NCBI GenBank assembly: GCA_014983025.1
Contig: JADCLP010000003.1
Location: forward strand, 1-64,000
Direction: 5' to 3'
Source of the DNA: Erythrobacteraceae bacterium E2-1 Yellow Sea
Lineage (GTDB): Bacteria > Pseudomonadota > Alphaproteobacteria > Sphingomonadales > Sphingomonadaceae
Length of the DNA: 64,000 bases
A model generated the notes under the pieces. The model saw only the letters and a list, made by a program, of their open reading frames with translations. It was not told the origin of the DNA and ran no database searches. The position numbers and the translations under genes were made by a program. Positions 1 through 64,000 of this stretch are shown in pieces (positions within the stretch are counted from its first letter, which is position 1; each line of letters begins with the position of its first letter).

Positions 1-77
1 GGAGGCGGTTCAAACATGGGTCAGTTCTCGACGGAAATTTATATCCCTCCCGGGTCAACTCTCAGCGGTAATCAACA
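1..77 (-). mobile_element. Terminal end of an IS21-family-like insertion sequence (rest lies left of the window)
   Basis: Two imperfect direct repeats of 21 bases (18-38 and 52-72, 16 of 21 identical, each starting GGGTCA) are spaced 34 bases apart. Read on the minus strand the end begins TGTTGATTACCGCTGAGA and runs into two TGACCC boxes. Repeated terminal boxes and a TG terminus are typical of IS21-family ends. The tip at 77 coincides exactly with the point where the neighbouring recombinase reading frame loses its family-like sequence. The transposase genes istA and istB are not in the window, so the family call is inferred from the end structure alone. Confidence 0.6.
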
Positions 78-292
78 GGCACCGGCACGCCGGTCTCGCG
101 CTGCTCGACCTGGAACCGGCGCAGATCCTCCGCCGTGGCCGTATCGGGAGGACGCCCAAGAAAGGTGGCGAACCTGCCGACATCGCGAATGTAATTACGC
201 TGCGTCTCGCGGCCGAAATGCCGCATGTTCATATCGTCGATCATGCGCTGGCGCAGCAGGCCGACAGGGGTAACGGAAATGAGCTCGTTCAT
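78..292 (-). pseudogene. N-terminal fragment of a tyrosine recombinase (IS91-associated type), cut by the IS21-like end
   Basis: The frame starts at 292 (MNELISVTPVGLLRQRM) and gives about 71 residues of the N-terminal SAM-like core-binding domain seen in integrases that accompany IS91-type elements, including the stretch FLGRPPDTATAEDLRRF. After residue 72 the frame enters the insertion-sequence tip, gains the codons V-D-Y-R and stops at 62. The whole catalytic domain with its R-H-R-H-Y residues is missing, so the product cannot be a working recombinase. This is a relic of an older mobile element. The fragment identity is recognised from sequence pattern only. Confidence 0.75.
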
Positions 293-508
293 CGTTCGAC
301 TCCTTGGTTGAAGGAGCCGAGATGCTCTGCCCGCGCAGGGACTTGCTCAATCCGCTTGTTCTACCTGAACCTCACCGCCTGTGCCCATCCCGCGCAGCGG
401 GTTCGTTCGTCGGCCCAGTTTCAGCCATTTCGGGCGGCTAGGTTCGGCAGCAGACAAATCTCTCGCCTCGTGCAAGTTGGGAAATCGGTAAGGAAATCGC
501 ACCAGGCT
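293..508. other. Non-coding gap between recombinase fragment and abiEii
   Basis: I see no convincing gene in these 216 bases. The stretch follows the stop of the toxin gene and precedes the start of the recombinase fragment, so it probably holds the promoter of the latter (minus strand). It may also carry the terminal region of a former IS91-type element, but I cannot identify defined ends. Confidence 0.4.
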
Positions 509-1432
509 TCATTGGGCCGCCATCAGCACTTTCTGCAATGCCGCAATGAGCTTCTTCCGTTTCTCAGGCAGCATCATTTCCAGATTCCGCAGTTTCCAGA
601 GCACCGCTGGCAAGTGCCTTGCTTCTGGTATGCCGAGAAGTTCCCAGTCCGGCTCACCGCGCTTGAAGCCGATCAAGAACTGGCGGTGCGCGTCTGGCAT
701 CTCGCCAACCATCGTGGCGACGAGTGCCTCGCGCGTAGCCTCAAGGTCGGCAAGCTCGACATTCTCTGGCGTCATGCCGACAAATCCGCGTTCGAATTCC
801 TCGGCCAGCGGCTTGCGGGTCGGAGCGAGCACTTCGGCCATCGGGCGATTGTGGCTGATGAGGTAGACGAGGAATGCGCGCCTCAGTTCGTCACTTATTC
901 CTTCATTCGCCAGCAGGTCGCGCACGTCGAACAGGTCACGCGGGTGCTGGCGGTCCAGCGCCGCCACGATCTTTCCCGCATAGAGGTCGGCGAAGGAAAC
1001 AACCTGCATTTCGGCAAAGCCGAATGTGTCTTCGACTGAGGGCACGATGCTCATGACCAAGGGGTCGTAGACGGTGCCACGCAAGACAGGCGTGACCTCG
1101 ATCTTGATCTGAACGCTTTCGGAGCGGACGATGAGCTTGGTGATGATGTTTTCGCCTGCTGAACGCGATGGGGCGACCGCCGCGCCTGGTATCCCGCCTT
1201 CGATCCGCTCCTTGATCCGCATCATCGCCGCGTCGATAGCTGCAAGTGATGAAGCGCGATCTTCGACCGGCAAGTAGGTCAAGTCGATATCCACCGAGAG
1301 GCGCGGCAAGTCGCGCACGAAGAGGTTGATCGCCGTGCCGCCCTTGAGCGCGAAGCGCTGCTCTTGCGCCACGAACGGGATTGTGCGGATCAGGAGGGCA
1401 ACCTGCTGCCGATAGGCGTCCTGGAAGGTCAT
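509..1432 (-). CDS. abiEii: AbiEii/AbiGii-family nucleotidyltransferase toxin of a type IV toxin-antitoxin system
   Basis: 307 residues. The nucleotidyltransferase core is visible as LKGGTAINLF (residues 29-38) followed by SVDIDL (46-51), with a second acidic segment KIEVTP (110-115), a conserved lysine in LYAGKIVA (Lys154) and the HPRDLFDVRDLL motif (163-174). These match the four motifs of the AbiEii/DUF1814 family, which block growth by adding nucleotides to RNA substrates such as tRNA. The start lies 3 bases after the stop of the antitoxin gene, giving the usual antitoxin-toxin operon order. AbiE systems can act in phage defence by abortive infection. Its place on an integrase-bearing island fits that role, but activity here is inferred. 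Confidence 0.88.
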   Translation of the reverse strand: MTFQDAYRQQVALLIRTIPFVAQEQRFALKGGTAINLFVRDLPRLSVDIDLTYLPVEDRASSLAAIDAAMMRIKERIEGGIPGAAVAPSRSAGENIITKLIVRSESVQIKIEVTPVLRGTVYDPLVMSIVPSVEDTFGFAEMQVVSFADLYAGKIVAALDRQHPRDLFDVRDLLANEGISDELRRAFLVYLISHNRPMAEVLAPTRKPLAEEFERGFVGMTPENVELADLEATREALVATMVGEMPDAHRQFLIGFKRGEPDWELLGIPEARHLPAVLWKLRNLEMMLPEKRKKLIAALQKVLMAAQ

Positions 1433-1435
1433 TTC

Positions 1436-2224
1436 CTATTGCCCTCCAAGATCGGCAGGCACCGTTATGTCGTATTGCGGATCGAGCTTGCCCCCCTTCA
1501 CCAGAACCCGTTTGCCGGAACCCAAATCGATCTTGGCCAAGTCGAGTTTCGGTCGCCACGCATGGCGGTGCCGGTCGGCAAAGAACAGGAACAGCCGCTT
1601 CACCTTTATGCTGGAGCAGGCTTCGAGAAGAGTTTGCAAGCGACGAGGGCTGAGATCGCTCAAGCCTTCCATCAAGGCATCGACCTGATGAAAGCTCTCA
1701 CGCTTGGGCAGTTCATCGAGCAATTCGAGAACGGCGCGTTCCTTGCTCGAATAACGAAGCGGCAATTGCGCGCCAGCGGCACTATACATGGTGGGGCTTG
1801 GCAATGGCCGCGTGTCGGCATCTGCCGGAAACAGGCGCAAGCTGTTGTGCCATGCGAATGTCACTTCGAGCGGCAAATCATCCAGCCAGGTTGGCGGTCG
1901 TGTCGGTCCGTATAGGTGAACTGTCTGGACGTTTGCCGAAAGGTAGTGGGCATAGCCTTGCTGTTCGAGCGCGGTGCGGCCGCCAACGGTCAATGGAAGG
2001 TCAAGCATGGTCTGGAGCGAGATCACGACCTGCTGCCAGGTCATAGGCCCGCGTGAACGGCGATAGACCCGTCGCGCTGGGCTATCCAGCCAGCCGGAAC
2101 TTACATACTGGCTACGCAGCGCGGACGAATAGCCATTGGCCTCCAGCCAAGCGGCATCGACCAGAAGTCCTTCCGGAAGCTCCTGCTGGAGTTGGTTTAG
2201 CTTGCTGTCCAAACGCGTAGCCAT
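1436..2224 (-). CDS. abiEi: AbiEi-family antitoxin and transcriptional autoregulator
   Basis: 262 residues. The N-terminal part (about 1-80) resembles the winged helix-turn-helix of AbiEi antitoxins (GLLVDAAWLEANGYSSALRSQYVSSGWL), followed by the larger C-terminal antitoxin domain with the stretch SSKERAVLELLDELP near residue 160. It is the first gene of the operon, with the toxin 3 bases downstream. In characterised AbiE systems this protein neutralises the toxin and represses the operon by binding inverted repeats near the promoter; an inverted repeat is present at 2282-2296. The ATG at 2224 is the only sensible start. Confidence 0.86.
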   Translation of the reverse strand: MATRLDSKLNQLQQELPEGLLVDAAWLEANGYSSALRSQYVSSGWLDSPARRVYRRSRGPMTWQQVVISLQTMLDLPLTVGGRTALEQQGYAHYLSANVQTVHLYGPTRPPTWLDDLPLEVTFAWHNSLRLFPADADTRPLPSPTMYSAAGAQLPLRYSSKERAVLELLDELPKRESFHQVDALMEGLSDLSPRRLQTLLEACSSIKVKRLFLFFADRHRHAWRPKLDLAKIDLGSGKRVLVKGGKLDPQYDITVPADLGGQ

Positions 2225-2630
2225 ACTTAGTTTTTTGCCACTTATGTAAACTCATGTCCAGTTTGAAATAATCTCAAAAGACTAAGCTTGACTTAGCGTC
2301 CTGGTAAAGATTCAAACCGCGGAGCCAAGCCGACTGCGCGAAAGACATGATTCGTGCGCGAAATCCGGCAAGGCTGGCGCGGAAATCCGTCGTTATCGTC
2401 GCGAATCCGCGCGTGTCAGTCGCAAAATCGCGTCGAGCGAAAAGATTTTCAGCATCGAAGGCAGCGGGGTGGTTTGTCCGTAAAGGTCCCGGACTGTCCA
2501 TAGACGGTTCAAATCGCGCAAATCGTTGAAGAATTTCTCGAATTCCAACTGAACCTGACCCTTGCGCCTTTCAGAAAAGTTCTCATTATGTTCCGGTGAG
2601 GGGCCGCCAGTATCAAAGTGAGAATGCCCT
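2225..2630. promoter_or_regulatory. Divergent intergenic region with candidate AbiEi operator (inverted repeat 2282-2296)
   Basis: These 406 bases separate the leftward abiE operon from the rightward alpA-like gene. CTAAG (2282-2286) and CTTAG (2292-2296) form an inverted repeat with a 5-base spacer, and ACTTAG recurs at 2225-2230 next to the abiEi start. This is the kind of repeat AbiEi proteins use for autoregulation. No clear -10/-35 pair stands out. Between about 2340 and 2540 the sequence is open on several frames, but none of the peptides is recognisable and I call no gene there. Confidence 0.4.
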
Positions 2631-2837
2631 ATGTCGAATACCGAACGCATTATCCGCCTCAAGACCGTGCTCGACCGCACCGGCCTTTCCCGCTCCACCA
2701 TTTATCGCAAGATCGCCGAGGGCACTTTCCCGTCGCAGGTCAAGATCAGCATCCACGGTGCGGGATGGCATGAATCAGCCATCAACCGCTGGATCTCCAA
2801 TCCCGCCCACTATCGTGAAGAGGAACCGGCGGAATGA
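2631..2837 (+). CDS. alpA: AlpA-family DNA-binding transcriptional regulator
   Basis: 68 residues. The sequence RIIRLKTVLDRTGLSRSTIYRKIAEGTFPSQVKIS is the AlpA-type MerR-like helix-turn-helix, followed by GWHESAINRWISN, the conserved C-terminal end of this family. AlpA proteins on prophages and integrative islands activate excision and integrase expression. The next gene overlaps by 4 bases (ATGA) and encodes an excisionase-like protein, so the two form a small control cassette for the island whose integrase lies at 3940-5082. The ATG at 2631 puts the family motif at the expected distance from the start. Confidence 0.9.
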   Translation: MSNTERIIRLKTVLDRTGLSRSTIYRKIAEGTFPSQVKISIHGAGWHESAINRWISNPAHYREEEPAE

Positions 2838-3040
2838 GTGGCCAGCAACACATCGAACCGATCTGCGTCAGAATTAATGACGCTGCCCGTATGATCGGTG
2901 TCGGGCGCACGAAACTGTACGAGATGATCTCCAGCGGTGAACTTGAAGCGGTGAAGATCGGCAAGGCAACGCGCATCACGACCGCGAGCCTGAATGAACT
3001 TGTCAAGCGCAGGAGTGCGGCTGGCTTGGGTTGTCGCTGA
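2834..3040 (+). CDS. Excisionase-family helix-turn-helix DNA-binding protein
   Basis: 68 residues. ICVRINDAARMIGVGRTKLYEMISSGELEAVKIGKATRIT is the excisionase/MerR-like HTH_17 pattern (recognition helix followed by a wing with a basic VKIGKATRI segment). It overlaps the alpA-like gene by 4 bases, which implies translational coupling. Such proteins bend DNA at attachment sites or act as repressors. The pairing with AlpA and an integrase 0.9 kb downstream suggests a role in directing excision of the element. The specific binding site cannot be seen. Confidence 0.82.
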   Translation: MSGQQHIEPICVRINDAARMIGVGRTKLYEMISSGELEAVKIGKATRITTASLNELVKRRSAAGLGCR

Positions 3041-3047
3041 GTGTTGC

Positions 3048-3797
3048 TCAAACGTCCGCCATTTTTCGACCGATCAGCAGGCCTTTCGTCCCGCCGCCTT
3101 CGAAAGTGAACGTAAAATCTGGCCAGTCGCGTCGCCAGCGCTTCGCGACATAACGCTCGCCGGGTCGCGCCGCATCGTCGAGCATGACAATACCGTCAGG
3201 CGCAATGCGATCGAACAGACGATCGGCCATGCCGCGCACGAAGGGATGCACAGCCCAAGGCGGACCGTCGATCAGTAAGAGGTCGATGGTCTGCGGCAAT
3301 TGCGGAAGCGAATACCAAACTCCAGGCCAATTTGGGTCACGCTGGGTAAGCGGCGCGTGCCCGAAATGCGCGGCTAGTTTGTGCTCAGCCAGCCAGGTCT
3401 GCATCTCGGCGATGAAGGGCAGGTGCTGGTCGTAGCTGTGCAAGGTTCCGCCGCCGTGCATCGCCAGCGCCTTGGCAATCACTAGCGAGGTCGCGCCGGA
3501 GCCAAGTTCGACTACATTGGTGGGCCGCTTCTTCTCGATCATGTCGACGACGCGGTGGAGCAGATAGGTGTCAGCTTTCCAGCTGCCGAGATGTGGGAGC
3601 GCGTCGGGTGCTAGTCCGACGCGTTCAAGCAGAGCCTGCTTTTCAGCCTGGGTGCCGCCGTAGAGGCTCTTCAGGAGCCAAGGCCACTGGATCGCTCCGA
3701 AGGCAATCTGGAACAGACGCTCGCCGGTCGTGCAGCGCGCTGCGCCATCGGCCTCGGCGGGTTTGGCCAGCAGGCCGGTCAGCGATTTGGTTGTCAT
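3048..3797 (-). CDS. Class I SAM-dependent methyltransferase (island cargo)
   Basis: 249 residues from the ATG at 3797 (MTTKSLTGLL). An in-frame upstream start at 3869 adds 24 residues that look like leader sequence, so I prefer the shorter form. VVELGSGATSLVIAKAL (motif I) and TIDLLLIDGPPW (motif IV region) mark a Rossmann-fold methyltransferase, and DGIVMLDDAARPGE is typical of the class I methyltransferase_24 type. The substrate cannot be deduced. It converges on the excisionase gene with a 7-base gap and is not in an operon with the integrase, which lies behind it on the same strand 142 bases away. It is probably cargo of the island. Confidence 0.75.
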   Translation of the reverse strand: MTTKSLTGLLAKPAEADGAARCTTGERLFQIAFGAIQWPWLLKSLYGGTQAEKQALLERVGLAPDALPHLGSWKADTYLLHRVVDMIEKKRPTNVVELGSGATSLVIAKALAMHGGGTLHSYDQHLPFIAEMQTWLAEHKLAAHFGHAPLTQRDPNWPGVWYSLPQLPQTIDLLLIDGPPWAVHPFVRGMADRLFDRIAPDGIVMLDDAARPGERYVAKRWRRDWPDFTFTFEGGGTKGLLIGRKMADV

Positions 3798-3939
3798 ACA
3801 TCTCAATTCTTTTTGTCGAATCGGCTTGCGCCGACATCTCGCGGCGCAATAGCCCAAACTGCGCTTCACCTAACATGAATAACTGTTTCGGAGATGTGGG
3901 CGGCTCCCGCTCCTTGCCGGATTTGGGCTGCCATTCTCC

Positions 3940-5082
3940 TTATGCATGATCGAGAAACTCCGCCCACACAGCCATCAGTTCGCGCCGCTTGTCGAAGAAG
4001 TCGGTGCGGCGATAGGCCGCCTCGACCTGGTTGCTCAGCTTGTGGGCCAATGCCTTGTCTGCCACTTCCTTCGGAAAGTCGCTTTTCTCCGCCACCCAAT
4101 CAGTAAAGGCGGAGCGGAAACCATGTACCTTTGCGCCCTTGATCCCGGCATCGCGCAACAGCTTGGTCATTGTCATGTCGCTGATGGGCTTCTCGCCATT
4201 ATTCGAGAAAACGAGGCCATCGTCGCTCGTCCGCAGTTTCCAGCGCCGACGCAGAATGGAAACCGCTGCCTTCGAGAGCGGCACCACATGGGTTTCCTTT
4301 GCCTTCATGCGCTCGCCGGGGATTGTCCAGACCGCCTTGTCGAGGTCAATCTCAGTCCAGACGGCCTTGCGCGTTTCGCTCGACCGAACGGCGTTGTAGA
4401 TGGTGAAACGCAGGGCATCGCGGCCCGTGGTGGGTGATGCAGTCGCCAGCTCCTTCATGAACGCCGGAATGTCGGCATAGGGCATGGCCTTGAAGTGCTC
4501 GACCTTGTCGGTCTGGCGCGGCAATCCTTTGCGGACTGAGCGCAGCGCGGCCTCTTCTTCCCGCCATCCCTTGATATGCGCGAAGTCGAGCACGGCACCG
4601 ATCCGCTGCAAAATCTTGCGGGCGGTGTCGGGGATTTCGAGCCAGATGGGCGTGAGCACCTCGACGACGTGTGTGCTGTCCACCTGATCGACGGGTTTCC
4701 TGCCGATCAGCGGGAAGACATGGTTCTCCATGCTGGCGATCCAGTTGCGGTAGTTCTGGTTCTTCCAGCCGTCCTTCAACGCCTCGTAGCATTCGCGCGC
4801 TGCGGTTTCGAAGCTCGGGACAACCTTGCGCGACTTCTGTCGCTCCGCCACCGGATCGATTCCCGCGCGAACCTGGCGACGCAAGGCGGCTGCGGCGTCT
4901 CGCGCCTCAGTCAGCGTCACATCGAGCGCCGATCCCAATCCGTAGTCGCGCCGCCTGCCGTTATGCTGCATCCGCAAGACCCAGCTGCGCGAGCCACTTT
5001 CCTTCACGAAAAGGCACAAGCCACGGCCATCAACGTAGCGACCGGGCTTGGCGTTCTTCACCTTCAATGCTGTCAGTGCCAT
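3940..5082 (-). CDS. int: Tyrosine-type integrase of the P4/DUF4102 class
   Basis: 380 residues. The N-terminal DUF4102-like arm-binding part (LTALKVKNAKPGRYVDGRGLCLFV, 3-26) is followed by a SAM-like core-binding domain and a complete catalytic domain: Arg233 in NAVRSSET, His320 and Arg323 in KVHGFRSAF, His347 in ALAHKLSN and Tyr357 in EAAYRR. All catalytic residues are present, so the enzyme may be active. It starts 192 bases from the first core gene (5275), as expected for an integrase next to an attachment site at the island boundary. No tRNA gene or obvious att repeat is visible in the 5083-5274 gap. It would integrate and excise the element with help from the AlpA/Xis-like pair. Confidence 0.93.
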   Translation of the reverse strand: MALTALKVKNAKPGRYVDGRGLCLFVKESGSRSWVLRMQHNGRRRDYGLGSALDVTLTEARDAAAALRRQVRAGIDPVAERQKSRKVVPSFETAARECYEALKDGWKNQNYRNWIASMENHVFPLIGRKPVDQVDSTHVVEVLTPIWLEIPDTARKILQRIGAVLDFAHIKGWREEEAALRSVRKGLPRQTDKVEHFKAMPYADIPAFMKELATASPTTGRDALRFTIYNAVRSSETRKAVWTEIDLDKAVWTIPGERMKAKETHVVPLSKAAVSILRRRWKLRTSDDGLVFSNNGEKPISDMTMTKLLRDAGIKGAKVHGFRSAFTDWVAEKSDFPKEVADKALAHKLSNQVEAAYRRTDFFDKRRELMAVWAEFLDHA

Positions 5083-5274
5083 AGGTTATACACACCATAA
5101 AATTGTTCCAACTTTCGACCCCACATGGTGATCGAAATACAGGCAAACGGGAGCGATCAACCGTGAACACGGTAGAAGACAAATCCCTTATTTTACAGAG
5201 TAGTTAGGGACGTCCCGACACCGCCTGCGACAGAAGTTTTAGCAATGTCGGGTGCGCCAGCTTTTCTGCTGTCC

Positions 5275-6483
5275 CTAGTCCCAACCCTTGGCCAGAAATT
5301 CCAGCGCGCAGCCAGCCAGCATGGCGGTTCCTGTAGGCAACGCCTTTTCATCCACCATCATGCGCGGTGAATGGATAGCACAGCAATTTTGCCAATCGCT
5401 GCCTTGTTGGGCGACGCCAAGGAAAAACATGGCGCCAGGCACCTGTTCCAACACATAAGAAAAATCTTCTGCCCCCATGATCGGGGCGGGCAGGTCCAGC
5501 CATCCGGCCCCACCGCCCAATTGGCCTGCCACACGCGCGCCCAATTGTACCGCGCGTGCATCGCAAATCGTCACCGGAAAGCCAGCCTTGATCTCGCAGG
5601 ATGTTTCCAACCCATATCCGCGCGCTACATCGGCAGCAGTCTGTTCAGTCAACTGATGCAGTTTTGTCCGATGTTCGGGTGAGAGCGTGCGCATTGTGCC
5701 GCCCAGCGTCACTTCATCCGGGATCACATTGTGCGCGGTACCGGCATGGATCTTGGTCACGGTAACCACAACCGCACTGGCCGCATTAAAGCGCCGCGTG
5801 ACCATGGCCTGCAATGCGCTGACAATGGCAGCTGCGCCTGGCACAGGGTCGATACAATCATGCGGCATGGAAGCATGGCCGCCTTGCCCCTTTACCGTGA
5901 TAGTGAACTCATCTGCCGCCGCCATCAGCGGTCCGGCGCGCCCGGCGATAATATTGAAGGGTGCATTGGGGATGATGTGCAGGGCAAAGGCGGCATCGGG
6001 TAACGGGTTGAGCAAGCCATCATCGATCATGTGCCTGGCACCATGAAACCCCTCTTCCCCCGGCTGGAACATGAAATCGACCGTGCCGCTGAAGCTGTCG
6101 CGCTGCGTGCACAGCAATTGCGCAGCGCCAACCAGCATGGCGGTGTGCGTATCATGCCCACAGGCATGCATGCGGCCAGGTATGGTGGAAGCAAAGTCGA
6201 GATTGGTTTTCTCGTCCATTGGCAGCGCGTCCATATCGCCGCGCAACAATACGCGGCGCGGCTCACCCTGATCGGCTCCTGCCCCCTCCAGCGTGGCAAT
6301 GGCGCCGGTGCAGCTCGGCCCCTCGCGCCAGGTCAGCGGCAGGCCGGCCAATGCTTCGCGTACTTTGGCCAGCGTCTTGGGTGTTTCCAGCCCTAGTTCC
6401 GGTTCGCGGTGGATGGCGCGGCGCAATGCGACGATATCATCGGCCAGGCCGTGTGCGGATTGGAGCAAAGTGTCGGTCAGCAT
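5275..6483 (-). CDS. M20-family amidohydrolase / metallopeptidase (hippurate hydrolase-like)
   Basis: 402 residues from the ATG at 6483 (MLTDTLLQSAHGLADDIVALRRAIHREPELG). The reading frame is open 66 codons further upstream, but that part is unlike the family. Motifs are RRAIHREPELGLET at the N-terminus, MHACGHDTHTAMLVGAA (metal ligands Cys, His, Asp, His), PGEEGFHGARHMID (catalytic Glu), and GAEDFSYVLEQVPGAMFFLG near the C-terminus. The family removes acyl groups from N-acyl amino acids such as N-acetyl or benzoyl derivatives using two divalent metals. No signal peptide is seen. It is transcribed away from the lipid kinase gene and is the first core gene next to the island. Confidence 0.9.
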   Translation of the reverse strand: MLTDTLLQSAHGLADDIVALRRAIHREPELGLETPKTLAKVREALAGLPLTWREGPSCTGAIATLEGAGADQGEPRRVLLRGDMDALPMDEKTNLDFASTIPGRMHACGHDTHTAMLVGAAQLLCTQRDSFSGTVDFMFQPGEEGFHGARHMIDDGLLNPLPDAAFALHIIPNAPFNIIAGRAGPLMAAADEFTITVKGQGGHASMPHDCIDPVPGAAAIVSALQAMVTRRFNAASAVVVTVTKIHAGTAHNVIPDEVTLGGTMRTLSPEHRTKLHQLTEQTAADVARGYGLETSCEIKAGFPVTICDARAVQLGARVAGQLGGGAGWLDLPAPIMGAEDFSYVLEQVPGAMFFLGVAQQGSDWQNCCAIHSPRMMVDEKALPTGTAMLAGCALEFLAKGWD

Positions 6484-6593
6484 GACAATCAGAATAGCGT
6501 ATGAGGAATGGTCCGTCGCCGCAAAAATTTGGGCATGGTTGTGGCTGCGTATTTTTCCACAAAAGGTCTGGTGGCCGTTGCAGGTTTGCCTGT

Positions 6594-7589
6594 ATGGCGC
6601 AGGCCATGTCCGCCGCCCAGCCTGACCAGACCCCCGCAGTGCAAGGCAAAATGCCCTGTGTTGGCGTGATCTATAACCCACGCAGCCACCGCAATAAGGG
6701 GCAGGATCTGGCCAGCGACCCGGCCCCGCATGTCTATGTGGCTCAGCCTGGTGCGCGCGATCAATTGCCGGGCGCGCTTCAGGAATTGCACGATTGGGGC
6801 ATGGACTTGCTGGTCATCAATGGCGGGGATGGCACGGTGCGCGATGTGCTGAGCGCAGGGCATAGGGTTTTTGGCGCAAATTGGCCTGCCGTCGCGGTGT
6901 TGCCCAAGGGCAAAACCAATGCGCTGACTGTAGATCTGGACGGGCCGCAGGGCTGGTCATTGCAGGGCGCGATTGACGCCTTTCGCAATGGGCGGCGGAT
7001 AAGGCGACGCCCATTGATGATCTATCCCAAGGGGCAGCCAGACAAGGCCATGCTGGGCTTCATCCTGGGTGCAGGGGCCTATACTCTGGGTATTCGCGCA
7101 GGGCAGGATGCGCATCGCATGGGTGCGTTCAACAGTCTTGCGGTGGGTGTGACCACGGCATGGGGCGTATTGTCTGCCTTTATCGGCAGCCGCAGCAATC
7201 CATGGCGGCGCGGGGTGCAGATGGAACTGTTGCTGGGCGAAGACCGAGTCCCATTGACGCATAGTGGCAAGGGGGGTGTGGCGCGGCGGCAATTGCTGCT
7301 GGCATCCACGCTGCATCGTTTTCCGGCGGGGATCAAACCCTTCGGCAGCCTGCGTGAAGGGTTGAAAATGGCGGTGATGGACCCGGTTGACCGGCGGACA
7401 TCGGCGCTGATCCCTGCTGTGGTGATGGGCTGGCAGCCAAAGAATTTGGCAAAGCGCGGATTTCACCAACTTGCAACATCGCGGTTTGAACTGACGCTGG
7501 ATGACGAATTCATCCTCGATGGGGAAGCTTATCCGGCGGGCAGCTATGTGGTGGAACCTGGCCCTGATATCGAATTCGTTGCTCCGTGA
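6594..7589 (+). CDS. Diacylglycerol kinase-family lipid kinase
   Basis: 331 residues if translated from the ATG at 6594; the frame is open from 6501, but the preceding 31 residues are not family-like. The catalytic domain shows VGVIYNPRSHRNKG (phosphate loop region), LLVINGGDGTVRDVL (the GGDGT signature) and VAVLPKGKTNALTVDL, as in DAGK_cat proteins such as YegS/DgkB. The C-terminal lipid-binding part contains ELTLDDEFILDGEAYPAGSYVVEPGPDIEFV. Such enzymes phosphorylate diacylglycerol or related lipids with ATP. The next gene overlaps by 4 bases (GTGA) and resembles a phosphatidate cytidylyltransferase, so the pair could convert a lipid to its phosphate and then its CDP derivative. That substrate link is an inference. 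Confidence 0.82.
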   Translation: MAQAMSAAQPDQTPAVQGKMPCVGVIYNPRSHRNKGQDLASDPAPHVYVAQPGARDQLPGALQELHDWGMDLLVINGGDGTVRDVLSAGHRVFGANWPAVAVLPKGKTNALTVDLDGPQGWSLQGAIDAFRNGRRIRRRPLMIYPKGQPDKAMLGFILGAGAYTLGIRAGQDAHRMGAFNSLAVGVTTAWGVLSAFIGSRSNPWRRGVQMELLLGEDRVPLTHSGKGGVARRQLLLASTLHRFPAGIKPFGSLREGLKMAVMDPVDRRTSALIPAVVMGWQPKNLAKRGFHQLATSRFELTLDDEFILDGEAYPAGSYVVEPGPDIEFVAP

Positions 7590-8485
7590 CACAGGTGCTC
7601 CACCAGCGGATAAGGGAAAGGCTGGCTGCGCCGATTGATCCGGCAGTGGGTGATTTCGCTGCGCGGCTGGGGCAGGAAAATGGCGCATTGGCCGTGCTGT
7701 TTTACGGGTCCAATTTGCGCACTGGATCGCTGGATGGGGTGTTGGATTACTATGTCCTGCTGCCCGGCCCGCAGCGCGAAAAGATTTGGCCGCGCGTCAG
7801 CTATCACGAATGGGATCATCACGGTGTCACCCTGCGCGCCAAGGTGGCGACAATGGCGCTGGAAACCTTTGCAGCAGCGGCGCGGGGCGAAAAGCGCGAT
7901 ACAACCATCTGGGCGCGCTTTGTCCAGCCATCGGCACTGGTGTGGCAGCGCGATGATGCGGCCGGGGAGGCAGTTGTTGGCGCACTATCCGATGCAGCTT
8001 GCACGGCGGCGCGGCTGGCCGTGGCGCTGGGCCCTGTAAGTGGGCGGGCTGAAGATTACTGGCGTGCGCTTTTTCGTGCGACCTATGCTGCCGAATTCCG
8101 GGTGGAAAAGGCAGGGCGCGAAGATTCGATCCTGTCGGTCAACGCCGCCCATTTTGACGGGCTGCTCCCACTGGCGATGGAGGCAGCGGGGATTGGCTTT
8201 GCCCGCGATGGTCAGCAATTGACCCCGCGCATGGATGCCGGTGAACGGGCGCGCATATTGCGCTGGTGGGCCAGTCGCCGCCGAATGGGCAAGCCGATGA
8301 ATATCATGCGTTTGCTGAAGGCCAGCACCACTTTTGCAGGTGCAGGTCGATATGCTGCGTGGAAGATTGAACGTCACACCGGTGTGGCGGTGAAACTGAC
8401 CCCATGGCGCGAACGACACCCGGTGCTGGCGGCGCCAGGCGTGTTGTGGTCTGTCTGGCGGGAAAAGCGCAAGCGTGGTGATTGA
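7586..8485 (+). CDS. Tam41-like nucleotidyltransferase, candidate phosphatidate cytidylyltransferase
   Basis: 299 residues, GTG start overlapping the lipid kinase gene by 4 bases. LFYGSNLRTGSLDGVLDYYVLL (38-59) has the GS...D nucleotidyltransferase pattern. Further on, VTLRAKVATMALETF, the RFVQPS block and TYAAEFRVEKAGREDSIL followed by VNAAHFDGLLP line up by eye with the order of conserved blocks in the mitochondrial Tam41 protein (start of domain, core, SYSGDFR, IVKPNI.HF). Tam41 makes CDP-diacylglycerol from phosphatidic acid and CTP and is unrelated to CdsA. The alignment was made from memory, so the function is a working hypothesis strengthened by the coupled lipid kinase. No membrane segments are obvious. 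Confidence 0.62.
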   Translation: MTQVLHQRIRERLAAPIDPAVGDFAARLGQENGALAVLFYGSNLRTGSLDGVLDYYVLLPGPQREKIWPRVSYHEWDHHGVTLRAKVATMALETFAAAARGEKRDTTIWARFVQPSALVWQRDDAAGEAVVGALSDAACTAARLAVALGPVSGRAEDYWRALFRATYAAEFRVEKAGREDSILSVNAAHFDGLLPLAMEAAGIGFARDGQQLTPRMDAGERARILRWWASRRRMGKPMNIMRLLKASTTFAGAGRYAAWKIERHTGVAVKLTPWRERHPVLAAPGVLWSVWREKRKRGD

Positions 8486-8512
8486 TGTGGTCGCGCGCTG
8501 AAGCGCATCCGA

Positions 8513-9031
8513 TCACATATACTTCATCTGCACACGAATGGTGGTGACGCCAGCACCCACTTCAAATGCCGTCTTGGTGTAGCTGGGTTTCCCCAGATTG
8601 AAGATATTGATTGACGGATTGTTGGACATGCCGCCGCCATCCTCACTCAGATCGGTCTTGCCATTGCCGTTGACGTCATGCCGCACGGCTATGCCATAGT
8701 TGCCCGTTTCAGGCACGGGCATGCAGAAATACATCGTACCGCTGCGTGCAGGCGCTTCGATCCGGTTGAGCCATCTGCCCTTTTCCAACCAGTCAGCCTT
8801 GGTCCCGCGATAGGATTGCACACGCACAACACCGCGACCATTCTTGACGCCCTGCACCGTCACCCGCACGGCTGGGCCGCCACCAGGCGCACATTGGCGC
8901 ATGTCATTGTCGATCTTGTTGCGATAAAGATCTTGCGCGCCCAGGGGCAGGGCAAGTGATGCCGCGCCAAGAGCCATGGCCCCGGCAGACAGTGCAAACA
9001 GAATCGGTTTTGTCTTCAAACCTTGCGTCAT
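8513..9031 (-). CDS. Exported DUF2141-family protein
   Basis: 172 residues. An N-terminal signal peptide is clear (MTQGLKTKPILFALSAGAMALGAASLALPLGAQ, cleavage likely after LGA). The remainder fits DUF2141: VRVTVQGVKNGRGVVRVQSY, then MYFCMPVPETGNYGIAVRHDVNGNGKTDLSEDGGG with a dockerin-like acidic loop (DVNGNGKTD) that may bind calcium, and the NNPSINIFNLGKPSYTKTAFEV ending typical of the family. Function of the family is unknown; the protein is expected in the periplasm or at the cell surface. It converges with the Tam41-like gene and is transcribed divergently from rpe. Confidence 0.82.
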   Translation of the reverse strand: MTQGLKTKPILFALSAGAMALGAASLALPLGAQDLYRNKIDNDMRQCAPGGGPAVRVTVQGVKNGRGVVRVQSYRGTKADWLEKGRWLNRIEAPARSGTMYFCMPVPETGNYGIAVRHDVNGNGKTDLSEDGGGMSNNPSINIFNLGKPSYTKTAFEVGAGVTTIRVQMKYM

Positions 9032-9284
9032 CTTCTTTCAATCATGCGGGATAGAACTGGATATGTCCGCCCCGCATTTCCAGCAAATTATGATACGCAT
9101 ATGTCAAATGGCCCCTGAATTGCGGCTGAATTGCCGCATGTCCGCCCGTTCAGCATTGATGGGGCGCGACAGACCCCAAAAAGCCGTTCTTACGTCCATG
9201 CCTCTGGGGAAAAGACGGTTTGGACTGCTTGTGGCAGCCCCTCACGAATCCTAGTGCAATGGAACGCGCGCGAATGGACTGGCT

Positions 9285-9953
9285 ATGTCTCAAACACCGT
9301 TGATTTCTCCTTCCATCCTCTCAGCCGATTTTGCCCGGCTGGGTGAAGAAGTGCGCGCTGTTGACGCAGCGGGCGCAGACTGGATCCATATCGATGTGAT
9401 GGATGGCCATTATGTGCCCAATATCACCATCGGGCCTGATGTGGTTAAAGCCCTGCGGCCGCACAGCAACAAATGTTTTGATGTACATTTGATGATCTCT
9501 CCGGTTGATCCCTATCTGGAGGCATTTGCAGAAGCTGGCGCGGATATAATCACTGTCCATCCAGAGGCCGGGCCGCATGTGCACCGCACGCTGCAGGCGA
9601 TACGCGGGCTGGGCAAGAAAGCCGGTGTTTCTCTCAATCCCGGCACGCCGGCCAAAATGCTCGATTACCTTTACGATCAGATCGATCTGGTGCTGGTGAT
9701 GAGCGTTAATCCCGGCTTTGGTGGGCAGAGCTTCATTCATTCGCAGTTGAAGAAGATTGAGGCGATCCGGGGCCAGATCGACAAGCGTGGGCTGGATATC
9801 CAGATAGAGGTGGATGGCGGCGTCAACGCCGAAACCGCGCGCCTGTGTGTGGATGCAGGGGCCGATGTGCTGGTGGCGGGCTCTGCCACCTTCAAGGGCG
9901 GGCCAGATTGCTATGCTGCCAATATTGCGGCGCTTAAAGGTGGTGCCGCGTGA
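9285..9953 (+). CDS. rpe: Ribulose-phosphate 3-epimerase
   Basis: 222 residues, the normal family length. Diagnostic motifs are [17 protein letters not shown] (7-23), [16 protein letters not shown] (33-48, catalytic Asp37), [22 protein letters not shown] and [10 protein letters not shown] with the second catalytic Asp. The enzyme interconverts ribulose 5-phosphate and xylulose 5-phosphate in the pentose phosphate pathway. The stop overlaps the start of the heparinase-like gene (GTGA), so the two are translationally coupled, and purH follows 8 bases after that gene. In other sphingomonads rpe, the heparinase-like gene and purH commonly sit together. Confidence 0.97.
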
Positions 9954-11830
9954 GCGATACGCTCTTTTCGGACCGCAATAGCGATCCGCTGCTGTTTGAT
10001 GACTTGCCTGTTGAAGACCCACCTGCCAGCGCCATCCCGCTGAAGCAGGAAGATCTGCAGCCCACTGCCGATGGCGCTGATGCGGAAGCTGGTGAAACCC
10101 CGATTGAACCATCGCGCGCATTGGCGATCAGCGATTTTGTACCGCCCTCCAACAGCCCGACCGAACGTTTCATTCGCCTGGCCTATCGGTTGGGTGTTTC
10201 GGGTTCGACCATTACGGCCCCTTTCCGCAAACCGGCAAAGCCGCGCCTGCTGGCAACGGTGGAAAGCCCGCTGCCCGGGGATCGCACCGCCGGGGTTGCC
10301 CTGCGTGCCGGGCATTTTCTTGTTCATGGTGCAAAGGTGCCGATTGCGCAGATGGATTTTTCATCCTCATCACGCATGGCCCCGCCATTTGAACGTGTGG
10401 TGCATGGTTTTTCGTGGCTGCGCGATCTATCCACCTCTGCCGTACGCGAGCAATGCACTGAAACGGCAGAGACCGTTTGTCGTGCCTGGTTGAAGGCCAA
10501 TCCAGATCCGGGCAAGGGCGCCGCGTGGGAGGTGGAGCATGCTGCCCACCGACTGATGGCCTGGCTTGTTCATGCCCCGCTGATCCTTTCCGGCCGTGAT
10601 GATGCGTGGCGGCGCGGGATGCTGGCCACAATGGAAAGTACAGCCCGCTGGCTTGATCGCAATACGGGCAAGGCTGGCGATGGGCTGGCGCGGGCCGCAG
10701 GATGGTGCGCCATTGCTGCTGCTGGCCTTCTCCTTCCAGAGGGCAAGCCGCGGCGCCTGTTTGGTGAAGCGGGATTGATTGCCGCACTGGGTGATCTTGT
10801 GGGGGAAGATGGTGGCGTGTTGTCGCGCAGCCCGCTCGCACAGATGGATACGATCGCCCTGCTGGTTGATTTGCGTGCCTGTTATGAAGCGGCGGATCGC
10901 GACATGCCGCAGGCATTGGGCGTGATGCTGGAATTGCTTGTGCCGCCACTGCTTGCCCTGCGCCATGGCGATGGCGGGTTGGGCAGCTGGCAGGGTGGCA
11001 GTGCCACGCCAGCGCATCATGTTGCCGGGCTGATCGATGCCAGCCGGGTGCGCACCCGCCCGCTGAAAGATGTGAAGCATTGGGGTTATCAACGGCTGGC
11101 TGGCGGCAAAACCCTGGTCCAGTTTGACGCTGCTCCCCCGCCAAAGCCGCGCCATGCGCGCTGGGGCTGTGCCTCAACCCTGGCGTTTGAAATGTCGGAT
11201 GGCGCGCATCGTCTGATCGTCAATTGCGGTGGGGCGGCATTGGCCGGTGGGCAGGTGCCGTGCCGGATCGAACAGGGCTTGCGCGCCACTGCCGCCCATT
11301 CCACCCTGGTGCTGGACAATGCCAATTCCACGGCCGTTCTGCTGCATGGCCAATTGGGCAAGGGCGCTGAAAAGGTGGAACTTGACCGGCGTGAAATGGG
11401 CAGCGGTGCGGCGGCTGCTACGCGGGTGGAGGCCAGCCATGATGGCTATGCCGCGCGGTTTGGCCTGATCCACCGTCGTATCCTGATGCTGCGCGCTGAC
11501 GGTATGGAATTGCGGGGCGATGATATTCTGGTACCCGAAAGTCGCAAGGGCAAACGCGGCAAGATCGGCTATGCGATTCGCTTCCATCTGGGGGCGGGCG
11601 TAGAGGCACGGCTGGCAGAGGATCATTGCGGTGCAGGCCTGTTGTTGCCAGATGGCAATTACTGGCATTTCCGCATTGCGGGTGACGATCGCGGTGCCCG
11701 CGTGGGATTGGAAGACAGCCTGTGGGTCGATGGCGATGGCAAACCGCATGCGACCCAGCAATTGGTGATTGAAGGACTGACATCGCGCGGCGGGGGGCAA
11801 TTCTCCTGGCTGTTCAAGAAAATGGGGTAA
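9950..11830 (+). CDS. Heparinase II/III-family protein
   Basis: 626 residues, GTG start overlapping rpe by 4 bases. The N-terminal part (about 60-330) is an alpha-helical toroid-like domain of the alginate lyase/heparinase superfamily, with [15 protein letters not shown] and [20 protein letters not shown]. The C-terminal part (about 380-600) matches the heparinase II/III-like beta domain: [49 protein letters not shown] and [20 protein letters not shown]. Such proteins act on uronic-acid polysaccharides, but the substrate in sphingomonads is not established and no secretion signal is seen at the N-terminus. The genetic linkage with rpe and purH is conserved rather than obviously functional. 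Confidence 0.88.
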
Positions 11831-11838
11831 TTTCCGAA

Positions 11839-13428
11839 GTGACGGACGTAACGATCAAGCGGGCACTGCTGTCAGTGTCCGACAAGAACGGATTGGTGGA
11901 ATTGGGCCAGGCATTGGCCGCACGCGGTGTGGATCTGGTGTCAACAGGCGGCACGGCCAAGGCGCTACGCGATGCCGGGCTGGATGTGCGTGATATTTCC
12001 GACCTTACCGGTTTTCCCGAAATGATGGATGGGCGGGTCAAGACGCTCCACCCCAAGGTGCATGGTGGATTGTTGGCCGTGCGTGACAATCCCGAACATG
12101 CCGCCGCAATGGAAGCGCATGAAATTGGCGCGATCGATCTGGTCGTGGTCAATCTCTATCCGTTTGAGGCGACTGTTGCGCGCGGGGCAGAACGCGATGA
12201 GATTATCGAAAACATCGATATTGGCGGGCCCAGCATGGTACGCAGTGCGGCCAAGAACCACCAATTCGTCACCATTGTTACCGACCCGGCGGATTATGCT
12301 GAATTGCAGGATGCCTTGGCAGACAACAATGGCGCAACCTCGCTTGCCTTCCGGCGCAAATGCGCGGCCAAGGCATATGCTGCCACTGCCGCCTATGACA
12401 GCATGATCAGCCAATGGTTCGCCTTTGCAGATCAGGGGCAGACCTTCCCCGATATGCTCGCCATCAATGGCAAATCGCCGGTTGAACTGCGTTATGGCGA
12501 AAACCCGCATCAAAAGGCGGCTTTGTATATGCCGGTTGGCCCACACAGCCGGGGCATCGCGCAGGCGCAGCAGCTGCAGGGCAAGGAACTGTCCTATAAC
12601 AATTACAATGATGCCGATGCCGCGCTGGAACTGTGCGCCGAATTCAAGGGTGGCGATCCGGCCGTGGTGATCGTGAAGCATGCCAACCCTTGCGGTGTGG
12701 CGCAGGCGGCTTCGCTGCTGGATGCATGGAATGATGCGCTGGCCTGTGACAGCGTATCGGCTTTTGGTGGGATCGTGGCGGTCAATGTCGAACTTGACGG
12801 GCCCACGGCAGAGGCGATCTGCGAGATTTTCACCGAAGTGGTGATCGCTCCATCCGTGAGCGAGGAGGCCAAGGCCGCCTTTGCGAAGAAGAAGAATCTG
12901 CGCCTGCTGGTGACGGGTGATCTGCCCGATCCGCGCCGTGGTGGGCTTTCGCTCAAACCGATCACTGGCGGTCTGCTGGTCCAGACGCGTGACAATGGCG
13001 CGATTTCAGAAGCCGATCTGAAGGTGGTGACTGAACGCGCACCCACAGAACAGGAATTGAAGGATTGTTTCTTCGCCTGGACCGTGGCGCGCCACGTGAA
13101 ATCGAACGCGATCGTCTATGCCAAGGATGGGGCCACCGCCGGGATCGGCGCAGGCCAGATGAACCGGCGCGATTCCAGCCGGATCGCGGCGATGAAGGCG
13201 GCTGAAGCAGCGGAAAAATATGAATGGGCTCAGCCGCGCACTGTGGGCAGCGCGGTAGCATCGGACGCGTTCTTCCCCTTTGCCGATGGCCTGCTGGCCG
13301 CAGCCGAAGCAGGCGCCACCGCAGTGATCCAGCCAGGTGGCTCAATCCGCGATGATGAAGTGATCGAAGCGGCGAACAAGGCGGGTCTCGCCATGGTGTT
13401 CACCGGGATGCGTCATTTCAGGCACTGA
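11839..13428 (+). CDS. purH: Bifunctional AICAR transformylase / IMP cyclohydrolase
   Basis: 529 residues, GTG start, typical length. The MGS-like IMP cyclohydrolase domain is N-terminal ([59 protein letters not shown]), and the AICAR transformylase domain follows ([86 protein letters not shown]). It catalyses the last two steps of de novo purine synthesis in the cytosol. It follows the heparinase-like gene by 8 bases and probably shares its transcript. A perfect 15-bp hairpin lies 44 bases after the stop. Confidence 0.98.
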
Positions 13429-13750
13429 TTGTTTTGCGCTCCCCCCTCCGGGTGAGTGTCCTCGCTGCTATCCCTTCCCCCCGGATTATATCCGGGGGGA
13501 AGGGCGGCTGCGGGCGGGCAGTCGCCCTTGCGAATGCTGTGCATCCGAACATTTCTGACCGCGTGTCGCGCAATATGGCGCACAAGCCGGTCGCGCGGAA
13601 GCGAGCGCCATCGCTTGGTCCAAAAAATGTGTAACCGTTCACGCCATCGCTGCGAATGAACTATTGTCATGCGCGGCGTTCACCTCACGCTAACGCATGG
13701 TGTTTAAAGACACACGCAACATAGCAGTTTTGACATGACGAGACATCTGT
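13429..13750. other. Intergenic region after purH
   Basis: These 322 bases hold the perfect hairpin at 13472-13504 described separately. The rest (13505-13750) must contain the promoter of the small membrane protein/msrA operon; ACACGCAACATAGCAGTTTTG just upstream of 13735 is AT-richer than the surroundings, but no convincing -35/-10 pair is seen. Short frames in this stretch are not recognisable as genes. Confidence 0.4.
13472..13504. terminator. Perfect 15-bp hairpin, candidate purH transcription terminator
   Basis: The arm 13472-13486 (CCCTTCCCCCCGGAT) is the exact reverse complement of 13490-13504, with a 3-base TAT loop. It lies 44 bases after purH. There is no run of T on either side, so it is not a textbook intrinsic terminator. 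It could stop transcription with Rho, stabilise the 3' end, or be a dispersed palindromic repeat. Confidence 0.5.
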
Positions 13751-13906
13751 ATGGGCCTGTTCAAACCCGATCTCTATCGCAATTTCGCTCTCGGCTTCGC
13801 GCTGGGTGCGGTTCTGGTGGGCGTGGGCGTGGTCGACAATTGGCATGCGGATATGGCCACCCCGGCTCAGGCGGCAACTGCAATGGACAATCTGTCGAGC
13901 GAATGA
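13751..13906 (+). CDS. Small single-pass membrane protein
   Basis: 51 residues: MGLFKPDLYRNFALGFALGAV, then VLVGVGVVDNWHADMATPAQ and AATAMDNLSSE. One hydrophobic segment (residues 12-28) with a short basic N-terminus predicts a membrane-anchored protein with a small periplasmic tail, or an uncleaved signal. Its stop overlaps the msrA start by 4 bases (ATGA), which argues that it is a real, co-translated gene. Small proteins of this look (NFALGFALGA) occur in sphingomonads, but I know no function. It is the first gene of the msrA transcript. Confidence 0.65.
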   Translation: MGLFKPDLYRNFALGFALGAVLVGVGVVDNWHADMATPAQAATAMDNLSSE

Positions 13907-14592
13907 TGCCCCGCCGTGTTGCCTCATTATTGGCAGCATTTGCCCTGGCACTTTCTGCCTGCCAGCAACCCGCCACCGCCAGTGAACGCACTGTGGAAGC
14001 GCCAGAGGCTGCTTCGCCTGCCAAAGAGGGTGAAGGGCTGAAGGTCGCGATTTTTGCAGGGGGTTGCTTCTGGGGGGTCGAAGGTGTTTTCAGCCATGTA
14101 AAGGGCGTAAAGCGCGCAGTATCTGGTTATCATGGCGGCCGTTCCTTCAGCGCAAAATATGGTGCGGTTTCAAGTGGTGTTACCGACCATGCAGAGGCGG
14201 TACGCGTGGTCTATGATCCGGCACAGGTGCGATATGACCAATTGCTGCAGATCTTCTTTTCGGTGGTAACCGACCCGACCTTGCTCAATCGCCAGGGTCC
14301 AGATGTGGGCATGCAATATCGATCTGCCCTTGTTCCGATGAGCGCTGAACAACGCCGGGTTGCGACAGCATACCTTAAACAGATGGGCGCATCCGGTCTG
14401 TGGGACGATAAAATCGTCACCAGGATAGAGAACTATAAAAAGTTCTATCTCGCAGAAGATTACCACCAGGATTTCATCGCCCGCAATCCGCGCCAGCGAT
14501 ACATTGTCTATTGGGACAAGCCCAAAATTGCGGCCTTCAAGGCAATGTATCCGCAATTCTATAAGGCTGATTTCCTGCGTGATGCGAAATAG
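13903..14592 (+). CDS. msrA: Peptide-methionine (S)-S-oxide reductase MsrA, predicted lipoprotein
   Basis: 229 residues from the ATG at 13903; the open frame extends upstream to 13735, but that part overlaps the small membrane-protein gene out of frame. The first 20 residues (MMPRRVASLLAAFALALSAC) form a lipoprotein signal with the lipobox ending at Cys20, so the enzyme should be membrane-anchored and face the periplasm. The catalytic motif GGCFWGVEG (53-61, nucleophile Cys55), the VSGYHGG segment, the TDHAEAVRVVYDP block and the C-terminal DYHQDFIARNP stretch identify MsrA. It repairs oxidised methionine in exported proteins. The separate msrB-like gene at 28206-28733 is also predicted to be exported. 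Confidence 0.93.
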   Translation: MMPRRVASLLAAFALALSACQQPATASERTVEAPEAASPAKEGEGLKVAIFAGGCFWGVEGVFSHVKGVKRAVSGYHGGRSFSAKYGAVSSGVTDHAEAVRVVYDPAQVRYDQLLQIFFSVVTDPTLLNRQGPDVGMQYRSALVPMSAEQRRVATAYLKQMGASGLWDDKIVTRIENYKKFYLAEDYHQDFIARNPRQRYIVYWDKPKIAAFKAMYPQFYKADFLRDAK

Positions 14593-14649
14593 CGGGCAAT
14601 CGCCGCACTAATCTGGCGTAATCCTGCCGACCACCCTATATTGGCCGGT

Positions 14650-15117
14650 ATGGCACGCAATGATCATGCACATCACGTTCATTCCGGCGCAAAGCTGATT
14701 GATGCAGCGCGCACCGCCTTGACTGATGCGGGCGAGCAATGGACCGGCATGCGTGAGGCTGTTTTCAGCGAACTCGCAGCACACGAACGCCCCGTTTCCG
14801 CCTATGATATTGCCGATAATCTGTCGCGCAGCCGTGGCAAACGCGTGGCGCCCAACAGCGTCTATCGCATTCTGGACCTGTTTGTGACCAATAACCTCGC
14901 ACTCAGGGTCGAAAGCGCCAATGCTTTCCTCGCCAACAGCCACCCAGGTTGCGAGCATGACTGCATCTTTCTGGTTTGTGACGAATGTGGCGAAGCGACC
15001 CATGTGGATGATGATGAAGTGAGCGGCAAATTGCGCGCCGTCGCCCAATCCCATCAATTCAAGGCAGAGCGGCCAGTTATTGAAATTCGTGGGCTTTGCC
15101 AATCCTGCGCGGGTTGA
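14650..15117 (+). CDS. zur: Fur-family transcriptional regulator, probably the zinc regulator Zur
   Basis: 155 residues from the ATG at 14650; a TTG at 14641 would add three residues. The protein has an N-terminal His-rich stretch (NDHAHHVHSG), a winged helix (QWTGMREAVFSELAAHERPVSAYDIADNLSR and VAPNSVYRILDLFVTNNLALRV) and a dimerisation domain with two Cys pairs (VCDECGEATHVDDDE and GLCQSCAG) that hold structural zinc. The shape (HPGCEHDCIFLVCDECG) is closer to Zur than to iron-sensing Fur. It would repress zinc-uptake genes when zinc is plentiful. It stands alone, 64 bases ahead of dxs, and no binding site is recognisable here. Confidence 0.82.
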   Translation: MARNDHAHHVHSGAKLIDAARTALTDAGEQWTGMREAVFSELAAHERPVSAYDIADNLSRSRGKRVAPNSVYRILDLFVTNNLALRVESANAFLANSHPGCEHDCIFLVCDECGEATHVDDDEVSGKLRAVAQSHQFKAERPVIEIRGLCQSCAG

Positions 15118-15181
15118 TGCAATCCGTTTAGCTACGCGCCCATTCATCGACAGTATCGCCAATCGCGTGTAAGCCCATCCC

Positions 15182-17104
15182 ATGAATCAATCCCCTGTTA
15201 CCCCCTTGCTCGACACGATCGACACACCTGACCAGCTGCGTTTGCTGGAAAAGAACCAGCTGCGCCAATTGGCCGATGAGCTGCGCGAAGAAGTGATCGA
15301 TGCAGTGGGGTCAACTGGCGGCCACTTGGGCTCTGGCCTGGGTGTGGTGGAACTGACCACCGCGATCCATTATGTGTTCGATACCCCGCGCGACAAGCTG
15401 ATCTGGGACGTTGGCCATCAATGCTATCCTCACAAGATTCTGACCGGGCGGCGCGATCGCATCCGCACCCTGCGTCAGGGTGGGGGGCTGAGCGGTTTTA
15501 CCAAGCGGACCGAGAGCGAATATGATCCTTTCGGAGCGGCGCACAGCTCCACCTCCATCTCTGCCGCTTTGGGGTTTGCCATTGCCAACAAGCTGAAAGG
15601 CCAGCCGGGCCGCGCGATTGCGGTAATCGGCGATGGGGCAATGAGTGCGGGCATGGCATATGAGGCAATGAACAACGCCGAAGCTGCCGGAAATCGGCTG
15701 GTCGTGATCCTGAATGATAATGACATGTCAATCGCCCCGCCTGTGGGCGGGCTGTCGGCTTATCTGGCGCGGCTGGTATCTTCTGGTCGCTTCCTGGGCC
15801 TGCGCGATCTGGCCAAGAAATTTGCCCGCATCCTGCCAGAGCCTTTGCATAAAGCTGCGCGCAAGACCGATGAATTCGCCCGTGGCATGGCGATGGGCGG
15901 CACGTTGTTTGAAGAGCTGGGCTTTTACTATGTCGGCCCGATTGACGGGCATGATCTGGATGCGCTGGTCCCGGTGCTGGAAAATGTTCGTGACGCGGCA
16001 GAAGGGCCCATTCTGGTCCATGTCGTGACCAAAAAGGGCAAGGGTTATGCCCCGGCGGAAAATAGCGCGGACAAATATCACGGTGTTGCCAAGTTTAATG
16101 TAATCACGGGAGAGCAGAAGAAATCATCGGGCGGGCCACCTGCATACCAGAATGTGTTTGGTGACACGCTGGCCAAACTGGCGGAAAGCGATCCGCGTAT
16201 CTGCGCTATCACCGCCGCCATGCCATCGGGCACCGGGGTGGATCGTTTTGCGAAAGCGCATCCGGACAAGAGTTTTGACGTTGGCATTGCCGAACAGCAT
16301 GGCGTTACCTTTGCCGCAGGGCTGGCGGCGCAGGGCATGCGCCCCTTCTGCGCGATCTATTCCACCTTCCTACAGCGTGCTTATGATCAGGTTGTGCATG
16401 ATGTGGCGATCCAGAATCTGCCCGTTCGCTTTGCAATTGACCGGGCCGGGCTGGTGGGCGCGGATGGATGCACCCATGCGGGCAGTTTTGACATTACCTA
16501 TCTTGCCACCCTGCCCAATATGGTGGTGATGGCTGCGGGTGACGAGGCAGAACTGGTCCATATGACCTATACCGCCGCCCAATATGATGATGGCCCGATC
16601 GCTTTCCGTTATCCACGTGGTGGCGGGGTGGGTGTGCCATTGCCTGAAACGCCCGAATTGCTGAAAATTGGCAAGGGGCGCGTGGTGCGTGAAGGGTCCA
16701 AGGTGGCGATCCTGTCGCTCGGCGCGCGTCTGGCCGAGGCGTTGAAGGCGGCAGACCAGCTGGATGCGAAGGGGCTTTCCACCACTGTTGCTGACCTCCG
16801 CTTCGCCAAGCCGCTCGATACTGAACTGATCGCGCGTCTGATGCGCACGCATGAAGTGGTGGTGACGGTGGAAGAAGGCGCGATTGGCGGCCTTGGCGCG
16901 CATGTGCTGACCTTTGCCAGCGATGAAGGTCTGACCGATGCAGGCCTGAAAATCCGCACATTGCGCCTACCCGATATCTATCAGGATCATGATGACCCGA
17001 TGAAGCAGTATGAGGATGCAGGTCTTAACGCATCGGGCATAGTTGATACTGTGCTGAAGGCACTGCGCCATAATTCTGCAGGGGTTGAAGAAGCGCGCGC
17101 TTGA
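15182..17104 (+). CDS. dxs: 1-deoxy-D-xylulose-5-phosphate synthase
   Basis: 640 residues, the expected length. Thiamine-diphosphate-dependent transketolase-like motifs are clear: [55 protein letters not shown] (GDG...NN cofactor motif), [12 protein letters not shown], then the second half with [41 protein letters not shown] and [11 protein letters not shown]. The enzyme condenses pyruvate and glyceraldehyde 3-phosphate in the first step of the MEP isoprenoid pathway, which also feeds carotenoids and quinones. It follows zur after 64 bases and overlaps the start of a frameshifted hydrolase gene. Confidence 0.98.
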
Positions 17105-17903
17105 AGCCTGTTTTCAGAAAAGCGATCAGATTCGCGCTACTGCTTGTCCTTGCCTATCTGGTGATAATCGGGGTTATGTGGGCACAGCAAAACCGCTTGA
17201 TTTACCCTGCATCCCGCGAAACGGTACCGCTATCGCCGGGATTTTCCGAAACTGCGCTGCAGACGGAAGATGGCCTTGCTTTACGGGCTTTTTACCGCCC
17301 ACCTGATGGTTCGCGGCCACCATTGTGTATTTCCATGGCAATGGTGGTTCGCTTTACGGTGCAACGCTGGAAACTGACGCCTTCGTGTCTGCAGGCTATG
17401 GAGTGCTGCTGGTCGAATATCGTGGTTATGGCGGAAATTCTGGGCAGCCGGAAGAACAAGGGCTCTATCGCGATGGGCGCGCGGCCATGGCATTCCTGGC
17501 GCAAAGCGGCAGCGTATCCCCAGCAGATACGGTGGTGGTTGGAAATTCGCTGGGTTCCGGGATTGCCATCCAAATGGCGCGCGAATTTCCTGTTCGCGCT
17601 GTTGTGCTGAGCGCCCCATTTACAAGCTTGCAGGATGTGGCAGCCAGCAAGATGCGCTGGCTGCCAGTTCGATGGCTGATGCGCGACCATTTCGACAATC
17701 TGACAAAGATAGCCAGGATCGACCAACCCGTACTGGTGTTGCATGGGACGGCAGACACATTGATCCCGGTAAATCACGGGCAAAGGTTAGCCATGGCTGC
17801 GCCGCAGGCCACATTCATGTCCTTTAATGGCTTGGGCCATGATATTTCGTTCAGCCGTCAGGCTCAGGCAGCCATTATCGAATGGCTGGATCGGTTGAAT
17901 TAA
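17101..17903 (+). pseudogene. Alpha/beta hydrolase (BEM46/YfhR-like), interrupted by a -1 frameshift near 17319
   Basis: The first frame starts at a TTG overlapping the dxs stop and encodes an N-terminal membrane anchor (FALLLVLAYLVIIGVMWA) and the family start QNRLIYPASRETVPLSPGF, up to RPPDGSRP. The homologous continuation TIVYFHGNGGSLYG is in another frame (read from about 17320) and runs to 17903 with the serine nucleophile motif VVGNSLGSG, HGTADTLIPVNHG (Asp) and GLGHDISFS (His). Restoring one base around 17319 joins both parts into a protein of about 267 residues. The break is a real mutation or a sequencing error. All catalytic residues survive in the second part. The family has uncharacterised membrane-associated hydrolases. 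Confidence 0.8.
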
Positions 17904-19201
17904 CGCCGATAACCCATGGGCAGCTGGCTTTCATCCAGATTGCGGTATCGGTCGCGCAGCCGTGTCTGGTGACTGGAAAGCGATTGTTCACGCCCGTCGA
18001 TAAACACCTTTACCGGCGCACTTGATAGTTCCAGCGGATCACCATCCCAGATCACAACATCACCCGCAGCGCCCGGTTTCAGCACACCAAACTTGCCGCC
18101 AAAACCGGCTATCTCGGCTGGAACCGAACTGATCGCGGCAAAGGCCTGCCCCCAGCTCAACCCCGTTGCCCCCGGTACTTTTTGCAGACCAACAAGATTG
18201 CCGGCAAATTGGGTTGCATATCTTGGCTGGTTGTCGGTTGCGCCATCCAGTGCGCCGATTGCGACTTTCACCCCTGCTTTCACCATGCGTCCGACATTGC
18301 TTTGTGTTGCGGCCAGCGCCTCAAAACTATCGGGCAGGTCGCTCATGGGATTGGTTATGACTGGGACACCAGCTGCGGCAATGTCTTCTGCAACCAGCCA
18401 TCCTTCGGCAACTTCAACCAGCACAAGGCGCAGTTTGGGATAGCTTTGCTTCAGGCGCAGGACCGCGCGAATATCAGACGCACGATTTACAGAGACATAT
18501 AACGCATGTTCGCCTGAAAGGACGGCAGAGACCGCTTGCGCATCTTCGCGCGACAGGTGCGAATCTTCAGCGTTACGGCGTCCAGATGCAATCTCGCGCC
18601 CTTCGCGCAGTGCGCTGGCTAGTTCGGCAAAGCTGGCTGTGCGGCTGCCACCGGCAATACGCGCGCCCCTTTCACCCAATGTTACCATCTGGAAAGCTCG
18701 GGGCTGGACCAGCATGTCTGGATCATCGCCCAGATCAACAATCGCACCCTGCCCCCCAAATATGGATTTTGCGGGGGAGGAATAGATGCTCGCCCGCGTC
18801 AATCCTGCCGCACGGCTGACTGCGACACGCTGGGATGCGGGGTTGAGGGCGGGAACAACATCCAGTGCCGCGCCAAAACGTGATGTCCCGGCAGCTGCAT
18901 CATTGCCTTCGCTGACGCCAGATACATCCCACAGGCCCAGAGATGTCATGGATGAAAATATGCCAGGCGTGACCCATTTGCCCTGCACATCAATCACGAT
19001 GTTCGTGTCGAATGATCCCGCATTGGCTTGCGGGCCGGCATAGGTGATCTTGCCATCGTCTACCACGACGACGCTATTTTCGACAGGCTCACTGCCATCA
19101 CCTGTCACCAGCGTGGCATTGATAATGACCATATCCTGTGCTGCGGCAGGGGTGGTGAGAGCCAAGAGCGCGGCGGGGGCAATCAGTGCGGCGCGGATCA
19201 T
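17900..19201 (-). CDS. Exported amidohydrolase-family protein lacking the usual metal-binding HxH
   Basis: 433 residues with a signal peptide (MIRAALIAPAALLALTTPAAAQ). The composite beta-sandwich domain of the amidohydrolase superfamily is seen at both ends (IINATLVTGDGSEPVENSVVVVDDGKITYAGP and KFGVLKPGAAGDVVIWDGDPLELSSAPVKVFIDGRE). The usual TPGxIDxHxH strand is replaced by VTPGIFSSMTSLGLWDV, so the first two metal ligands are missing. No other canonical His/Asp ligands are evident. It may be a non-catalytic partner of the linked gene, whose start overlaps this one's upstream end by 4 bases (19198-19201). The last 4 bases overlap the convergent hydrolase pseudogene. Confidence 0.82.
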   Translation of the reverse strand: MIRAALIAPAALLALTTPAAAQDMVIINATLVTGDGSEPVENSVVVVDDGKITYAGPQANAGSFDTNIVIDVQGKWVTPGIFSSMTSLGLWDVSGVSEGNDAAAGTSRFGAALDVVPALNPASQRVAVSRAAGLTRASIYSSPAKSIFGGQGAIVDLGDDPDMLVQPRAFQMVTLGERGARIAGGSRTASFAELASALREGREIASGRRNAEDSHLSREDAQAVSAVLSGEHALYVSVNRASDIRAVLRLKQSYPKLRLVLVEVAEGWLVAEDIAAAGVPVITNPMSDLPDSFEALAATQSNVGRMVKAGVKVAIGALDGATDNQPRYATQFAGNLVGLQKVPGATGLSWGQAFAAISSVPAEIAGFGGKFGVLKPGAAGDVVIWDGDPLELSSAPVKVFIDGREQSLSSHQTRLRDRYRNLDESQLPMGYRR

Positions 19202-20583
19202 TTTACATCTCCTTCGCCGGGCTGGCCCAGTTCAAAATCGCTGACCGGGCGATGTTTGGGATCACTTGAATCAAACATCAGCGCGCCATCAATCCAGACC
19301 TTTTCAGGCCGTGAATAGACCGATAGCGGATCCCCATTCCACAGCACCAGATCGGCCATCTTGCCGGTTTCCAGACTGCCCGTCATCGCATCGACACCCA
19401 TTGCCTTGGCCGCGTTCAGTGTCAGCCAACGGATCACCTCTGCATCGGCAATGTCGATTCCCATCCGCTTTCCCGCTGCCTGCGCCTTGGCAGCTTCCTG
19501 GTTCAGGCGTTGAATGCCATTGGCGTTGTCCGAATGGATGATCACGCAGGCGCCAGCTTTCTGCAGCAGGGCTGCATTTTCGGGAATGCCGTCATAACTT
19601 TCCATCTTGAAACCGGACCAATCGGCCCAGATGGCAGAGCAGACATCATTTTCGCGCAGCAGGTCGCCAATCTTGTATGCTTCCACCGCGTGGTGGAAGG
19701 CGGTGACGCGGTATCCCATCTCTTTCGCCATATCCATCACCAGCGCCATTTCATCGGCGCGATAGCAATGGTTGTGGACCAGGATTTCGCCCTTGAGCAC
19801 GCCGGCCAGAGTTTCCTTGGCCAGATCGCGATCAGGGTTTTCTTCAGCCAGATAAGCATGGGCATCCAGCCATGTCTGCCGGTTGACCGCGAAATTGCCC
19901 ATGCGGGTGGAAGGCATGCGCCCCTTCCCGCCATAAACGCGCTTGGGATTTTCACCGCAGGCCATCTTCATGCCATAAGGCGCGCCTGGAAATTTCATGC
20001 CCTGCACCGTACGGCTGGGCACATTCTTCAGCGTGGCGGAACGGCCGCCCATCAGATTGGCAGATCCTGGCAGTATTTGCAGTGCGGTAACCCCGCCATT
20101 GGCCAGCGCGCGGCTGAAGCCGGGGTCTTGTGGCCAGACCGAATGTTCCGCCCATACTTCTGGCGTCGTCGGGTCTGTCGCTTCGTTGCCGTCCGAATGT
20201 GCAGGCACAGAAGGCGTAGGGTAATCACCCAGATGTGAATGGACATCGATAATGCCAGGCGTCACGAATTTGCCTGTACCGTCGATCACCTGATAGCCTG
20301 TGGTTGGCAGGTTCAGGCCTACTGCTTCCACCTTGCCATCGGCAAACAGAACCGTGCCACCCGGGATGACGCCCCCTGCGCCATCATAAACAGTCGCGCC
20401 CACCAATGCTGTTGGTACGCCGGGATAGGGGCTGTAAGTTGATGGATAGGGCGTATCTGTCACCTGTGGGGCGGCAGTGGCAGAGGCGCTTTTTACCCCG
20501 GTCGTATCGCCATCTGCTGTACATGCGGCGAGCGCCAGCACGCCCCCTGCCAATGCAAGTGTGCGCGCGATCTTCAACGCCAT
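19198..20583 (-). CDS. Amidohydrolase-family lipoprotein with intact metal site
   Basis: 461 residues. The N-terminus MALKIARTLALAGGVLALAAC is a lipoprotein signal ending in a lipobox cysteine (Cys21), so the enzyme should be anchored outside the cytoplasm. The superfamily signature is complete: FVTPGIIDVHSHLGDYP (HxH), ILVHNHCYRADEM and TAFHHAVEAYK (His ligands), and IHSDNANG (Asp). The C-terminal KMADLVLWNGDPLSVYSRPEKVWIDG closes the sandwich domain. Members act on cyclic amides or peptides (imidazolonepropionase, prolidase-like). The peptide transporter gene just upstream on the same strand (17-base gap) suggests a role in handling extracellular peptides or related compounds. Confidence 0.88.
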   Translation of the reverse strand: MALKIARTLALAGGVLALAACTADGDTTGVKSASATAAPQVTDTPYPSTYSPYPGVPTALVGATVYDGAGGVIPGGTVLFADGKVEAVGLNLPTTGYQVIDGTGKFVTPGIIDVHSHLGDYPTPSVPAHSDGNEATDPTTPEVWAEHSVWPQDPGFSRALANGGVTALQILPGSANLMGGRSATLKNVPSRTVQGMKFPGAPYGMKMACGENPKRVYGGKGRMPSTRMGNFAVNRQTWLDAHAYLAEENPDRDLAKETLAGVLKGEILVHNHCYRADEMALVMDMAKEMGYRVTAFHHAVEAYKIGDLLRENDVCSAIWADWSGFKMESYDGIPENAALLQKAGACVIIHSDNANGIQRLNQEAAKAQAAGKRMGIDIADAEVIRWLTLNAAKAMGVDAMTGSLETGKMADLVLWNGDPLSVYSRPEKVWIDGALMFDSSDPKHRPVSDFELGQPGEGDVK

Positions 20584-20600
20584 ATTCTCTTGTTCTTTCC

Positions 20601-22226
20601 TCAGTTGGCGGGGCGGGTGGTCGGGTGCACACCGGCCTCTTGCGCCTCAAGCCCTGCTCCGGCAGCGCCTTCCAGATCGGAATCCTTCAACGTATCAAGA
20701 TGCATCCAGCGTTTCACAATCGGGCTGAGCAGCAGCACGACTGCACCCACACCAATCGCCACCCAGCCGATCTCATTATAGATCACCAGCACGGCATCCT
20801 TGCTCATCTCGCCACTTTCGCCGCCGGTTGCCTCGCCAATCTTGCCGGCCACGAAATTGCCGACCGCCGACATATAGAACCATGCACCCATAATCAGGCT
20901 GGCCATAAAGCCGGGGGCGAGGCGGTTCATTGCCGAAAGGCCAACCGGGCTCAGGCACAGTTCGCCAGTCGTGTGCAGGAAATAGATCAGGAAGACGAAC
21001 ATCACCGGTGTGGCGACTTCTGGTCCGACCGAGTTCGCGCCCCAGACAAAGACGAGGAAGCCGAGGCCAACCTGGAACAACGCCAATGCAAATTTTGCCG
21101 GGGCGGAGGGTTCAAGGCCGCGTTTCGCCAGCAATGCCCAGATCGCGGCAAAAACGGGTGCGAACAGGATGATGTAGATCGAATTGATCGACTGGAATAC
21201 CGAAGCCGGGACGTCACCGATCGAAACATAGCGATCCGTGTAGAGGTTAAGGCTGCCGCCTGCCTGTTCAAACAGGCCCCAGAACAGCGGGTTCAGAGCA
21301 ACGAGGAACAGGATCGCAAAAATCCGCTCGCGCTGTTCTTTCGGCAGTTTGATCGCCTGGAACAGGACATAGCCCAGCAATGCAATACCCGAAACAATCA
21401 GCAGTGTCTGGATCACATCGACATATTGGATCAGCGCCCACATCACCGCAACCGCACCAATACCAGCTGCATAAACGCCATATTCCTTGGCTTTGCTCAG
21501 TGGGGCAGGCGGTTCGCCCGCACCCAGCAGAACCTTCTTGCCCAGTACGAAGACGATCAGGCCCGCCAGCATGCCAATGCCTGCCAGGCCAAAGCCATAT
21601 TTCCAACCCAGCGTCTGGCCCAGATAACCGGCCAGGATCACGCCGAAGGTCGCACCGGCGTTAATGCCCATATAAAAGATGGTATAGGCACCATCGCGGC
21701 GCAAATCGGTGAGCGAATAAAGCTGCCCAACCATGACCGAGATATTCGCTTTCAGGAAGCCTGACCCCACAATGATCAAGGCCAGAGCGAACCAGAACAC
21801 ATTGATGGCTGCATCAGCCTGCCCGCCATCACCCTCTACCGCCATGAACAAGTGGCCCAGAGTCAGGATGATGCCGCCAAACAGCACCGCCTTGCGCTGG
21901 CCCAGATAGCGGTCGGCCGCCCAGCCGCCCAGCACTGGGGTGATGTAGACCAGACTGGTATAGGCGCCATAGATCAGGGTCGATTGCCCATCGTTGAAAA
22001 GCCAATGCTGCGTCAGGTAGAAAATCAGCAGGGCCCGCATGCCGTAATAGGAAAAACGTTCCCACATTTCGGCGAAAAACAGCATGTAGAGGCCTTTGGG
22101 GTGGCCCAGGAATTCCGGCTTGCGACTGGCGGCGATAAACCCGCCCACAGTCAGGAATGCGGCCAACGCCACCAGTGCAATGGCGGCGATCCAGTCCCCT
22201 TCATTCCACAAAGCCATCTCTTTCAT
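20601..22226 (-). CDS. POT/PTR2-family proton-coupled oligopeptide transporter
   Basis: 541 residues from the ATG at 22226, which follows a GGGGAG ribosome-binding site by 6 bases; the open frame reaches 22283. The POT signature ExxERFxYYG is present as FFAEMWERFSYYGMRALL, followed by GAYTSLVYITPVLGGWAADRYLGQRK (PTR2_1) and the second signature IFYMGINAGATFGVILAGYLGQ. About 14 hydrophobic helices are spread over the length. It imports di- and tripeptides with protons across the inner membrane. The two downstream amidohydrolase genes are on the same strand with gaps of 17 bases and an overlap, so the three probably form one operon for peptide use. Confidence 0.93.
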   Translation of the reverse strand: MKEMALWNEGDWIAAIALVALAAFLTVGGFIAASRKPEFLGHPKGLYMLFFAEMWERFSYYGMRALLIFYLTQHWLFNDGQSTLIYGAYTSLVYITPVLGGWAADRYLGQRKAVLFGGIILTLGHLFMAVEGDGGQADAAINVFWFALALIIVGSGFLKANISVMVGQLYSLTDLRRDGAYTIFYMGINAGATFGVILAGYLGQTLGWKYGFGLAGIGMLAGLIVFVLGKKVLLGAGEPPAPLSKAKEYGVYAAGIGAVAVMWALIQYVDVIQTLLIVSGIALLGYVLFQAIKLPKEQRERIFAILFLVALNPLFWGLFEQAGGSLNLYTDRYVSIGDVPASVFQSINSIYIILFAPVFAAIWALLAKRGLEPSAPAKFALALFQVGLGFLVFVWGANSVGPEVATPVMFVFLIYFLHTTGELCLSPVGLSAMNRLAPGFMASLIMGAWFYMSAVGNFVAGKIGEATGGESGEMSKDAVLVIYNEIGWVAIGVGAVVLLLSPIVKRWMHLDTLKDSDLEGAAGAGLEAQEAGVHPTTRPAN

Positions 22227-22414
22227 GCGGTGCTCCCCGAAAATCTCTGTGTCGCCTATGTGGCCAGCATAAACCGCGCACACTAACGCCTCAAACCCAT
22301 CTGTGAAGCTTTAGTTGCAGCCGTAACTGTCTTTTTTGCATCGGAAAATGCTTCGTCGCTGGCTTTATGCGCGTGGCTGTATTATATCACTGATGCACCT
22401 TTAAGAGAGATCTC

Positions 22415-22756
22415 ATGAGCCAGAGCCGCCCCGTTTACCTGAAATTGCGTGATCAGATCGCCGCCGCGATCATCGAGGGAACCTATGCCGAAGGGGCGAT
22501 GCTGCCTTCTGTTCGGGCTTTGGCGGCAGAACGTGGTGCCAATCCATTGACTGTGGCCAAAGCCTATCAGCAATTCCAGAATGATGGACTGGTAGAGGTG
22601 CAGCGCGGGGTGGGCATGTATGTGGTAAAAGGTGCCGCCGAACGTTTGCGCAGCGCAGAGCGAGACAATTTCCTGCGTGAAGAATGGCCTGAAATCCGTG
22701 CCAGAATGGATCGCCTGGGTATCGATTTTTCAGAACTTACTGAAAAATCTTGGTAA
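22415..22756 (+). CDS. Short GntR-family transcriptional regulator (YtrA type)
   Basis: 113 residues, ATG at 22415 behind AAGAGAGATCTC. The GntR winged helix fills residues 5-75: VYLKLRDQIAAAIIEGTYAEGAMLPSVRALAAERGANPLTVAKAYQQFQNDGLVEVQRGVGMYVV. Only about 38 residues follow, as in YtrA-type regulators that lack a large effector domain. These usually control ABC transporter or membrane genes. Here it is divergent from the peptide transporter (188 bases between starts), which makes that operon a plausible target. An A/T-rich 9-bp inverted repeat (22761-22769 and 22789-22797) follows the stop directly. Confidence 0.85.
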   Translation: MSQSRPVYLKLRDQIAAAIIEGTYAEGAMLPSVRALAAERGANPLTVAKAYQQFQNDGLVEVQRGVGMYVVKGAAERLRSAERDNFLREEWPEIRARMDRLGIDFSELTEKSW

Positions 22757-22941
22757 ATTTACAAATTTTGATCCGCCTCAAACTTGTAAAAATTTGTTAG
22801 CCAACAGGTTGCGATAAGTTTCAGCCTCTGGCAGTTTAATCTGGATAGTTAGCGGTGCATTCGGGTTGCAGCACTGCAGCGTCAGCCAAAGGGAAGGCCC
22901 CTGGGTATTCTGCTGCGCAGGGCCATGTTCGGGAGAACACA

Positions 22942-23223
22942 ATGATCAGGTCCGAGCTGCTACAGGCACTTCACAAGGATAATCCTGAATTGCGTGCCGA
23001 AGAGGTCGAACAGGTTGTCGACATCTTCTTTGATGAGATCACACAACGTCTGGCTGAAGGCGGCCGGGTGGAACTGCGTGGTTTCGGTGCCTTTTCCACG
23101 CGTGAACGGGAGGCCAGACAGGGCCGCAATCCGCGCACCGGGGAAACTGTGGATGTTCCGTCAAAACGCGTGCCTTATTTCAAGGCCGGTAAGGAAATGC
23201 GCCATCGCCTGAACGACGATTAA
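22942..23223 (+). CDS. ihfB: Integration host factor subunit beta
   Basis: 93 residues from ATG 22942 (GGGAG ribosome-binding site). The HU/IHF fold is complete: MIRSELLQALHKDNPELRA, IFFDEITQRLAEGGRVELRGFGAFSTREREARQGRNPRTGETVDVPSKRVPYFKAGKEMR. The GRNPRTGE..VP arm intercalates at its proline to bend DNA, and the glutamic/arginine pattern favours the beta subunit over HU. With IHF-alpha, encoded elsewhere, it bends DNA at specific sites for recombination, replication and transcription. It is a single gene here; rpsA, its common upstream neighbour in proteobacteria, is absent. The frame is open upstream to 22855, but the ribosome-binding site decides for 22942. Confidence 0.93.
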   Translation: MIRSELLQALHKDNPELRAEEVEQVVDIFFDEITQRLAEGGRVELRGFGAFSTREREARQGRNPRTGETVDVPSKRVPYFKAGKEMRHRLNDD

Positions 23224-23336
23224 GCATTCGTCACAGGCTGGCATTGGCGTGCCACTATTGAGCAATATTTTCTGAGCGCACCCCTTCGCTGCGCATTGCC
23301 GTATGATGCGCCTGCCGCTAGGGCAGCGCGCGATAT

Positions 23337-23421
23337 GCGGGTGTGGCGGAATGGTAGACGCCGGGGACTTAAAATCCCCTGTCCTTTGGACGTGCTGGTT
23401 CGAGTCCAGTCACCCGCACCA
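23337..23421 (+). tRNA. tRNA-Leu (anticodon TAA), CCA encoded
   Basis: An 85-base cloverleaf folds from GCGGGTG (23337-23343), paired with CACCCGC (23411-23417), then A and CCA at 23418-23421. The anticodon stem GGGGA/TCCCC encloses the loop CTTAAAA, giving anticodon TAA. The long variable arm (TGTCCTTTGGACG region) is the class II feature of leucine tRNA, and GGTTCGAGTCC is the T arm. It reads UUA codons, rare in high-GC genomes. It stands alone between ihfB and the PilZ gene. Confidence 0.96.
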
Positions 23422-23434
23422 GATTCGAGAACGC

Positions 23435-23457
23435 AGAACCATACAGGGGATGGTTCT
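23435..23457. terminator. Hairpin downstream of tRNA-Leu
   Basis: AGAACCAT (23435-23442) and ATGGTTCT (23450-23457) are perfect inverted arms around a 7-base loop, 13 bases after the tRNA CCA end. No T run follows, so it may serve 3' processing or Rho-dependent termination instead of acting as an intrinsic terminator. Confidence 0.4.
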
Positions 23458-23627
23458 GGCTCGTTACTCGCGTGCAATAGCGCAGGATTAGGGTTTCAAC
23501 AGAACCTTAAACATTCCCTCCGGTTAGCTACGTTTTAACACCTATCCCGCTAGGCACAGCCTGTTAGGTGCGGTGCAATATGTATGCCGTGTGGCTATAA
23601 ACAGGCCATGCAGGCGGGGGTTCACAT

Positions 23628-24254
23628 ATGGAACATACGGCATTCAGGCCGGATGCAGAGTTTGAGGCGGGGGGTGCGGCGGATTTGCGAGCCGCGCCGC
23701 GCTATACCCTGCTTATCCGTGCAGCGAAGCTGATTTGCGCACAGGGTGAATTTATCTGCGTTATCCGTGATGTGTCGACAACTGGTGTCAGTGTGCGCTT
23801 GTTTCATTCGCTGCCGAAATGCGATCAGATCGCGCTGGAGCTGCGCACGGGCGAGATTTACGAGATTGAGAAGCGTTGGGAAAAGCCAGGTGAGGCTGGC
23901 TTTGAGTTCAACGCACCTGTCGATGTGCAACGATTGGTCACCGAAGTGGGGCAATACCCAAAGAGAGGCCTGCGTCTGGGGATTGAGTTTCCCGTAATCA
24001 TCAAAACGCTGACACAGCGCAATTCGGCGATCATTAAGAATATCTCGCAGCAAGGCGCGCGCATTGAATGCGATACATTGCTGGCCATGGACCAGACGGT
24101 ACATATTGAAAGCGGTGATATGCGCGAAGTGCAGGCAAAGGTCCGTTGGCGGCGCAGCAGTGATTACGGGGTGGTGTTTGACGATACTTTCACACTGGGT
24201 GATTTTGCCAAACTGGCTGCCAGCCTGCAATGTCCGGCCTTATTGCAAGATTGA
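23628..24254 (+). CDS. Protein with two PilZ-type domains
   Basis: 208 residues. The first domain shows the c-di-GMP signature in the arrangement LRAAPRYTLLIRAAKLI (RxxxR, residues 20-36) and VIRDVSTTGVSVRLF (DxSxxG, about 45-59). A second, degenerate domain begins with KRGLRLGIEFPVIIKTL (about 112-128) and has IKNISQQGARIE (NxSxxG). Tandem PilZ proteins of about 200 residues are common in sphingomonads and are thought to read c-di-GMP or cell-envelope signals; the target is unknown. It is monocistronic and lies between tRNA-Leu and the FAD oxidoreductase gene, with 127 bases on the 3' side. Confidence 0.85.
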   Translation: MEHTAFRPDAEFEAGGAADLRAAPRYTLLIRAAKLICAQGEFICVIRDVSTTGVSVRLFHSLPKCDQIALELRTGEIYEIEKRWEKPGEAGFEFNAPVDVQRLVTEVGQYPKRGLRLGIEFPVIIKTLTQRNSAIIKNISQQGARIECDTLLAMDQTVHIESGDMREVQAKVRWRRSSDYGVVFDDTFTLGDFAKLAASLQCPALLQD

Positions 24255-24381
24255 ATGTGGGTATCACCCTGCCCGTTATTGAGCTGCAAAGGTCCAATTC
24301 TTAAGCCGTTTCCATTATCGTTAACTGGCTGCTAACCATTTTCCTTCACTCCCTGATCTTGCGATTTTTACGGGGGCATGA

Positions 24382-25959
24382 ATGGAACAGCGCGTGGCCG
24401 ATCAGCGTAATGGTGTGGTCGATGTCGATGTAGCGATCATCGGGGCGGGGCCTGCTGGCCTCACCGCAGGCTATCTGCTGACCAAACAGGGTAAATCCGT
24501 CGCGATCATAGAGAAAGACGCCACCTATGTTGGCGGGATCAGCCGTACGGTCGAATTTGAAGGTTATCGCTTCGACATTGGTGGCCACCGTTTCTTTTCG
24601 AAGAGCCAACAGGTGGTTGATCTGTGGAACGAGATCCTGCCCGATGATTTTATCCAGCGTCCGCGGATGAGCCGGATCTATTACGAAGGCAAATTCTATT
24701 CCTATCCTCTTCGCGCGTTTGAGGCGCTGTGGAACCTGGGCATCTGGCGTTCAACCCTGTGCATGGCCAGCTATCTCAAATACAAATTGTTCCCGATCAC
24801 GAATGTCAAAAGCTTCGAAGACTGGACCACCAACCAGTTCGGCAAGAAGCTCTATTCCATCTTCTTCAAGACCTATACCGAAAAGGTGTGGGGCATGCCG
24901 TGCAATGAAATGAGTGCGGACTGGGCAGCGCAGCGGATCAAGGGACTTTCACTGTGGAACGCGGTGATTGATGGGCTGAAGCGTTCGCTGGGGCTGAACA
25001 AACGGCCCAATGATGGGCAAGCGGTCAAGACCTTGCTCGAAACCTTCCGCTATCCCCGGCTTGGGCCGGGCATGATGTGGGAAGCTGCGCGGGACAAGAT
25101 TCTCGCGACCGGCCAAGGTCAGGTGCTGATGGGCCATGCGCTGCAACAGCTGGCAAGCGATGGCAAGGGCGGCTGGTCGATGACTGCCACAGGCCCGCAG
25201 GGTAATGTGCAGATCCGCGCTGCCCATGCCATTAGTTCTGCCCCTATGCGCGAATTGGCGCGGCGGCTGCATCCGCTGCCAGAAAGTACTTTGCAGGCCA
25301 ATCAGCTCAATTACCGTGATTTCCTGACTGTGGCACTGATGATCCGCTCGGAAGACCTGTTCCCCGATAACTGGATCTATATCCATGACAGCAAGGTGCA
25401 GGTTGGCCGCGTCCAGAACTTCCGCAGCTGGTCGCCCGAAATGGTGCCGGATGAAAATGTCGCTTGCGTAGGCTTGGAATATTTCTGCTTTGAAGGTGAC
25501 GGGCTGTGGTCGATGGCGGATGCGGATCTGGTCGATCTGGCCAAGCGTGAAATGGCGATCCTGGGCCTGGTTGATCCGGACAAGGTGATTGGTGGGGCCG
25601 TCGTTCGTCAGGAGAAGGCCTATCCCGTATATGACGAGGATTACGCTGCCAATGTGGATGCCATGCGGCGCGAGCTGGAGCAGAAGTTCCCCACGCTGCA
25701 TCTGGTTGGCCGCAACGGCATGCACCGTTATAACAATCAGGATCACGCCATGATGACCGCGATGCTGACGGTGGAGAATATTCTGGCGGGCGAACGCGTA
25801 TTTGACACCTGGTGTGTCAATGAAGATGCCGAATATCACGAGGCTGGCGATGAAGGTGATGAAACATCGCTGCCCAAACGTGATAATTTGAGCGCGGACC
25901 AGCAGGCGGCATTGCAATCGGTGCGTGATGTGCCGGAACGTGTCCGGAAATCGGCCTGA
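24382..25959 (+). CDS. FAD-dependent oxidoreductase of the UDP-galactopyranose mutase / protoporphyrinogen oxidase-like group
   Basis: 525 residues. The N-terminal dinucleotide fold VDVAIIGAGPAGLTAGYLLTKQGKSVAIIEKD (14-45) is followed by GGISRTVEFEGYRFDIGGHRFFSKSQQ, the second FAD contact of amine oxidase/UGM-like proteins. Near the C-terminus GRNGMHRYNNQDHAMMTAMLTVENIL is the last FAD-binding segment. No signal peptide is seen. The next two genes (GtrA-like and a GT-C membrane protein) follow closely on the same strand, which suggests a glycan or cell-surface job rather than heme synthesis. That is inferred from context, and the substrate is unknown. Confidence 0.82.
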   Translation: MEQRVADQRNGVVDVDVAIIGAGPAGLTAGYLLTKQGKSVAIIEKDATYVGGISRTVEFEGYRFDIGGHRFFSKSQQVVDLWNEILPDDFIQRPRMSRIYYEGKFYSYPLRAFEALWNLGIWRSTLCMASYLKYKLFPITNVKSFEDWTTNQFGKKLYSIFFKTYTEKVWGMPCNEMSADWAAQRIKGLSLWNAVIDGLKRSLGLNKRPNDGQAVKTLLETFRYPRLGPGMMWEAARDKILATGQGQVLMGHALQQLASDGKGGWSMTATGPQGNVQIRAAHAISSAPMRELARRLHPLPESTLQANQLNYRDFLTVALMIRSEDLFPDNWIYIHDSKVQVGRVQNFRSWSPEMVPDENVACVGLEYFCFEGDGLWSMADADLVDLAKREMAILGLVDPDKVIGGAVVRQEKAYPVYDEDYAANVDAMRRELEQKFPTLHLVGRNGMHRYNNQDHAMMTAMLTVENILAGERVFDTWCVNEDAEYHEAGDEGDETSLPKRDNLSADQQAALQSVRDVPERVRKSA

Positions 25960-25970
25960 TTGACCGGGCC

Positions 25971-26411
25971 ATGTTGTTGGGCGTTCAGGGGGGTGATGTG
26001 CGCATTTGGCTGAACCGTCTGCGGGATATGCGCTTCATCCGTTATTTTCTGGCCAGCGTTGGCGCGCTTGCTATCGATTTCGGCAGTTTCGTGGCGCTGA
26101 TGGGCGCTGGCATGAATGCCATGGCAGCTTCTGCGCTGGGATATACGCTGGGCATTATTGCCCATTGGCTGCTTTCAAGCCGCAAGGTCTTTCATGAAAC
26201 GGTGGCGCATGAAACCATGGCGCGGACAAGGCAAAAGGCGCTGTTCGTGATATCTGCACTGGTGGGTCTGGGGTTGACCACTGTGATCGTCGGCATTGGA
26301 TCGGGCAGCGGGATCGATCCGCGTCTGGCCAAGCTGGTTGCCATCGCAGTCAGCTTTGTAGTCACCTATGTTCTGCGCAGCAAAGTGGTTTTCCGCAGCG
26401 GGACCGAATGA
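25971..26411 (+). CDS. GtrA-family membrane protein
   Basis: 146 residues from ATG 25971; a GTG at 25998 (MRIWLNRLRDMRFIRYF) has a better placed G-rich ribosome-binding site and may be the true start. Four hydrophobic helices are visible: FLASVGALAIDFGSFVALMGAG, MAASALGYTLGIIAHWLL, ALFVISALVGLGLTTVIVGIG and LVAIAVSFVVTYVLRSKVVF. The pattern and the final YVLRSKVVFR match GtrA proteins, proposed flippases for polyprenyl-phosphate sugars in O-antigen or cell-wall glycosylation. It sits 11 bases after the FAD oxidoreductase gene and overlaps the next gene by 4 bases. Confidence 0.86.
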   Translation: MLLGVQGGDVRIWLNRLRDMRFIRYFLASVGALAIDFGSFVALMGAGMNAMAASALGYTLGIIAHWLLSSRKVFHETVAHETMARTRQKALFVISALVGLGLTTVIVGIGSGSGIDPRLAKLVAIAVSFVVTYVLRSKVVFRSGTE

Positions 26412-28240
26412 ATATGCCGGACCGCCGCCTGCGTTTGAACGAAAAGCCCAACAGGGCGATTTTCCTTACGTGGCTGGGCCTGTGTGCCGTTCTGCTTCTG
26501 ATCGCCCGTGGCAAGATTACAGAACGCGGTTTTCCTGGCCCGGATGATGCCCTGCGGCTGGTGCAGTTGCGCGATTTGTTGGCTGGCCAAAGCTGGTTGG
26601 ACCTCCATCAATATCGCATCGATGCGCCCGATGGTGTGCTGATGCATTGGTCGCGGCTTGTCGATGCGCCATTATGGCTGTCGATGAAGGCGCTCACCCC
26701 AATGTTGGGGCAGGTGCAGGCAGAACTGGTTACCATGGTGGCAATACCGCTGCTGGTGCTGGGCCTGATCCTTGTTGCGGTTGGCCGCTTGGCATGGCGC
26801 CTGTTCGATGTGCAGACAGCAGTGCTGGCCTGTGCTGCGGTGGCATTCTGGCCTTCCATTCTGGTGCAGGTTCAGCCGCTGCGGATCGACCATCACGCTT
26901 ACCAGATCATGTGTGTGGCAATGGCCCTTTGGGCGCTGTCCTGGCGTTCGCCCTGGCGGGGCGGTGCCTTTGCTGGCGCCATGATGGCAATGGGCACAAT
27001 GATCTCTCTTGAAACACTGCCCATGGCGGCGGCATTTGGTGGCATACTGGCCTTGCGCTGGTTTGCTGATTTCAAGGCGCGCTGGTGGCTGGTCAGCTAT
27101 ATGCAGGCGCTGGCACTGGGTATGGTGCTGCTGTTCGCATTGACGCGCGTCACCGATCTGGCCGAGCATTGCGATGTTATCGCGCCCGCGCATCTGGGCT
27201 TTTTCCTGATCACGGCCCTTGGCACAGGCGCGATAGCCGCCCTGCCGCAAATGCCACGTCCTGCGCTGTTTGTGCTGTTCAGCATGGCGGGTACCGCCGG
27301 GTTGGGCTTTGTCGCGCTGACAGCATCACAATGTTTTGCTCCACCCTTTGCCAGTCTTGACCCTGTGTTGCGCCAGCAATGGTATCTTTCGGTGACGGAA
27401 GGTTTGCCGATCTGGCGCCAACCCGCCGACCGCGCGATCCCTGCCGTGCTACAGGTGCTTGTGGCGCTGGCTGCCAGTGTGATTCTGTGGGCACGCAATC
27501 AGGATTGGCAGCGCCGCTGGTGGCTGGAATACAGCCTGTTGCTGGCGGTCGCCATTGTGGCCGGTTGCATGACCTTCCGGTCCATGTCATTCCCTGCCGT
27601 ATTGGGCGCTATCCCCATGGGTTGGCTGGCACATCAACTGCTGCGTCATTTCCGTGCGACGGATCGGTTCGCAGCCAAACTTCTGAGCGCATTGGCAATC
27701 TATCTGCTGCTGCTGCCCAGTTCGCCTGTTGTGGTCTATGAAAAGCTGATCAAGCGGGATGACCCGGCAGCGCAAAATGGCCCGGTCAGGGTAAGCGATT
27801 CTGCCTGCCAGTTAGAAACTAACGCCCATTTGTTGAACAAGCTGCCGCCCGCCAAACTGTTCACCACGCTGGATATTGGCCCTGCCGTGCTGCTTGAAAC
27901 GCATCATACGGTGGTGGCAACAGGGCATCACCGTGCCCCTCGCGCCATGCTGGCGGTGATCAATGGCTTTACAGCCACGCCAGATCAGGCGCGGGAGGTG
28001 ATCACAGGCGAGGATGCGCAATATGTGGTGCTGTGCAGTGATTTGAACGAAACGACCAAATGGCAGCGTTTGGGTGGCAGTACCGGCCTGACTGCGCACC
28101 TTATGTCCAATGATCCCCCTGCCTGGCTGGAGCGGGTCGATATCGGCGGACCGGAACAGCTACAGGTATGGCGGGTGCTGCCCGATAGTGATCAGGTCGA
28201 ATCCGCTATTCAGGATGAAACGCCAGCGCCAGCCCATTGA
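26408..28240 (+). CDS. Polytopic membrane protein of GT-C glycosyltransferase type (STT3-like motifs)
   Basis: 610 residues with about 11-12 predicted membrane helices in the first 430 residues and a soluble C-terminal domain of about 170 residues. The first external loop contains GFPGPDDALRLVQLRDLLAGQSW and MHWSRLVDAPLW (an acidic pair as in GT-C active sites). A later loop has VQPLRIDHHAYQIM, reminiscent of the DHH-like second acidic motif of STT3/AglB/PglB oligosaccharyltransferases. It overlaps the GtrA-like gene by 4 bases. A polyprenyl-linked sugar donor fits the GtrA partner. The assignment to GT-C is by topology and motif only. Its 3' end overlaps the convergent msrB gene by 35 bases. 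Confidence 0.65.
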   Translation: MNMPDRRLRLNEKPNRAIFLTWLGLCAVLLLIARGKITERGFPGPDDALRLVQLRDLLAGQSWLDLHQYRIDAPDGVLMHWSRLVDAPLWLSMKALTPMLGQVQAELVTMVAIPLLVLGLILVAVGRLAWRLFDVQTAVLACAAVAFWPSILVQVQPLRIDHHAYQIMCVAMALWALSWRSPWRGGAFAGAMMAMGTMISLETLPMAAAFGGILALRWFADFKARWWLVSYMQALALGMVLLFALTRVTDLAEHCDVIAPAHLGFFLITALGTGAIAALPQMPRPALFVLFSMAGTAGLGFVALTASQCFAPPFASLDPVLRQQWYLSVTEGLPIWRQPADRAIPAVLQVLVALAASVILWARNQDWQRRWWLEYSLLLAVAIVAGCMTFRSMSFPAVLGAIPMGWLAHQLLRHFRATDRFAAKLLSALAIYLLLLPSSPVVVYEKLIKRDDPAAQNGPVRVSDSACQLETNAHLLNKLPPAKLFTTLDIGPAVLLETHHTVVATGHHRAPRAMLAVINGFTATPDQAREVITGEDAQYVVLCSDLNETTKWQRLGGSTGLTAHLMSNDPPAWLERVDIGGPEQLQVWRVLPDSDQVESAIQDETPAPAH

Positions 28241-28733
28241 TGCAGTGCCGTTTGCTGGTGGGTTTCGGGCCATCGCTGAAAATATGGCCCAAATGCCCAC
28301 CGCAAGTTGCGCAATGCACCTCTGTCCGCGGATATCCGATCTTGTAATCGGTAGATGTGCCGATTGCCTTGCTGCTAATCGGTGCCCAGAAGCTGGGCCA
28401 GCCTGTGCGGCTATCATATTTGGCCTTTGAGGAATAAAGCGGTGTGCCGCAGCCTGCGCAGGCATAGATGCCCCGCCGTTTTTCCTTGTTCAGCGGCGAT
28501 GTGTAGGAGCGTTCCGTCCCCGCCTCTCGCAAGATATGATACTGTTCCTTGGTCAGCTTGCGGCGCCATTCGCCCTCGCGCAGCTGGATTGGGAAATTCT
28601 TGGCCTCTGCCGGGCTGGAGCCACAGGCGGCCATCAGTGGCAGAGCGATGCCAATACCCAGTGCCCCCAACACACCACGGCGTGTGGCGGTTGGGGAGCG
28701 GGGGGTCATGGACTTGATGGGGGACCGGTCCAT
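28206..28733 (-). CDS. msrB: Peptide-methionine (R)-S-oxide reductase MsrB, predicted exported lipoprotein
   Basis: 175 residues, ATG 28733 behind AGGATAGT. The N-terminus TATRRGVLGALGIGIALPLMAAC carries twin arginines (18-19), a hydrophobic stretch and a lipobox ending at Cys37, so Tat-type export and lipid anchoring are likely. The MsrB domain follows: WRRKLTKEQYHILREAGTERSYTSPLN, CAGCGTPLYSS and CATCGGHLGHIF (four Cys zinc site), RTGWPSFWAPIS, and RHCINGLALAF with the catalytic Cys. It reduces methionine-R-sulfoxide in the periplasm and complements the exported MsrA at 13903-14592. Confidence 0.93.
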   Translation of the reverse strand: MDRSPIKSMTPRSPTATRRGVLGALGIGIALPLMAACGSSPAEAKNFPIQLREGEWRRKLTKEQYHILREAGTERSYTSPLNKEKRRGIYACAGCGTPLYSSKAKYDSRTGWPSFWAPISSKAIGTSTDYKIGYPRTEVHCATCGGHLGHIFSDGPKPTSKRHCINGLALAFHPE

Positions 28734-28783
28734 ACTATCCTGTTCGTTGTGGCACTCAAAAAAGTTTCACTTGTCGCAAAAAT

Positions 28784-30052
28784 TTATGCCGGGCGATTTT
28801 TAAAGCGGGCCAGCAGTCTTTCACGCAAGGGGCGACGAGGTGCCGCTCCGCCTGATTTCAGTACGCGTTTTCGGAACAGGCGTGAACCCCAGCGAATAAA
28901 CAGAATGACCCATGCAATTTGATAGGCCAGAGTGAGGAGATGTGGCCAGATGGCTTCATGCTGTGCCGCACGCGCCGTCATCGCGAAGGGAGAAGATAGC
29001 GGGAACAATATCGCTATCAGTTCCAATAATAGTGCCCCGTCCACCAGCACGAAGCTGGCAAAGAAGAAAATGAACAGCTGCAACATGGTAACGGGCATGG
29101 ACAGGGTCTGAACTTCGCGCACTGTGGAAGCGAGCGCACCGATCGCCAGGAAGATTGACCCGATCAGCAGATAACCCATGGAGAAATTGAGCACGAACAG
29201 CAGGCAGAAAAGTGGCCAGCCCACGCCGGGCGTCGGCATTCCAATCAGCACCAGTTTAACCCCGCCGAAATCGCCTGCAAGTCCGATGAAGATGCCAATG
29301 CCGGCAAACCATACGGCTATTCCCACCAGTGACACGGCCAGCATGGCAAACAGCTTGCCCAGGAACACTGCATCCATGGGCAGGGCGGCGGCCAGGATTT
29401 CAATGATCTTGTTGGCTTTTTCTTCCACCAGATTGGACAGGACCATGCCCGCCAGCAACATCATGAGCAGGAACAGCAAAGTCATGGAAATCTGAGCTGT
29501 ATCCTGCCGCCGGCTTTTGGTTTCGACCCCGCTTGTCGCGATGGTTTCAGTTCGGAGCGCGGGATAGGCCAGATTGGAATTGTCACGTGCCACAGCCAGC
29601 TGCATTGCCACGTAACCGCGCCAGGCATTCAGCCTTTGTTCTGTGCCGGTCAGCACGGGATTTTCCAACGTACCTGTCAGTGTTGCGCCGATCCGTCCGT
29701 TGCGATCCGCCAATGCGCGATCGACATCCAGCTCTGCATGCCCTTTGGAACGGTCAAGGATTATGAAATGGGGGATGCGTTCGCGCCCCAATTCATCCTG
29801 CAATTTGTAATGCGCGGCCAGCAGGCGCTCTATATCCTCGCTCGGCATCTGGATGGCAATACGCGGTTCCTGTGTGCGATCATTCTTGGCTGCGCCCAAG
29901 CCCCCTGACATCGCAAAGACGACAGCAGGAAAGACAGGGCCGAGCAGGAAAAACAGAAAGCTGCGGCTGAACAGGATCGCCAGAAAATCGCGCCGGGCGA
30001 TAACAAAGGCGGCGCGCAGGATGGAAAGGCGGGCGGTTGGGGTATTTGCCAT
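28784..30052 (-). CDS. ABC-2-type transporter permease, NatB-like
   Basis: 422 residues. One N-terminal helix (DFLAILFSRSFLFFLLGPVFPAVVFAMSGG) is followed by an external domain of about 140 residues and then a cluster of helices from about residue 180 (MTLLFLLMMLLAGMVLSNLVEEKANKIIEILAAALPMDAVFLGKLFAM). The EEKANKIIEILA segment is the hallmark of NatB/YhaP-type permeases. The start codon overlaps the stop of the ATPase gene, so the two form one exporter. NatAB systems are implicated in sodium or antibiotic export; the cargo here cannot be read. Confidence 0.9.
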   Translation of the reverse strand: MANTPTARLSILRAAFVIARRDFLAILFSRSFLFFLLGPVFPAVVFAMSGGLGAAKNDRTQEPRIAIQMPSEDIERLLAAHYKLQDELGRERIPHFIILDRSKGHAELDVDRALADRNGRIGATLTGTLENPVLTGTEQRLNAWRGYVAMQLAVARDNSNLAYPALRTETIATSGVETKSRRQDTAQISMTLLFLLMMLLAGMVLSNLVEEKANKIIEILAAALPMDAVFLGKLFAMLAVSLVGIAVWFAGIGIFIGLAGDFGGVKLVLIGMPTPGVGWPLFCLLFVLNFSMGYLLIGSIFLAIGALASTVREVQTLSMPVTMLQLFIFFFASFVLVDGALLLELIAILFPLSSPFAMTARAAQHEAIWPHLLTLAYQIAWVILFIRWGSRLFRKRVLKSGGAAPRRPLRERLLARFKNRPA

Positions 30053-31044
30053 CAGTCCAGCTCCTGACCAGCGCCATTACCCAGTTCGGCAGCAGCAGCT
30101 TCTCCCGCGATATGAACAAAGGCGTCATGCAATCCGGCCCGTTCGATAGAGAGAGACAGAATACCCGCCTCACCTTCTATCAGGCGGCGCAGCAAGGGTT
30201 CCACGCCGCCATCGGGCAGGGAGAACATGAAGAAATCGCCTTCTCGCCGCGCATCGGCGGGCAATGCTTCCATCCAGGCACCTTCGCGTGCGCGTGTTTC
30301 CAACCGCACCTGTGCCGGGATGCGATCGCGCGCGGCCTCTACCGATCCTGCATAGGGCACTTTGCCACCAGCAATGATTGCCACCCTTTCACACAGGCGT
30401 TCGGCATGGTGGATGACATGGGTGGAAAAAATCACCGTGGTCCCTTCATCCGCCAATTTGCGGATCAGCCGTTCCAGCTTGCCCTGATTGATCGCATCCA
30501 GTCCGCTGAAGGGTTCATCCAGCACCACCAGACGCGGGCGATGGACCAGCGTGCCCAGCAATTGCACGGTTTGCGCCATCCCCTTGGACAGATGGCGGAT
30601 CTGGCGTTCGGCTGCGCCGGCCATATTATGCGCTTCCAGCAGTTCCAGCCCGCGCTTGCGCCCTTCGTCCAGTGGCAGGCCGCGCAATGCCCCCATGAAG
30701 GCGATGGCTTCAATTGCCTTCATGGCAGGATACAGTCCGCGTTCTTCAGGAAGATAGCCGATCAGCCGCGCGATATCATGCGGCCGGTCATGCCCAAACA
30801 CGCGGCGCACCCCTTCATCAGGGTCAATTATGCCCAGTAACATGCGCAGGGTTGTGGTCTTGCCCGCACCATTCGGCCCCAGCACGCCATAGATCGCGCC
30901 TTCGGGTACGGAGATATCCACGCCATCCACGGCCAGAAAATCGTCAAATCTTTTGACCAACCCGCGAGCCTCTATGGCCAGCGGCCGTGTATCCGCATTT
31001 GCAGCGTTGCTCGTCTGCTCGTGATCGCCTAGCGCCATATCCAT
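30052..31044 (-). CDS. ABC transporter ATP-binding protein, NatA-like
   Basis: 330 residues. Walker A GVLGPNGAGKTTTLRMLLG (residues about 53-71), Q-loop region RLIGYLPEERGLYPAM, signature IRHLSKGMAQTVQLLGTLVHRPRLVVLDEPFSGLD (signature plus Walker B) and the switch histidine in VIFSTHVIHHAE are all intact, so the ATPase should be active. LPEERGLYPAMK is typical of NatA-type exporters. A C-terminal domain of about 85 residues (DUF4162-like) follows. It overlaps the permease gene by one base and is divergent from queG with 44 bases between starts. Confidence 0.93.
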   Translation of the reverse strand: MDMALGDHEQTSNAANADTRPLAIEARGLVKRFDDFLAVDGVDISVPEGAIYGVLGPNGAGKTTTLRMLLGIIDPDEGVRRVFGHDRPHDIARLIGYLPEERGLYPAMKAIEAIAFMGALRGLPLDEGRKRGLELLEAHNMAGAAERQIRHLSKGMAQTVQLLGTLVHRPRLVVLDEPFSGLDAINQGKLERLIRKLADEGTTVIFSTHVIHHAERLCERVAIIAGGKVPYAGSVEAARDRIPAQVRLETRAREGAWMEALPADARREGDFFMFSLPDGGVEPLLRRLIEGEAGILSLSIERAGLHDAFVHIAGEAAAAELGNGAGQELD

Positions 31045-31088
31045 GACACCCGATTAACCTTGAGCACTAAACGGGAGCAACCCCAAGC

Positions 31089-32165
31089 GTGGTTAATGAC
31101 ACCACAATTTCTGACTTGCGCACACGCTTATTGGTGGAGGCAGAGCGGTTGGGCTTTGCGGTTTGCGGCTTTGCCCCGGCCACGGATGATCCACTGCGCA
31201 CGCGCCGGCTGGAAGAATGGCTGGGTGATGGCATGCACGGATCGATGGAATGGATGGCGTCGCGGGCCGATGTACGGCGCGGCCCGCTCAGCATGTGGCC
31301 ACAGGCGCAGAGCGTGATCGCCCTGGGGATGAGCTATGCCCCGGCATCAGATCCCATGGCACTGGCCGGGGATGCGGAGCATGCGCGCATTTCGGTCTAT
31401 GCCCAGGGACGCGATTACCATGACACGGTGAAGAAAGCGCTGAAGGCGCTGGCGCGTTGGATGGTGGCAGAAGCAAATGCGCTGGGCCTGGCAGAACCCG
31501 CACTGAAAGTCTTCGTCGACACGGCACCAGTGATGGAAAAGCCGCTGGGGGCTGCAGCAGGAATCGGTTGGCAGGGTAAGCACACCAATCTGGTCAGCCG
31601 CAGCCACGGTAATTGGCTGTTTCTTGGGGCGATCTACACCACATTACCCTTTGCGCCCGATACGCCGCATGAAGACCATTGTGGATCGTGCGATGCCTGC
31701 CAGCGCGCCTGCCCCACAGATGCGTTTCCTTCTCCCTATCGCCTGGATGCGCGGCGTTGCATTTCCTATCTCACCATAGAACATGCCGGGCCGGTACCGC
31801 TGGAATTTCGCCACGCATTGGGCAATCGCATTTATGGCTGTGATGATTGTCTGGCGGTGTGTCCGTGGAACAAATTTGCCCAGACTGCTTCGAGCCACCG
31901 CGATTTTTTGCCGCGCGGCGAATTGGCCGCGCCGCGCCTGGACGATCTGCTGCAATTGGATGATGCCAGTTTTCGTGCCCTGTTCAGCGGATCGCCGATT
32001 AAGCGGATCGGGCGTGATCGCTTTATCCGCAATTGCCTTTATGCAGCAGGCAATAGTGGAAATGCTGCATTGATTGCGCCGGTTCTGGCCTTGCGTGAAG
32101 ACCCCGATCCGGTGGTGGCCGATGCCGCCAATTGGGCGGCGCTGTGTCTTACAGCAATTCCTTGA
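31089..32165 (+). CDS. queG: Epoxyqueuosine reductase
   Basis: 358 residues, GTG start at 31089; no in-frame ATG lies nearby. The N-terminal cobalamin-binding part contains [24 protein letters not shown] and GMSYAPASD, and [30 protein letters not shown] carries the catalytic Asp. Two 4Fe-4S motifs follow: [18 protein letters not shown] with [14 protein letters not shown], and [15 protein letters not shown]. The C-terminal HEAT-like repeat region ([36 protein letters not shown]) binds tRNA. The enzyme makes the last step to queuosine at tRNA position 34. Its 3' end overlaps the convergent flavoprotein gene by 17 bases. Confidence 0.96.
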
Positions 32166-33378
32166 GTGGGGTTTCAGCGTCTGCCAGCAGCCCCTTGTCC
32201 ACCACGTCCACACCGCTTTCCAGCAGCTTGCGCCCTTGCACGTAATCCTTGGTGGTGTTGACGCAATCAAAGGCGATGGGCCGGCCTTCTTTCAGATAGA
32301 CCACGGTGAATTTGCGCGTGGCAGGGTCACCGCGCAGCACGGTTTCGTCATAATTGAGTGACAGCCCTGCAGTCTGCAACCGCAGATCATATTGATTGGA
32401 CCAGAACCATGGCAGCGCGTGATAGGGTTGCTTGTCCCCCATAATTGCCTTGGCGGTTGTGGTTGCCATGTCATTGGCATTTTGGACCGATTCCAGCCGG
32501 ATTACCGCCTGTTCTGCATAAGGATTGGCATGGGCTGCGCAATCGCCGATCGCGAACACATCATCCAGTGTTGTGCGGCAATAAACATCCACGTCGACAC
32601 CATTTGATCCAGCTGCACCTGCTGCGATCAGCGGGCCAACGGACGGGATGATGCCGATACCGACGATGACGATTTCACAGGGGATGACCTCTCCGCCTTC
32701 CAGCCTGACGCCGGTTACGTTCCCGCCTTCACCTTCGACTGCTTCAACTTTTGCTTCCAGCCGCAGATCCACGCCGTGGTCGCGATGTTCCGCTTGGTAG
32801 AAAGCGGAAAGCTCTTCACCCGCAACGCGTGCCAGCACGCGCGGCAGGGCTTCTAGCAGGGTAACGCTGCAATCGAATTTGCGCAGCACGGCGGCTGCCT
32901 CCAACCCGATATAGCCGCCGCCGATCACCACGGCGCGCCTGTCCCCATTGTCCAACTGCGCCATGATGGCATCGACATCGCGCTTGTCGCGCACGCCATG
33001 CACACCTTTCAGATTGGCGCCGGGGCAGGACAGGCGGCGCGGATCGCCCCCACCGGCCCAGATCAGCTTGCGATAGCCGATACGCTCGCCATCGCTCAGC
33101 ACCACTTCATGCGCCGCAGCGTCAATTTCTGTAACGGCGCGGCCCAGCATCAGATCGACGTTCTTCTCTTCCCAGAATTGGGCGGGACGGATCATGATCC
33201 GTTCGAACGGCTTTTCGCGCGCAAGATATTCCTTGGATAATGGTGGGCGCTCATAGGGCGGTTCGGTGTCACGCCCCAACATGATGATTGACCCTTCGTG
33301 CCCCTGCTGGCGCAAGGCAATAGCTGCCTGTGCCCCGCCATGCCCCGACCCCACGATAACGACATCTGCTGTTTTCAT
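32149..33378 (-). CDS. FAD/NAD(P)-dependent ferredoxin reductase-like oxidoreductase
   Basis: 409 residues. FAD-binding [22 protein letters not shown] (11-32), the [14 protein letters not shown] segment, NAD-binding [30 protein letters not shown], and [15 protein letters not shown] (FAD ribityl contact) place it with rubredoxin/ferredoxin reductases of dioxygenase and P450 systems. The C-terminal reductase domain has [17 protein letters not shown]. It would pass electrons from NADH to a ferredoxin, but no ferredoxin or oxygenase gene lies nearby, so the partner must be elsewhere. It is monocistronic. Confidence 0.9.
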
Positions 33379-33451
33379 GCGGGCGGGGTTGCCGCAAAAT
33401 TCCCTCGCGTCAAGTTCCTTTTATCGGCTGGTTCATATCTTCAGGCAGGTA

Positions 33452-36400
33452 TCACCGTTCCAGTAAATTGCGGGCCTGGCTGGCGACCTGCGCCATTATC
33501 GCAGGGGTAACTGGCATGTGTAATTGCGCACGGCCAATCATGACCTTGAACTGTGCCACCGCAGCTGATTGCGAATCGAGCCAACGATCCACAACCGCTT
33601 CTGGCCCTGATTTCGGAGCTTTTCTGCGGCGCAGGAAATCCAGCCGCATCTGCTGGAAATCGCGCGCCAGCCCATTAACCAGCAGGCGTTCCCACGGGTC
33701 GGATGGCGCCATATCTTCTGCAGATTGTTGCGCCCAGTCCAATCCAAGCTCTGTACCAAGCTTGATAAATGCACGGGTCAGTGTTTCGGTGGGGACTGAA
33801 CTTTCCTTTGCCAGGCCGGCCAGGCCAATGGCACCGTCCAGGTCAAACAGATAGACCACCCGTTGTGCCAATGCAGCTGGCGCGCCAGCTTCAACGAACT
33901 GCGCCTGTAATTCGCGAGAGCGTGCTTGTGCGACTTCGGACAGCATGCTGCCCGCACTGTCGGATAGTTTAGTAACCCCTTTCGCCAAGTGCGCAATCAT
34001 CTGCGCCGGTTCCAGCGATGCACCACTTTCACGCAGCAAATCGGCCATGTGCGAACTGACGGCGGCTGCCGTACGCGCCAACAACAGAAGGCGTGCTGTT
34101 TCGGGCATTCTGGCCGTTTCGATCGATAGCCAGAGATCGCGCAGGCCCAGCAATTCTTCCACAGCAACATAAGCTGCAGCGATCTGTGCCAGTGATACGC
34201 CCTCTTCCTCAGCCAGTTCAAACGGATGGATCAGCCCCAGTCGGTTGACGATGCGATTGGCCAATTTTGTGGCAATCAATTCCGCATTCAGCCTGTGGTT
34301 CAGGATCTGACGGCGGAACTTGTCCTGCATGGGTTGCGGGAATGTACCCACCAGTAATGGGACCAGCGCCTTGTCATTGACCAGCGGGCTCTGTTCGATT
34401 GCGCTTTGTAGAACCAGCTTGGTGGTGGACAACAACACAGCCAATTCCGGGCGGGTCAGGCCATGGCCATCGCCTGCACGCCTCATCAGCGTTTCGCTAT
34501 CTGCCAGGCCTTCGGTCTTGCGGTCCAGATCGCCGCTTTCTTCCAGCTTTTCGATCAGGCGCAGATGTGATGGCATGGCCTGCGCGCCACCAGTTTGCGC
34601 AATGGACAGGGCAAGCGCCTGCAGGCGGTTATCTTCCAATACGATATCGGCGACCTCATCGGTCATATCTTCCAGCAGCGCGTTACGCGCCTTCTCGCTG
34701 ATCTTGCCGTTGCGCCGCGCGGCGGCCAGCGCAATCTTGATATTAACCTCATTATCCGAACAATCGACACCGGCCGAATTGTCAATGAAATCGGTGTTGA
34801 TGCGGCCACCGCGCAGGGCGAATGCGATCCGCCCCGCCTGTGTCACCCCCAGATTGGCGCCTTCGCCAACCACTTTGGCGCGCACATCACAGGCATTCAC
34901 GCGCAAGCTGTCATTGGCCGGGTCGCCCACCTGGACGTTATTCTCAGCCTCGGCCTTGATGTAAGTGCCAATGCCACCGAACCAGATCAGGTCAGCCGGG
35001 CTTTTCAGGATGGCGCTGATCAGGGTTTCGGGTGCGATATCCTTCTGGTCGACCCCCAGGGCAGCCTGCGCCTGTTTGGACAGGCTGATCATCTTGCTGT
35101 CACGCGCGAACACGCCGCCGCCCTTGCTGATCAGGCTGGCATCATAATCCGCCCAGCTGGAACTGGGCAGGTCGAACATGCGTTTACGCTCCGCCCAGCT
35201 TTTGGCCGGGTCGGGATCGGGATCGATAAAGATATGGCGATGGTCAAAGGCAGCAACCAGCTTGATCGCTTTGGACAGCAGCATGCCGTTGCCAAAGACA
35301 TCACCCGACATATCACCACAGCCGACAACACGTACCGGATCATTCTGTACATCCACGCCCATTTCCAGGAAATGGCGCTGTACAGAAAGCCATGCACCGC
35401 GAGCGGTAATACCCATCGCCTTGTGGTCGTAACCATGGGAACCGCCACTGGCGAATGCATCGTCCAGCCAGAAGTCAGCTTTTTCGGCAATAGCATTGGC
35501 GACGTCTGAAAAACGCGCTGTACCCTTGTCGGCAGCGACCACGAAATAGGGATCATCCCCGTCATGGATCACCACGTCTTTGGGATGCACGACCTTGCTG
35601 CCTTCGATATTGTCCGTGACGGACAGCAGCGTGCGTATGAACACCTCATAACTGCCCTGCCCTTCCGCAGCCCAGCCGTCGCGGTCCTTGGTGGGGGACG
35701 GCAGTAATTTGGGGTAAAAACCGCCTTTCGCGCCGGTGGGCACGATCACGGCATTTTTCACCCGTTGCGCTTTCATCAAGCCCAGAATCTCTGTGCGGAA
35801 GTCATCGCGACGGTCTGACCAGCGCAACCCTCCACGTGCGACAGGCCCTGCGCGCAGGTGAATGCCTTCTACCCGGCGTGAATAGACAAAGATTTCGCGC
35901 CACGGAATCGGTTTGGGAAGGCCAGGGACCAACTGTGAATCGATTTTGAAGGCCAATGCCTCTTCAGCCGCAGGTGCAAATACGTTGGTGCGCAATATGG
36001 CGCCAATCAAGGCATGGTAGAGCCGCAGCAAGCGATCATCATTGATCGCTGCAACTTTGACCAAGCCGCGACGAATTGCATCATTGGCAGTGTCCGCTGC
36101 CGCTTCCCTGTCCCCTTTGAAGGCAGGGTCATGTTTGGCTGTGAACAGGTCGATCAGTGGCCGTGTCACTTGTGGCGCGCGGCGCAGTGCGTCGACCACG
36201 GTATAGATGGTAAAGCCCATGCCAGCCTGGCGCAGATAGCGATAGAATGCGCGCAACCAGTCTGCCTGCGCAGCAGAAAGGCCCGTGCCCACCACCAGGC
36301 GGTTAAAGGCGTCATTTTCGGCTTTGTTGTTGAGCACGGCGGCAATGGCCGCTTCGATCGCGTCGGCGCGTTCCAGCAATGGAGCCGCCTCATCTCCTTC

Positions 36401-38164
36401 TGGCAGAACCAGCGTAAAATCATGTACTGTGCCCAGTGCGCCGCGCTCTAGCGAGGTGGGTACTTCAGTCAGCACGTGAAACCCGAAATTTTCCAGCGCA
36501 GGCACGGCATCCGACAGGGGCAATGCGCCTTCATGCTGGTAAACCTTCATGCGCAGCCGGTCCGCCGGGTCGCCTTCCAGATGGTAAAGGCGCGCGCCGC
36601 GACCGGCACTGTCCTCATGTGTCAGTGCGCGCAGCCTGCGGATGTCACGCGCTGCTTCTGCCGCGCCATAATCGCTGCGATAGGCCTGCGGGAACGCCGG
36701 GGCATAGCGTGCGGCGATGGCTGCGGCGCGGCCGGGGTCTTCTTCTTCTGCCAGATGGCGTTCAACCGCTTCGTTCCAGCCCCGCAGCATATCTTCCAGC
36801 CGCGCTTCCAGCTCATTCTCATCAGGAATCTGGCGTGCATCGCGAATGTCCAGAACGAAACGCAGCATGGCCAGGTTTCCACCTTCCACGGCCAGATCCC
36901 AATCAAGCAGTTCTATCCCCTCGCCCTCTGTCAGCAGGCGCTGGATATCCATACGCACGCGGGTAGCCATTATGTCTCGTGGGAACCAGACAAAGGCGAA
37001 CATGTGGCGGCTAAGCGGCGCCGCCACCAAAGCCAGGCGCGGCCGGGGCCGGTCGATCAGGCTCATCATGCAGGTAGCCAGACGCTGCGCATCTGATGCC
37101 TCAAATCCAATCAGCAGGTCATGCGGTAGAACCGCCAGGGCATGAACCAATGCCTTGCCCGCATGGCCGGCCGGATCATAGCCCAGCCTGTCGGTCAATT
37201 GTGCCAACATCGTGCGCAATATTGGCACATTAGCCGGGTGCGTGCCGATTGCCGCGCTGGTCCAGATACCGGCATGGATGGACAGGGCCGTAATCCGACC
37301 CTTTTCACGCACCGGCACAATGAACAGATCCAGCGGCACGTGGCGATGGACAAAGGAAAGACGGTTGGCCTTCACGATCAGCAGATCGCGTTTCTCGCCC
37401 AATTTTTCTTTTGTTTCAAACCATTCGAATGCGCGCTTGAACGACGCATCAGCCAGCACTTGCCGTGCGCTTTTGCGGCATACGCCCAAAGCCTGCGTAT
37501 TACTGCCATCGCGCTTGCGCGTGATATGGCCCAGCTGGGTCAACATGCCGCCATTGAACCAGCGCAGCAGTTCTGCTGCTTCCTGATCTGCGATACGTTC
37601 TGCGTCTCGTGCCATCGCTGCTTGCAGTTTGGGCCAGTCGCTAACTGCAGCGCGGATATCGCCCAGTGCGGTCCGCAGGTCCTTTTCCAGGGCACGGCGT
37701 TGGCGGGCATCGGCGCGCTCAGTCTCGATATAGACCATCGATTCGCGCAGGCCGCCCTTACCCTTGCCCGGCAAGATTTCCTTCAGTCTGCCCTTGGTAT
37801 CACGTTGGACCGATATGACGGGGTGGATCAACCGGTCGATTACCAGCCCGTGTGCGGTAATGGTCTTAGCAATGGAATCGACCAGGAAAGGCATGTCGTC
37901 ATTCACTATGGCCAGGCGCAGGAAGCGATGCTCATCGCTGACTGTAGTCATGACCAAAGCTGATTTTTCCGCCTCGCGTTGGGTGGCAACTTCCAGCATG
38001 AATTGCGCAGCATCTGCCAAGGCCTTGTTCGACAGTGGCGGCTCGCTTGGCAGTATGGATGCCAGCATCTGTTTGGCGAGTGCCTTGGCCATCGCCTGGC
38101 TGGCCTGCTTGCTGGCGGTTCCGGCGGGTTTGGCAGATTTGGCGGGCGTCTTGGAAACCATCAT
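33452..38164 (-). CDS. gdhB: NAD-specific glutamate dehydrogenase, large (about 180 kDa) type
   Basis: 1570 residues, the length of the L180 class. The N-terminal ACT-like regulatory part includes [26 protein letters not shown] and [18 protein letters not shown]. The catalytic part holds [55 protein letters not shown], then [36 protein letters not shown] and [14 protein letters not shown]-type helical regions to the C-terminus. The frame is intact throughout. The enzyme deaminates glutamate to 2-oxoglutarate with NAD for catabolism. It starts with tandem ATGs (38164/38161) and has no operon partner. Confidence 0.97.
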   Translation of the reverse strand: [1570 protein letters not shown]

Positions 38165-38431
38165 CCTGCTCCGTTCGTGCCTGTAATATTATTATCTGGC
38201 ACTATACTAATAATGCGCAAATAGTCTTGTGGCGCGGAGGGTGCAAGTATGGATTTCTTAGGCCACGCCCGGATATGCATCGCATAGTCTATAATATGAA
38301 TGTGGCGAGCAGATTGCGAGTTCTCGTTTGATGCGTGCGTCTTGCACAGGTCATTAGCGGGTCATCCGGTCCGGCTTTCCTGCCTGGAATCCCCCGTCAG
38401 AGCAGTCGGAGCCGGGCCTAAGGGTGCGCAG
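38165..38431. other. Intergenic region between TPR gene end and gdhB start
   Basis: These 267 bases hold the gdhB promoter on the minus strand; the stretch 38185-38235 is AT-rich (TAATATTATTATCTGG, ACTATACTAATAATG) and is the best place for it. I see no gene and no strong terminator. Confidence 0.35.
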
Positions 38432-39283
38432 TTACTGGTTGGGCTGCGTGCCCCCCAATTGTTCAAGATAATAACGTGCTGTGTCAGCCGCTGGCCCTTC
38501 TGGCTCAAGCGTCAGGACCGAATCCCAGCTTTGTCTTGCGGCATCATCGCGTCCATCCAGAATGGCGATAACGCCAGCTTCCAGGGCAATTTGCGGGTCG
38601 GTGGGGTTTAGCCGGGCCGCCTCTTCAATCTCTACCTGCGCTTCATCCAGCCGGTCCCTCCGCCGCATCAGTGTGGCCGATAGCAGCCAGCTATCCGGGT
38701 TGGTCGGTTGCAGGCGGCGTGCCTCTGCCAGCATGGCAGCGGCGCTTTCCAGCTGGCCAGCCTGAACCTGCAGATTGGCCACGTCCAGCGCGATAAAGGC
38801 CTGCAAATCGCCTGCGCTGGCAGATTGCGCATTGTCATATGCCTGTTTCAGCAGATTGAGAGCGCTTTCTCTGTCGCCCTGTGCCTGCGCGGCATTGCCT
38901 GCCATGGCGCCCAGCCGGGCGCGCATTCGCAGATCATCTGCGGGGACCTCGTCCCGGCCGGCAAGAAAGGCCGCGCGCGCTTCTGTCCACAGGCTCAGCT
39001 TGGTTGCAGCCAGTCCCAGGCAATGATTGGCCAGAATGCGGTCATTCCCGGTCGCTGTTTCGCGCTGGATCTGTGCACGTGAATGGGCGCGCGCGGGATC
39101 GCTATCAACCAGCTCAAGACATTCTTCCAGCCAGCTGGGTTTCGCCTGTGCATTAACGGTATTTTCAATGCGTGCGGGGCGGTCCTGTACCTCTGCCGAA
39201 TAATCCGGGATTGCGCCGGCATAGGGGTTGGGGCCAGCCTGCATCAGCAATGGCAAAAGGAATGGGGCAATAGGCAGGGTCAT
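38432..39283 (-). CDS. TPR-repeat protein, probably exported
   Basis: 283 residues. The short hydrophobic N-terminus (MTLPIAPFLLPLLMQAGPNPYAG) looks like a signal or anchor. From about residue 65 the protein is made of tetratricopeptide-like pairs of helices, e.g. LGLAATKLSLWTEARAAFLAGRDEVP, GNAAQAQGDRESALNLLKQAYDNA, VANLQVQAGQLESAAAMLAEARRLQPTNPDSW, RRRDRLDEAQVEIEEAARLNPTDPQIALEAG. Such scaffolds bind other proteins. The gene lies 6 bases after the alpha/beta hydrolase gene on the same strand and is probably co-transcribed with it. The partner is unknown. Confidence 0.8.
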   Translation of the reverse strand: MTLPIAPFLLPLLMQAGPNPYAGAIPDYSAEVQDRPARIENTVNAQAKPSWLEECLELVDSDPARAHSRAQIQRETATGNDRILANHCLGLAATKLSLWTEARAAFLAGRDEVPADDLRMRARLGAMAGNAAQAQGDRESALNLLKQAYDNAQSASAGDLQAFIALDVANLQVQAGQLESAAAMLAEARRLQPTNPDSWLLSATLMRRRDRLDEAQVEIEEAARLNPTDPQIALEAGVIAILDGRDDAARQSWDSVLTLEPEGPAADTARYYLEQLGGTQPNQ

Positions 39284-39289
39284 CTCAGT

Positions 39290-40036
39290 TCAATCCAGCA
39301 GGCCCCACACGATGCGGTGGAGCAAGGCAATATCGCTATCACGCGACAGGCGATGATCGCCATCCTTGACCAAAGTCACATGTATATCAGCCGAACGAAG
39401 CTGCTGCGCCAATGTCATGCTGATCTGCCACGGCACATCGGGATCGTTCTGGCCGTGGAGAAGGCGCACCGGTGCGTCGATGCCGATTTCACCTTCCAGC
39501 AACAGATTGGCCTGTCCATCAGCGTAAAAGCCGGGATGCATCGGGGTGGGTTCGGGGCCATATTGATTGGGTTGATAAACGGTGTGGCCAGCGGCCAGTT
39601 GCGCCTTGTCCTCATCCGACCGGCCCCATCGGGTAAAATCGGGCGCGGCGGCGATACCAACCAACCCCGCCAGCCTATCACCCAGCGCGATTCCCACCAG
39701 CAGCATGAGCCAGCCGCCCATGCTTGACCCGATCAGAATGACCTGGTCAGTGGTTACTACGTCGATCAGGGCCAGCACCTCATCTCGCCAGATGCTCAGT
39801 GTACCATCGGCAAAATCACCTTCGCTTTTTCCGCAGCCTGAATAATCCAGCAGCAGGCAGGCACGCCCCTCTGCCTTCGCGCGGCCAAAGACGGATGTCG
39901 CCTTGCCGCCATCCATGTCTGACATATAGCCGGGCAGGAACACCAGCGCGGGGCCAGTGCCGGGGGTCTGGCGGAAGGCGATCCGTCGCCCGTCGCCCAT
40001 TTCGTGAAACTGCACATCGTCCATGCCTGCGCTCAT
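39290..40036 (-). CDS. Alpha/beta hydrolase (BPHL/DUF-type small hydrolase)
   Basis: 248 residues from ATG 40036; a TTG at 40060 and an ATG at 40024 are alternatives. The oxyanion region FLPGYMSDMDGGKA, the nucleophile elbow VILIGSSMGGWLMLLVG (Ser in GSSMGG), the Asp in LLHGQNDPDVPW and the His in LVKDGDHRLSRDSD complete a catalytic triad. It is a cytosolic serine hydrolase, possibly an esterase or acyl-thioesterase. The TPR gene follows by 6 bases. The XRE gene upstream ends 24 bases away on the same strand. Confidence 0.88.
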   Translation of the reverse strand: MSAGMDDVQFHEMGDGRRIAFRQTPGTGPALVFLPGYMSDMDGGKATSVFGRAKAEGRACLLLDYSGCGKSEGDFADGTLSIWRDEVLALIDVVTTDQVILIGSSMGGWLMLLVGIALGDRLAGLVGIAAAPDFTRWGRSDEDKAQLAAGHTVYQPNQYGPEPTPMHPGFYADGQANLLLEGEIGIDAPVRLLHGQNDPDVPWQISMTLAQQLRSADIHVTLVKDGDHRLSRDSDIALLHRIVWGLLD

Positions 40037-40060
40037 GCCCGCCACCGGCACGGCTTGCAA

Positions 40061-40252
40061 TCAGTCTCGGCTGAATATCTCCTCGATTGCCAGGCCGAAA
40101 ACATCGGCAATCCTGAAGGCGAGCGGCAACGAGGGGTCATAGCGCCCGGTCTCGATCGCATTCACGCTCTGGCGGCTGACTTCCAGTCGCTCGGCCAGGT
40201 CCTGCTGGCTCCAGTTTCGCTCGGCGCGCAGCACCTTGAGGCGGTTTTTCAT
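40061..40252 (-). CDS. Small XRE-family transcriptional regulator (YgzD/YozG type)
   Basis: 63 residues, almost entirely one helix-turn-helix: MKNRLKVLRAERNWSQQDLAERLEVSRQSVNAIETGRYDPSLPL, then AFRIADVFGLAIEEIFSRD. Such mini-regulators are normally encoded with a small membrane protein and repress their own operon. Its start overlaps the stop of the 140-residue membrane-protein gene by 4 bases. Two related sequence blocks upstream of the operon (40848-40865 and 40901-40913 plus flank) contain GTCAAGT and are candidate operators. One of them is split by the IS1595 element. Confidence 0.92.
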   Translation of the reverse strand: MKNRLKVLRAERNWSQQDLAERLEVSRQSVNAIETGRYDPSLPLAFRIADVFGLAIEEIFSRD

Positions 40253-40671
40253 GCGCAGGACCCGGCCGTGCCCATGGTCAGCTTATTGTAAAGCGCACCC
40301 ACGCCCAGTCCGATGAACCAGAAGAAAGCCGCGCCGAAGCCGCCATTGCCGGGTGGCACCAGTTCGAAGTTCTGGAGGAATTCCCACACTGTCATCACGG
40401 TCAGGCAAAAGCCCGTGGCCACCATGCACTGGCGCACAATCAGCAAACGGATGAATTCATCGGTCTCCTCGATGATGAAACGCATCACGGCCCAGAACAC
40501 GCCGATGATCGGCAGGGCCGGGGCGATCGCAAGCGCCCACGCTGCCGGGCCGGATACCAGCTCGTACTTGAACAGCCAGACCGCGGAAATCAGTGACAGC
40601 AGGTAAATGGTCATCAATACAGCCAGCCGACGGCCGTAACGCCGTGCCGCCGGGCTCCATCGCCTGGCCAT
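40249..40671 (-). CDS. Multi-pass membrane protein paired with XRE regulator
   Basis: 140 residues from ATG 40671 (MARRWSPAARRYGRRLAVLM); upstream in-frame sequence to 40899 overlaps the previous gene and is not protein-like. Four hydrophobic stretches are seen: VLMTIYLLSLISAVWLF, AAWALAIAPALPIIGVFWAVM, MVATGFCLTVMTVWEFL and FGAAFFWFIGLGVGALY. An acidic FIIEETDEFIRLL loop lies between helices 2 and 3. The function is not known. It lies between a tiny membrane-protein gene (2-base gap upstream) and the XRE gene (4-base overlap), a three-gene cassette recurrent in alphaproteobacteria. Confidence 0.78.
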   Translation of the reverse strand: MARRWSPAARRYGRRLAVLMTIYLLSLISAVWLFKYELVSGPAAWALAIAPALPIIGVFWAVMRFIIEETDEFIRLLIVRQCMVATGFCLTVMTVWEFLQNFELVPPGNGGFGAAFFWFIGLGVGALYNKLTMGTAGSCA

Positions 40672-40673
40672 CG

Positions 40674-40847
40674 TCAGCACCCTCCGGTGCGGCGGCCGGA
40701 GCGGCTCAACCAGGCTGACGGAAACAGGGCCAGCAGCGCGATAGGGGCGAATTGCGCTATCTCTTCCGGAATGATGCCGAAAATGGCGAGCACGGCGATG
40801 CCGAGCATTGTGCTGGCCAGCAGCAGGGCTTTCTGGATCTGCGTCAT
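40674..40847 (-). CDS. Very small membrane protein, first gene of XRE cassette
   Basis: 57 residues from ATG 40847 (MTQIQKALLLASTMLGIAVLAIFGIIPEE); the frame also has an upstream TTG at 40865. It has two hydrophobic segments, LLLASTMLGIAVLAIFGII and APIALLALFPSAWLS, and a basic tail. It begins directly behind the candidate operator at 40848-40865, which also contains the GGACA ribosome-binding region, so a bound repressor would also block translation initiation. The role is unknown. Confidence 0.65.
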   Translation of the reverse strand: MTQIQKALLLASTMLGIAVLAIFGIIPEEIAQFAPIALLALFPSAWLSRSGRRTGGC

Positions 40848-40913
40848 GGTCAAGTGTCCTTTCAACTATGGAAAGGGTGCTTGTCATTGATTCGTCCACA
40901 TGTCAAGTACACT
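40848..40913 (-). promoter_or_regulatory. Candidate operator pair for the XRE cassette, one copy interrupted by IS1595
   Basis: On the plus strand, 40848-40865 reads GGTCAAGTGTCCTTTCAA and the pre-insertion sequence at 40901 reads TGTCAAGTACACTTTCCA once the insertion element and one copy of its 8-base target duplication are removed. They share GTCAAGT..(N)CTTTC with 13 of 18 positions alike by eye. The second block is also a near palindrome (AAGTACACTT). Short XRE regulators often bind such sites. The IS1595 element splits the distal block after its ACT, changing its right half. Confidence 0.45.
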
Positions 40914-40935
40914 GGACATTATATACTTGACGTAG
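40914..40935. repeat. Left terminal inverted repeat of the IS1595 element
   Basis: 22 bases, identical in inverse orientation to 42777-42798. The outward-facing strand contains TATATAAT, a -10-like sequence that could drive transcription out of the element into the XRE cassette, although no good -35 is seen. Confidence 0.92.
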
Positions 40936-40945
40936 GGACTACGAA

Positions 40946-41149
40946 ATGCAGGATGATAAGCGACAGGCCGATGCTCGATTTGAAATCGTGATTACACCGG
41001 TGATGGTGGAAGCAGGCGTTGCTAGTCTTGAATGTAGTGAATGCTGCTCTTTGGAGCAGCAGGCCATTGAGGCATTTCAAGCGATGGCGATGGCATCCCC
41101 AGAAATTCTCGAACTTCTCCGTCGTCGAAGCCTAGCCGTTCAGAAATAG
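40946..41149 (+). CDS. Small passenger protein of the IS1595 element
   Basis: 67 residues, ATG 40946 after the possible ribosome-binding site AGGGAC. The stretch RFEIVITPVMVEAGVASL (11-28) resembles the start of small alphaproteobacterial proteins of the type VTPEMIEAGV, followed by QAIEAFQAMAMASPEILELL, as in those proteins. Function is unknown. It begins 10 bases inside the left inverted repeat, and its last 128 bases lie antisense to the end of the HEPN-like gene. Both frames look protein-like, so a genuine convergent overlap is possible. Confidence 0.5.
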   Translation: MQDDKRQADARFEIVITPVMVEAGVASLECSECCSLEQQAIEAFQAMAMASPEILELLRRRSLAVQK

Positions 41150-41612
41150 CGCGCCCGTATTCGTGGAGGCTTCGCACTTGATCTTTGAACTCAACGATTT
41201 TCTCAGTCGGTAAGGGATCATTTGTCGTCCTAAGTCGGCCTCGCCCCTTTGTAACCATGATACGACCGGACAGTGGTCGAACCATATTCTCGTCTGGTGC
41301 GCCTACATCAAATGCGCGCAGTCCATGAACATATAAGTTTCTGTATTCCCCAAGGCGCTGATAGCCAGCGCAGAAATGTTCTACGTGTGGACGAATAGGA
41401 TGGTCTTCCATACCTCGCGCGGCAGAGCGCAGTGCTTCTGCCAGTGATCGACTACCAAGGTCAGCCACCAGAGCGTGCATGGCGGTATGTCCGCCAAGAA
41501 TTCCAGATAACATCCACCGCGTGTGCTCTTCCGTCAGGTTCCAGAACATTATTGCCCAGGTGAACTCTCGTCCAAATTCTGTTAGGTCGTAGGTATAAGG
41601 ATCTTCGACCAT
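41022..41612 (-). CDS. HEPN-motif passenger protein of the IS1595 element
   Basis: 196 residues from ATG 41612 (MVEDPYTYDLTEFGREFTWAI); the frame is open to a GTG at 41747, and another ATG lies at 41657. The mainly helical sequence contains GEYRNLYVHGLRAFD, i.e. R-x4-H in YRNLYVH, the HEPN signature of RNA-cleaving toxins and sensors, and NLTEEHTRWMLSGILGGHTAMHALVADL upstream, as in helical HEPN bundles. The gene follows the transposase on the same strand (stop 41815) and belongs to the element. It could be a defence- or addiction-type cargo. That is inference from one motif. Confidence 0.55.
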   Translation of the reverse strand: MVEDPYTYDLTEFGREFTWAIMFWNLTEEHTRWMLSGILGGHTAMHALVADLGSRSLAEALRSAARGMEDHPIRPHVEHFCAGYQRLGEYRNLYVHGLRAFDVGAPDENMVRPLSGRIMVTKGRGRLRTTNDPLPTEKIVEFKDQVRSLHEYGRAISERLGFDDGEVREFLGMPSPSLEMPQWPAAPKSSIHYIQD

Positions 41613-41814
41613 GTCAGAAACCAACCACAGAAAAATGAATATTGTGCTCCGCCGCATGCTGAGCACACCGCCTAAGCCGCATGATTCCGAGAAAGAGTCA
41701 AGCGAGCCTCGGCGGCGGGGCAGACCAATTGGCGGCGGCAGCCGCACCAGTCAGACCTGCGATCAAAGATAACGCTTGCGCCTCTCACCGATACGACGAG
41801 GCGGTTGCCAGCGA

Positions 41815-42747
41815 TCAGGCGGCGAGTGAACCAACCCGCCGGTAGGTGAGGCGCTTGCCCACTATCCCACGCAGGGCAATGTCCGTGCGTTCTGCATCCT
41901 CGATGCCAAGTGCGGAACGATTGGAATAGCGAAAATCGAATTCATGCAGGTAACGCTGCAAATGGCGCTGGTCGCAGTGCTGATAGACGCCGCGCATACC
42001 TCGTTTGAAGATGCCAAAGAAGCCCTCAATGGTGTTGGTGTGCACCGTTGGATCAATGCGGCTCACATATTCATCTTGCGCGTGGTTCACGCTGCGATGC
42101 GCTGCAAAATCCAGCCCTGGGCGCTTGTAATGGTGCGCCTGATCGGTGAGCAGTCTGCTCGCGCGATCCACATTCATAAACAGATAGGCACCGATATTGG
42201 CTGCGCTCAATTCGGGCGTAAAAACAATACTTGTAGCGCGCCCCGTAACACGATCCACAAGGGACACGATTTTGTTCATGTTGCGGATCGGAGTGCGGCT
42301 TCTTGGAGCTTGCTTATTCCTGCCCCAATAGGTTTCATCAGCTTCGACATCATGGCCGGAACCGCCTAATGGATCGGGATCATTGGGTTTCATTGCCTCT
42401 CGGATGCGGTGGCACATGAACCACGCTGTTTTGTAGGTGACACCCAGCATACGCTCGATCTGTTTGGCGCTCATACCCTTCTTTGACGAGCACAACAGGT
42501 AGGTGGCCAGCAGCCATTTATTGAGTGGCACCTTCGAGCGTTCGAACACTGTACCCACGCTGACTGTGAAGTTCTTCGAACAAGCATTACACTGGACAAG
42601 CCCCGCCCGATGCGATTTGCCTTGCAGGCGGCAAACGCGCTCTACCTCGCCGCAATGAGGGCAAACAGGACCATTGGGCCAGTTGAGTGCCTCAAGATGT
42701 TCGCGGGCCTTTTCGACGTCGGTGAAAATTGGGTCGGTAAGTTTCAT
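41815..42747 (-). CDS. tnp: IS1595-family (ISXO2-like) transposase
   Basis: 310 residues. An N-terminal zinc ribbon (CPHCGEVERVCRL and CNACSKNFTVSVGTVFERSKVPL) is followed by a helix-turn-helix (MSAKQIERMLGVTYKTAWFMCHRIREAM) and the DDE-type catalytic domain: GHDVEADETYWGRN (first Asp), RLLTDQAHHYK (second Asp), and HTNTIEGFFGIFKRGMRGVYQHC (His/Asn-Glu region of the ISXO2 type). The frame is intact from ATG 42747, close to the right inverted repeat. It should catalyse cut-and-paste or replicative transposition using the 22-bp ends. Confidence 0.95.
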   Translation of the reverse strand: MKLTDPIFTDVEKAREHLEALNWPNGPVCPHCGEVERVCRLQGKSHRAGLVQCNACSKNFTVSVGTVFERSKVPLNKWLLATYLLCSSKKGMSAKQIERMLGVTYKTAWFMCHRIREAMKPNDPDPLGGSGHDVEADETYWGRNKQAPRSRTPIRNMNKIVSLVDRVTGRATSIVFTPELSAANIGAYLFMNVDRASRLLTDQAHHYKRPGLDFAAHRSVNHAQDEYVSRIDPTVHTNTIEGFFGIFKRGMRGVYQHCDQRHLQRYLHEFDFRYSNRSALGIEDAERTDIALRGIVGKRLTYRRVGSLAA

Positions 42748-42776
42748 GATGCAGCACAGCTACATCTAGTGCGTTA

Positions 42777-42798
42777 CTACGTCAAGTATATAATGTCC
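42777..42798. repeat. Right terminal inverted repeat of the IS1595 element
   Basis: 22 bases, exact reverse complement of 40914-40935, followed by the second copy of the target duplication AGTACACT (42799-42806). Confidence 0.92.
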
Positions 42799-42912
42799 AG
42801 TACACTTTCCAAAATGGAGCGTGACCTTTCCCATTTGGCTCGAAAGTGCATGGGCCTTGCCGCGGAGTTTCATCAACCAAAGCGGGATCGGGAGGCCCAT
42901 GCGATTAGGGTA

Positions 42913-42941
42913 ATGACATCGCAAGACCTCGCGCCTATACG
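42913..42941 (+). promoter_or_regulatory. Candidate promoter of the thrS leader transcript
   Basis: ATGACA (42913-42918) matches the -35 consensus at 5 of 6 bases. After a 17-base spacer TATACG (42936-42941) matches the -10 at 4 of 6. The predicted start of transcription falls at 42948-42949, exactly on the ATG of the leader peptide, which would make the message leaderless. The promoter lies entirely downstream of the IS1595 insertion. Confidence 0.5.
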
Positions 42942-42948
42942 GCGGGGC

Positions 42949-43020
42949 ATGGCCCTGAAGCTGATCACCACGACAACAACTACCACCTCGGATATCCGGG
43001 GGCGGTCGGTCGTGCGCTAG
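42949..43020 (+). CDS. Threonine-rich leader peptide upstream of thrS
   Basis: 23 codons: MALKLITTTTTTTSDI..., ending in Arg and TAG at 43018. Seven threonine codons in a row (ACC ACG ACA ACA ACT ACC ACC, 42967-42987) use all four synonymous codons, which argues for selection on the amino acid, not a DNA repeat. The pattern is like thrL of enterobacteria, but the next gene is threonyl-tRNA synthetase. The promoter spacing predicts a leaderless AUG, as in the Sinorhizobium trp leader. The leader stop lies in the loop of a predicted antiterminator (43001-43009 with 43024-43034), and a terminator-like hairpin follows. It would let charged tRNA-Thr levels tune thrS. Confidence 0.72.
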   Translation: MALKLITTTTTTTSDIRGRSVVR

Positions 43021-43061
43021 CAGCCGATCCCGCCACCCGGTTTCGGGTGGCTGGCGTTTCC
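43001..43061 (+). promoter_or_regulatory. Candidate attenuator of thrS: alternative antiterminator and terminator hairpins
   Basis: Terminator-like hairpin: 43032-43039 (GCCACCCG) with 43044-43051, loop GTTT, extendable by two pairs past one bulged T, then GCGTTTCC. Antiterminator: 43001-43009 (GGCGGTCGG) pairs with 43024-43034 (CCGATCCCGCC) with a 2-base bulge, using bases 43032-43034 of the terminator stem, so the two are mutually exclusive. A third small stem (42986-42991 with 42996-43001) lies at the end of the Thr run. The T tract is weak (TTT), so termination may be partial or need factors. Confidence 0.55.
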
Positions 43062-43145
43062 ACCGAAATCGAATTTTCTGACAAACGCCGCTTCAAGCGC
43101 GCGCCGTGCTGTGCCATGGGCGCATGAAACGAACGGACGAGATTG

Positions 43146-45164
43146 ATGACGGAACTGCTCAAGATCAGCCTGCCCGATGGTACGGTGCGTGAAATGGAAC
43201 CCGGCAGCACGCCCGCCGATGTGGCGGCAGCAATCGGCCCGGGTCTGGCCAAGGCAGCAATTGCTGCGCGTGTAAATGGTGAGCTGCGCGATCTGACCCG
43301 GCCTTTTGAGGGCGATGCCGAACTGGCCTTGGTCACCAGCAGGGACGAGGCAGAGGCGCTGGAACTGGCCCGCCATGATTACGCCCATGTGCTGGCAGAG
43401 GCGGTGCAGGCATTGTGGCCAGGCACGCAGATCACCTTTGGTCCGGCAACCGATGACGGCTTTTATTATGATGTGAAGGCGCCTGACAGCCGCGACCCGT
43501 TTGGCATGGACGATCTTCCGGCCATCGAGGACAAGATGCGCGAAATTATCCGCGCTGACAAACCGCTGGTGCGTGAGGCATGGTCACGCCAGCAGCTGAT
43601 TGAGAAATGGCAGGCCGAAGGTGAAACCTTCAAGGCGGAATGGGCACAGGAATTGCCCGAGGGTGAGGAGTTGACTGTTTATTGGTCAGGCAACCCCAAT
43701 GAAGCGGGTTCATGGCTGGATATGTGTCGCGGGCCGCATCTGCCCAGCACGGGCAGGCTGGACCCTGATGCTTTCAAGCTGATGCGTGTCGCCGGTGCCT
43801 ATTGGCGCGGCGACCAGAAGAATGCGCAGCTCACGCGCATCTATGGCACGGGCTGGCTGAACAAGAAGCAGCTCAATGCGCATCTGACGCGGCTGGAAGA
43901 GGCGGCCAAGCGTGACCATCGCAAGCTGGGGCGCGAGATGGATCTGTTCCATCTGCAGGAAGAGGCACATGGCTCTGTTTTCTGGCACCCCAATGGCTAC
44001 AAGATCTGGCGCGAGCTGGAGGCCTATATGCGCCGCAAGATGGATGGCGCCGGCTATCAGGAGGTCAAGACGCCGCAGGTGATGGATGCCCGCCAGTGGG
44101 AACAGTCTGGTCACTGGGGCAAATACCGCGAAAACATGTTCGTCATCCCGGACGAAGTGCCGAACACGGAAGATGAAGGCCCGGTGATTTCGGGCAAGGC
44201 AGACTGGATGGCGCTGAAGCCGATGAACTGCCCGGCCCATGTGTTGATCTTCAAACAGGGAATAACCTCTTACCGTGACCTTCCGATCCGGCTAGGTGAA
44301 ATGGGCTGCTGCCACCGCAATGAACCGCATGGCGCACTGCATGGGCTGATGCGCGTGCGCCAGTTCACGCAGGATGATGCGCATATTTTCTGCACCGAAA
44401 AACAGGTGGTGGAAGAAGTGCGGTCCTTCATCGAGCTGGCCGATAGCGTTTATAAGGATTTTGGTTTTACCTATGCCATCAAGCTGGCGCTGCGGCCTGA
44501 CCAGCGATTTGGTTCGGACGCGGATTGGGACAAGGCCGAACAGGAAATGCGCGATGCCGTGGCCGAAGCGGGCATGGCGAATGATGATTATGGCTGGGAA
44601 GAACTGCCCGGCGAAGGTGCCTTCTACGCGCCCAAGCTGGAATGGCATTTGACGGACGCGATTGGGCGGACATGGCAGGTCGGCACGATCCAGGGGGATC
44701 GTGTGCTGCCCGAACGGCTGGATGCCAGCTATATTGGTGAAGATGGCGACCGCCATCGCCCGGTCATGCTGCACCGCGCGATCTTCGGCAGCTATGAGCG
44801 CTTTATCGGCATTTTGATCGAACATTTTGCCGGTCGCCTGCCGGTATGGCTCGCCCCGGTGCAGGCCGTGGTCGCCCCGATTGTGTCCGATGTGGATGGC
44901 TATGCCAATGAAGTGGCGGCGAAGCTGGAGGCAGCGGGCATTCGCGTCGACACCGATCTTCGCAATGAAAAGATCAATTACAAGATCCGCGAACACTCAC
45001 TGGCCAAGGTCCCGCATATTCTGGTGGTGGGCAAGCGTGAGGCGGAAGAAGGCAGCGTGGCCGTGCGCACGCTGGGCGAACAGCATCAGAAGATGATGAG
45101 CCTGGACGAGGCGATTGCCATGCTGACAGACGCAGCGACCCCGCCGGATCTGCGCCGCAAATAA
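43146..45164 (+). CDS. thrS: Threonyl-tRNA synthetase
   Basis: 672 residues from ATG 43146; a TTG at 43143 directly before is also in frame. The N-terminal TGS domain ([44 protein letters not shown]), the editing domain with [15 protein letters not shown], and the class II core with [18 protein letters not shown]-like [35 protein letters not shown] and [32 protein letters not shown] are all intact. The C-terminal anticodon domain ends in LDEAIAML. It charges tRNA-Thr. A Thr-codon leader with alternative hairpins precedes it (42949-43061), so expression is probably controlled by threonine supply. Confidence 0.98.
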
Positions 45165-45180
45165 TGGCCCGGTCCGGTTG

Positions 45181-45936
45181 TTAGCCGATCCAGGTGCTGG
45201 CCAGAACAGGTCCGCCATTCGCTTCACGCAACACCAGCGCGTATCGGTCGGCACCCTGCATGGTGAGCTGCGCGCCCGGTACAGTCACGCTTTTGCGGCC
45301 ACCGTTCCAGCTGACGATGCGCGTTTCTGCGCGCAATACATTGGTATAGCCTATGTCACGCCCGCCATTTTCACCGCGGCCGATGGCCACGGTTACATGA
45401 TTGCTAACGGCCACCAGCATCAACTCTGCACCTTTGGGCGCTGTGCCACCCAAGCCGACCAGCCAATCACCCCTGGGCAAGGCCCGCGTCACAATCGCCG
45501 CAGTGGATTGGCCGCGAGCCTGCAGGACCGCTTTACGTAGATCCTTCTCGCTTGAACCGACAAAGCCGATCCGACCATTGGCAACCATTTGCGGTGTGTA
45601 GATACCGTTCTGGCCGGACAGGCCGCGATGGGCATAGAGGCGTTGCAGCTGGGTGTTTTCTTCGCGCGCCAACGTGTCTTTCCAGCCCAGCCTGTCCCAA
45701 TAGGTGACCGGGCGAGAGATAATTACCATGCCGCTTTCATGCTTTATCCGCGCGACCAGCGCATCTGCGGAGGGGCAAGAAGAACAGCCCTGGCTGGTGA
45801 ACAATTCCACCAGCACAGGCTTGCCATTGTCAGCGATTGATCCCGAAGGGCTGTCCGGCTTTTGACCTTGCGTCAGCACGAATGCGCTCACTACCAGCGC
45901 AGTTGCACCCGCAAATACTGTTAGCAGCCTCGACAT
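45181..45936 (-). CDS. Exported DUF1223-family thioredoxin-like protein
   Basis: 251 residues from ATG 45936; a TTG lies two codons upstream. The N-terminus MSRLLTVFAGATALVVSAFVLTQG is a signal peptide or anchor. VLVELFTSQGCSSCPSADALVARI (about 41-64) holds a CxxC pair on a thioredoxin-like fold, followed by RPVTYWDRLGWKDTLAREENTQLQRLYA and GIYTPQMVANGRIGFVGS, the DUF1223 landmarks. The family has no settled function; an oxidoreductase role in the periplasm is likely. It converges on thrS with a 16-base gap. Confidence 0.88.
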   Translation of the reverse strand: MSRLLTVFAGATALVVSAFVLTQGQKPDSPSGSIADNGKPVLVELFTSQGCSSCPSADALVARIKHESGMVIISRPVTYWDRLGWKDTLAREENTQLQRLYAHRGLSGQNGIYTPQMVANGRIGFVGSSEKDLRKAVLQARGQSTAAIVTRALPRGDWLVGLGGTAPKGAELMLVAVSNHVTVAIGRGENGGRDIGYTNVLRAETRIVSWNGGRKSVTVPGAQLTMQGADRYALVLREANGGPVLASTWIG

Positions 45937-46019
45937 TGGCAAACCTTCCAGGCGATTCTTCTTGCCTGGAGTAATTCGGTGGCCCGCAAGATCGGGTTAC
46001 ATTTGTGCGCAGGTTTCCG

Positions 46020-46145
46020 TCAGAAAGGTAGCGCGCGGCCTGCGGCAATCAATGCCAGGCCGCAGCTGCAGACCAGCGAGAAGCGAATGGCTTCCAGCTG
46101 AATCTCGGCCAGGCGCGCGCGCGATAGGGTTATGACTTTCGACAT
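46020..46145 (-). CDS. Tiny hypothetical protein
   Basis: 41 residues: MSKVITLSRARLAEIQLEAI, then RFSLVCSCGLALIAAGRALPF. A basic amphipathic N-terminal part is followed by a hydrophobic segment with two cysteines (VCSCGLALIAAG). It fills the gap between the DUF1223 gene and the agmatine deiminase gene, on the same strand as both. Composition and codon use look natural and the ATG at 46145 is well placed, but the ribosome-binding site is poor and I know no characterised homologue. Confidence 0.4.
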   Translation of the reverse strand: MSKVITLSRARLAEIQLEAIRFSLVCSCGLALIAAGRALPF

Positions 46146-46186
46146 GGCGCAATTGTCGCGTCAAAACCCTAACAGGTCGTTAAACC

Positions 46187-47158
46187 TTAAAGGCGTGGCA
46201 TTTGTTGGCTGGCGCAGTGAAAGCCGCCCCCGCCCGCCAATACCGCATCACCCGGCAGGCCAATTGTCGCGCGGTCAGGAAACAGCGCAGCAATCGCTGC
46301 CACGCCATCTTCATCATGCGGAGAGCCAAATGTTGGCACCACCACTAGATGCGTGGTGATGGCAAAGTTCACATAACTGGCAGGCTCCACGTGACCGCTA
46401 CGCTCTATCCGCCCTGGTGAGGGGATTTCATGCAGCGTCAGCCCGGCATCGCGGATGCGCTGCGCGGCATCCGCATAGATCAGGGCATTGGGATCGTGCG
46501 CTCCGGTTGCGCGGGGCAGCACCACCTCGCCCGGCGCCACAAACCGCGCCAGATTGTCAACATGGCCATCAGTGTGGTCATTTATCAGTCCATCCCCCAG
46601 CCACACAGTACGGGTAAAGCCCAGGTCACGCGCCAGTCGCGCTTCGATATCGGCACGGGAAAGCTGCGGATTGCGGTTGGGGTTGAGCAGGCATTGTTCG
46701 GTGGTCAGCACGCAGCCGGTGCCATCGCCATCCAGCGCGCCACCTTCCAATATCCAATCGCTTTCCAGTACGGGCAGACTGGCATCGCGGGCCAGTTCTG
46801 CGCCAATCGTCTGGTCACCCGGCATCAGATATTTTTCGCCCCAGCCATTGAACCGGCAACGCAGGGCAGATCCATCTGCCCTTACCAGCGGCCCGGTATC
46901 GCGCAGCCAGATATCGCCATAGCTGCGGCGTTCCAGCACTACCTTGCCGCTACAAAGATCGCGCGCGCGTGCTTCATTGGCTTCATCGCGCACCAGCAGT
47001 CGCACCTGCTGTCCGCTTTCAGCCACAGCATTGGCAAAAGCGGCAATCTGTTCCTGTGCAGCCTCCAGATAGCCCGGCCATTCTTCGGCCAGATGCGGAA
47101 ATCCGATCCACAGCCAATCCTGCGGCGCCCATTCAGGCGGCATCAAAATATCGGCCAT
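46187..47158 (-). CDS. aguA: Agmatine deiminase family protein
   Basis: 323 residues from ATG 47158 (MADILMPPEWAPQDWLWIGFPHLAEEWPG); the frame extends upstream to 47251 without family similarity. Guanidino-group-modifying enzyme motifs are present: DIWLRDTGPLVR, WILEGGALDGDGTGCVLTTEQCLLN, NDHTDGHVDNLARFV (His and Asp) and the C-terminal LAGGGGFHCASQQMPR with the nucleophilic Cys. It converts agmatine to N-carbamoylputrescine, a route to putrescine; peptidylarginine deiminase-like relatives share the fold. The M28 peptidase gene ends 37 bases upstream on the same strand. Confidence 0.92.
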   Translation of the reverse strand: MADILMPPEWAPQDWLWIGFPHLAEEWPGYLEAAQEQIAAFANAVAESGQQVRLLVRDEANEARARDLCSGKVVLERRSYGDIWLRDTGPLVRADGSALRCRFNGWGEKYLMPGDQTIGAELARDASLPVLESDWILEGGALDGDGTGCVLTTEQCLLNPNRNPQLSRADIEARLARDLGFTRTVWLGDGLINDHTDGHVDNLARFVAPGEVVLPRATGAHDPNALIYADAAQRIRDAGLTLHEIPSPGRIERSGHVEPASYVNFAITTHLVVVPTFGSPHDEDGVAAIAALFPDRATIGLPGDAVLAGGGGFHCASQQMPRL

Positions 47159-47195
47159 GGACCGGTTCTCGCAATCTTGTCTTTGGTTGAGGCGC

Positions 47196-48881
47196 TCAAC
47201 AGCCCTTGTCGGCAGCGGCGCAGGCCTCGTCACGAATGGCGCGGAATTCATCGCCTTCGTTCCAATTGGGCCAGCTTTTGCTCATCGCCATCATTCGGCC
47301 CAGACGATAATAGAGCTGCAGATCGGCCATCACGCCCGACCAGTCCCAGCTCTCGTCATATTCATCCTTGGGCCCGTGATAGCGATTGTCGCGATAGTCT
47401 TTGGAGATTTTCTCTCCCGCTTCGCGTCCGCCTTCGACCAGATCCTCACCCCCATCGACGTAGAGCATCGGCACGCCTTTTTGCGCGAAGGCAAAATGGT
47501 CGGAACGGTAATAATAGCCTGCTTCTGGATTGGGATTGGGGGTTGCCACACGGCCATCAGCCACCAGCGCGGAAGTCAGGTATGCGTCAAGCTGCGACTT
47601 GCCCGGACCAACGACGGTTACATCCTTGGCAGGGCCGGCAATCAGGAACGCATCCATATTCACGCCGCCCACAGTCTGTGCCAGCGGGAAGATGGGGTTG
47701 GCGGCGTAATAATATGCACCCAGCAGGCCCTGTTCTTCTGCCGTCACAGCCAGGAATACCAGGCTGCGGCGCGGTGCACCCGCCTTCTTCTGTGCTTGAG
47801 CCAGGGCAACCAGAGCGGCCGTGCCTGTGGCATTATCGATTGCGCCATTGCAGATATCATCGCCATCGGGCGCGGGCGTGCACTGGCCCAGATGGTCCCA
47901 ATGCGCGGTGTAGAAGACATATTCATCAGGCGCTCCGCTGCCTGGCAGAATGCCGATCACATTCTTTGAAGCGTATGATCGGATATCGTTTTTGAAACTG
48001 GTTGAAGCCTTCAGCCCCAAGGGCACAGCTTTGAAACCCTTCTTCTTGGCAAGAGCAGTCAGTTCATCCAGATCCTGGTCTGCTGCCTTCAGGATTGTGC
48101 GGGCAGCATCATTGGTGATCCAGCCATTCATTTGTGTCAGCTGCGGGGCGTTTTCGCCACGCTGGGGGTAAGCCTGCGGGCCAGACCAGCTGCTTTCCAC
48201 CACGTTCCAGCCATAACTGGCTGGTTCGGTGTCATGCACAATCAATGCGCCGGCTGCACCCTGACGGGCGGCTTCTTCATATTTATAGGTCCAGCGCCCG
48301 TAATAGGTCATGGCACGGCCATTGAAGGTGCCTTCCAGCCCGGCAGTCTCCCAATCCGGATCATTGACCAGGATCACCACCGTCTTGCCCTTGACGTCCA
48401 GACCTTCATAATCGTTCCAGCCGCGTTCGGGCGCATTGATGCCGTATCCCACAAACACCATTTCGCTATCCGCCAGCTTGGTTGCTGCATCTTCACGATA
48501 GGTCACGCCAACCCAGTCGGTTGAGTAGGTGAGTTTCAGATCCGTGTCCGCACCCGTGATGGTAAGCGGGGCGTAATCCTTGCCCGTGATTTCAACCAGC
48601 GGGACATCCTGCGTCCATGACCCCTTATTGCCTGGCTCCAGCCCAGCGGCCTGAAATTGCTCAATCAGATAGGCGACGGTTTTCTCTTCACCCACGCTGC
48701 CGGGCATGCGCCCAGCAAATTCATCGGAAGAAAGCATGCGGGTGACGTCCTTCATTGTCTGTTCGGACAAGTCACCGGGCGCGATTTCGGGGATGTCTAA
48801 CGCCTGGCTGGCGCTGTCATCCATACTGCCGCAGCCAGCCAAAGCCAGCGCGACGCCCGCGATAAGCGCGTGTTTGATCAT
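47196..48881 (-). CDS. M28-family metallopeptidase lipoprotein with PA domain
   Basis: 561 residues from ATG 48881; sequence upstream of it to 49010 overlaps the divergent glnE start and is not family-like. MIKHALIAGVALALAGC is a lipoprotein signal with lipobox Cys17. After a first catalytic stretch (EFAGRMPGSVGEEKTVAYLIEQFQAAGLEPG) a protease-associated domain is inserted (LVEITGKDYAPLTI to LIVHDTEPASYGW), then the zinc site follows: FYTAHWDHLGQ, NGAIDNATGTAALVALA, FLAVTAEEQGLLGAYYYA, and YRSDHFAFAQKGVPML. It is an aminopeptidase anchored to a membrane and facing the periplasm or outside. Confidence 0.94.
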   Translation of the reverse strand: MIKHALIAGVALALAGCGSMDDSASQALDIPEIAPGDLSEQTMKDVTRMLSSDEFAGRMPGSVGEEKTVAYLIEQFQAAGLEPGNKGSWTQDVPLVEITGKDYAPLTITGADTDLKLTYSTDWVGVTYREDAATKLADSEMVFVGYGINAPERGWNDYEGLDVKGKTVVILVNDPDWETAGLEGTFNGRAMTYYGRWTYKYEEAARQGAAGALIVHDTEPASYGWNVVESSWSGPQAYPQRGENAPQLTQMNGWITNDAARTILKAADQDLDELTALAKKKGFKAVPLGLKASTSFKNDIRSYASKNVIGILPGSGAPDEYVFYTAHWDHLGQCTPAPDGDDICNGAIDNATGTAALVALAQAQKKAGAPRRSLVFLAVTAEEQGLLGAYYYAANPIFPLAQTVGGVNMDAFLIAGPAKDVTVVGPGKSQLDAYLTSALVADGRVATPNPNPEAGYYYRSDHFAFAQKGVPMLYVDGGEDLVEGGREAGEKISKDYRDNRYHGPKDEYDESWDWSGVMADLQLYYRLGRMMAMSKSWPNWNEGDEFRAIRDEACAAADKGC

Positions 48882-48992
48882 GGGAAAATACCTCTTAGAT
48901 AATATCTTGCTGGCGGCTTTCTTGCAGAGCTGTGGCTGAGGGGCAAGCGTTGCTGACTTGCGCACCGTCTGATCGCAGGGCAGGGAACAGCT

Positions 48993-51695
48993 ATGGCGAT
49001 TGATTGGCATGATGCGATTGCGCGGGCGCGGGCAGAAGCGCCCTTTCTGGCGTTATCTCTGGATCGCCAACCCGAACTGGAATCGTTACTGGCGGCAGGT
49101 GATGGCTCAGCTGCGCTGGAATGGGCCCGTAAGGCTGGCGAGCTGCAGGGGGATGACATTTCTGCGCTGGGGGTTGCGTTGCGGCGCGAAAGGCTGGCTT
49201 TCGCCACAGCATTGGCAATCGGCGATCTGGCGGGGGCCTTCCCATTGGCGCAGGTGGTTGGGGAATTGTCTGCATTGGCCGACCGCGCTCTCGACAGGGC
49301 TATCAGCGGCGCCATTCGCAACCGGGTGGAGGATGCAGAACCACAGGGCTTGATCGCACTGGCGCTGGGCAAGCATGGTGCGGGCGAATTGAATTACAGT
49401 TCTGACATTGATCCGATCCTGCTTTATGATCCGCAGACCCTGCCACGGCGGGATAGGGATGAACCGGGCGAAGCGGCGCAAAGATATGCCCGCGAACTTG
49501 TGAAGTTGCTGAGCGAGAACACGGGTGAAGGTTATGTCTTTCGCGTCGATCTGCGATTGCGACCGGCATCTGAAGTCAGCCCGCTGGCCATATCGGTCGA
49601 TGCCGCTCTGACCCATTATGAAAGTATGGCGCTGACGTGGGAACGCGCGGCATTCATCCGTTCGCGCGCGGCGGCGGGGGATATAGCAGCGGGTGAGGAA
49701 TTTCTGGCCACGATCCAGCCTTTCATCTGGCGGTCCAGTCTGGATTTTGGTGCGATTGAGGAAATCCGCAAGCTGACCCTACGTATCCGGGCCAGCCATT
49801 CCGGCCCACGCGAGCCCGGCCCTGGCTTCAATCTGAAGCATGGCCGTGGCGGGATTCGCGAGATCGAATTTTTTGCCCAGACGCATCAGTTGATCCATGG
49901 CGGGCGCGATCCATCGCTGCGTTTGCGTGGCACACGTGCCGCGCTGGATGCGCTGGCAGCCGCTGGCTGGATCGGTGCGGCTCAGGCGCTGATGCTTGGC
50001 ACAGCCTATGACCGGCTGCGGACCTTGGAACATCGGCTGCAAATGGTGCATGATCGCCAAACCCATGCCCTGCCCAAAGTCGATGCACTGGATGGGGTGG
50101 CACGGCTGGATGGGTTGCGCGATGGTGCTGCGCTGGTGGAGGAACTGACTGAAATTACAGAGCGTGTGGCGCATTGCTATGACACGCTGATTGCTGATGA
50201 TCCCGGCACCACACAGGTGGAGGTGGGGCCGGCGCCACTAGCGCGGCGTCTGGAACAGCTTGGCTTTTCCGAACCTGATCGCGTGGCAGAACGGATCGCT
50301 GGCTGGCGTGATGGGCGCTATCGTGCATTGCGTTCCACCGCTGCGCTGGACGCCTTCGACAAGATGCTGCCCGGCCTTCTGGACGCATTGGCGCAGGTGG
50401 ATGAGCCGGAACGCGCTTTGCTGCGGTGGGAAGGGGTGCTGGCCGGTGCCTCATCCGCCATCAATCTTTTCCGCCTCTTGGAAGCACGGCCCGCATTGCT
50501 GGACCAGTTGGTCGCTGTGCTGACGCTGGCCCCCACGCTGGCAGAGGAATTGGGGCGGCGGCCCGAATTGCTTGATACATTGCTAGATCAATCGGCGCTG
50601 GATTTACCTGGATCGGTGGCAGAACTGGCGCAGCGTATGCGCGCCGGTGTGCAGGGCGATGATTACGAAAAATTGCTGGACCGGATCCGCGTGGTGACAG
50701 GTGAAATGCGTTTTGCCCTTGGCCTGCAACTGGTGAAGGCAGTGCATGATCCACTGGACATTGCGGCTGCATTGTCCCGCACGGCAGAGGCCGCACTGAT
50801 GGTGGCACATCAGGCTGCGGCGCGCGAATTTGCGCGCAATCATGGCGTAATCGACGGGGATGAACTGGTGGTCCTTGGGCTGGGGAGGCTTGGTGGCGGA
50901 GCCTTGACCCATGCATCCGACCTTGACCTGATATATCTTTTTGCCGGGAATAAGGGGCGCGAATCCAATGGAGCGCGGCCATTGGGCGGCACGCTGTATT
51001 TCAACCGGCTGGGGCAAAGGCTCAGCGCGGCGCTATCCGTGCCAACGGCGCAGGGCGCGCTCTATGAAATCGATACGCGGCTGCGCCCGCAGGGAACGCA
51101 GGGGCCGCTTGTGTCCACGGTTGAAAGCTTCGCCATATATCAAAGAGAGGCGGCTTGGACCTGGGAACATATGGCACTGACCCGCGCCCGCGTATTGGTC
51201 GGCAGCGCTGCTGTGCGTGCAGAACTCGCTGCCATTATTGATGATGTCTTGCGGCAGGATCGGGATGAGGGCGAGCTGCGCGAGGCGGTTCTGAAAATGC
51301 GTGGTGATATGGCACAGCACAAATCGCCAGCTGGCCCGCTGGATGCCAAACTGTTGCGCGGGGGGCTGGTTGATCTGGAATTCCTGGTGCACTTCCTGCA
51401 ATTGCGGGACCATGTGGGAATTCGCCCGGATCTGCAGCTGGCGGTTGCCCAATTGATAGAGGCTGGGTTGTTGCCACAGGCCATGCAGCAGGCGCATGCT
51501 TTGATGACGCGTCTACTGGTGTCGGCGCGTTTGCTGGCGCCTGATCTGCAAAAGCCGGCAGGCTTTGCTGCGCAGGCTTTGGCGCAGGCATGCCAGGTTG
51601 AAACCTATGACCTTCTGCTGCAGAAATTTTCGCAGGCACGGCAGGTGGTGGCACAGGGATGGCAGGATATTTTCGGACTGGAAATTGGAGAATGA
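48993..51695 (+). CDS. glnE: Bifunctional glutamine synthetase adenylyltransferase/deadenylase
   Basis: 900 residues, near the usual length. Two nucleotidyltransferase domains are visible: the N-terminal with LGKHGAGELNYSSDIDPILLYD (about 125-146) and the C-terminal with LGRLGGGALTHASDLDLIYLF (about 628-648), each having the SDxD metal motif. HGRGGIREIEFFAQTHQLIHGG and LDAKLLRGGLVDLEFLVHFLQL are the helical regions after each. It adenylylates glutamine synthetase when nitrogen is plentiful and removes AMP when scarce, steered by PII. The bcp gene follows 3 bases later, so the two are co-transcribed. Confidence 0.97.
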   Translation: MAIDWHDAIARARAEAPFLALSLDRQPELESLLAAGDGSAALEWARKAGELQGDDISALGVALRRERLAFATALAIGDLAGAFPLAQVVGELSALADRALDRAISGAIRNRVEDAEPQGLIALALGKHGAGELNYSSDIDPILLYDPQTLPRRDRDEPGEAAQRYARELVKLLSENTGEGYVFRVDLRLRPASEVSPLAISVDAALTHYESMALTWERAAFIRSRAAAGDIAAGEEFLATIQPFIWRSSLDFGAIEEIRKLTLRIRASHSGPREPGPGFNLKHGRGGIREIEFFAQTHQLIHGGRDPSLRLRGTRAALDALAAAGWIGAAQALMLGTAYDRLRTLEHRLQMVHDRQTHALPKVDALDGVARLDGLRDGAALVEELTEITERVAHCYDTLIADDPGTTQVEVGPAPLARRLEQLGFSEPDRVAERIAGWRDGRYRALRSTAALDAFDKMLPGLLDALAQVDEPERALLRWEGVLAGASSAINLFRLLEARPALLDQLVAVLTLAPTLAEELGRRPELLDTLLDQSALDLPGSVAELAQRMRAGVQGDDYEKLLDRIRVVTGEMRFALGLQLVKAVHDPLDIAAALSRTAEAALMVAHQAAAREFARNHGVIDGDELVVLGLGRLGGGALTHASDLDLIYLFAGNKGRESNGARPLGGTLYFNRLGQRLSAALSVPTAQGALYEIDTRLRPQGTQGPLVSTVESFAIYQREAAWTWEHMALTRARVLVGSAAVRAELAAIIDDVLRQDRDEGELREAVLKMRGDMAQHKSPAGPLDAKLLRGGLVDLEFLVHFLQLRDHVGIRPDLQLAVAQLIEAGLLPQAMQQAHALMTRLLVSARLLAPDLQKPAGFAAQALAQACQVETYDLLLQKFSQARQVVAQGWQDIFGLEIGE

Positions 51696-51698
51696 TGA

Positions 51699-52172
51699 AT
51701 GAGTGATGCACCCGCAATTGGCGATCCCTTTCCGCAATTCACGCTGGAAACGCCCGATGGCGGCACCGTGCAATTGTCTGACTTTGCGGGGCAGAAACTT
51801 GTGCTGTTCTTCTATCCCAAGGACAATACGCCCGGCTGCACCACTGAGGCGAAGGATTTTACCTCGCTAAAGGGTGATTTCGATGCAGCTGGCACAGCCC
51901 TGCTGGGGATCAGCAAGGATTCGGCCAAGAAGCACCAGAATTTTATCGCCAAGCATGAGCTGACCACTCCACTGGCGACAGATGCAGAAGAAGGTGGCCT
52001 GTCCGATGCCCTGGGGATCTGGACCGAAAAGCAGAATTACGGCCGCACCTATATGGGCATGGTCCGAACCACCTATCTGATCGATGCCAGTGGCAAGCTT
52101 GCCCGCATATGGAACAAGGTGAAGGTTAAAGGCCATGCGGCAGAGGTGCTGGAGGCGGCCAGGGCGCTCTGA
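51699..52172 (+). CDS. bcp: Thioredoxin-dependent peroxiredoxin, BCP/PrxQ type
   Basis: 157 residues. GDPFPQFTLETPDGGTVQLSDFAGQKLVLFFYPKDNTPGCTTEAKDF contains the peroxidatic Cys in PGCTTE. The nearby second Cys of PrxQ (five residues on) is absent, as the sequence continues TTEAKDFTSL, so a 1-Cys mechanism or an intermolecular partner is likely. GISKDSAKKHQNFIAKHELTTPLATD and YGRTYMGMVRTTYLIDASGKLARIW complete the fold. It detoxifies hydroperoxides. It lies 3 bases after glnE and 7 bases before the DUF455 gene. Confidence 0.94.
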   Translation: MSDAPAIGDPFPQFTLETPDGGTVQLSDFAGQKLVLFFYPKDNTPGCTTEAKDFTSLKGDFDAAGTALLGISKDSAKKHQNFIAKHELTTPLATDAEEGGLSDALGIWTEKQNYGRTYMGMVRTTYLIDASGKLARIWNKVKVKGHAAEVLEAARAL

Positions 52173-52179
52173 CCATATC

Positions 52180-52971
52180 GTGACCTCGCTTGCCCGTGCC
52201 ATTCGCTCTGCGCTCCTGACAGCAGACCCCACCGCCAAATGTTTTGCCACGCGCCGATTGGTGCGTGATTGGCGACAGGGGCGGCTGGGGTGGCAGTTTG
52301 ACGTCACCATGCCGGATCAACCCGCATGGCCAGCGCGGCCTGAATTGCTACCGCCCAGCCAGATGCCCAAGCGGGGCAAGGGTGGGTCAGAACGTGGACG
52401 AATCGCATTGTGGCACGCCCTGGCGCATATCGAATTTGTTGCCATCGATCTGGCGCTCGACATGGCCGGGCGTTTTGGCGGGCAGATGGGCCATGAATTC
52501 GTGGCGGATTTCCTGTCCGTTGCTGGGGATGAAGCGATGCACTTCGCGCTGCTGGCGCGCAGGCTGCGGGCGATGGGCAGTCATTATGGCGATCTGCCTG
52601 CCCATGCGGGGCTGTGGGAAGCTGCATTTGAAACGCGACACGATGTCGCTGCACGGCTGGCCATAGTCCCCATGGTGTTGGAGGCGCGCGGTCTTGACGT
52701 CACGCCATCAACTTTGTCACGGGTGCGCAGCCAGGGGGATTTGGGGGGTGTGAAAATCCTGCAACGAATCCTTGACGATGAAATCCGCCATGTCGCGATT
52801 GGCACCAAGCACTTTATCAGATGTGCAAATCAGCGTGGCGAATCTCCACAGGATGCGTGGAAATCCATGGTCCGGAAGCACTTTCGTGGTCAGCTGAAGC
52901 CACCATTCAACGACTCAGCGCGACTCGCAGCCGGTTTGTCGCGGGACTATTACGGCGGTATTGCTTCGTAA
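52180..52971 (+). CDS. DUF455-family ferritin-like protein
   Basis: 263 residues from GTG 52180 (VTSLARAIRSALLTADPTAK); the frame continues upstream inside bcp. Ferritin-like metal ligands sit in WHALAHIEFVAIDLALDMAGRF (E/H), FLSVAGDEAMHFALLARRL (ExxH), RLAIVPMVLEARGLDVTP and ILDDEIRHVAIGTKHF (ExxH), a di-iron four-helix bundle. DUF455 proteins relate to the MiaE tRNA hydroxylases, but their substrate is not established. It belongs to the glnE-bcp run, with a 7-base gap to bcp. Confidence 0.88.
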   Translation: MTSLARAIRSALLTADPTAKCFATRRLVRDWRQGRLGWQFDVTMPDQPAWPARPELLPPSQMPKRGKGGSERGRIALWHALAHIEFVAIDLALDMAGRFGGQMGHEFVADFLSVAGDEAMHFALLARRLRAMGSHYGDLPAHAGLWEAAFETRHDVAARLAIVPMVLEARGLDVTPSTLSRVRSQGDLGGVKILQRILDDEIRHVAIGTKHFIRCANQRGESPQDAWKSMVRKHFRGQLKPPFNDSARLAAGLSRDYYGGIAS

Positions 52972-53147
52972 AGATTTGCCCGGATAACCACACTCACACG
53001 CCAAAAAGGCTACAAGGTTCCCGTGAAAGCGAGAATTTTTTTGAAGGGTCGCATGGGGGGTGTTCGGAATTGCAGGGAAGCAATCCGAACCGTTCCCAAA
53101 GCACAAGATGACGGTATGCAGGACATACTGCGATAAGGACGGGTCAA

Positions 53148-53852
53148 TTGTTGGGTAAGACATTTGCACGCTGCACGATGAAGGCTTTGGCCGCCGCAGC
53201 CTGCGGTATCCTCACTATCGCTGCTACACCTGCCATCGCCAACAGTTCTGCTGCGGCTGTCGATATCGCCGAACCACTGCGGCAGAGCCAAGCTAGTGGC
53301 ACCCTTTCATCATCGGGCGATGTGCGGTTCCGCCAGCTTTTCTCCAGCTGGGAAGCGCTGGACAGGACCGGCCCAGACGGTGCAACTGTACAGCCGCGCA
53401 TTTCCATCCCTTCGCGTATGCCGCTGGAAGGTTCACGCCTGACCAGTGATTACGGTATGCGCACACACCCTGTTCTTGGCGGCCGCCGCAATCACAAGGG
53501 CGTTGATCTGGCTGCACCCACCGGCACCCCTGTCTATGCGACGGCTGATGGGATCGTTGGCAAGGCGGAATGGTTTTCCAGCTACGGCCTTTATGTTGAA
53601 ATCGGTCATGGTGCCGATCTTGAAACGCGCTATGCCCATATGTCGAAACTGGCGGTGGCCGCTGGTGAGCGCGTGCACAAGGGTGATCTGATCGGTTATG
53701 TCGGATCGACTGGCCGCTCAACCGGACCGCATCTGCATTATGAAGTGCGCATTGCAGGGCTTGCAGTTAATCCGATTCCCTATATGGTTGAATCCCAGGC
53801 GCAGCAGGCATTCGTGCTGGCGCGCGGTGAAGGTGGCCAGGGCGGCGACTGA
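53148..53852 (+). CDS. Exported M23-family (LytM) metallopeptidase
   Basis: 234 residues from TTG 53148, which has AAGGA 7 bases upstream; ATG 53178 is an alternative without a ribosome-binding site. A signal peptide follows (MKALAAAACGILTIAATPAIA). The M23 domain starts near residue 97: LTSDYGMRTHPVLGGRRNHKGVDLAAPTGTPVYATADGIV (HxxxD zinc ligands), IGHGADLETRYAHMSKLAV (H) and STGRSTGPHLHYEVRIAG (HxH). All ligands are present, so it may cut peptidoglycan cross-bridges or act with divisome activators. Confidence 0.92.
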   Translation: MLGKTFARCTMKALAAAACGILTIAATPAIANSSAAAVDIAEPLRQSQASGTLSSSGDVRFRQLFSSWEALDRTGPDGATVQPRISIPSRMPLEGSRLTSDYGMRTHPVLGGRRNHKGVDLAAPTGTPVYATADGIVGKAEWFSSYGLYVEIGHGADLETRYAHMSKLAVAAGERVHKGDLIGYVGSTGRSTGPHLHYEVRIAGLAVNPIPYMVESQAQQAFVLARGEGGQGGD

Positions 53853-53879
53853 TCACCGGTCTGAAAGTTTTTTGAAATA

Positions 53880-53953
53880 CCCGCCTGGAAGCGGGCTCGG
53901 ACATAGGAGAGGATGTCCGTAATGGCGGCGGGGTCAAACCCGCCGCCTTTTTT
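53880..53953 (+). ncRNA. Structured 3' region or small RNA with three hairpins
   Basis: Three successive stem-loops: CCCGC/GCGGG (53880-53884 with 53891-53895, loop CTGGAA), CGGACAT/ATGTCCG (53898-53904 with 53913-53919, loop AGGAGAGG) and the terminator 53924-53947 followed by six T. The purine-rich loops GGA and GGAG could pair with pyrimidine-rich partners. It may be an independent small RNA or the processed 3' end of the M23 message; no clear promoter is visible. Confidence 0.4.
53924..53953 (+). terminator. Intrinsic terminator after the M23 peptidase gene
   Basis: GGCGGCGGG (53924-53932) pairs perfectly with CCCGCCGCC (53939-53947) around a 6-base loop and is followed by TTTTTT (53948-53953). 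A textbook Rho-independent terminator, 72 bases after the stop codon. Confidence 0.9.
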
Positions 53954-54008
53954 CTTAATCCCTATCTGCCTATTCTTTGGCCTGCACGGGACAGGGGGAT
54001 TTTGAATC

Positions 54009-54396
54009 ATGGGTGCATGGGGTGCAGGCTCTTTTGAAAATGATGCAGCGCTGGATTTCATTGAGGAGATTGGCTCACTCAACATTGTCACGGCACAATT
54101 TGATGTTGCCGGCAATGGCGAGGAAATAGACGCTGATAAATCCTGCCAGATCATTGTTGCTGCAGAATGTGTGGCGGCCATGCGCGGATGATCAGCCGAT
54201 GGGCGATGGAGCATTCCATATGCTGGACCTGACAATTCATGAAGATGAGATTTCAACCAGCAAACGTGGTGGCTGGGTCAATCTGCAGTGCCTCAATGCA
54301 GCATTACATCTCAAGCATATGATCCAGAACTGGCAATTTGATGATGAATTGCTGGAATGGGTAATGCAGAAAATGCAGCAAGAACGCGGGGCTTAG
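54009..54396 (+). pseudogene. DUF4259-family gene broken by a frameshift near 54183
   Basis: The first frame (54009-54191) gives 60 residues, MGAWGAGSFENDAALDFIEEI and on to IIVAAECVAAMRG, the start of DUF4259 proteins (MGAWGxGxFDNDxALDFxxEL ... AAEIVAAL). It stops at TGA 54189. The continuation is one base out of frame (ADDQPMGDGAFHMLDLT... to QNWQFDDELLEWVMQKMQQERGA, stop 54394-54396). Skipping one base near 54183 yields about 129 residues, the family length. The function of DUF4259 is unknown. The gene converges with galU, overlapping its end by 4 bases. Confidence 0.7.
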
Positions 54397-55277
54397 GCTA
54401 GCAGCTTCAGTGCAATGGCGCGTACTTCTTCGCCCATATCTTCCCGTTCCAGCGCCAGCGCCAGGGTCGCCTCAACAAAACCGACCTTGCTGCCGCAGTC
54501 GTAACGCCGCCCCTCAAATGTCACCGCGTGGAATGGTTGTGTGCCAATCATCTGCGCCATGGCATCGGTCAACTGGATCTCGCCACCGGCACCCTTGCCC
54601 TGGTTTTCCAGCGTTCGCATCACTTCGGGCTGCAGTATATAGCGGCCAGAAATGATCTTGTTTGATGGCGCTTCATCCACGGGCGGCTTTTCAACCAACC
54701 CCTTCACTTCCGTCAAAGTATCGGAAATCTGCGGACCAGGGTCGATCACGCCATAACTCGATACTTCGCTCTTCGGCACTTCCAGCACGCTGATCAGATT
54801 GCCGCCCACTTCATTATAGGCATCGACCATCTGCCTCATGCAGCCAGTTCCGCCTGGCTTCCCGATCATCAGTTCATCGGGCAGGAAGATGGCAAAGGGT
54901 TCATCCCCCACAATCGCACGGGCGCACCATATCGCATGGCCCAGCCCCATCGGCACCTGCTGGCGCACGGTGATGATGTCACCTGGCGTGGCGCGGGTGG
55001 GATCGAGTACGCTCATATCCTTGCCGCGCTCGCCCATGGTGCTTTCCAGCTCATAGGCAACATCGAAATGTTCGACGATGGCGGTTTTGCCGCGGCCGGT
55101 GACGAAGATCATCTGCTCGATCCCCGCCTCTCTCGCTTCATCCACCGCATATTGAATCAGCGGCCGATCGACGATGGGCAGCAGTTCCTTGGGGATCGCT
55201 TTTGTCGCGGGCAGGAAGCGCGTGCCCAGCCCGGCAACGGGGAATACGGCTTTCCTGATTGTCTTGCGTATGCTCAT
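54393..55277 (-). CDS. galU: UTP-glucose-1-phosphate uridylyltransferase
   Basis: 294 residues. AVFPVAGLGTRFLPATKAIPKELLPIVDRPLIQYAVDEA (10-48) is the nucleotide-binding loop of GalU. QQVPMGLGHAIWCARAIVGDEPFAIFLPDELM, EVPKSEVSSYGVIDPG and GLVEKPPVDEAPSNKIISGRYIL follow in the family order. The enzyme makes UDP-glucose for lipopolysaccharide, exopolysaccharide and trehalose. It is monocistronic, divergent from murA with 103 bases between starts. Confidence 0.97.
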   Translation of the reverse strand: MSIRKTIRKAVFPVAGLGTRFLPATKAIPKELLPIVDRPLIQYAVDEAREAGIEQMIFVTGRGKTAIVEHFDVAYELESTMGERGKDMSVLDPTRATPGDIITVRQQVPMGLGHAIWCARAIVGDEPFAIFLPDELMIGKPGGTGCMRQMVDAYNEVGGNLISVLEVPKSEVSSYGVIDPGPQISDTLTEVKGLVEKPPVDEAPSNKIISGRYILQPEVMRTLENQGKGAGGEIQLTDAMAQMIGTQPFHAVTFEGRRYDCGSKVGFVEATLALALEREDMGEEVRAIALKLLA

Positions 55278-55380
55278 GGTGCCTTGGGATAGAGTTGGCA
55301 GGTTGGCTGCGTCAACTGTAACAGCGTGATTGCCGTTGTGTGACAGTTGCCAGCCGCGCCAAAATGGCTACGGAACGGAC

Positions 55381-56664
55381 ATGGACAAACTTGTAATTCG
55401 TGGCGGCAAAAGGCTGGAGGGAACGATTCCCGTTTCCGGGGCCAAGAATGCCGCCCTCACGCTGATCCCATGCGCGCTGTTGACGGAAGAGCCGATGACT
55501 TTGCGCAATCTGCCCCGCCTGGCCGATATTGATGGCTTCCAGCATTTGATGGGCCAGTTTGGCGTATCGGTGAGCATTCAGGGGCAGCGGTCAGAAGATT
55601 TCGGCCGGGTTGTGACTTATGAGGCATCGCGCATGACCTCTACTGTTGCGCCCTATGATCTGGTGCGCAAGATGCGCGCATCGATCCTGGTGCTGGGCCC
55701 GATGCTGGCCAGGGCGGGTGAGGCGACGGTTTCGATGCCGGGTGGTTGTGCGATCGGGAACCGACCGATTGATCTCCATCTGAAAGCGTTGGAAGCATTT
55801 GGCGCAACGATTGAACTGGCGCAGGGCTATGTCCGCGCCATCGCGCCTGATGGCGGTTTGCCCGGTGGCGAGTTCGATTTTCCTGTTGTCTCTGTTGGCG
55901 CGACCGAAAATGCGCTGATGGCGGCGGTGTTGGCCAATGGCACCAGCCGCTTGTTCAATGCTGCGCGAGAGCCCGAGATAGTCGATCTGTGCAATCTTCT
56001 GGTGGCGATGGGTGCTGAGATTGAAGGGATCGGCACATCCGATCTCATCATCCACGGTGCCAAGCGACTGAATGGCGCGACCTATAAGGTGATGCCGGAC
56101 CGGATTGAGGCAGGCTCTTATGCTTGCGCGGCGGCCATTACCGGCGGTGAGGTGCGGCTGGAAGGCGCCAAGGCAGGAGACATGGCGGCTACCAACCATG
56201 CGCTGCGCAATATCGGGGTTGAGGTTGAAGAGGATGCCAAGGGCATTACCGTACGTGCCGATGGCCCGTTAAGGCCCGCGAATCTGACCACTGCGCCATA
56301 TCCCGGGCTTGCCACTGATATGCAGGCGCAGCTGATGGCGCTGCTGTGCAAGGCGCAAGGCACCAGCGTGTTGAAGGAAACGATCTTCGAAAACCGCTAT
56401 ATGCATGTGCCCGAACTGGGCCGCATGGGCGCCAATATCACCACGGAAGGGCGCACCGCCATTGTGACCGGGGTGGATGAATTGCATGGCGCTGAAGTGA
56501 TGGCGACCGATCTGCGTGCATCAATGAGCCTGGTGATCGCCGGGCTTGCTGCAGAGGGGGAAACCACTGTGCGCCGCCTCTATCACCTTGACCGCGGTTA
56601 TGAGCGGCTGGAGGAAAAGCTGCAATTGGTGGGTGCGGATATCGAACGTATCGGTGACGGCTGA
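55381..56664 (+). CDS. murA: UDP-N-acetylglucosamine 1-carboxyvinyltransferase
   Basis: 427 residues from ATG 55381 ([30 protein letters not shown]); upstream in-frame sequence to 55330 is not family-like. The repeated inside-out fold is intact, with [17 protein letters not shown] carrying the fosfomycin-reactive catalytic Cys (about residue 123), [16 protein letters not shown], and [22 protein letters not shown]. It performs the first committed step of peptidoglycan synthesis. A small RHH gene converges on it 2 bases away. Confidence 0.98.
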
Positions 56665-56666
56665 AT

Positions 56667-56894
56667 TTAGCTTTTCCTGACCAGCCAGATCCGGATCGCT
56701 CCAGCCAATCCCGGTGGTGTGGGCGACGCAATCCGCTCCTCATCGATCTGTGCGACCAGCGCATTGATCGGGATATTCTTTGCCTCTGCGGCCTGCCGCA
56801 GCATGTCCCAGAAAATCGGTTCAAGACTGATGGATGTCTTGTGCCCGGCGATTTCGACCGATCGTTTCACAGGGGGGTGATAGGGGGAGTTCAT
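56667..56894 (-). CDS. Ribbon-helix-helix DNA-binding protein (RHH_4 type)
   Basis: 75 residues. KRSVEIAGHKTSISLEPIFWDMLRQAAEAKNIPINALVAQIDEERI (10-55) has the strand-helix-helix layout of RHH_4 proteins, with SISLEP and the FWDMLRQAA helix. It is likely a dimeric transcriptional regulator; targets unknown. Proteins of this kind are common in alphaproteobacteria and often sit next to murA or hisS-like genes as single genes. It is convergent with murA, with a 2-base gap. Confidence 0.85.
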   Translation of the reverse strand: MNSPYHPPVKRSVEIAGHKTSISLEPIFWDMLRQAAEAKNIPINALVAQIDEERIASPTPPGLAGAIRIWLVRKS

Positions 56895-56985
56895 TGCGCT
56901 GACGTTTTAACAGATTGCATGGAAATGCAAGCTGAGCAGTTTGTGATTGCTGCGCACCTTTTGGTGCGAACCCATATTGCGCCTT

Positions 56986-57015
56986 GAACCACTAGGACAA
57001 TTGTCCTAGTGGTTC
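56986..57015. promoter_or_regulatory. 30-bp perfect palindrome, candidate TetR operator
   Basis: Bases 56986-57015 form a perfect palindrome with the core CTAGGACAATTGTCCTAG. It ends 18 bases before the first possible start codon of the TetR-family gene, so a bound dimer would block its promoter. Operators of this size and symmetry are typical of TetR-family autorepressors. Confidence 0.8.
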
Positions 57016-57039
57016 GCTTCAAGTTACGAGCGGGTGGAA

Positions 57040-57603
57040 ATGGGAAAGCGGCAGGATATCGTGGCGATAGCGGAAGACCTGTTCTACCGGCAGGGTTTCG
57101 GCCAGACGCCTTTTACCGATCTGGCCGGGGCGGTTGGGATCTCGCGCGGCAATTTCTACCACCACTTCAAAACCAAAGATGATATTCTGGCTGAAGTTGT
57201 GACTCTGCGGCTGGAAAAAAGCCGTAGCATGATTGCTGGTTGGGAAGCGCAGAGTGCTGATCCGGCGGACCGTATTTGCGCCTATATCCGCATATTGCTG
57301 GCCAATCAGGAATTGATTGAGAATTTCGGTTGCCCACTGGGCAGTTTCGCCAATGAAATGGCCAAGGCGCAGCATCCGATGACCGCCGGTGCACGGCAAT
57401 TGTTCGACCTGTTTCATGGCTGGCTGGCACAACAATTTACAGACATGGCAGCGGCGCGGCCGGAATATCTGGCCATGCGCGTGCTGCAGTTCAGCCAGGG
57501 CGCGGCAACCATGTCCAACACTTATCGCGACCGGAATTTCATCAGTGAAGAGGTGGCGCGTATGTGCGAATGGGTGCGCCGCCAGGATCGCCGCGAAGAA
57601 TAA
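57040..57603 (+). CDS. TetR/AcrR-family transcriptional regulator
   Basis: 187 residues from ATG 57040; a GTG two codons earlier (57034) is also possible. The N-terminal HTH is clear: KRQDIVAIAEDLFYRQGFGQTPFTDLAGAVGISRGNFYHHFKTKDDILAEVV. The rest is the helical ligand domain (FGCPLGSFANEMAKAQHPMT, typical of the YcdC/NemR-like group, which sense reactive electrophiles through a Cys; one Cys is in FGCPLG). It should repress its own operon through the palindrome 56986-57015. YciI-like and tag genes follow by 10 bases and an overlap of 4 bases. Confidence 0.9.
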   Translation: MGKRQDIVAIAEDLFYRQGFGQTPFTDLAGAVGISRGNFYHHFKTKDDILAEVVTLRLEKSRSMIAGWEAQSADPADRICAYIRILLANQELIENFGCPLGSFANEMAKAQHPMTAGARQLFDLFHGWLAQQFTDMAAARPEYLAMRVLQFSQGAATMSNTYRDRNFISEEVARMCEWVRRQDRREE

Positions 57604-57613
57604 CAGGATAAAT

Positions 57614-57910
57614 ATGTTTATTATCACTCTCAGCTTTGGGGAAAATCGTGCCTCTGCCGGTCAATGGATGGAAGGGCATAAGCAATGGATTGCCGACGGC
57701 TTTGACCAAGGCATAGTGTTGATGGTGGGCAGCCTGGCAGATGGCGCCGGCGGTTTGTTGTTGGTGCGGGGCGATGACCGGGTTGTAATAGAGCAATGGG
57801 TAGCGCGCGATCCCTTCTTAGAACATGATGTGGTGCACGCGAGCATCCAGCAATTTACCGCCAATAGCATGGTCAGCGAGCTTGATTTTCTGCGGGAACA
57901 GGCAGCGTGA
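57614..57910 (+). CDS. YciI-family protein
   Basis: 98 residues from ATG 57614 (MFIITLSFGENRASAGQWMEGHKQWI). The YciI fold is recognised by the FIITLSF start, the HKQWIADGFDQGIVLMVGSLADGAGGLLLVRGDD middle part and ARDPFLEHDVV..., including the conserved His. These dimeric ferredoxin-like proteins often act on small aromatic or chlorinated compounds. The downstream tag gene overlaps by 4 bases (GTGA), and a TetR regulator is upstream, so all three form one operon. Confidence 0.88.
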   Translation: MFIITLSFGENRASAGQWMEGHKQWIADGFDQGIVLMVGSLADGAGGLLLVRGDDRVVIEQWVARDPFLEHDVVHASIQQFTANSMVSELDFLREQAA

Positions 57911-58515
57911 GCGAGATTGACGCAAGCCCCACCCTATCAAGGCGTTGTAACTGGGCCAATTCAGCGCCGGAATTTGCAGATTACCATGACAGGGAATGGG
58001 GATTCCCGGTAGCGGACGATCATCGGCTGTTTGAAAAGATCTGCCTGGAAGGGTTTCAGTCTGGCCTTAGCTGGCGAACAATCCTGAACAAAAGGGAGAA
58101 TTTTCGCAGGGCATTTTGTGGCTTTGACTTTACCCAAATTGCGCGATTTGATGAAAGCGATGTTGCGCGCCTGCTGGATGATTCCGGCATTGTGCGCCAC
58201 CGCCGCAAGATCGAAGCGGTGATCAATAATGCACGTTGCGCGGTTGAACTGGTTGCTGAGCGTGGTTCTCTTGCAGCCTTTTTCTGGCGATTTGAAGAAC
58301 AGCCAATGGATGGGCAGCAGGCACAAATACGCTCAACTTCACCATTGTCGATTAAGCTGGCTGCAGAACTGAAAAAACGAGGCTGGGCCTTTGTCGGGCC
58401 AACCACAGCCTATGCCTTTATGCAGGCAATGGGGCTGGTGAATGACCATGCTGAATATTGTTCAACCGCCGATAAAGTAGCGGAGGCGCGAGCCAGATTC
58501 ATTCCGCCAAAGTGA
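57907..58515 (+). CDS. tag: DNA-3-methyladenine glycosylase I
   Basis: 202 residues, GTG start overlapping the YciI gene. RCNWANSAPEFADYHDREWGFPVADDHRLFEKICLEGFQSGLSWRTILNKRENFRRAFCGFD is the Tag signature, including the catalytic/base-pocket region and first zinc Cys (CNW). The C-terminal FVGPTTAYAFMQAMGLVNDHAEYCSTADK has the His and Cys zinc ligands. It removes 3-methyladenine from DNA. The link with a redox or electrophile-sensing TetR protein fits an alkylation-response operon, by inference. Confidence 0.94.
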   Translation: MSEIDASPTLSRRCNWANSAPEFADYHDREWGFPVADDHRLFEKICLEGFQSGLSWRTILNKRENFRRAFCGFDFTQIARFDESDVARLLDDSGIVRHRRKIEAVINNARCAVELVAERGSLAAFFWRFEEQPMDGQQAQIRSTSPLSIKLAAELKKRGWAFVGPTTAYAFMQAMGLVNDHAEYCSTADKVAEARARFIPPK

Positions 58516-58679
58516 TGGCAGCGATGAAGCGCGAATGGCGGTTAATAAAGCGACCTATTACGTGGTAGAATGCGTTAATCCGAATTTCTACCTTCAGATA
58601 GGCGAAGAAAATCACATTTTTTCAATAGATTGGGCGCGGGTGATGCTGCACTGCCGGCAGCTATCCGCGCCCTTCAAGA

Positions 58680-59402
58680 TCAATACATGTGCTGCCCGCC
58701 GTTGATCGACATGGTCGAACCGGTGACGAATCCTGCGTCTTCCGAACACAGGAAGCGCACGCCGCGGGCAATTTCTTCGGCATGGCCAAGGCGGCCGACG
58801 GGGATTTTGGCGATGATCTTTTCCAGCACAGGTTCAGGCACGGCAGCAACCATATCCGTATCAATATAACCTGGCGCAATGGCATTCACTGTAACGCCGA
58901 ATTTGGCACCTTCCTGTGCCAATGCCTTGGTGAAGCCATGGATGCCGGATTTGGCAGCGGCATAGTTCACCTGGCCATATTGCCCGGCCTGGCCATTGAC
59001 TGAACCTATATTGATGATGCGGCCCCAACCGCGTTCGCGCATGCCGGGGAAAGCGGCCTTTGCCATGTTGAAGCAACCGCCCAGATTGATGCGCATCACT
59101 TCATTCCAGTCTTCAAAGCTCATGCGGTGCAGAGTTCCGTCACGGGTGATACCCGCATTGTTGACCACCACATCGATCGGGCCAACTTCTGCTTCTATCT
59201 GTTTGCAACCGGCCAGCGACGCCTCATGATCGCCCACGTCAAACTTGTAGCTGGGGATGCCTGTGTCAGCTTTTAGCTGGTTGGCTGCGGCATCATTGCC
59301 GGCGTAATTGGCAACGACGGTAAATCCATCCTGTTGCAAGCCTTCACAAATCGCCCGGCCAATTCCGCGGCTACCACCGGTAACAACTGCAACACGCGCC
59401 AT
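58680..59402 (-). CDS. phaB: Acetoacetyl-CoA reductase
   Basis: 240 residues. The SDR fold shows VVTGGSRGIGRAICEGLQQDGF (NADPH loop), VVNNAGITRD, the active-site Ser in IINIGSVNGQAGQYGQVNYAAAKSGIHGFTKALAQEGA with Tyr and Lys in NYAAAKSG, and GYIDTDMV. The GQxGQxNY AAAKSG string is typical of PhaB/PhbB rather than FabG. It reduces acetoacetyl-CoA to (R)-3-hydroxybutyryl-CoA for polyhydroxybutyrate. It is monocistronic; phaA and phaC are not in the window. Confidence 0.94.
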   Translation of the reverse strand: MARVAVVTGGSRGIGRAICEGLQQDGFTVVANYAGNDAAANQLKADTGIPSYKFDVGDHEASLAGCKQIEAEVGPIDVVVNNAGITRDGTLHRMSFEDWNEVMRINLGGCFNMAKAAFPGMRERGWGRIINIGSVNGQAGQYGQVNYAAAKSGIHGFTKALAQEGAKFGVTVNAIAPGYIDTDMVAAVPEPVLEKIIAKIPVGRLGHAEEIARGVRFLCSEDAGFVTGSTMSINGGQHMY

Positions 59403-59583
59403 TCAGAATCCTCCCACATAGATCTGCTTGAAAGCTTAGCGTTCATAGGTGGGCTGGCAAGTGGAAACCAAGCATTACTGCGGATTACATACTAATTGCT
59501 GAGTTGTTGCGGAAGCGGTGCAGCGACACGCAATCATGTGAGGGGGTGGTTATCAGGTCCGAATCCTGGCCGATTGACCGGAA

Positions 59584-60336
59584 TCAGAAGCGGAACTGTG
59601 TCCCGACGTAGACGGCCTGGCTGTCCTGCTGTGCATCTGTCAGCGGCGTCAGGCGATCGCGTTCCTGTGAAATACGCACGCCAGCGGTCACATTCAGGTT
59701 GCGGCTGACACGATAGGCGCCACCCAGATCAACCGTTTGCGAACCCAATGCTTCCAGTGTGTTGGGTGCGCGGCCCGCTTTGCCATTGGGTTCCAGCGCA
59801 ATTCGGGGCTGGAAACGGCTGGGCTTGTCTGCTGCAGTTCCTTCACTGGGCGTGAAAGTCGCCAGATCAGGCATTTCAATACTGCGCACACCTTCGGGCA
59901 TAGCCAAAGTCGGGCGGGCAAAGCTCTTGTAACCGCGTGCTGTGCCAAGATTGTAACGGGTCAGAGTCAGGCCTGAGAGGCCAGCCCCGGCACCTGCAGC
60001 GTTTTCAATCGCAGAACGGAATGTAATGGCGCGGGCTGTATCGCTATCAACGCGTACTGCCACGGTCACAGTACGCTCGCGCTTGCCAGTGGTGCCTGCG
60101 GGCGTGAAGCGAATCTTGCTATCGGCGCTCTGTTGCGCCACGCGCAGGGCCAAGCCTGGATCGACAGAGGCAGGGGTGAAAATGCCGATATTGTTGTTGT
60201 CTGCTACCTTTGCATCACCTGACAGGGCGACATAGGCCAAACCGGCTGTCGGAACGCCAAAGGCCAGACCGGCAGCGGCCAGCAGCATGGGCAGCTTATG
60301 CGCCGCCTGCCTTGTGCTGTTTCCTGCCTTACCCAT
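59584..60336 (-). CDS. Exported hypothetical protein, possible outer-surface/beta-barrel type
   Basis: 250 residues. The N-terminal stretch HKLPMLLAAAGLAFGVPTAGLAY is a likely signal peptide. The protein ends in LGGAYRVSRNLNVTAGVRISQERDRLT..DSQAVYVGTQFRF, alternating polar and hydrophobic residues and finishing with Phe, which fits the last strands of an outer-membrane barrel. The middle (about 60-180) is rich in T, A, R and low in recognisable motifs. I know no function. It is divergent from the DUF3576 gene across 356 bases. Confidence 0.6.
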   Translation of the reverse strand: MGKAGNSTRQAAHKLPMLLAAAGLAFGVPTAGLAYVALSGDAKVADNNNIGIFTPASVDPGLALRVAQQSADSKIRFTPAGTTGKRERTVTVAVRVDSDTARAITFRSAIENAAGAGAGLSGLTLTRYNLGTARGYKSFARPTLAMPEGVRSIEMPDLATFTPSEGTAADKPSRFQPRIALEPNGKAGRAPNTLEALGSQTVDLGGAYRVSRNLNVTAGVRISQERDRLTPLTDAQQDSQAVYVGTQFRF

Positions 60337-60692
60337 GACCTGACTTTCAAACCTTCCGAACCCGAAATAATACGTTAGCGCCTGAACCTGCGATTACCGA
60401 ATTTATGGCCAATTGCACCGATTCGCAGCACACAACCGTGGAACAATAGAACCAGAAAAAGCATTTAATCAAATTATTTGAAACTGGAAAAGACTCTTGC
60501 GCGATACCTGTTGCAGCATGTCCACATTGCTGTTTGTCCAGGGATTGAATCCATTCAGGCGTGGTACAGCGCGCCGAAGCGCATCTTGCCAGTAACGCTT
60601 TCGGGGATCGCAAGTGCAAGACTCCTTGCCGCAAGCGTCCGGACAGCTATAGAGCCTATACACGATAAGACCTTTAGGAATTCGATCGAGAG
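60337..60692. other. Divergent intergenic region between the exported protein gene and the DUF3576 gene
   Basis: 356 bases without a recognisable gene. The left third is AT-rich (60450-60485), where the promoter of the leftward gene may lie. The DUF3576 promoter candidate is at 60626-60653. No repeat or RNA gene is visible. Confidence 0.4.
60626..60653 (+). promoter_or_regulatory. Candidate promoter of the DUF3576-leuS-lptE operon
   Basis: TTGCCG (60626-60631) and TATAGA (60648-60653) with a 16-base spacer form the best -35/-10 pair ahead of the DUF3576 gene, placing transcription start about 33 bases before its ATG. Confidence 0.5.
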
Positions 60693-61142
60693 ATGAGCGT
60701 GCTTCAGACCTTTTCCCGCCCCCGCTTCCGTATCGTACTGGCCTGTGCGGCATTAACAGCACTGGCGGCATGTGGTGGTCGCGATCGGCCCAAGGCGGAT
60801 CTGGCCGCGGCCAATATCAACACGATCGGCGTCAACTCCTATCTCTGGCGCGCGGCGCTGGAAACGATCAGCTTTGCCCCACTGCTGCAGGCAGACAGTG
60901 CTGGTGGCGTGTTGGTGACGGACTGGTACACCAACCCTGCCAATCCGGGTGAACGGGTCAAGCTGACTGTGGTGATCCTTGACCAGGATCTGCGTGCCGA
61001 TGCACTGCGCGTGGCGGCCAGCCGTCAGGTCTCGCAAGCCGGTACATGGGTGGAAGCGCCTGTGCAGGCAGCAACAGTGCAGAAGCTGGAAGACATCATC
61101 CTGACCAAGGCGCGCGAATTGCGCCGCCAGGCTGTTTCCTGA
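60693..61142 (+). CDS. DUF3576-family lipoprotein
   Basis: 149 residues, ATG 60693. FRIVLACAALTALAACGGRD carries a lipobox ending at about Cys27. The mature part matches DUF3576: INTIGVNSYLWRAALETISFAPLLQADSAGGVLVTDWYTNPANPGERVKLTVVILDQDLRADALRV ending in KARELRRQAVS. The family is widespread in alphaproteobacteria next to leuS; its role at the envelope is unknown. leuS follows after 65 bases and the two are probably co-transcribed with lptE. Confidence 0.93.
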   Translation: MSVLQTFSRPRFRIVLACAALTALAACGGRDRPKADLAAANINTIGVNSYLWRAALETISFAPLLQADSAGGVLVTDWYTNPANPGERVKLTVVILDQDLRADALRVAASRQVSQAGTWVEAPVQAATVQKLEDIILTKARELRRQAVS

Positions 61143-61207
61143 TTTTTCCCGGCTGAAGGCTGACGAACAGCCTTTCCAAACCGCGTGAAATCCGTAAGGC
61201 GGCTGCC

Positions 61208-63727
61208 ATGAGTGATACGCGTTTCGATCCGTCTACAGCAGACGGCCGCTGGCAGCTTGCTTGGGAACAGGCCGGTACCTTTGCGGCCGACAGCAATTCT
61301 GACCGCCCCAAAAGCTATGTGCTGGAGATGTTTCCCTATCCATCAGGGCGCATCCACATGGGGCATGTGCGCAATTACACCATGGGTGATGTGCTGGCGC
61401 GCTATAAGAAAATGCGCGGGTTCGAAGTGCTGCACCCGATGGGGTGGGACGCTTTCGGCATGCCGGCAGAAAATGCGGCGATGGAAAAGGGTGTGCACCC
61501 TGGCGGTTGGACGCGCGACAATATCGCGACGATGAAATCGCAGTTGAAGCGGATTGGCTTTGCGCTGGACTGGACGCGCGAATTCGCCACTTGCGACCCG
61601 GAATATTACGGTCACGAACAGGCACTGTTCATCGATCTGTATGAAGCCGGGCTGGTTTACCGCAAACAGGCAGAGGTCAATTGGGACCCGGTCGATATGA
61701 CCGTGCTGGCCAATGAACAGGTGATCGATGGCAAGGGCTGGCGTTCAGGCGCAGAGGTTGAAAAGCGCAAGCTGAACCAGTGGTTCCTGAAAATTACGCA
61801 ATTTGCTGAAGAATTGCTCAGCGGGCTTTATGCCCTGAAGGACTGGCCGGAAAAGGTCCGGCTGATGCAGGAAAACTGGATCGGCAAATCAAGCGGTCTG
61901 GAATTCTCATTCGAACTGACCAATGGTGACAGCCTGCCGGTTTACACCACGCGGCCTGATACAATCTTTGGCGCCAGCTTTGTGGCCGTTGCTGCGGATC
62001 ATCCGCTGGCGCAAAGCGTGGCAGCGCAGAATTGTGACGCGGCCAAATTCATCGATTTGTGCAAGAAGGGTGGCACTACCGCGGCAGAGCTGGAAACGGC
62101 AGAGAAGCTGGGTTTTGATACAGGCATAGGCGTAAAGCACCCCTTCACCGGCGCAAACCTGCCGGTTTATATCGCGAATTTCGTGCTGATGGATTATGGC
62201 ACCGGCGCGATCATGGCGGTGCCGGGGCATGACCAGCGCGATTTCGACTTTGCCACCAAATATGGCCTGCCAATCCCGCGCGTGGTGGCCCGCAGCGTGG
62301 AAGAGGCCAATGTGCCCTTCGCTTGTGAGGCTGAGGCGGGCGACGGTGTTTTGGTCAATTCCGACTTCCTTGATGGCATGGAGGTCGAAGACGCAAAGCG
62401 TGAAGTGATCGCTCGTGCGGAACAGGGCGGTTGGGGCCAGGGGCAGACCGTGTGGCGCCTGCGTGACTGGGGTGTATCCCGCCAGCGTTACTGGGGCACG
62501 CCCATTCCCTTTATTCATTGCGATGCTTGCGGCGTGGTGCCGGTGCCAAAGGATCAGCTGCCCGTCACCCTGCCCGAAGATGTCGATTTCAAGACCCCGG
62601 GCAATCCGCTGCTGCGCCACCCGACATGGAAGCATGTTGATTGCCCATCATGCGGTGGCAAGGCAGAGCGGGAGACGGACACGCTCGACACTTTCGTTGA
62701 CAGTTCATGGTATTTCCTGCGTTTTGCCAGCCAGCCTGATGATCAGCCTTTCGACCGCGATGAAGTGGCCAAATGGCTGCCGGTTGAACAATATATTGGC
62801 GGGATCGAACATGCGATCCTCCACCTGCTCTATGCCCGGTTCTGGACGCGTGCACTGTGCCATATTGGCAAGCTGGACTTTGCCGAGCCCTTTGCTGCGC
62901 TGTTTACACAGGGCATGGTGACGCATGAGACATATTCGCGCCGTGAGAACGGCCGCGACGTCTTCTACAGCCCATCTGAGGTGGATCGTACATCCCATGG
63001 CGCAACATTGATGGCGGATGGCGGCACGATTGACATTGGCCGCGTCATCAAGATGTCCAAGTCGAAAAAGAACGTGGTCGATCCCGATGCGATCATTGAC
63101 CGCTTTGGCGCGGATGCGGTGCGCTGGTTCATGCTGTCTGATAGCCCGCCTGAACGTGATCTGCCCTGGTCCGAAGCAGGGATCGAGGGGTGCGGTCGTT
63201 TCGTCCAGCGCCTCTGGCGGCTGTTCGATCAATATGATGCGGGCGCAGAGGGTGAGGACAAGCCGCTGGCGCGCAAGCTGCACCAGACAATTGCGGCCAT
63301 GGCAGGCGATATCGAATCGCTGGGCTTCAACAAATCGGTAGCGCGCATTTACGAACTGACCGGCGCGGCGGAAAAGGCCGCACCCTCTGCCACCCGCAGC
63401 GAGGCGATTGCCGCGCTAATGCGCCTGACCGCACCCATGATGCCGCATCTGGCCGAAGAAGCTTGGCATCGGGCAGGATTTCCGGGGCTGGTTTCCGAAG
63501 CCGATTGGCCCGCCCATGATCCTGCACTGCTGGTGGAAGATGAAGTCACCATTGCAGTTCAGGTGAAGGGCAAATTGCGCGACACGCTGACCGCACCCAA
63601 GGGTGCAGCGAAAGAAATGCTGGAAGAAATGGCGCTGGCCAGTGCAAAGGTGCAGCGTTCACTGGATGGGGCAGAAATCCGCAAGGTCATTGTGGTTCCC
63701 GATCGTTTGGTGAATATCGTTATCTGA
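61208..63727 (+). CDS. leuS: Leucyl-tRNA synthetase
   Basis: 839 residues. The class I motifs are [21 protein letters not shown] (HIGH-like HMGH, about 40-60) and [19 protein letters not shown] (KMSKS, about 613-631). The CP1 editing domain with [60 protein letters not shown] (T-rich and D of the editing site) is complete, as is a zinc-like CDACG/CPSCG pair. The C-terminal domain is intact. It charges tRNA-Leu. It overlaps lptE by one base (TGATG). Confidence 0.98.
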
Positions 63728-64000
63728 TGCGACAAGCTGTTACCCGATTTGCCTTGCTATCTGCCGTGCTGATGGCGCTATCCGCCTGCGGATTGCAGCC
63801 CATGTATGCAGGTGGTGGCAATTCTGCGGTGGCACAGGGGCTGGCAGCGGTGGATGTGCCCGCTATTCCCGGGCGTGATGGCTGGCTGGTGCGGAATGCC
63901 CTGACAGACAAATTGGGTGTCGCTGGACAGGCCAGCCCGCAATATCGGCTGGATGTTCGATTGGACGATTCGCTCGAAGCCTTGGGCATATTGGGTGATG
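63727..64000 (+). CDS. lptE: LPS-assembly lipoprotein LptE, 5' part (runs off the window)
   Basis: The first 91 codons are visible. [21 protein letters not shown] is a lipoprotein signal with the lipobox Cys21, followed by GLQPMYAGGGNSAVAQGLAAVDVPAIPGRDGWLVRNALTDKLG, the alphaproteobacterial LptE start (CGLQPMYA). The protein plugs the LptD barrel in the outer membrane for lipopolysaccharide export. The ATG overlaps the leuS stop, a gene order common in alphaproteobacteria (leuS-lptE-holA). Confidence 0.9.
   Translation, partial: MRQAVTRFALLSAVLMALSACGLQPMYAGGGNSAVAQGLAAVDVPAIPGRDGWLVRNALTDKLGVAGQASPQYRLDVRLDDSLEALGILGD

Follow-up and report, generated by a model that had tools for sequence, protein, structure and literature searches.

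The thrS gene in the window (the whole 64,000-nt stretch of DNA analysed) is preceded by a short threonine-rich reading frame and a conserved set of competing RNA helices. Together these probably form a threonine-sensing, ribosome-mediated leader switch, which would raise thrS expression when charged Thr-tRNA is short (probability roughly 0.7). Comparing related sequences establishes both the Thr leader and its alternative RNA folds, and from these we infer the order of events in the switch. The sequence-only reading had proposed a leader-peptide attenuator at this site. A conserved, probably leaderless Thr ORF and mutually exclusive, covarying hairpins bear out that part of it. The conventional terminator did not stand, and two downstream helices were left unaccounted for. 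The leader, its promoter and its target gene are located as follows.

42913–42918, + strand: −35 box of promoter P1, ATGACA; TG at positions 2–3 of the best-scoring box in 79/79 distinct leader loci
42936–42941, + strand: −10 box of promoter P1, TATACG; best-scoring box begins TA in 79/79
42949–43020, + strand: Thr leader ORF, 23 codons and stop, probably leaderless; ORF reading, related ORF in 84/170 family loci
42967–42987, + strand: seven consecutive Thr codons; conserved codon pattern, no other stretch of six ACN codons genome-wide
43146–45164, + strand: thrS, threonyl-tRNA synthetase; TIGR00418, 640.8 bits, 2.4e-192

Threonine codons in the leader ORF

The leader ORF starts with ATG at 42949, has the codons MALKLITTTTTTTSDIRGRSVVR, and ends with a TAG stop at 43018–43020, 125 nt before the start of thrS. 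The downstream gene encodes the Pfam domains TGS, tRNA_SAD, tRNA-synt_2b and HGTP_anticodon. Re-reading of the ORF confirmed the claim of a 23-codon frame with seven consecutive Thr codons of four types and a stop at 43018. In order, the Thr codons are ACC ACG ACA ACA ACT ACC ACC, which uses all four synonyms. A search of both strands of the 2.5 Mb genome for six successive ACN codons gave two overlapping matches at the leader and none elsewhere.

The comparison covered 170 family loci, each with at most 500 nt of sequence 5' of thrS. They comprise 30 from a family search, 80 named loci and 60 fetched stretches, sets whose genomes may overlap. The sequence-only reading had staked itself on a Thr-rich frame being conserved upstream of thrS in relatives. 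Such an ORF was found in 84/170 loci (79 distinct and 5 duplicates). The set of 79 was reached by removing the 5 exact duplicates and six chance or weak ORFs, namely L014, L041, L051, L063 (by hand), L111 and L136.

Over the 79 loci the Thr codons are ACC (324), ACT (117), ACG (106) and ACA (29). Within the final four codons, A and C are kept at positions 1 and 2 in 75–79/79 loci and position 3 is variable. This pattern marks selection for threonine rather than for a DNA repeat. The leader peptide also contains a conserved Arg-Gly-Arg motif, whose third codon positions are conserved as well (46–55/57), as expected if RNA segment 2, described below, lies over them. The N-terminus and the final residues of the peptide drift among loci, as judged by eye.

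Predicted promoters P1 and P2

A −35/−10 pair had been read as making transcription begin at the leader ATG. In the window the P1 boxes are separated by a 17-nt spacer, and the −10 box lies 7 nt from the leader ATG. The layout is conserved, with a spacer of 17 in 75/79 distinct loci and a gap of 6–8 nt in 76/79, counts that are optimistic because the boxes were picked by best score; the median score was reached by 0.8% of random anchors. A Shine-Dalgarno (SD)-like motif precedes the leader ATG in 2/79 loci. Because the promoter position fits and the SD is missing, P1 RNA probably starts on the leader ATG, which would make the leader ORF leaderless, in keeping with the earlier proposal.

A second promoter, P2, is probable between helix C (see below) and thrS.

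43091–43117, + strand: probable proximal promoter P2, CTT at 43091 and TGCCAT at 43112, 21 nt apart, proposed from the fixed distance

Of 79 leader loci searched, 77 have the TGCCAT-like motif, and in 65 of these it lies at the 21-nt distance from CTT. Of 86 loci searched that carry no leader, 59 have the motif, 14 of them at this distance. P2 would provide basal thrS expression. Given P2, the attenuator may govern only part of thrS expression and could be a minor input.

An IS1595-family element with 31-nt inverted repeats (94%) occupies 40905–42807 of the window and ends about 105 bp before the P1 −35 box. It contains two ORFs.

41815–42747, − strand: IS1595-family transposase
41022–41747, − strand: passenger ORF, with no Pfam or NCBIfam match

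Alternative RNA helices

The RNA between the Thr run and thrS contains five segments and a further helix, C.

42986–42991, + strand: segment 1, overlaps the last Thr codon and pairs with 42996–43001; 1:2 z −4.8, which stands out less than it appears (see text)
42996–43005, + strand: segment 2, over the Arg-Gly-Arg codons, pairs with segment 1 or 3; covariation, codon conservation
43030–43040, + strand: segment 3, antiterminator partner of segment 2 and terminator-like partner of segment 4; z −6.6 and −5.5
43044–43051, + strand: segment 4, closes the 3:4 hairpin; pairing counts in the alignment
43038–43046, + strand: CGGTTTCGG, 5' arm of the alternative helix 4:5, pairs with 43063–43071; z −12.3
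43063–43071, + strand: segment 5 (CCGAAATCG); helix 4:5 covariation
43053–43059, + strand: GGCGTTT, 5' arm of helix C, which encloses segment 5; z −11.6
43083–43089, + strand: 3' arm of helix C, AAACGCC; covariation, possible H-type pseudoknot with 4:5

An arm-swap test was used to ask whether helix arms fit their own partner better than arms exchanged between loci. Two loci were left out of a 77-row alignment, L044 for a deletion and L077 for an insertion; L140 was also left out for the arm-swap test (76 loci). Alignment A1 (69 loci) excluded L140 and loci more than 88% identical to a chosen one. Arm-swap z values were −4.8 for 1:2, −6.6 for 2:3, −5.5 for 3:4, −12.3 for 4:5 and −11.6 for C, the first of which stands out less than it appears, since z lay between −2.3 and +1.4 for unrelated arm pairs and was −3.1 for segment 5 with the thrS SD. 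The arms El and Cl against the same SD gave 0.3 and −0.5.

Helices 4:5 and C are the best supported of the set by these comparisons. In 4:5, both sides have changed in at least one locus for 7/9 pairs. In helix C, UA replaces CG in 22/69 loci at one pair and in 15/52 at another. On A1, the fold 1:2 + 3:4 + C had 88.7% of cells paired and a covariation score of 0.196, while versions slid along the alignment had 44.1 to 53.1% and 0.049 to 0.099. The fold 2:3 + 4:5 + C had 90.8% of cells paired, with 14/23 pairs changed on both sides, and 4:5 + C alone scored 0.282 for covariation against at most 0.111 in slid versions. Cells paired and covariation score exceeded all 500 shuffles and every slid version. 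For 1:2 + 3:4 + C, further pair types were the same as in shuffles (224/500), and its number of pairs changed on both sides was reached by 11/500 shuffles. RNAalifold on a gappy MAFFT alignment returned little other than 3:4.

These results bear on the two hairpins of the sequence-only reading. Its 3:4 hairpin (43032–43039/43044–43051) is exact in the window and covaries. The antiterminator it quoted is possible, but the conserved one is 42996–43005 with 43030–43040, a helix of 10 bp with one bulge. The compensatory pairs it called for in relatives were found, as 1:2, 2:3 and 3:4 covary in the arm-swap test and on A1. Helix 1:2 over the last Thr codons, 4:5, C and the probable promoter P2 were absent from its model.

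Segment 4, the left arm of C, segment 5 and the right arm of C follow one another along the RNA in H-type pseudoknot order. Helices 4:5 and C could therefore form such a pseudoknot, a geometry suggested by the order of the arms. The full 2:3 and 4:5 helices share three bases, and one must yield at its end. Spacing to the ORF is also conserved. The last Thr codon is 10 codons from the stop in 53/69 loci, and segment 3 begins 8–12 nt 3' of the leader stop in 63/69. In L077, a palindromic insertion of about 90 bases lies within helix C between the leader and thrS; the leader and 3:4 are intact.

The 3:4 hairpin and folding energies

A U tract, scored as at least five T in the next 10 nt, follows 3:4 in 0/69 aligned loci, the window included. 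At least five T follow segment 5 in 9/69 loci and C in 3/69. The conventional terminator is thus not supported in 69/69 loci, and two more conserved helices lie downstream, outside the model in which it was claimed; to list a weak T tract as a mere caveat was an understatement. Without a U tract behind 3:4, termination would probably be Rho-dependent or otherwise non-canonical.

Single-sequence folding was uninformative: the window leader has an ordinary minimum free energy (z −1.2; a second single-sequence fold, z −0.3). With segment 1 removed, the minimum free energy structure contains 2:3 in 31/69 loci and 3:4 in 24/69. With segment 1 masked and no pseudoknot energy counted, 2:3 + 4:5 was better than 3:4 + C in only 4/69. 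Nested energy models thus gave no sign that the starved state is favoured.

Among the features that mark an attenuator, the leader has a predicted short ORF rich in cognate codons upstream of its target (84/170 loci, with a coding pattern), spacing that lets a stalled and a terminating ribosome mask different segments (53/69 and 63/69), and mutually exclusive antiterminator and terminator-like hairpins (covariation of 1:2, 2:3 and 3:4). An intrinsic terminator with a U tract was found in 0/69 loci. Because it lacks this defining feature of the classical type, the element was classed as a variant attenuator that would work like a classical one.

Distribution of the leader in the family

Besides the 84 loci, a covariance model located the leader further upstream in five more (L005, L026, L051, L059 and L111). 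It was undetected in 81/170 family loci, for three of which the sequence before thrS is shorter than 400 nt. Among the genera with the leader are Erythrobacter, Porphyrobacter, Qipengyuania, Altererythrobacter, Tsuneonella and Croceicoccus, together with part of Novosphingobium. The loci of Sphingopyxis flava, three Stakelama, one Sphingorhabdus and Sphingomonas soli yielded no leader. Covariance model R1 matched 68/246 genomes of the order, with one match each, and 4/385 genomes of the class, all within the leader family, in searches whose strict filters lose weak matches. In the 20/68 genomes shared with the family search, 20/20 matches lie upstream of thrS (19 close by; G059 at 575 nt).

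Two other patterns were seen at loci that carry no leader. An IF3-like motif lies 3' of thrS in 5/80 named loci (L074, L092, L093, L097 and L105). Repeated motifs resembling TGTCAAG-N-CTTTNCA lie upstream of thrS in L022, L094, L108, L139 and L166, as judged by eye.

In L005, L026, L051 and L059 the leader is followed by an inserted ORF and then by thrS. L026 is identical to L059 over the compared stretch; L051 is Aurantiacibacter sp. D1-12 and L059 is Alteriqipengyuania abyssalis. The inserted ORF is at 1455–1961 in L051, and begins at about 1424 in L059, about 4060 (− strand) in L005 and about 924 in L026. In L111 the leader is at a similar distance from thrS. The inserted ORF of L051 resembles RNase AS, at 25.6 bits where the NCBIfam cut-off is 200, and matches solved 3'-5' exoribonucleases at E 5e-5. 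By eye, the inserted-ORF loci keep the 4:5 and C arms with new compensating bases, and lack the CTT..TGCCAT element after C. A CTTGCC..GGCATA pair stands directly in front of thrS in L005. Retention of 4:5 and C where no CTT..TGCCAT element follows C ties the helices to the leader and not to P2.

Threonine leaders in other alphaproteobacterial families

thrS was present in 120/124 genomes, and the upstream DNA of 109 was scanned, one of them belonging to the leader family. In the remaining 108 regions (68 + 40), all from other alphaproteobacteria, the Thr-ORF scan gave 3 + 3 hits, against a background of 7/345 in letter shuffles of the first set and 0/40 on the reverse strands of the second. 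The three hits in the second set (40 class loci) were weak and none was convincing. The three candidates were L224 (family f72), L222 (f73) and L231 (f58).

In f72, 8/10 thrS loci have a Thr leader, and in seven of these (L224, L274, L276, L277 and L279–L281) the leader is of the leaderless type and is followed by a hairpin and six T, a T6 terminator. In f73 (L222 and L351–L379), an ORF ending Thr-x-Arg-Thr-stop precedes thrS in 28/30 loci, with a similar leaderless-type promoter whose spacer is 17 in 28/28. An obvious U tract was not seen by eye in f73. In many f73 loci, also by eye, CCGAAC at the end of the ORF could pair with a GTTCGG that directly precedes thrS. The Thr-rich ORF of L231 was set aside as chance or private, a comparable ORF being present in 0/29 relatives examined, and weak hits in its relatives L282 and L289 were judged to be chance.

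Proposed mechanism

P1 would start the RNA on the leader ATG, and a ribosome would load on the leaderless message. Judging from known ribosome size, a ribosome stalled at the end of the Thr run would sit over segment 1, with segment 2 left free, and a ribosome at the stop would overlap segment 2 in part. If Thr-tRNA is sufficient, translation would continue to the stop, segment 2 would be covered, at least in part, and the 3:4 + C form would arise. Most P1 transcripts would then stop short of thrS. Under a shortage of Thr-tRNA, the ribosome would stall on the Thr run and mask segment 1, leaving segment 2 to pair with segment 3. Segment 4, thereby freed, would pair with segment 5, possibly in a pseudoknot with C, and transcription would enter thrS.

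The output may be Rho, U-less termination or translation. A fuller version, possible but doubtful in our view, is that ribosome position toggles a U-less 3:4 + C form against an antiterminator-pseudoknot of 2:3 + 4:5/C that would shield the message from Rho, and that leaderless Thr leaders are a recurrent alphaproteobacterial control of thrS with a lineage-specific output device.

Alternative explanations

The same sensor could have another output, in which the stall alters the 4:5/C fold and so affects translation of the downstream gene or message stability rather than termination. The missing U tract after 3:4 fits this idea. So do L005, L026, L051 and L059, where about 11–12 nt separate the end of helix C from the ATG of the inserted ORF and the 3' arm lies beside that ORF's ribosome binding site (RBS), as judged by eye. 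PMC1262725 describes a comparable arrangement in the LEU element, which joins a leader peptide to a pseudoknot at the leuA RBS. In the window, however, 56 nt lie between helix C and thrS, and pairing of the arms with the thrS SD is not convincing (El:SD 0.3, Cl:SD −0.5, segment 5:SD −3.1). In family f72, moreover, the corresponding position is occupied by a canonical terminator. We consider an output other than termination unlikely.

Control could also lie with the synthetase itself, if the TTGTGCCATGG hairpin before the thrS SD were an anticodon-arm mimic bound by ThrRS and the leader were secondary. The arms of this hairpin covary weakly (E, z −4.1), and the element is retained in some relatives that have no leader. 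Its loop varies, however, and variants such as TTTCTGCC and TTGCCTTAAGG do not keep the GU of the Thr anticodon that an operator loop beside the SD would conserve (by eye). The fixed 21-nt distance to CTT (65/77) suits a promoter better. The hairpin was rejected as a tRNA anticodon mimic on account of its loop and spacing, and ThrRS autoregulation is very improbable. Scarcely credible is a functional small protein made from the leader ORF, with a Thr run that has no regulatory role. The conserved frame and its Arg-Gly-Arg motif would suit a protein, but conservation of the third positions is what RNA segment 2 predicts, and the drifting N-terminus and last residues argue against it. The ribosome-mediated Thr switch is preferred.

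Comparison with known systems

The enterobacterial thr and trp leader-peptide attenuators consist of an ORF with cognate codons and overlapping 1:2, 2:3 and 3:4 segments. The Sinorhizobium trp leader is leaderless and has a terminator with a U tract. The thrS leader resembles it in a predicted RNA start on the leader ATG and in belonging to an alphaproteobacterium, and differs in amino acid and target. The enterobacterial pheST leader-peptide attenuator, named in PMC1262725, shows a tRNA synthetase as a possible target. With thr, trp and pheST the thrS leader shares the cognate-codon ORF, the overlapping 1:2, 2:3 and 3:4 segments and a stop next to segment 3. Unlike them, it has no U-tract terminator, a leaderless ORF, the extra conserved helices 4:5 and C, and thrS as its target.

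Actinobacterial systems, as described in PMC1262725, offer further parallels. The LEU element of leuA has a cognate-codon leader peptide, a conserved pseudoknot and an alternative hairpin, and its Leu run pairs with the SD. The thrS leader has the peptide, the alternative hairpin and possibly the pseudoknot, whereas the arms El, Cl and segment 5, which do not include the Thr run, show no convincing SD pairing. The same paper (PMC1262725) gives tRNA synthetases as targets of the trpS and leuS attenuators, reports no conserved terminator hairpins for mycobacterial cys leaders, and proposes Rho for leaders that lack obvious terminators. The thrS leader is like trpS and leuS in its synthetase target and like the cys leaders in having no obvious terminator; its codons and phylum are different. 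By joining a probably leaderless ORF to a conserved alternative fold that lacks an intrinsic terminator, the element raises the question of how leader peptides act without a U tract.

Gram-positive thrS is under T-box control, which senses a shortage of charged tRNA-Thr, and in E. coli ThrRS binds a mimic of the anticodon arm near the thrS SD, a translational operator. The leader described here serves the same gene as the T-box and would respond to the same signal, but no Rfam family matched 42900–43200 at E up to 5. The T-box covariance model did not match, and at the Rfam gathering score the whole window holds only a tRNA. With neither a T-box nor an E. coli-type operator recognised here, the leader would, if our reading is correct, show how some alphaproteobacteria sense a shortage of charged Thr-tRNA.
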